A stretch of DNA of 17,323 nucleotides from Bacteroides sp. CAG:1076 (GTDB lineage Bacteria > Bacteroidota > Bacteroidia > Bacteroidales > Bacteroidaceae). The notes beneath the pieces are model-generated. The model was not told the origin of the DNA. It saw nothing but the letters and a program-made list of their open reading frames with translations, and ran no database searches. The translations under genes were made by a program, and so were the position numbers. Positions 1 through 17,323 of the stretch are shown in pieces (position 1 is the stretch's first letter; every line of letters begins with the position of its first letter). The stretch covers positions 12,327 through 29,649 of the forward strand of contig HF993179.1 of assembly GCA_000436795.1 (NCBI GenBank), in the 5' to 3' direction.

Positions 1-1
1 T

Positions 2-631
2 GTAGGGAAAAAGGAAATTCCTATTCTGGGTATCAATACAGGACGGCTGGGATTTCTGGCCGACATATCGCCCGACCAGATGGAAGAGGCATTCGATGAA
101 ATCTATGCCGGAAAATACCTTGCAGAGCCGCGACGAGTGTTACATCTTACCTCAGAAGGACATGTACTGAAAGGCTATCCATACGGACTGAACGAAATCG
201 CGGTATTGAAACGCGACAGTTCGTCGATGATTACCATACGGGCCTACATCAACGATGAGCTGCTCTGTTCCTATCAGGCAGACGGACTGATTGTTGCCAC
301 TCCAACAGGATCGACAGGTTATTCGCTCAGCGTAGGCGGTCCGATTCTTGTCCCGCAAAGCGGAACCATCAGCCTGACGCCCGTAGCACCACACAGTCTT
401 AATGTACGACCAATTGTTATTCGTGACGACTGGGAAATTACGCTCGATGTAGAAAGCCGCAGCCACAACTTTCTGGTAGCGGTAGACGGGCGTAGTGAAA
501 CTTGCCGCGAGGGTACTAAACTGACCATCCGCCGTGCCGATTATTTCGTACGGATTGTGAAGCGTTGCCATCACTCTTTCTTCAATACACTCCGCGAAAA
601 GATGATGTGGGGGGCAGACAGCCGCTCATAA
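2..631 (+). CDS. nadK: NAD kinase, 3' part (start lies outside the window)
   Basis: NAD kinase phosphorylates NAD to NADP with ATP in the cytoplasm. The frame is open from base 2, and the first visible residues include [13 protein letters not shown], the family's nucleotide-binding signature. Farther on, [17 protein letters not shown] is the second hallmark, the glycine-rich loop that contacts NAD, and the C-terminal VDGR segment is also typical. About 209 residues are visible, against roughly 290 for the usual bacterial enzyme, so some 80 N-terminal residues with the GGDGT motif should lie upstream. An internal ATG at position 80 is not the start, because the signature precedes it. The gene converges on murF, and its 3' side carries the palindrome array at 697-749. 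The identification is secure; only the 5' end is missing. Confidence 0.96.
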
Positions 632-664
632 ATGTGGTAAACAATGAATGGATTTGTGCAGACG

Positions 665-700
665 TCCTGAAAAAACATCAGGAGAAACGACCGATGTTTT
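665..700 (+). other. Two overlapping, mutually exclusive hairpins in the nadK 3' region
   Basis: TCCTGA (665-670) pairs perfectly with TCAGGA (678-683) across a 7-base loop. The overlapping arm AAAACATC (672-679) pairs perfectly with GATGTTTT (693-700) across 13 bases. The two cannot form together. The second ends in four T bases that are also the first bases of the palindrome array at 697, so it also competes with the next hairpin. A weak terminator for nadK is one reading and a switch-like RNA is another. The pairings are seen directly; their use is inference. Confidence 0.45.
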
Positions 701-749
701 GTACAAAACTTTCAAGAGTTTGTACAAAAGATTTTAGTCTTTGTACAAA
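697..749. repeat. Three TTTGTACAAA palindromes with exact 21-bp spacing
   Basis: The palindrome TTTGTACAAA occurs at 698-707 (extended to TTTTGTACAAAA, 697-708), 719-728 and 740-749. The centres are 702.5, 723.5 and 744.5, exactly 21 bp apart, two turns of B-DNA. The spacers also show dyad symmetry. Copies 1 and 2 fold into a 13-bp hairpin with one bulged A (705) and the 6-base loop TTCAAG. Copies 2 and 3 fold into a 12-bp hairpin with one bulged A (726) and the 6-base loop TTTTAG. The closing pairs differ (ACT with AGT, AGA with TCT) but still pair. Copy 2 can serve only one hairpin at a time. The array could be a phased operator, an RNA switch or both. I know no regulator for this motif. 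Confidence 0.85.
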
Positions 750-754
750 TTATA

Positions 755-768
755 CCTGAAGCCTCAGG
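755..768 (+). other. Small hairpin CCTGA-AGCC-TCAGG after the palindrome array
   Basis: A 5-bp perfect stem with a 4-base loop begins five bases after the third palindrome. It has no T tract, so it is not a terminator by itself. It repeats the CCTGA/TCAGG pairing of the hairpin at 665-683, so the array is flanked on both sides by related small hairpins. Confidence 0.35.
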
Positions 769-874
769 ATGTTCTCCATCGGACAAGCCGTAATTATCTT
801 ATAAATAAGAGACTGTTTTCGCATAGAGAAAATGAATAGACCGACTTATAATTTATAAGTTACAATTAAAAAGG

Positions 875-933
875 AATCTCCTGCCTTAGCCTTTGTTTAT
901 TTTAATAACACGGGTAAAAGCAGGAGATTTTTT
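875..933. terminator. Bidirectional intrinsic terminator downstream of nadK
   Basis: AATCTCCTGC (875-884) pairs perfectly with GCAGGAGATT (920-929), and T bases continue to 933. On the minus strand the stem is followed by CCTTTTTAATTG, so it could also stop leftward transcription that passes the murF terminator. The 35-base loop is unusually long. It most likely ends the nadK transcript, giving it a 3' region of about 300 bases that includes the palindrome array. Confidence 0.7.
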
Positions 934-990
934 CTTTCAAGCTCAATCTATCCATTTTTTATTTGAGCAATTCTATTTTGAAACAGCCTT

Positions 991-1039
991 AAAAAACTGT
1001 TCCTCACCGCAAGACTGATATTTATACGATGAGAAACAG
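991..1039 (-). terminator. murF intrinsic terminator
   Basis: Read on the minus strand just past the murF stop codon, CTGTTTCTCA pairs with TGAGGAACAG (nine Watson-Crick pairs and one G-U) and is followed at once by six T bases (A bases at 991-996 on the plus strand). An outer 8-bp repeat, AACAGCCT (982-989) with AGGCTGTT (1038-1045), could form a competing fold. It starts within a few bases of the coding end, as expected for a dedicated terminator. Confidence 0.8.
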
Positions 1040-1043
1040 GCTG

Positions 1044-2327
1044 TTATAGCTGATCGGGCAGCAGACTCAGCTTCATGCTGTTCGAGCCTTTTACCAGGAT
1101 GTAGTACCCTTTGGGCTTATGGGCCTGAATATCTGCCAGCACCTCGTCTACATTCTGAAAGGTCTGGAAAGTGTGAGTTGTAGCAGCAAACTCCGGCCCC
1201 ACCAGCACTACCCGTTCGAAACCACACTCATTCAGATAATCGACCACCTTCTGATGTTCTTCACGGCTCACCGCACCCAGTTCTTTCATATCGCCTAAGA
1301 TAACCATCTTATGAGGAGCTTCTATCAGACGGAAATTCTTGAGAGCCGCCATCATACTGGTCGGATTGGCATTATAGGCATCCACAATCAGCTTGTTGTC
1401 GGCAGTTTCCTTCAACTGCGACCGGTTGTTGTGAGGCAAATACGATGCCAGCGCATCGCTGATATCCTCATCGGGTACTCCAAAGTAACGTCCGATAGCT
1501 ACTGCTGCCAGCATATTGTCCAAGTTATAAGAGCCAATCAGATGAGTAGCCACTTCGTGTGATATACCTCCTGCTGTCCATCGGAAAGACAAAAATGGTG
1601 AGCAACTGATCAGTTCCCCACTCACATATAAGCCGGGAGTCTGTCCATAACGCACACAAGTCAGCCCTTCGGCTATGCTGTTCAGGTAAGGATTTTCATT
1701 CTGGATAAAGATAGTAGCCCCGCCTTTGGCACGCAGGAAATCGTACAATTCTCCTTTTGTACGGATAACGCCTTCAAAGGAACCGAATCCCTGCAAGTGA
1801 GCCCTTCCCACGTTTGTGATAATTCCATAATCAGGCTCTGCAATGTCAACCAGCTCTTTGATATCTCCCGGATGACTGGCTCCCATTTCTACAACCGCCA
1901 TTTCATGCTGCGGATTCAAACGAAGCAGGGTAAGCGGTACACCGATGTGGTTATTCAGGTTGCCTTCTGTATACAAGGTATTGAATTTCCGGCTCAGCAC
2001 CGTAGAAATCAGCTCTTTCGTAGTAGTCTTCCCGTTAGTTCCCGTAATGCCGATAACAGGAAGATGCAGTTGACGGCGATGATAGTTCGCCAGCTGCTGC
2101 AAGGTTTTCAAGCAGTCTTCTACGAGAATCGTTCCCTCTCCTGCATACTCAGGTTCGTCTATCACCGCATAACGGCAGCCCTGCTTCAAGGCTTGTGCGG
2201 CAAATGCGTTACCGTTGAAGGTTGCTCCTTTCAAGGCGATAAACATCGAACCTGCGGGACAGTTGCGGCTGTCGGTAGTCACCTTGCCGCATTCCATAAA
2301 GCGTTTATATAACTCAGCTATTTCCAT
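1044..2327 (-). CDS. murF: UDP-N-acetylmuramoyl-tripeptide--D-alanyl-D-alanine ligase
   Basis: MurF adds D-Ala-D-Ala to the UDP-MurNAc-tripeptide with ATP, the last cytoplasmic step of peptidoglycan precursor synthesis. The Mur-ligase order is complete over 427 residues: an N-terminal UDP-precursor domain with TTDSR near residue 17, the P-loop GITGTNGKTTT at 93-103, VVEMGASHPGDI near 146, ITNVGRAHLQGFGS near 170, the lysine in RTKGE (about 191) at the position of the carbamoylated Mur-ligase lysine, DAYNANPTSM, and VILGDMKELGA in the C-terminal domain. The frame is open 23 codons farther upstream, but a TATCTTTG promoter lies inside that extension, so I place the start at 2327. It stands alone rather than in a dcw cluster, diverges from folP and has its own terminator. 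Confidence 0.96.
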   Translation of the reverse strand: MEIAELYKRFMECGKVTTDSRNCPAGSMFIALKGATFNGNAFAAQALKQGCRYAVIDEPEYAGEGTILVEDCLKTLQQLANYHRRQLHLPVIGITGTNGKTTTKELISTVLSRKFNTLYTEGNLNNHIGVPLTLLRLNPQHEMAVVEMGASHPGDIKELVDIAEPDYGIITNVGRAHLQGFGSFEGVIRTKGELYDFLRAKGGATIFIQNENPYLNSIAEGLTCVRYGQTPGLYVSGELISCSPFLSFRWTAGGISHEVATHLIGSYNLDNMLAAVAIGRYFGVPDEDISDALASYLPHNNRSQLKETADNKLIVDAYNANPTSMMAALKNFRLIEAPHKMVILGDMKELGAVSREEHQKVVDYLNECGFERVVLVGPEFAATTHTFQTFQNVDEVLADIQAHKPKGYYILVKGSNSMKLSLLPDQL

Positions 2328-2353
2328 AATTTCTGTAACAAAACTTTCCGGCG

Positions 2354-2361
2354 CAAAGATA
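2354..2361 (-). promoter_or_regulatory. murF promoter, -7 element TATCTTTG
   Basis: The minus strand reads TATCTTTG, an exact match to the Bacteroidetes sigma-ABfr -7 consensus TAnnTTTG. It lies 26 bases before the chosen murF start, giving a leader of about 20 bases. No clear TTTG -33 element is seen at the usual spacing. The element lies inside the longest open frame, so it decides the start codon. Confidence 0.7.
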
Positions 2362-2407
2362 ACGTAATTTAATTTCCCGCGACTGCGAAAAAACAAATTA
2401 TTGTGCG

Positions 2408-2415
2408 TACATTTG
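2408..2415 (+). promoter_or_regulatory. folP-cdaA promoter, -7 element TACATTTG
   Basis: TACATTTG matches TAnnTTTG exactly and lies 26 bases before the folP ATG at 2442. It sits inside the longest possible folP frame (GTG at 2403), which argues against that longer start. Only 46 bp separate it from the murF -7 element on the other strand, so the two -33 regions must overlap. Confidence 0.65.
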
Positions 2416-2441
2416 CAGCGCTTAAAGACGTATTATCGGAC

Positions 2442-3305
2442 ATGGAAAACAGTATTGTAAAACAAATCAATGTAAACGGGCAGTTATTGGACTTGTCGTA
2501 CCCGCAGGTAATGGGTATTCTGAACCTTACTCCCGACTCTTTTTATGCTGGAAGCCGGAAACAGACTGAAGCGGAAATCGTAGAACGTACACACCAGATT
2601 TTATCGGAAGGTGGCAGCATCATCGATGCGGGTGCCTACTCGTCGCGCTCCAATGCCGAGCATATCAGTGCAGAGGAAGAAATGGCACGCCTGCGTTACG
2701 GACTGGGCATCGTATTCCGTGAATGTCCCGATGCCATTGTTTCGGTAGATACGTTCCGTGCCGATGTAGCGCGCATGTGCGTAGAAGAATACGGAGTTGC
2801 CATCATCAACGACATTGCGGCAGGCAGCATGGACGAAAACATGTTCCCGACCGTGGCACAACTGGGGGTTCCTTACATCATGATGCACATGCAGGGCACT
2901 CCCCAAAACATGCAGCAGGCTCCGCATTATGACAATGTGGTGCAGGAGGTGCTGTATTATTTCTCCGAAAAGGTACAGAAACTGCGTGACCTGGGAGCAA
3001 AAGACATTATCCTCGATCCGGGATTTGGTTTCGGAAAAACCCTGGAACACAACTATGAGCTGCTGAACAAGCTCGAAGAATTCAGTATTTTTGAACTGCC
3101 CATACTGATAGGTGTCTCTCGCAAGTCGATGATATACCGTCTACTGGGAGGCGGACCAGAAGACGCCTTGAACGGTACAAGTGTCATCAATACCATCGCG
3201 CTGATGAAGGGAGCCGATATCCTGCGCGTACACGACGTACGTGCCGCTTCCGAAGCCGTCAAGATAGTTGCCGCCATGAAAAAGTTAACTCCTGTAAGTT
3301 TGTAA
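2442..3305 (+). CDS. folP: Dihydropteroate synthase
   Basis: This TIM-barrel enzyme joins 6-hydroxymethyl-dihydropterin pyrophosphate with p-aminobenzoate in folate synthesis and is the sulfonamide target. Visible motifs over 287 residues are GILNLTPDSF (25-34), SVDTFRADV (101-109), INDIAAG (122-128), the pterin-binding region LDPGFGFGKT (191-200), GVSRKSM (224-230) and LRVHDVRAA (261-269). The second loop reads DAGAYSSRSNAEH where the family usually has GGxSTRPG, so the usual Arg-Pro is Arg-Ser here. The start at 2442 follows the TACATTTG promoter and gives the normal family length. cdaA begins 10 bases after the stop, so the two are probably one transcript. Confidence 0.96.
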   Translation: MENSIVKQINVNGQLLDLSYPQVMGILNLTPDSFYAGSRKQTEAEIVERTHQILSEGGSIIDAGAYSSRSNAEHISAEEEMARLRYGLGIVFRECPDAIVSVDTFRADVARMCVEEYGVAIINDIAAGSMDENMFPTVAQLGVPYIMMHMQGTPQNMQQAPHYDNVVQEVLYYFSEKVQKLRDLGAKDIILDPGFGFGKTLEHNYELLNKLEEFSIFELPILIGVSRKSMIYRLLGGGPEDALNGTSVINTIALMKGADILRVHDVRAASEAVKIVAAMKKLTPVSL

Positions 3306-3315
3306 ACATAAAGCT

Positions 3316-4095
3316 ATGCCTTTCGATTTTTCCATACTCAGCGTCAAAGATATTATCGACATCCTGCTGGTAGCATTTCTGCTGTATAAAACCTACAAGC
3401 TGATGAAATCATCGGGGTCGATCAATGTATTTACCGGGATTCTGGTATTCATCATCATTTGGGTCATCGTATCACAAGTGCTGCAAATGCGTTTGCTCGG
3501 CTCCATATTCGATAAGCTGGTGAGCGTAGGAGTCATCGCACTGATTGTTATTTTCCAAGATGAGATACGTCATTTCTTGCTGTCGCTCGGCTCACGCCAC
3601 CGTACAAGCAGCCTGCTCCGCTTCTTCAAGGGAGGACAAAAGAACGGAAACAGCAAAGAGGCTATCATGCCTATCGTGATGGCATGCCTCAGCATGAGCA
3701 AAGGAAAGGTAGGAGCACTGATCGTGATTGAAAAGAACTTTCCACTGGATGACATCGCCCGGACGGGAGATATCATCGATGCCAACATCAACCAGCGTCT
3801 GATCGAGAATATCTTCTTCAAGAATAGTCCGCTGCACGACGGAGCCATGATTATCAGCAACAAGCGCATCAAGGCGGCCGGATGTATTCTTCCGGTATCG
3901 CACAACCTGAACATTCCGAAAGAACTGGGATTGCGCCACCGTGCCGCTCTGGGTATTTCACAAGAAACTGATGCCATGGCGATTATTGTTTCCGAAGAGA
4001 CCGGTGGTATATCCATCGCCTATCAGGGAGAATTCCACCTGCGTCTGACCGCAGAAGAGCTGGAGCGTATGCTGACCAACGACGACGAAGCCTGA
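3316..4095 (+). CDS. cdaA: Membrane diadenylate cyclase, CdaA type
   Basis: CdaA condenses two ATP into cyclic di-AMP at the inner membrane. The 259-residue protein has three predicted hydrophobic segments (about 13-28, 38-56 and 68-81), then a DisA_N catalytic domain with GALIVIE (133-139), SPLHDGAMII containing the catalytic DGA (175-177), and GLRHRAALGIS containing RHR (207-209). Length and order match the CdaA/YbbP family. In Firmicutes cdaA is followed by cdaR and glmM; neither is here, and instead it follows folP closely. Its stop is only two bases from the end of the convergent acetyltransferase gene, leaving no room for a terminator between them. Confidence 0.96.
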   Translation: MPFDFSILSVKDIIDILLVAFLLYKTYKLMKSSGSINVFTGILVFIIIWVIVSQVLQMRLLGSIFDKLVSVGVIALIVIFQDEIRHFLLSLGSRHRTSSLLRFFKGGQKNGNSKEAIMPIVMACLSMSKGKVGALIVIEKNFPLDDIARTGDIIDANINQRLIENIFFKNSPLHDGAMIISNKRIKAAGCILPVSHNLNIPKELGLRHRAALGISQETDAMAIIVSEETGGISIAYQGEFHLRLTAEELERMLTNDDEA

Positions 4096-4097
4096 AA

Positions 4098-5132
4098 TCA
4101 GTTCAGCATCAGGCTCATGTACGGATGAAGATCGTGCAGGATAAAGGCTGTCAGTTCACTGATTGTGAATGTAACATACGTTTGTCCTTCCTGCATATCC
4201 CGTGACACCTTTCCCGGAAATACAGTATAATAACCGTTATTCTGAGGGATAGCCTCATCGCCCGTTACGCGGATATACAATCCTTCTCCACGATAAACAG
4301 CAGAAAAAACCTTCAGGCAAGAAGCGACATCTATCAGACGAGCCATGCCCAGCTCGTGCATTTCGTCGGCACGTGGCACGAAGCACTCCAAGCGTTCTGC
4401 GCGATAAGCAACTGCAAGCTGATGCAATACCTCGGCAAAATCGGCCTCATCCGACAGCAGAATCTCTTTGACGGACAATGTATTTCCGTCCATCAGGCAG
4501 AAAACAAGCCCCGACATCACCCCGTTTTTATCGACGATCCATACATCTCCCTTGCTCAAAGCAAGATCGGATAATACCACATGGAAGTCATCGGGCGTAT
4601 GTTGAACACAGCACGGGCGCCTGTTCATTTGTTCATAAAAGTAGGGATAAATGCGTTCCTGCGGAGTTTTCAACAGATCTATCTTACTCATTTTCAGATA
4701 AGATACAGAGTTATCAACAGGTTGTTCATGACTGTTGATAACTTTTTTCACCAAGCCATAAAGAAAACAAGTTGCATACCCCGAGCGGGCATAATACCCT
4801 TTCAACCATTCTTCGGCAGGAATCAAGGTAGCAAACATCACCCCTTCGGCAAACATGGCACGATGCGTTTCCAGAAGCAAGCGCCGCATGGCCCCTCTTG
4901 CCCGATAATCGGGATGCGTACATGCCCCTGAGATATACGAAGTTGCTACCGTCTGCCCGCCAAAGGTCATGGGATACGGTATCATCTGAAGTGCAGAAAT
5001 CACCTTTCCGTCTTCTTCTATTACCTTATTAATCTTATCGGTATAACGCAGGCGGAAATACAAATCGATGAAAGCATCGTCATCATCGAAACAGGTTTTC
5101 CACAACTGTCTGACTTGTTCTTTGGTACTCAT
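4098..5132 (-). CDS. GNAT family N-acetyltransferase, Eis-like architecture
   Basis: A 344-residue protein with an N-terminal GNAT domain. The acetyl-CoA-binding motif is visible in SGACTHPDYRARGAMRRLL (about 68-86), preceded by the beta strands ISALQMIPYPM and followed by a second half of the kind seen in Eis-like (COG4552) acetyltransferases. The substrate cannot be told from sequence; these enzymes acetylate amines on small molecules or proteins. The start at 5132 was chosen over a longer frame at 5174 because its ATG overlaps the TGA of the upstream DUF2156 gene as ATGA, a sign of translational coupling. No signal peptide or membrane segment is seen. Confidence 0.85.
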   Translation of the reverse strand: MSTKEQVRQLWKTCFDDDDAFIDLYFRLRYTDKINKVIEEDGKVISALQMIPYPMTFGGQTVATSYISGACTHPDYRARGAMRRLLLETHRAMFAEGVMFATLIPAEEWLKGYYARSGYATCFLYGLVKKVINSHEQPVDNSVSYLKMSKIDLLKTPQERIYPYFYEQMNRRPCCVQHTPDDFHVVLSDLALSKGDVWIVDKNGVMSGLVFCLMDGNTLSVKEILLSDEADFAEVLHQLAVAYRAERLECFVPRADEMHELGMARLIDVASCLKVFSAVYRGEGLYIRVTGDEAIPQNNGYYTVFPGKVSRDMQEGQTYVTFTISELTAFILHDLHPYMSLMLN

Positions 5133-6019
5133 TGTAACTCGACGATGTATTTTTCGAGAAGAGTTTCTGGACAATAAGACAGCTTCGCCTTACGCAATCC
5201 CTCCAGTCCGAGGTCTTCCTCCCGGTTAATATAAATATATTGTTCTGGAATATGACCGGCAAATTCATAATTAATCATGGCATAGGCTCCTTCGATATCA
5301 GTATTTGCCTTTTCCACACACGTATCGAACGTTTCATTGTTGATAGGAGCTCCGAAAGTAAAGGCTACGATTTTTCCACCGACATGCAGAACTCCCCCCT
5401 GCAAGTCAAGCTCACTGATATGCTTCAGCGCATCAGTCATCGACCGGCGTTCGGCTATCAGTGCTTCATTTTCGGCACAATCATTCGCCTTGCACCACTC
5501 GCTTTCCAGACGAAGGCACTCTGGAACCAGTTCCGGTGTCAGCTCCTTATATTCATAATCAGGATACGATGCCTTAAACTTATTGATATGATTACGTTTT
5601 GCCTGGTATTTCTTTCCGCGAAGCGTAGCCAGATCAGAACGAAGATATACATAGTCAAAATAATCACGGTCGGCAGTAAACGTAAAACGTTCGGGGAAAG
5701 CTGTTTCCAGTTCCGCACGCATGCTGCTGCACACTCCTAACAAACGGAAGCGAGCTCCCTCGTTTCGTGCATCCTCTATCAAAGCTTCAATAATTTTATG
5801 TATATCACCTTCTCCCACCGGCATCATATAAGCCAGTTCATTATCTGCATAAAAACGAAACAGCAAAAAGCCGTTCAGTTCAGCAATCTCCGTACGATAC
5901 AGAAATCGCCAGCTATACAAATTAGAAAAAGAAAGATCGCAGTTACGACGTTTGCTCTTTAAGGTATACCGCTGTACGGTAGCCTTGTCTTCCAGTTCTA
6001 TAGGTTTAAATGGTATCAT
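5129..6019 (-). CDS. DUF2156 domain protein (PG-lysyltransferase C-terminal-like)
   Basis: A 296-residue soluble protein that I place in the DUF2156 family (COG4866), a GNAT-like fold related to the catalytic domain of phosphatidylglycerol lysyltransferase MprF and to Fem-type aminoacyl transferases. Supporting stretches are the N-terminal DLSFSNLYSWRFLY, the central KRNHINKFKASYPDYEY, and the C-terminal INREEDLGLEGLRKAKLSY, which this family conserves near its end. There are no membrane segments, so it is not a full MprF. It overlaps the next gene by four bases (ATGA), suggesting the two acyltransferase-like proteins act in one process. The substrate is unknown. Confidence 0.85.
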   Translation of the reverse strand: MIPFKPIELEDKATVQRYTLKSKRRNCDLSFSNLYSWRFLYRTEIAELNGFLLFRFYADNELAYMMPVGEGDIHKIIEALIEDARNEGARFRLLGVCSSMRAELETAFPERFTFTADRDYFDYVYLRSDLATLRGKKYQAKRNHINKFKASYPDYEYKELTPELVPECLRLESEWCKANDCAENEALIAERRSMTDALKHISELDLQGGVLHVGGKIVAFTFGAPINNETFDTCVEKANTDIEGAYAMINYEFAGHIPEQYIYINREEDLGLEGLRKAKLSYCPETLLEKYIVELQ

Positions 6020-6053
6020 ATCTGTTCTTTATTTATAAAATGCACTACTGCTC

Positions 6054-6095
6054 AAAAAAAACGTACCGATATCCTTCAAAAACATCGGCACGTTT
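6054..6095 (-). terminator. lrgAB intrinsic terminator
   Basis: On the minus strand AAACGTGCCGAT pairs with ATCGGTACGTTT (11 Watson-Crick pairs and one G-U, positions 6084-6095 with 6059-6070) across a 13-base loop, followed by a run of T bases through 6054. It lies about 35 bases after the lrgB stop and separates lrgAB from the downstream DUF2156 pair. Confidence 0.85.
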
Positions 6096-6129
6096 CCATG
6101 CAAATATACTCACTTTAAATATTACTATT

Positions 6130-6825
6130 TTAATAAAGTCCCAGCAAATGCAAGATAGTCGGAGTCAGCAAAGCAGTCAGAATACCGTTCAGCGTCAGTC
6201 CCAAACTGGCATAAGCTCCATACTTTCCACTTACTTCCATGGCACGTGACGTACCTACGGCATGCGAAGCTGTTCCCATCGACAAGCCCTGCGCAATAGG
6301 ACTTCCTACACGTCCTACCTGCAAGACCTTAAATCCGCAGATAGCTCCGAACAATCCTACGACAATCACTACGGCTGCCGTCAATGAAGGAATGCCTCCC
6401 ACAGCTCCCGAAACCTCCATGGCAATCGGGGTAGTCACTGATTTCGGTGCCAGAGACATGATTACTTCAGGAGAAGCCCCCATTACTTTAGCTATAATCG
6501 TAACCGAAACCAGCCCGACAACACAGCCTGCTAATTGAGAAACAATTATCGGCATCAATTGTTTTTTAATCATGCGCAATTGTAAGTACAAAGGTACTCC
6601 CAATGCGACCACTGCCGGTTTCAGCCAGAACTCAATCAGAGAACCCGCCTCTGAATATTTATCATACGAGATATTTGTTAACTTCAAAAAACAAATCAGC
6701 AAAGCAATTGCTATCAATATCGGATTAAGAATAATCAATCCGGTTTTCTTCTGCAACTGTTTGGAAAGAAAGAAGAATCCAAACGTAATAGCAAGCAGAA
6801 AGAACTTACTTTCTAAATATTCCAT
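6130..6825 (-). CDS. lrgB: LrgB/CidB family membrane protein
   Basis: A 231-residue, strongly hydrophobic protein with about six to seven predicted membrane spans. It shows the family core: LAPKSVTTPIAMEVSGAVGG in the middle and GTASHAVGTSRAMEVS near the C-terminus, both hallmarks of LrgB/CidB/YohK. It pairs with LrgA; the complex was first described as holin-like modulators of autolysis in Staphylococcus aureus, and homologous pairs have since been shown to move pyruvate in Bacillus subtilis (PftAB) and Streptococcus mutans. Its start overlaps the end of lrgA by 20 bases. The place beside pta-ackA fits the pyruvate/acetate role better than lysis. Confidence 0.93.
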   Translation of the reverse strand: MEYLESKFFLLAITFGFFFLSKQLQKKTGLIILNPILIAIALLICFLKLTNISYDKYSEAGSLIEFWLKPAVVALGVPLYLQLRMIKKQLMPIIVSQLAGCVVGLVSVTIIAKVMGASPEVIMSLAPKSVTTPIAMEVSGAVGGIPSLTAAVVIVVGLFGAICGFKVLQVGRVGSPIAQGLSMGTASHAVGTSRAMEVSGKYGAYASLGLTLNGILTALLTPTILHLLGLY

Positions 6826-7156
6826 ACTTACGAACCAATTGATGAACCCAACCTGTTACAACTAACACTAATACAGTACTAACCAACGTAGCAACCACAA
6901 TAGGCCAGAACTCTGCCGAAATGATGTCGAAATACAACATCAGAGCGACTCCCGAAGGAACAAAGAAAAAACCCAGGTTTGCAACCAAGAAATCGGACAA
7001 GCCTTGTACCCACTGAAGCTTTATCCAACCTAACTGTAAGAATAACGTAAGTAAAAGCATGCCGATTATACTCGACGGCAGCTTAATCCCCGTCAGGTAA
7101 ACTATCAGTTCACCTAACGCCAAACATCCAAAAAGGATAGAACATTGACGAATCAT
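6806..7156 (-). CDS. lrgA: LrgA/CidA family membrane protein
   Basis: A 116-residue, four-span membrane protein, partner of LrgB. Family features are LPSSIIGMLLL (second helix), the loop NLGFFFVPSGVALM, which matches the conserved FVPxxVG-type segment, and a basic C-terminus. The frame is open 25 codons farther upstream, but MIRQCSILFG at 7156 begins directly with the first hydrophobic helix and gives the usual family length. It leads the lrgAB pair and diverges from pta. Confidence 0.9.
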   Translation of the reverse strand: MIRQCSILFGCLALGELIVYLTGIKLPSSIIGMLLLTLFLQLGWIKLQWVQGLSDFLVANLGFFFVPSGVALMLYFDIISAEFWPIVVATLVSTVLVLVVTGWVHQLVRKYGIFRK

Positions 7157-7188
7157 ACCTATATAAAATAATACCTTGAAAACGGCTG

Positions 7189-7196
7189 TAAAGTTA
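7189..7196 (-). promoter_or_regulatory. Possible lrgAB -7 element TAACTTTA
   Basis: The minus strand reads TAACTTTA, one mismatch from TAnnTTTG, 32 bases before the chosen lrgA start. No exact match exists in the lrgA-pta gap on this strand. A weak core would fit a promoter that needs an activator, but this is a low-confidence call. Confidence 0.3.
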
Positions 7197-7322
7197 TATA
7201 ATAGGATAAAACGCTGTACCGAAAGCACCATTTTTTATTTCTCCTGCCATTAAACATAAGTTTTTTGCATACTTTAGGAGAAAAAAAACACGCTTTTGCA
7301 AACTTGATATTACAAAAATGAG

Positions 7323-7330
7323 TACTTTTG
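7323..7330 (+). promoter_or_regulatory. pta-ackA promoter, -7 element TACTTTTG
   Basis: TACTTTTG matches TAnnTTTG exactly, 72 bases before the pta start. TTTTG at 7294-7298 lies 24 bases upstream and TTG at 7304-7306 lies 16 bases upstream; neither has the ideal 19-21 spacing for a -33 element. The leader is about 65 bases. The longest open frame (from 7328) begins inside this element, so that start is excluded. Confidence 0.7.
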
Positions 7331-7402
7331 CAATGCGATATACATTTTTTGTTACCGTACACGATAAAAAGAATCACATATAATAAAATAATTCATAAAC
7401 TC

Positions 7403-8413
7403 ATGGATTTAATTAATCAAATCGTTGAACGCGCTAAAGCAAACAAACAGCGCATTGTACTTCCGGAAGGAACTGAAGAACGTACTTTAAAAGCTGCCAA
7501 TCAGATATTGACAGATGGTGTAGCCGACCTGATTCTGTTGGGTAACCCTGATGAAATTATGAGCCTTGCAAAAGAATGGGGCTTAGGAAATATCCACAAA
7601 GCAACTATTATCGACCCGGAAAATCATCCGAAAAAAGAAGAATATGCACAGCTATTGTGTGAGCTCCGTAAGAAAAAAGGTATGACTATCGAAGAAGCTC
7701 GCAAATTGGTTCTTAATCCATTGTACTTGGGCTGTCTGATTATCAAGTCGGGCGATGCTGACGGTCAGCTGGCTGGTGCACGCAACACTACAGGCGATGT
7801 ATTGCGTCCTGCACTGCAAATCATCAAAACAGCTCCGGGCATTACTTGTGTTTCAGGTGCCATGCTGTTGCTGACTCACGCTCCTGAATGTGGTGACAAC
7901 GGTGTCCTGGTTATGGGTGACGTAGCTGTTACTCCGGTTCCTGATGCAAATCAGTTGGCTCAGATTGCAATTTGCACAGCCAAAACTGCCCAGTCTGTTG
8001 CCGGATTAGACCCGCGTGTAGCTATGTTAAGCTTCTCAACAAAAGGTTCTGCTAAGCACGAAGTAGTAGACAAAGTAGTAGAAGCATTGAAACTTGCTAA
8101 AGAAATGGATCCTTCATTGAAGATAGACGGCGAACTTCAGGCCGATGCAGCTCTGGTTCCAAGAGTAGGTGCCAGCAAAGCTCCGGGTTCAGAAATCGCA
8201 GGAAGAGCCAATGTATTGGTTGTTCCGTGTCTGGAAGTTGGTAACATCTCTTATAAGTTGGTTGAACGTCTGGGACACGCTACAGCAATTGGTCCTATCC
8301 TGCAAGGTATCGCACGTCCGGTTAACGATTTGTCACGCGGATGTTCTGTCGACGACGTATACAAAATGATTGCTATCACAGCCAATCAGGCTATTGCAGC
8401 TAAAGCTCAATAA
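7403..8413 (+). CDS. pta: Phosphate acetyltransferase
   Basis: Pta converts acetyl-CoA and phosphate to acetyl phosphate and CoA, the first step of fermentative acetate production. The 336-residue protein is the short, single-domain form without the N-terminal P-loop and DRTGG domains of the E. coli enzyme. Motifs include IVLPEGTEERTLKAA (18-32), GQLAGARNTTGDVLRPALQ (121-139), ELQADAALVPRVGASKAPGS (244-263) and the C-terminal PINDLSRG-like segment PVNDLSRGCSVDDVY (306-320). The ATG at 7403 was chosen because the promoter lies inside the longer frame and the family starts MDLINQI-like. ackA follows 104 bases downstream, probably in the same operon. Confidence 0.97.
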   Translation: MDLINQIVERAKANKQRIVLPEGTEERTLKAANQILTDGVADLILLGNPDEIMSLAKEWGLGNIHKATIIDPENHPKKEEYAQLLCELRKKKGMTIEEARKLVLNPLYLGCLIIKSGDADGQLAGARNTTGDVLRPALQIIKTAPGITCVSGAMLLLTHAPECGDNGVLVMGDVAVTPVPDANQLAQIAICTAKTAQSVAGLDPRVAMLSFSTKGSAKHEVVDKVVEALKLAKEMDPSLKIDGELQADAALVPRVGASKAPGSEIAGRANVLVVPCLEVGNISYKLVERLGHATAIGPILQGIARPVNDLSRGCSVDDVYKMIAITANQAIAAKAQ

Positions 8414-8431
8414 CAGAACTTATTTATAACA

Positions 8432-8476
8432 TTGTCATTCAGGCGTCATTCCATTCAATCTCGTTCTGAATGACAA
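8432..8476 (+). other. Inverted repeat between pta and ackA with two alternative left arms
   Basis: TTGTCATTCAG (8432-8442) pairs perfectly with CTGAATGACAA (8466-8476) across 23 bases. A second copy of the left arm core, GTCATTC at 8445-8451, could pair instead with GAATGAC at 8468-8474. A T-rich stretch (ATGTTTTTATTT) follows. This may be a leaky terminator or an RNA-processing or stability hairpin that tunes ackA relative to pta. No exact TAnnTTTG promoter precedes ackA, so ackA likely depends on read-through. Confidence 0.6.
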
Positions 8477-8517
8477 ATGTTTTTATTTCACATCAATAAA
8501 AATATTAAAATTCATAT

Positions 8518-9723
8518 ATGAAAGTATTAGTACTCAACTGCGGTAGTTCATCTATCAAATACAAACTGTTCGAAATGACTACCAAAGAAGTCCTCGCACA
8601 AGGAGGTATCGAAAAAATCGGTCTGCCGGGTTCTTTCCTGAAGCTGACTTTGCCTAATGGAGAAAAGAAAATCCTCGAAAAGGACGTACCTGAACACACA
8701 ACCGGCGTACAGTTTATTTTCGACACTTTGACTAATGCCGAATACGGAGCTGTAAAAAATCTGCACGAAATCAAGGCTGTAGGTCATCGCGTTCTGCACG
8801 GAGGTACAAAATTCAGCGGTTCTGTATTGATTAACGACGCCGTTATTGCAGCAGTAGAAGAATGCTGTGACCTCGGTCCGTTGCACAATCCTGCAAACCT
8901 GAAAGGTATTTATGCCGTACAGAAACTGTTGCCTGAAGTTCCTCAGGTAGCTGTATTTGATACCGCTTTCCATCAGACTATGCCTGATTACGCATATCTG
9001 TATGCAATACCTTATAAATATTTCGAAAAATACGGTATCCGCCGTTATGGCTTCCACGGAACTTCTCATCGTTACGTTTCAAAACGTGTATGCGAATTTT
9101 TGGGTATTCCTCAGGAAGGCTCTAAGATTATTACTTGCCACATCGGAAACGGTGGTTCTATCGCAGCCGTAAAAGACGGTAAATGTATCGATACAACAAT
9201 GGGATTGACACCGCTGGAAGGTCTGATGATGGGTACACGTAGTGGTGACATCGACGGTGGTGCAATCACTTACATCATGAAGAAAGAAGGTCTGACTCCG
9301 GATGAGATGTCTACCCTGCTGAACAAGAAGAGCGGCGTGCTGGGTATGTTCGAAAAATCAAGCGACATGCGTGAACTGGAAGACGCAGTAGCAAGAGGAG
9401 AAGAACGTGCTATCCTGACAGAAAACATGTACTTCTACCGTATCACCAAATACATCGGTGCATACGCAGCTGCCATGGACGGTGTAGATGTTATCTTGTT
9501 CACCGGTGGTGTTGGTGAAAATCAGGCTACAGCTCGTGCCGGTGTTTGTAAGACACTGGGTTACCTGGGTGTCAAGATCGATCCGGAAAAGAACAAAGTT
9601 CGCAGCAAAGAAGCCATCATTTCTACCGATGACTCAAAAGTGAAGGTTGTAGTTATCCCGACCGATGAGGAATTGATGATTGCAACAGATACAATGAACA
9701 TCCTGAACGACATGAACAAATAA
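8518..9723 (+). CDS. ackA: Acetate kinase
   Basis: AckA transfers phosphate from acetyl phosphate to ADP, giving ATP and acetate. The 401-residue protein is full length with the ASKHA-fold motifs: LVLNCGSSSIKYKLF (4-18, Asn7), GHRVLHGG (89-96, Arg91), VFDTAFHQTMP (146-156, Asp148), YGFHGTSHRYV (177-187, His180), CHIGNGGSI (207-215), GTRSGDIDGG (239-248, Arg241), LFTGGVGEN, and TDEEL near residue 384. These residues match those described for the Methanosarcina enzyme. It works with Pta upstream. No Shine-Dalgarno sequence is visible. Confidence 0.98.
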   Translation: MKVLVLNCGSSSIKYKLFEMTTKEVLAQGGIEKIGLPGSFLKLTLPNGEKKILEKDVPEHTTGVQFIFDTLTNAEYGAVKNLHEIKAVGHRVLHGGTKFSGSVLINDAVIAAVEECCDLGPLHNPANLKGIYAVQKLLPEVPQVAVFDTAFHQTMPDYAYLYAIPYKYFEKYGIRRYGFHGTSHRYVSKRVCEFLGIPQEGSKIITCHIGNGGSIAAVKDGKCIDTTMGLTPLEGLMMGTRSGDIDGGAITYIMKKEGLTPDEMSTLLNKKSGVLGMFEKSSDMRELEDAVARGEERAILTENMYFYRITKYIGAYAAAMDGVDVILFTGGVGENQATARAGVCKTLGYLGVKIDPEKNKVRSKEAIISTDDSKVKVVVIPTDEELMIATDTMNILNDMNK

Positions 9724-9778
9724 GGAACTGCTTACCCTTAAATAGCTTAAAAAAGAGGATATTCCCCATGAGTTTTCT

Positions 9779-9786
9779 TATCTTTG
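9779..9786 (+). promoter_or_regulatory. kdgK promoter, -7 element TATCTTTG
   Basis: TATCTTTG is an exact -7 match, 87 bases before the kdgK start at 9874, inside the loop of the ackA terminator-like repeat. No TTTG -33 element is evident upstream. The following bases (TTTGCAGCG) are the same as at the folP promoter. The longest open frame starts at 9784, inside this element, so that start is excluded. Confidence 0.65.
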
Positions 9787-9799
9787 CAGCGAGCAAAAC

Positions 9800-9820
9800 G
9801 TAAAGAGAAGATAACTTTAC
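9800..9820 (+). other. Hairpin in the kdgK 5' leader
   Basis: GTAAAG (9800-9805) pairs with CTTTAC (9815-9820) over 6 bp with a 9-base loop. It uses the AAGATAA bases as its loop, so it excludes the inner stem that forms when transcription comes from ackA. It would be the main fold available to an RNA started at the internal promoter. Confidence 0.4.
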
Positions 9821-9873
9821 AAGGAATATCCTCTTTTTTTATGCTATTCAAACAACAAGAAACACTCCTTATT

Positions 9874-10914
9874 ATGAAAAAGAAAATCGTAACTTTTGGC
9901 GAAATTATGCTTCGCCTGACTACCCCCGACAATCTACGTATGCAACAAAGCCGGGAATTTCTGGTAAATTACGGTGGCAGTGAAGCCAATGTGGCTATTT
10001 CCATTGCCAATTTCGGCGGAGATGTAGAATATATAACCCGCCTTCCCGACAACGCATTGGGAGAAACTTGTCTGGCAGAATTGCGTTCACACAATATCGG
10101 TACCCAACACATTCTGATAGGCGGACGCCGTTTAGGTACCTACTACATGGAAAAAGCAGCTGCCATGCGTAACTCAAAAGTCATCTACGACCGCGAAGGT
10201 TCTGCCTTCTCTGAACTGAAACCCGGTATGATAGACTGGCGCACCATCTTCAGCGATGCAGCCATTTTTCACTGGTCGGGTATCGATGCTGCACTGACTC
10301 CCGGACTGGCAGAGGTATGCAAGGAAGCAATAACCATTGCCAAAGAAATGGGATTGACCATTTCGTACGACATTAATTACCGCAAGAATCTCTGGAACTA
10401 CGGAAAAAGCGCACAGGAAGTACTTCGTCCGCTGATGGTAAGCAGTGATATCATGTTCGGTAGCGAAGGAGAATATGCCCTGCTGACAGGTATTCCGGCA
10501 CCGGGGTTCAAGGCAACCAAGAGTGGAGATACTTACGATATTAAAGCATATGAAGAATTCTGCAAGGCAATCAGCCAGCAGATTCCAAACTGCAAGTACA
10601 TCTATATCGCCTTACGTAACGTCATGAGTTCCGAACATCACACCTTTGCAGGAGTACTTTACTCGCACGGCACCATGAAATATACACGCGTATTCGATAT
10701 CGACAACGTAATCGACTGTGTAGGTGTGGGTGATGCCTTCTGCGGTGCCATGCTATATGCCCAGCACGCTTACGAAGACGAACAGAAACGTGTAGATTTC
10801 TCAACAGCCGCTTCGGTATTGAAAAATACCATTGCCGGCGACTATAACATCGTAAAGGTATCCGAAGTAGAAGGCTTGCTGGCTAAACATGAAAGCGGAG
10901 AGGTAGCCCGATAA
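9874..10914 (+). CDS. kdgK: PfkB-family sugar kinase, probably 2-dehydro-3-deoxygluconokinase
   Basis: A 346-residue ribokinase-fold kinase. The N-terminus VTFGEIMLRL is followed by the PfkB signature 1 region NYGGSEANVAISIANFGG (32-49). The C-terminal signature is DNVIDCVGVGDAFCGAM, with the catalytic base at about Asp287; the usual GAGD is GVGD here. FGEIMLRL plus GGSEANVA is typical of KdgK, which phosphorylates 2-keto-3-deoxygluconate to KDPG in hexuronate and Entner-Doudoroff breakdown. The usual partner eda is not next to it; a terminator follows. Another PfkB substrate cannot be excluded. The start at 9874 (MKKKIVTFGE) fits the family start and lies after the promoter. Confidence 0.85.
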   Translation: MKKKIVTFGEIMLRLTTPDNLRMQQSREFLVNYGGSEANVAISIANFGGDVEYITRLPDNALGETCLAELRSHNIGTQHILIGGRRLGTYYMEKAAAMRNSKVIYDREGSAFSELKPGMIDWRTIFSDAAIFHWSGIDAALTPGLAEVCKEAITIAKEMGLTISYDINYRKNLWNYGKSAQEVLRPLMVSSDIMFGSEGEYALLTGIPAPGFKATKSGDTYDIKAYEEFCKAISQQIPNCKYIYIALRNVMSSEHHTFAGVLYSHGTMKYTRVFDIDNVIDCVGVGDAFCGAMLYAQHAYEDEQKRVDFSTAASVLKNTIAGDYNIVKVSEVEGLLAKHESGEVAR

Positions 10915-10957
10915 GGCAATGTACATACACTTACGAGATTACACATCTGTATAATAA

Positions 10958-11003
10958 AAAGAACCATATCACTACTCATAAACAGAGTTTGATATGGTTC
11001 TTT
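10958..11003. terminator. Bidirectional terminator between kdgK and lpxH
   Basis: AAAGAACCATATCA (10958-10971) pairs perfectly over 14 bp with TGATATGGTTCTTT (10990-11003) across an 18-base loop. The plus strand continues TTTCATGTTTT, and the minus strand continues TTTTTATTAT, so it can serve both kdgK and the convergent lpxH. Confidence 0.85.
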
Positions 11004-11033
11004 CATGTTTTAACCAGTTACGTTCTGTATCTC

Positions 11034-11810
11034 TTATCTCACAGAAGTTTCTCCTTCGATATATTGTTCCAGAAACATAGATTCCCCGTCGAATACCGCA
11101 TACGAAAATTCACTGATCCAGTCACCCAGAATCATCATTCGCGACGAACGGCTCAGCATCAGGTCGAGTACAATGTGACGGTGTCCATAGATAAAGTAAT
11201 TGATATCAGGGTGCATTTTCAGATATTCCTTGGTAAACAATACCAGCGGTTCCTTGTCCTCACCCATATATTCCGGTTCTTTTCCGTCCTTCCGCTTCAT
11301 ACGACTGTGCTTTGCCCACTCCAGTCCGAAGTCGATACTCCAGCGGGGATGCAGCATGGAGAACAGGCGTTGCAACGTTTTACTATGAAACATAGCGCGC
11401 AGCAACTTAAACTTATGATCGTTATCACCCAGCCCGTCGCCATGCGCCAGGAAAAACTCCTTGCCATAAATCTCACAAGTCAGCGGTTCACGATGAATAA
11501 TAACCCCACATTCCTTTTCCAAATAGTCGCCGCACCAGATATCATGGTTGCCGATAAAGAAATGCACCTCTACTCCCAGATCTGTCAACTCGGATATTTT
11601 TCCCAAGAAACGGGTATACCCTTTCGGAACGACCAGCTTGAATTCGTACCAGAAATCGAACATGTCGCCCAGCAGATATACGGCTGCCGCCTGATGCTTG
11701 ATACTGTCGAGAAAATTAACCAGCCGGCGTTCCTGCGTACGACTATGCGCTATCGCACGTGAACCCAGATGAGCATCCGATAGAAAATAGACATTCTTCA
11801 TCGCTTCCAT
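11034..11810 (-). CDS. lpxH: UDP-2,3-diacylglucosamine diphosphatase
   Basis: LpxH removes UMP from UDP-2,3-diacylglucosamine to give lipid X, an early lipid A step at the inner membrane face. The 258-residue protein shows the metallophosphoesterase motifs in order: FLSDAHLGS (D-x-H at residues 12-14), LLGDMFDFW (Asp49), FIGNHD (GNHD at 87-90), HGDGLGD (123-129) and YGHRH (GHRH at 209-212). The spacing matches LpxH rather than LpxI or LpxG. A second ATG three codons in (11801) is an equally possible start. The upstream SufT-like gene ends 12 bases before it, so it is probably transcribed from the promoter at 12168. Confidence 0.93.
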   Translation of the reverse strand: MEAMKNVYFLSDAHLGSRAIAHSRTQERRLVNFLDSIKHQAAAVYLLGDMFDFWYEFKLVVPKGYTRFLGKISELTDLGVEVHFFIGNHDIWCGDYLEKECGVIIHREPLTCEIYGKEFFLAHGDGLGDNDHKFKLLRAMFHSKTLQRLFSMLHPRWSIDFGLEWAKHSRMKRKDGKEPEYMGEDKEPLVLFTKEYLKMHPDINYFIYGHRHIVLDLMLSRSSRMMILGDWISEFSYAVFDGESMFLEQYIEGETSVR

Positions 11811-11822
11811 AACTATTCTTTT

Positions 11823-12143
11823 TTATAGGAATCCCAGTTCCAGTTTGGCTTCTTCGGTCATCATGTCCTTATCCCATTCGGGTTCGAACACCAGATTGAT
11901 TTGAGCAGCCTTCACACCTTCTACCGATTCTATTTTCTGACGAATATCTTCCATGATAAAATCGGCAGCCGGACAATTGGGAGCCGTCAGTGTCATATCA
12001 ATCACCACCTCACCATCGTCCTTCAAATCTATCTTATATATCAAACCTAAATCGTATACATTGACCGGAATCTCCGGATCGTATACGGTTTTCAGCATTT
12101 CTACAATACCTTCTTCTATTTTCAGTTTTGTTTCGTTATCCAT
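11823..12143 (-). CDS. SufT/PaaD-like MIP18 family (DUF59) protein
   Basis: A 106-residue protein made almost wholly of the MIP18/DUF59 domain: an N-terminal helix, then TVYDPEIPVNVYDLGLIY (19-36), the strand VVIDMTLTAPNCPAADFI (46-63) with the conserved cysteine at 57, and a C-terminal strand NLVFEPEW. Members support iron-sulfur cluster maturation (SufT) or ring-hydroxylase assembly (PaaD). The stand-alone length and PEIPVNVYDLGLIY fit the SufT-like group annotated as metal-sulfur cluster biosynthetic enzyme. No suf genes are next to it here. It has its own promoter 24 bases before the start. Confidence 0.9.
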   Translation of the reverse strand: MDNETKLKIEEGIVEMLKTVYDPEIPVNVYDLGLIYKIDLKDDGEVVIDMTLTAPNCPAADFIMEDIRQKIESVEGVKAAQINLVFEPEWDKDMMTEEAKLELGFL

Positions 12144-12167
12144 AAAGCATGCTTTTAGTTACATCTG

Positions 12168-12175
12168 CAAATGTA
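12168..12175 (-). promoter_or_regulatory. Promoter of the SufT-like gene and lpxH, -7 element TACATTTG
   Basis: The minus strand reads TACATTTG, an exact TAnnTTTG match, 24 bases before the start at 12143. A TTTC about 19 bases upstream (12195-12198) could be a weak -33 element. It lies in the 60-base gap after radC, so this gene and lpxH can be expressed apart from the two genes upstream. Confidence 0.65.
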
Positions 12176-12203
12176 ATAAAAAAATGGAATAACCGAAAAA
12201 CAG

Positions 12204-12893
12204 TCACAACCTTCCCTCGTCGCAATAACTGTAATAATCCCCGTCGGTTATCACCAGATGATCGAGCAGGCGGATGTTCATCAGCTCGGCAGCACGCCGT
12301 ACAGCCTCCGTCAGCCGGTCGTCGTCACGGCTGGGAGAGGTATTTCCTGAAGGATGGTTATGACAAAGCACCATCGATACCGCACGTTTCAACAAAGCTT
12401 CACGCAAAATACAGCGGACATCCACCTGTGTGGAAGCCAGTCCGCCATGACTGATACGAATACGGTCTATTACCTTCGACGACTGGTTAAGCAACAACAC
12501 CCAGCATTCCTCCACCGGGAGGTCACACATCAGCGGATAAAACACTTCGTATATGTCTTTGGAACATCTCACTTGCCGACGTTCCAGAGGTTCTTCCTCC
12601 ATCCGTCGCCTGCCAATCTCCGAAGCAGCCAGAATTGTGACAGCCTTTGCCGGACCTATTCCCTTGTAGCGGCAAAGCTCCTCGATAGTTGTCTTTCCCA
12701 GTTCACCCAAGCTGTTGCGGTGATCGCCCAGCACTTTCCGCATCAGCTCCACCGCCGAATCTTCCGTATTACCCGAACCAATCAGGATTGCCAGCAGTTC
12801 GGCATTCGACAACGCCGCAGCGCCATGCTGCATCATTTTCTCACGCGGGCGGTCTTCTTCCGCCCATTGGTTGATAGTCAGTTTGTTTTCCAT
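12204..12893 (-). CDS. radC: RadC family JAB/MPN domain protein
   Basis: A 229-residue RadC (UPF0758) protein. The N-terminal helix-hairpin-helix part shows RPREKMMQHGAAALSNAELL (15-34) and YKGIGPAKAVTILAA (76-90). The C-terminal JAB/MPN domain has the intact metal motif LCHNHPSGNTSPSRDD, with His178, His180 and Asp190, and a candidate catalytic Glu at 128-129. The name comes from a mis-assigned repair mutation; the true function of RadC is unsettled, though the metalloprotease-like site is complete here. Its ATG follows directly on the TAA of the glycosyltransferase gene (TAAATG), so the two are tightly coupled. Confidence 0.95.
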   Translation of the reverse strand: MENKLTINQWAEEDRPREKMMQHGAAALSNAELLAILIGSGNTEDSAVELMRKVLGDHRNSLGELGKTTIEELCRYKGIGPAKAVTILAASEIGRRRMEEEPLERRQVRCSKDIYEVFYPLMCDLPVEECWVLLLNQSSKVIDRIRISHGGLASTQVDVRCILREALLKRAVSMVLCHNHPSGNTSPSRDDDRLTEAVRRAAELMNIRLLDHLVITDGDYYSYCDEGRL

Positions 12894-13883
12894 TTACTCA
12901 TAAAAGTTCTTCTCGAAGGCGGAAAAGGCTCCCTTGCCTCGCACACAGCGCTTCCACCATGCCGACAAGAAGCCGGTCCCATACCCCGTCAACTGTATAA
13001 ACGCAGCAATGACGGATAATATACCGATATACAAACTTTTATTTTGTATGGAAGAATCAATGAATATAATCACAGCAAACAAGGCAAGCAGCAAAAGTGC
13101 CCACGGACACACCAGCGAAGCAAGCAGTACCAACACCACACCTACCGTAAAAACGGCAGGAAGCATGTGTACCAGTTTAAGCGACTCCGGGTATTTCTTA
13201 TACAGATTGATGCGTGCGATACCCGAATTGTGCACCTGTTTGAAGAACTTTTTCAGGTCGGTACGACGCTTGTGCCATACCCATGCTTCGGGAAACAAGC
13301 GGCAACGATACCCTCCTTTAAAGATACGGATGCTGAAATCAATGTCTTCGCCAAAACGCATCTTCGAGAAACCTCCCAGCGCACGATACACCTCGGCACG
13401 TACGCCCATATTGAAACTGCGCGGATAAAACTTATCCATTTTCTTCTTTCCCCCGCGGATGCCTCCCGTAGTAAAGAAAGAAGTCATGGCATAGTTGATT
13501 GCCTTTTGGGTAGGCGAGAAAGAATCGTGCGCACGGTCCGGTCCGCCGAAAGCATCGGCAGGCTGACGCTTCAGTTCTTCGTCGACGGCAGCCAGATAAC
13601 CCGGTGGCAGCACACAATCCGAATCCAGAATCAGCAGATATTCTCCCCGACTGCGTTCAGCCCCGAAGTTGCGGGTCTGCCCCGGTCCGGAGTTAGGCTT
13701 ATTATAATAATGTACATCCAGTTGCGTACGGTATTTCTCCACTACCTGCTCACAAGGTACGGACGATCCGTCTTCCACAACCAGCACTTCAAAATCATCC
13801 AGCGTCTGTTCCGTAAGGCTTTGCAGCAGTTCATCCACTTCGTCGGGACGATTGTATACGGGAATAATAAAAGAATATCTCAT
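12894..13883 (-). CDS. Family 2 glycosyltransferase with C-terminal membrane segments
   Basis: A 329-residue GT-A fold protein. The start YSFIIPVYNRPDEVDELLQSL and VVEDGS (35-40) form the nucleotide-binding half, LILDSDC (84-90) holds the DxD metal site at 87-89, and RFGEDIDFSIR (176-186) holds the catalytic Glu-Asp. FNMGVRAEVYRALGGF fits the GT2 acceptor region. Hydrophobic segments at about 243-275 and 284-308 anchor it to the inner membrane. Such enzymes build surface glycans or glycolipids; donor and acceptor cannot be told. It heads the minus-strand run and has a promoter 24 bases upstream. Confidence 0.93.
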   Translation of the reverse strand: MRYSFIIPVYNRPDEVDELLQSLTEQTLDDFEVLVVEDGSSVPCEQVVEKYRTQLDVHYYNKPNSGPGQTRNFGAERSRGEYLLILDSDCVLPPGYLAAVDEELKRQPADAFGGPDRAHDSFSPTQKAINYAMTSFFTTGGIRGGKKKMDKFYPRSFNMGVRAEVYRALGGFSKMRFGEDIDFSIRIFKGGYRCRLFPEAWVWHKRRTDLKKFFKQVHNSGIARINLYKKYPESLKLVHMLPAVFTVGVVLVLLASLVCPWALLLLALFAVIIFIDSSIQNKSLYIGILSVIAAFIQLTGYGTGFLSAWWKRCVRGKGAFSAFEKNFYE

Positions 13884-13907
13884 AGTCTGTTCGTTCGGTT
13901 TATTTTA

Positions 13908-13915
13908 CAAAGATA
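13908..13915 (-). promoter_or_regulatory. Glycosyltransferase-radC promoter, -7 element TATCTTTG
   Basis: The minus strand reads TATCTTTG, an exact -7 match, 24 bases before the start at 13883, giving a leader near 18 bases. No good -33 TTTG is seen. It is the same octamer, at nearly the same distance, as the murF promoter. Confidence 0.7.
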
Positions 13916-14016
13916 CGTCTTTCTTGAAAGTATGCTGAACTTTGGCGGAGTTTCTTCAACATTTTCCGCATACACAACGAACGGTTTCTGAAAGCCTGCC
14001 TGGTTCCGGATATTTT

Positions 14017-14048
14017 TTTGTACAAAGTTTTTTTGATTTTGTACAAAA
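14017..14048. repeat. Two TTTGTACAAA palindromes with 21-bp spacing
   Basis: TTTGTACAAA is at 14017-14026 and TTTTGTACAAAA at 14037-14048; the centres (14021.5 and 14042.5) are exactly 21 bp apart, the same period as in the three-copy array at 697-749. The pair can fold into a long hairpin (14014-14023 with 14041-14050, then AAA with TTT and G-U/U-A/U-G pairs) with a loop of five T bases. A-rich sequence follows on both strands, so it is not a normal terminator. It lies about 214 bases before the sigma gene and about 100 bases behind the glycosyltransferase promoter, a fair place for an operator. Confidence 0.8.
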
Positions 14049-14261
14049 AATAAAAAAACGTCCCGACATTTTCCGGCAAAGACGACGGACAGCCGACAAC
14101 ATCGCCGGCAAGAGTTTCTGTCAGTAACCAGCAAGCTGTTTTCCCCATCTTCAATGAAGAAAAAAGAAAAAAGAAGAAATTTTTATTCTTCCCTTGTTAC
14201 AAAACATATAGCTTTACGTTTACCTTTTTGAAAACAATTCGTACGACCCGATTAACAAAGC

Positions 14262-14768
14262 ATGAGTAAAGAAACACTGACATCGACTTTCACCGAGCTG
14301 AGAAACGGTTTTCTCAGACTGGCCATGCGCTTCCTGCCCAATAAGGAGGATGCCGACGATGCACTACAGGAGGCATTCTTCCGCTTGTGGAAGCATGCCG
14401 ACCAGATCGGTTCGCGCGAAGAAGCAGAAGCCCTCACGGTAGTCACGGTAAAGAATCTGTGCATCGATACCTTGCGCAAGAAGAATCACCTGCCTACGGT
14501 GGAACTGGACGAGAACCGGGATGATTCCATCTCCGATTCGGCAGCCGACAGTCTGGAGAAAGAAGAACGCTTCCGCATGGTGGAACGTATCATCGAACTC
14601 CGGCTGACACCTCTCCAGCAGCAGATTCTGCACATGAAAGAATACGACGGAAAGACGTACAGCGAGATAGCCGAGAGTCTGGGCATGCAGGAACCTGCCG
14701 TACGCATGCAACTGTCGAGAGCGAGAAAAGAAATCAGGGAATGTTACTTAAAACAAATGGAACGATGA
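14262..14768 (+). CDS. ECF-type RNA polymerase sigma factor
   Basis: A 168-residue sigma-70 family protein with only regions 2 and 4. Region 2 is at about 10-72 with LAMRFLPNKEDADDALQEAF, the DADDALQE core that binds core polymerase and the -10 element. Region 4 is at about 107-160 with LTPLQQQILHMKEYDGKTY and the helix-turn-helix SEIAESLGMQEPAVRMQLSR. There is no region 1 or 3, as in ECF factors. It heads a four-gene set and overlaps the next gene by ATGA. The lack of an exact housekeeping -7 element upstream would fit autoregulation, but this is inference. The target promoters are unknown. Confidence 0.95.
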   Translation: MSKETLTSTFTELRNGFLRLAMRFLPNKEDADDALQEAFFRLWKHADQIGSREEAEALTVVTVKNLCIDTLRKKNHLPTVELDENRDDSISDSAADSLEKEERFRMVERIIELRLTPLQQQILHMKEYDGKTYSEIAESLGMQEPAVRMQLSRARKEIRECYLKQMER

Positions 14769-15241
14769 AAGAATACGAACGGACTTTTCAACAGTGGAAG
14801 GAGCTGGCCGCACGGTATTTCGAGGCCGAAACGACCGATGCGGAAGAAGAGGCGCTGGCACGCTTTCTGGCTACTCCGGAGGCACAAGGCAAAGAGTTCG
14901 ATGAACTTCGTGCCGTCATGGGATATGTCGCTACCGGACGCGCCGTACACCGCAAGCAGCGGACACGCAGCATACGGTTGCGGTACTATGCGGCAGCAGC
15001 GGCAGTTGCAGCCATCCTAACGATGGTAACCGCCTGGCAGTGGACGGAAAGGGCGAACGTATGCGTGGCCTACATCAACGGCGAACGCTGTACCGACAAG
15101 GAAATTGTACTGGCCGAGGCCCTGAAATCGGTGGAAAAGGTACGCCACGATTCCCCCGAAGAAACCCTTCAGGGGCAGTTGTCGGATATCTTCCAGACGC
15201 TGGAGGAAGGAGAATCTGCATCAGTTGACAATCAAAAATAA
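14765..15241 (+). CDS. One-TM anti-sigma-like protein
   Basis: A 158-residue protein with a predicted cytoplasmic part of about 70 residues rich in Glu and Ala (RYFEAETTDAEEEALARFL, 18-36), one membrane segment at about 73-93 after a basic stretch RKQRTRSIRLR, and an outer part of about 65 residues with Cys100 and Cys109 and an acidic tail. Its size, topology and ATGA overlap with the sigma gene suggest it holds the sigma factor at the membrane. It lacks the HxxxCxxC zinc motif of classical ZAS anti-sigma factors, so the class is different or unrecognised. The start at 14765 rests on the ATGA overlap; a longer frame at 14741 would overlap the sigma gene by 28 bases. Confidence 0.7.
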   Translation: MKEYERTFQQWKELAARYFEAETTDAEEEALARFLATPEAQGKEFDELRAVMGYVATGRAVHRKQRTRSIRLRYYAAAAAVAAILTMVTAWQWTERANVCVAYINGERCTDKEIVLAEALKSVEKVRHDSPEETLQGQLSDIFQTLEEGESASVDNQK

Positions 15242-15249
15242 ATAGATAT

Positions 15250-15699
15250 ATGATAAGACGATGGATTATAATATGGATGACTCTGCTGATTGCACTGCCT
15301 CTGTGGGCACAGAAAGGCATGCATGTAGAGTCCCTGTTCGGTGGTCGTTTCAAGCAAGACAAACGGGCGGTAGAAGTTCTTATCAAAGGTAAGGAACTGA
15401 AAAAGTACCACCTGACGCTTTTCCGCAGCCTGACGGTGACCGATGCTCCGGCGTTGTCGGAAGAAATCGAAGCACTCGTCAGCCAGGATGCCACATCGGC
15501 CGTCGACAAGGAGGTGGGAACGGTAGGGAAACGGCTCTACTATGGTTTCTACTGTTTCCCGGCACGAGATGAAAGTTACCGGTATCTGTTCTACCGGAAT
15601 GCCGCAATAGCTCCCGGCGGCAGCAAGAAACCGGAAGTGACTGTGGTATACATGGAGGGACAAGTCACGCTGGAAGAGCTGAAACAACTGTTCAAATAA
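15250..15699 (+). CDS. Small secreted protein of unknown function
   Basis: A 149-residue protein with a clear signal peptide (MIRRWIIIWMTLLIALPLWA, cleavage probably before Gln21). There is no lipobox cysteine, so it is likely periplasmic. The mature part is mixed alpha/beta and ends in a strand-helix pattern, VTVVYMEGQVTLEELKQLF. It resembles small Bacteroidales exported proteins that follow ECF sigma genes, and from memory may fall in DUF6108 or near DUF4252; I cannot separate these without a search. It begins 8 bases after the anti-sigma-like gene. It could be a sensor or modulator of the anti-sigma protein, but nothing in the sequence proves it. Confidence 0.65.
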   Translation: MIRRWIIIWMTLLIALPLWAQKGMHVESLFGGRFKQDKRAVEVLIKGKELKKYHLTLFRSLTVTDAPALSEEIEALVSQDATSAVDKEVGTVGKRLYYGFYCFPARDESYRYLFYRNAAIAPGGSKKPEVTVVYMEGQVTLEELKQLFK

Positions 15700-15727
15700 A
15701 ATGGTAATTCATAATACAACTGAAAAT

Positions 15728-16615
15728 ATGAGAAAAATATTTTTGCTGGCAGGACTCCTGCTGGCTGCGGCAAACGGATATGCCGGAAGTACAGACTCGC
15801 TGAAAGTAGAAAGTGTAGTAAGTGTGGAAAACCCGGAACGGGTAACCATTACGGAATCAGACAATCGTTTCAAGGTCGAAATAGAGGGTAAGAAAGGGAA
15901 TCCTAACTTCCGTTATACCCGTGATGTGGAATTATCTCCTTCAGAAGTTTCCGTTACCAAGGAACGCAGCAGCAACTGGGATTTCAACATTCCGTTCAAA
16001 AAACGCACATCGGCAAAAAGAAACAAGCGGAATGAATTTCAGGTGAAAGACTTCAAGATAGGACTTTCCAGCGTACAAGGAGCCCCCAACGGCATGGATG
16101 TGAACATGGGCTCATCGTGGGAAATCACCACTCCTACCTTCGGATGGGCCTATTACCCGTGGAATACAGAAACCTCCCTCTCCATCGGAGTTGCGTGTAG
16201 CTGGCGCAACTACCGGATGACGGGCAAGCAGCGTTTTATAAAAGATGCAGGAACCGATATATATATCGGCAGTTATCCGGAGGGAGCCGACATTCAGTTC
16301 TCACGTATCAAAGTATTCAGTTGGGCGTTTCCCGTTATGTTTACTCATGAAACGAAAAACGATTTCAGCTTCAGCGTAGGAGCCATCGTCAATTTCAACA
16401 CACATGCCAGTCTGAAAACGCGGTATAAGCTGGAAGGACAGGAATACAAACTGACCGACAATAACATTCATCAGACTCCGGTTACAGTCGACCTCCAAGC
16501 CTCCATCAGCTACAAGTCTGTAGGATTCTACGTAAAATACAGCCCGTGCAAAGTACTCGACACAGCATACGGCCCCGAATTTACGGCATTGTCGGTAGGA
16601 CTTGTCCTGTTCTGA
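15728..16615 (+). CDS. Probable outer-membrane beta-barrel-like protein
   Basis: A 295-residue exported protein. The signal peptide is residues 1-19 (MRKIFLLAGLLLAAANGYA), which fixes the start at 15728 rather than the longer frame at 15701. Residues 20-85 form a distinct polar N-terminal part with repeated short strands (VESVVSVENPERVTITES). From about 105 onward the sequence alternates polar and hydrophobic residues in strand-length blocks rich in Tyr, Phe and Trp, and ends in GLVLF, with the C-terminal Phe typical of proteins folded by the BAM complex. No TonB plug is seen, so it is not SusC-like. The barrel may have eight or so strands. Last gene of the ECF cassette; function unknown. Confidence 0.65.
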   Translation: MRKIFLLAGLLLAAANGYAGSTDSLKVESVVSVENPERVTITESDNRFKVEIEGKKGNPNFRYTRDVELSPSEVSVTKERSSNWDFNIPFKKRTSAKRNKRNEFQVKDFKIGLSSVQGAPNGMDVNMGSSWEITTPTFGWAYYPWNTETSLSIGVACSWRNYRMTGKQRFIKDAGTDIYIGSYPEGADIQFSRIKVFSWAFPVMFTHETKNDFSFSVGAIVNFNTHASLKTRYKLEGQEYKLTDNNIHQTPVTVDLQASISYKSVGFYVKYSPCKVLDTAYGPEFTALSVGLVLF

Positions 16616-16636
16616 CGATGAGCCGGCAATAAACCA

Positions 16637-16672
16637 AAAAGCCATTCCCGCTTCATTGCAGGAATGGCTTTT
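16637..16672. terminator. Bidirectional terminator between the ECF cassette and efp
   Basis: AAAAGCCATTCC (16637-16648) pairs perfectly over 12 bp with GGAATGGCTTTT (16661-16672), with a 12-base loop. T-rich ends occur on both strands (TTTTC to the right, TTTTTGG to the left), so it can end both convergent transcripts. Confidence 0.85.
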
Positions 16673-16700
16673 CACCTATTATATATATCAGTCTGATAAA

Positions 16701-17267
16701 TTATGCTTTTACACGACCTACGTAAGAACCATCGCGAGTATCAACTTCGATGATTTCGTCCTGATTGATGAACAAAGGCACACGTACAGTAGCACCTGTT
16801 TCAACAGTAGCAGGCTTAGTAGCGTTTGTAGCAGTATCGCCTTTCAGTCCCGGTTCTGTGTAAGTAACCTTCAACTGAACCTTAACCGGCAATTCAGCGA
16901 ACAAGATAGTTTCAGTAGAAGCATCAGATACAACGTCTACTACCATTTCTTCTTTCAGGAAGTCAACACCTTCGATCAGATCGTGAGCGATAGGCACCTG
17001 TTCGTATGTTTCCTGGTTCATGAAGATATAATCTTCACCTTCCTTGTACAAATACTGGTACGGACGGCGTTCTACACGTACATCTTCCAGTTTTTCACCG
17101 ATGTTGAAACGACGTTCCAATACATAACCATCAACAACATCTTTCAGTTTTGTACGCATGAAAGTGTTTCCTTTACCCGGTTTTACATGCAAAAAGTCGA
17201 TACAGAAATACAGCTTTCCATCCATACGGATAGCTGTTCCGATCTTAATGTCTTGAGCATTAATCAT
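16701..17267 (-). CDS. efp: Translation elongation factor P
   Basis: EF-P binds stalled ribosomes between the P and E sites and speeds peptide bonds at polyproline stretches. The 188-residue protein has the usual three beta-barrel domains: the KOW-like N-terminal domain from MINAQDIKIGTAIRMDGKLY, the tip loop HVKPGKGNTF with Lys32 at the position that is lysylated in E. coli (Lys34), the central OB domain and the C-terminal OB domain with VPLFINQDEIIEVDTRDGSY (the EF-P signature region). Lysine at the tip points to the Lys-type rather than the Arg-type that is rhamnosylated. The modifying enzyme is not in this window. The 56 bases upstream hold no exact TAnnTTTG. Confidence 0.97.
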   Translation of the reverse strand: MINAQDIKIGTAIRMDGKLYFCIDFLHVKPGKGNTFMRTKLKDVVDGYVLERRFNIGEKLEDVRVERRPYQYLYKEGEDYIFMNQETYEQVPIAHDLIEGVDFLKEEMVVDVVSDASTETILFAELPVKVQLKVTYTEPGLKGDTATNATKPATVETGATVRVPLFINQDEIIEVDTRDGSYVGRVKA

Positions 17268-17323
17268 AACTAAATCCTTTTATTATTATGTTATTATTGA
17301 TTGTTGCGTAATAATTCGAGTGC

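Follow-up and report, generated by a model that had tools for sequence, protein, structure and literature searches.

Phased palindromic boxes in a Bacteroides genome: candidate members of a dispersed, MITE-like intergenic family

Iteron and operator arrays stepped at two helical turns, the ArgR boxes among them, have palindromic sites for dimers that all face the same side of the helix, and CGTC tags are known in the REPs of Bacteroidetes. REP/BIME sequences with RAYT transposases are intergenic, palindromic, high in copy number and set at regular spacing within composite arrays (PMC3733652, PMC2817692). Among described elements, the closest that we found is the BrickBuilt MITE of Porphyromonas gingivalis, which consists of tandem 23-nt units without spacer, ranges from 1 to 22.8 units per copy and has ends that match IS5-family elements, with no BLASTn match beyond P. 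gingivalis reported (PMC4596501). The arrays that we describe here are best read as akin to BrickBuilt but distinct from it. Both are dispersed, intergenic sequences of Bacteroidales with tandem short units and predicted stem loops; the ends of BrickBuilt are inverted, as are those of many copies here. In contrast to the 23-nt period of BrickBuilt, our arrays have a period of 21-22 bp and, in three genomes, a near-fixed number of 3-5 boxes; in contrast to its IS5-family ends, no element matching theirs was found around the ~40 of 115 DDE_Tnp_1 matches covered in the related genome G270. Neither GTACAAA nor TTTGTAC occurs in the main text of the BrickBuilt paper (PMC4596501), and our literature search found no description of this array. 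The arrays likewise resemble REP/BIME sequences in the properties listed above, but four of the five genomes rich in arrays have no Y1_Tnp match. Compared to ArgR-type arrays, they occur as many dispersed copies without promoter preference.

The window, meaning the whole stretch of DNA that was analysed, comprises 17,323 nucleotides of Bacteroides sp. CAG:1076. As the original prediction had it, the palindrome TTTGTACAAA occurs three times at 21-bp steps after nadK, and a second group of two copies, again 21 bp apart, lies elsewhere in the window. Exact, unstranded matches form array 1 at 698-707 (box 1), 719-728 (box 2) and 740-749 (box 3), the first of which begins one base later than the claimed start of 697, and array 2 at 14017-14026 (box 1) and 14038-14047 (box 2). 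Tandem Repeats Finder independently reported 698-749 with a period of 21. Array 1 lies between the convergent genes nadK (plus strand, ORF end at 631) and murF (minus strand, ORF end at 1044), while array 2 lies between divergent genes for a family-2 glycosyltransferase (minus strand, 12894-13883) and an ECF-type sigma factor (plus strand, from 14262). The claim that no intact copy falls in coding sequence held for both groups: the only ORFs overlapping the boxes are short mechanical ones, and the closest further match in the window (17043-17052, within a minus-strand ORF of 188 aa) has 1 mismatch. Five chance copies were correctly judged very unlikely, since dinucleotide-preserving shuffles of the window contained a mean of 0.020 exact copies (maximum 1), and none of 300 contained a pair within 41 bp. 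Exact copies of nine other palindromic 10-mers were absent from the window. The repetition of TTTGTACAAA in the window is confirmed as non-random and intergenic.

Sequence flanking the boxes was also considered. Array 1 is tentatively bounded by a left inverted arm, ACGTCCTGA (662-670, unstranded), 8 of 9 positions of which are complementary to a right inverted arm, TCAGGATGT (764-772, unstranded); the arms come from reading the sequence together with the predicted fold of 660-790, in which they pair with each other. The right half of array 2, GTACAAAAAATAAAAAAA (14041-14058, plus strand), is the dispersed core of the family as defined by copies in G270. It adjoins a diverged, hairpin-like end (14059-14075, unstranded), delimited by aligning 14 G270 copies with the window copy, where CATC or a similar sequence stands in the majority of G270 copies. 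The window had no Rfam match at gathering score, and positions 655-785 had no match in plasmid sequences. A second dispersed palindromic intergenic repeat occupies 823-989 of the window (core about 875-933). G270 has several copies of it, and 12 other genomes of the genus give matches, a number of them on both strands.

G270 is the nearest of 61 genomes of one genus, which was reached via a draw of Bacteroidaceae genomes; its nadK is 84% identical, and almost the whole window is syntenic with a single G270 contig at 83-84%. Relative to the window, G270 carries about 1.17 kb extra at 11801-11819. Remnants of the arrays persist in G270 at both window sites, each with a different box number. The nadK-murF place has two degenerate boxes 21 bp apart (1 and 2 mismatches) with a terminator-like hairpin after them, and the place of array 2 has one exact box, equivalent to box 2 and with the same right half. 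Window and G270 agree in 26 of 29 columns at 14038-14066 and in 15 of 30 at 14067-14095, compared to 47/87 and 24/65 in the neighboring stretches (13926-14012 and 14096-14160, respectively). Because only 7 of 25 columns agree at 14013-14037, box 1 of array 2 is not common to G270. The expectation that the array would be conserved after nadK was borne out in G270 alone, and there in degenerate form, as the exact word was found at 0 of the 30 nadK loci listed, from 57 genomes with a match. The nadK-region search also gave a weak match to window positions 720-760 in G417 (E 1.6e-4). At the second site, the gap between matching blocks was 44 bp in G318 and 83 bp in G122, compared to 269 and 254 bp, respectively, in the window opposite each, and these two stretches contained neither an exact TTTGTACAAA nor a box pair.

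Searched with the region of array 2, G270 yielded 15 more short matches, located at 14 places, whereas 13 other genomes of its genus yielded none of this type. The core GTACAAAAAATAAAAAAA occurs in G270 in 18 exact and 9 one-mismatch copies, or 27 including the orthologous copy. The 60 other genomes of the genus together contained 0 exact and 15 one-mismatch copies, compared to 19 for a reversed control word, so that outside G270 the core is at chance level. Of the 27 G270 copies, 8 lie between convergent, 6 between divergent and 13 between tandem genes; 24 overlap no ORF of at least 80 aa, the ORFs at the other 3 being unverified calls, and several adjoin terminator-like hairpins. Box number is irregular in G270, the window's own lineage: among 13 places viewed with an exact TTTGTACAAA (15 loci, three of which belong to one array), eight had a single box, two had two, one had three and two had four. 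The proposed genome-wide count of TTTGTACAAA gave 53 copies in G270 compared to 14 of the reversed word, an excess in line with the prediction. The spacing part of the same check was less decisive, with a 21-22 bp preference of near matches only modestly above that of some control words. In a 397-kb sample of G270, near matches to the word paired at 20-22 bp in 13 of 61 cases, and we regard this signal as modest because control words paired comparably (TTTTGCAAAA, 15/115; TTTCATGAAA, 7/74; TTTCTAGAAA, 6/46; nine controls in all).

Pairs of TTTGTACAAA within 41 bp were present in 9 of 399 genomes of the family (22 pairs, 13 of them spaced at 21 bp and another 5 at 22 bp), whereas the reversed word gave 3 pairs in 2 of the 399. 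Among 31 genomes counted, a clear excess of TTTGTACAAA over the reversed word was seen in five: G002 (71 vs 2), G165 (26 vs 2), G007 (55 vs 9), G145 (33 vs 17) and G270. Despite containing a pair, G001 (5 vs 13), G003 (4 vs 5), G064 (7 vs 8) and G127 (6 vs 4) displayed no clear excess.

G002 contained 19 arrays of five boxes at 21-bp steps and none longer. These came from a 385-kb sample picked partly around known sites, and therefore unusable for density, in a scan that required at least 3 matching spacers and to which shorter arrays were invisible; it returned 20 chains, of which one unrelated was dropped, and 17 arrays were called outright by the script while 2 were recovered by reading over one sub-threshold spacer. 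All 21 exact TTTGTACAAA copies in the sample sit within five-box arrays. At the three inner positions TTTNNNNAAA predominates, GTAC being the commonest centre, and 31 of 38 outer boxes have the sequence WWTCTSCAAA. The flanking inverted arms of the array in L212 match at 29 of 30 positions.

For G007 and G165 we walked outward from each word, accepting steps that deviated from the stated period by no more than 1 bp and boxes with at most 3 mismatches. In G007, 27 loci were drawn from the 55 words in the genome, 8 of them picked for a nearby second word; 22 were four-box arrays, two with a weak fifth box, and 67 of 69 steps were 22 bp. The remaining viewed loci were one two-box case and four single words, and of the 19 sites outside that selection, 14 were arrays. 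In G007 the TGTACA core hardly varies (1.76-2.00 bits per column), and the 12-bp spacer, ASAATNNATTST, is also dyad-symmetric. In G165, 15 of 21 sites were arrays of three or four boxes with all 32 steps at 21 bp, the other six being single words; without five picked loci, arrays accounted for 10 of 16. Across these arrays the box core is more conserved than most spacer positions. Arrays overlapped an ORF, by unverified calls, in 3 of 17 rows in G002 and 2 of 15 in G165. Terminal inverted repeats are clear in several G002 copies, recognizable in G165 and G270, and weak both in the window, where 8 of 9 bp pair, and in the majority of G007 copies. In G002, G165 and G270, shared flanking arms accompany the boxes, and the arrays are therefore elements rather than bare operators. 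In G270, G002, G007 and G165 they are short, non-coding, dispersed, intergenic and multicopy, as expected of MITEs (50-1000 bp).

On the strength of the dyad box, the two-turn step, the small box number with shared arms, and the dispersal, we lean toward the view that both window clusters belong to a dispersed, non-coding, MITE-like intergenic family whose body is a row of dyad boxes acting as a putative platform for dimer binding. The near-fixed box numbers of G002, G007 and G165 support this view; the irregular box number of G270, the weak outer arms of the window and most G007 copies, and the lack of a clear word excess in G001, G003, G064 and G127 count against it. An element of this kind would consist of dyad-symmetric boxes 21 or 22 bp apart, closed by lineage-specific arms that form inverted repeats in many copies. 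Each box would be the site of a putative dimeric, sequence-specific DNA-binding protein, several dimers of which could load along a single helical face. The protein would most likely be a transposase, or a partner in transposition or nucleoid structure, that once spread the element; such a protein could explain why boxes and spacing are retained while spacers and arms diverge between lineages. Both window clusters resemble old insertions that have partly eroded, and no link to the adjoining genes is evident.

Candidate sources of mobility were sought in the same genomes. A species-level comparison of one site revealed no target-site duplication, nor did a strain-level empty site come to light. 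G270 is rich in insertion sequences, with 115 DDE_Tnp_1 matches. Around about 40 of these, the element profile was found on one side of a few and on both sides of none, and an IS parent of the DDE_Tnp_1 type was provisionally set aside for that set, in a search confined to this one family and with IS ends unmapped. A RAYT-driven REP was likewise rejected: Y1_Tnp had no match in G270, G165, G007, G145 or G001, and the five Y1_Tnp loci of G002 were without any box by the pattern used.

Words other than TTTGTACAAA occur in the same architecture. In the same 399 genomes, the control palindrome TTTCATGAAA formed 11 pairs in 5 genomes, 10 of them at 22 bp, and its reversed form 5 pairs in 3 genomes, while TTTGATCAAA and its reversed form each gave 1 pair in 1 genome. 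Of the four TTTCATGAAA loci viewed with 22-bp pairs (L466-L469, in four Bacteroidaceae genomes), three share the build of the TTTGTACAAA arrays, with four or five boxes, and the fourth has two clear boxes. TTTGTACAAA is the most frequent of the words counted, yet is not unique, in a survey in which every genome was reached through chosen words. Since TTTCATGAAA arrays exist elsewhere, TTTGTACAAA can be viewed as the dialect of a lineage, the architecture recurring with different words. It is possible, albeit doubtful, that phased-palindrome arrays constitute a general intergenic class of Bacteroidaceae, with a few dyad boxes set two helical turns apart, in which the word varies by lineage (TTTGTACAAA, TTTCATGAAA and others) and each is read by a putative fast-evolving, undescribed DNA-binding protein.

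A different reading takes the boxes for sites of a nucleoid or chromosome-organizing protein, selected genome-wide rather than mobile. The strict phasing of the boxes and an intergenic distribution without strong context preference fit such a role, as does an orthologous array that G007 and G145 both carry immediately ahead of an HU-HIG gene. High predicted curvature in G002, where 17 of 18 arrays had z>2 compared to 6 of 35 flanks, also speaks for it, but the property is not general, with 6 of 15 arrays in G165 (flanks 3/30) and 2 of 22 in G007 (flanks 2/44). We therefore rejected intrinsic curvature as a common property, since the strong signal of G002 is matched by a partial one in G165 and by values close to background in G007. 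The sporadic occurrence of the word, with a pair in only 9/399 family genomes, and the shared arms that travel with the boxes in G002, G165 and G270 argue further against sites maintained genome-wide, and we consider this reading unlikely. The HU-HIG-adjoining arrays each have four boxes and are located at 974-1112 of L442 (G007) and 2957-3096 of L156 (G145). HU-HIG adjacency is a possible lead to the bound protein, although a single such case among the 22 arrays of G007 could be a coincidence.

The original prediction took the boxes as sites of a cooperatively loading dimeric protein. The strict spacing of about two turns in other genomes, and a core more conserved than most spacers, fit side-by-side dimers as far as sequence patterns can indicate, and that part of the proposal stands as a suggestion; its other part, a regulator linked to nadK, does not, the arrays being dispersed and 23 of 76 placed between convergent genes. 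In the wider form of this proposal, dimers loading cooperatively on the array would control the neighboring genes. Phased palindromes are what such an operator would present, and the orthologous four-box array of G007 and G145 lies directly upstream of the apparent promoter of the HU-HIG gene, which we take from its motifs to be of the Bacteroidetes type. In contrast, 23 of the 76 arrays with both neighbors called (~30%) lie between convergent genes, a context that argues against promoter operators, and the window's own main array is among those so placed. By genome, convergent contexts numbered 8 of 27 in G270, 7 of 16 in G002, 5 of 19 in G007 and 3 of 14 in G165, neighbors being longest-ORF calls rather than the output of a trained gene finder. 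The length-weighted convergent background, for two of these genomes, was 0.20 in G002 and 0.18 in G270. In view of context and dispersal we rejected an operator of a gene near nadK, and we judge the operator reading in general to be improbable.

Still less probable, in our estimation, is an element acting at the level of RNA or single-stranded hairpins, whether terminator or REP-like, with palindromes serving base pairing. Folds are more stable than those of shuffled sequences (z of -2.3 to -4.6 for the window arrays, -10.0 for one G002 element and -5.0 for one G165 element), several of the G270 copies lie next to terminator-like hairpins, G007 has single perfect inverted spacer pairs, and in the same genome p is 0.05 for 2 of 6 inverted comparisons between boxes. 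RNA hairpins, however, need no exact 21- or 22-bp steps, and spacer complementarity within an array does not exceed that between arrays (22 G007 and 20 G002 arrays), some G002 pairs displaying less. The known REP tag CGTC was seen by eye beside both window arrays, at 663-666 and 14059-14062, but at that place in 0 of 14 G270 copies; GTAG is an alternative REP tag.

Chance or simple minisatellite slippage is very improbable, for although the sequence is AT-rich, box number varies in G270 and one of six direct comparisons in G002 (S1-S2) reached p 0.008 among 30 tests (two others gave 0.05-0.08), the window shuffles refute chance, the family is dispersed, box number is near-fixed in G002, G007 and G165, and direct similarity of units within arrays showed no excess over that between arrays in G007 (22 arrays, without within-array homogeneity) and in general none in G002 (20 arrays). 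Given that neither inverted nor direct similarity is in general elevated within arrays, both a hairpin constraint on RNA and slippage were rejected.

TTTGTACAAA pairs also occur in many phyla, with helical phasing of R 0.59 at 10.5 bp (n=119) among the matches listed. A single cross-phylum regulator was rejected, as many of the pairs proved on reading to be long inverted repeats or members of repeat families, and several loci lie on one contig; for these reasons we do not take the cross-phylum pairs as evidence of one protein. Among the matches listed, Clostridia MAGs carry TTTGTACAAA pairs at 20, 21 or 41 bp beside genes with a Spo0A_C domain, at five loci (L001, L005, L060, L104 and L105). 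Rhodobacteraceae, also among the matches listed, have dispersed inverted elements that begin and end with TTTGTACAAA, the two copies being in most cases separated by 30-31 or 41 bp (L012, L022, L027, L029 and L057, together with Mameliella and Shimia loci).

If the reading as a MITE-like element with a dimer platform is true, some of the DNA between the genes of these bacteria would be taken up by elements that carry their own ruler, two helical turns in length. With this ruler recurring under different words, the cognate protein could be found through co-variation of gene and word; the reading would also suggest BrickBuilt of P. gingivalis as a member of a wider class. It would likewise be a caution against taking such arrays, where they are met near single genes, for promoter operators.
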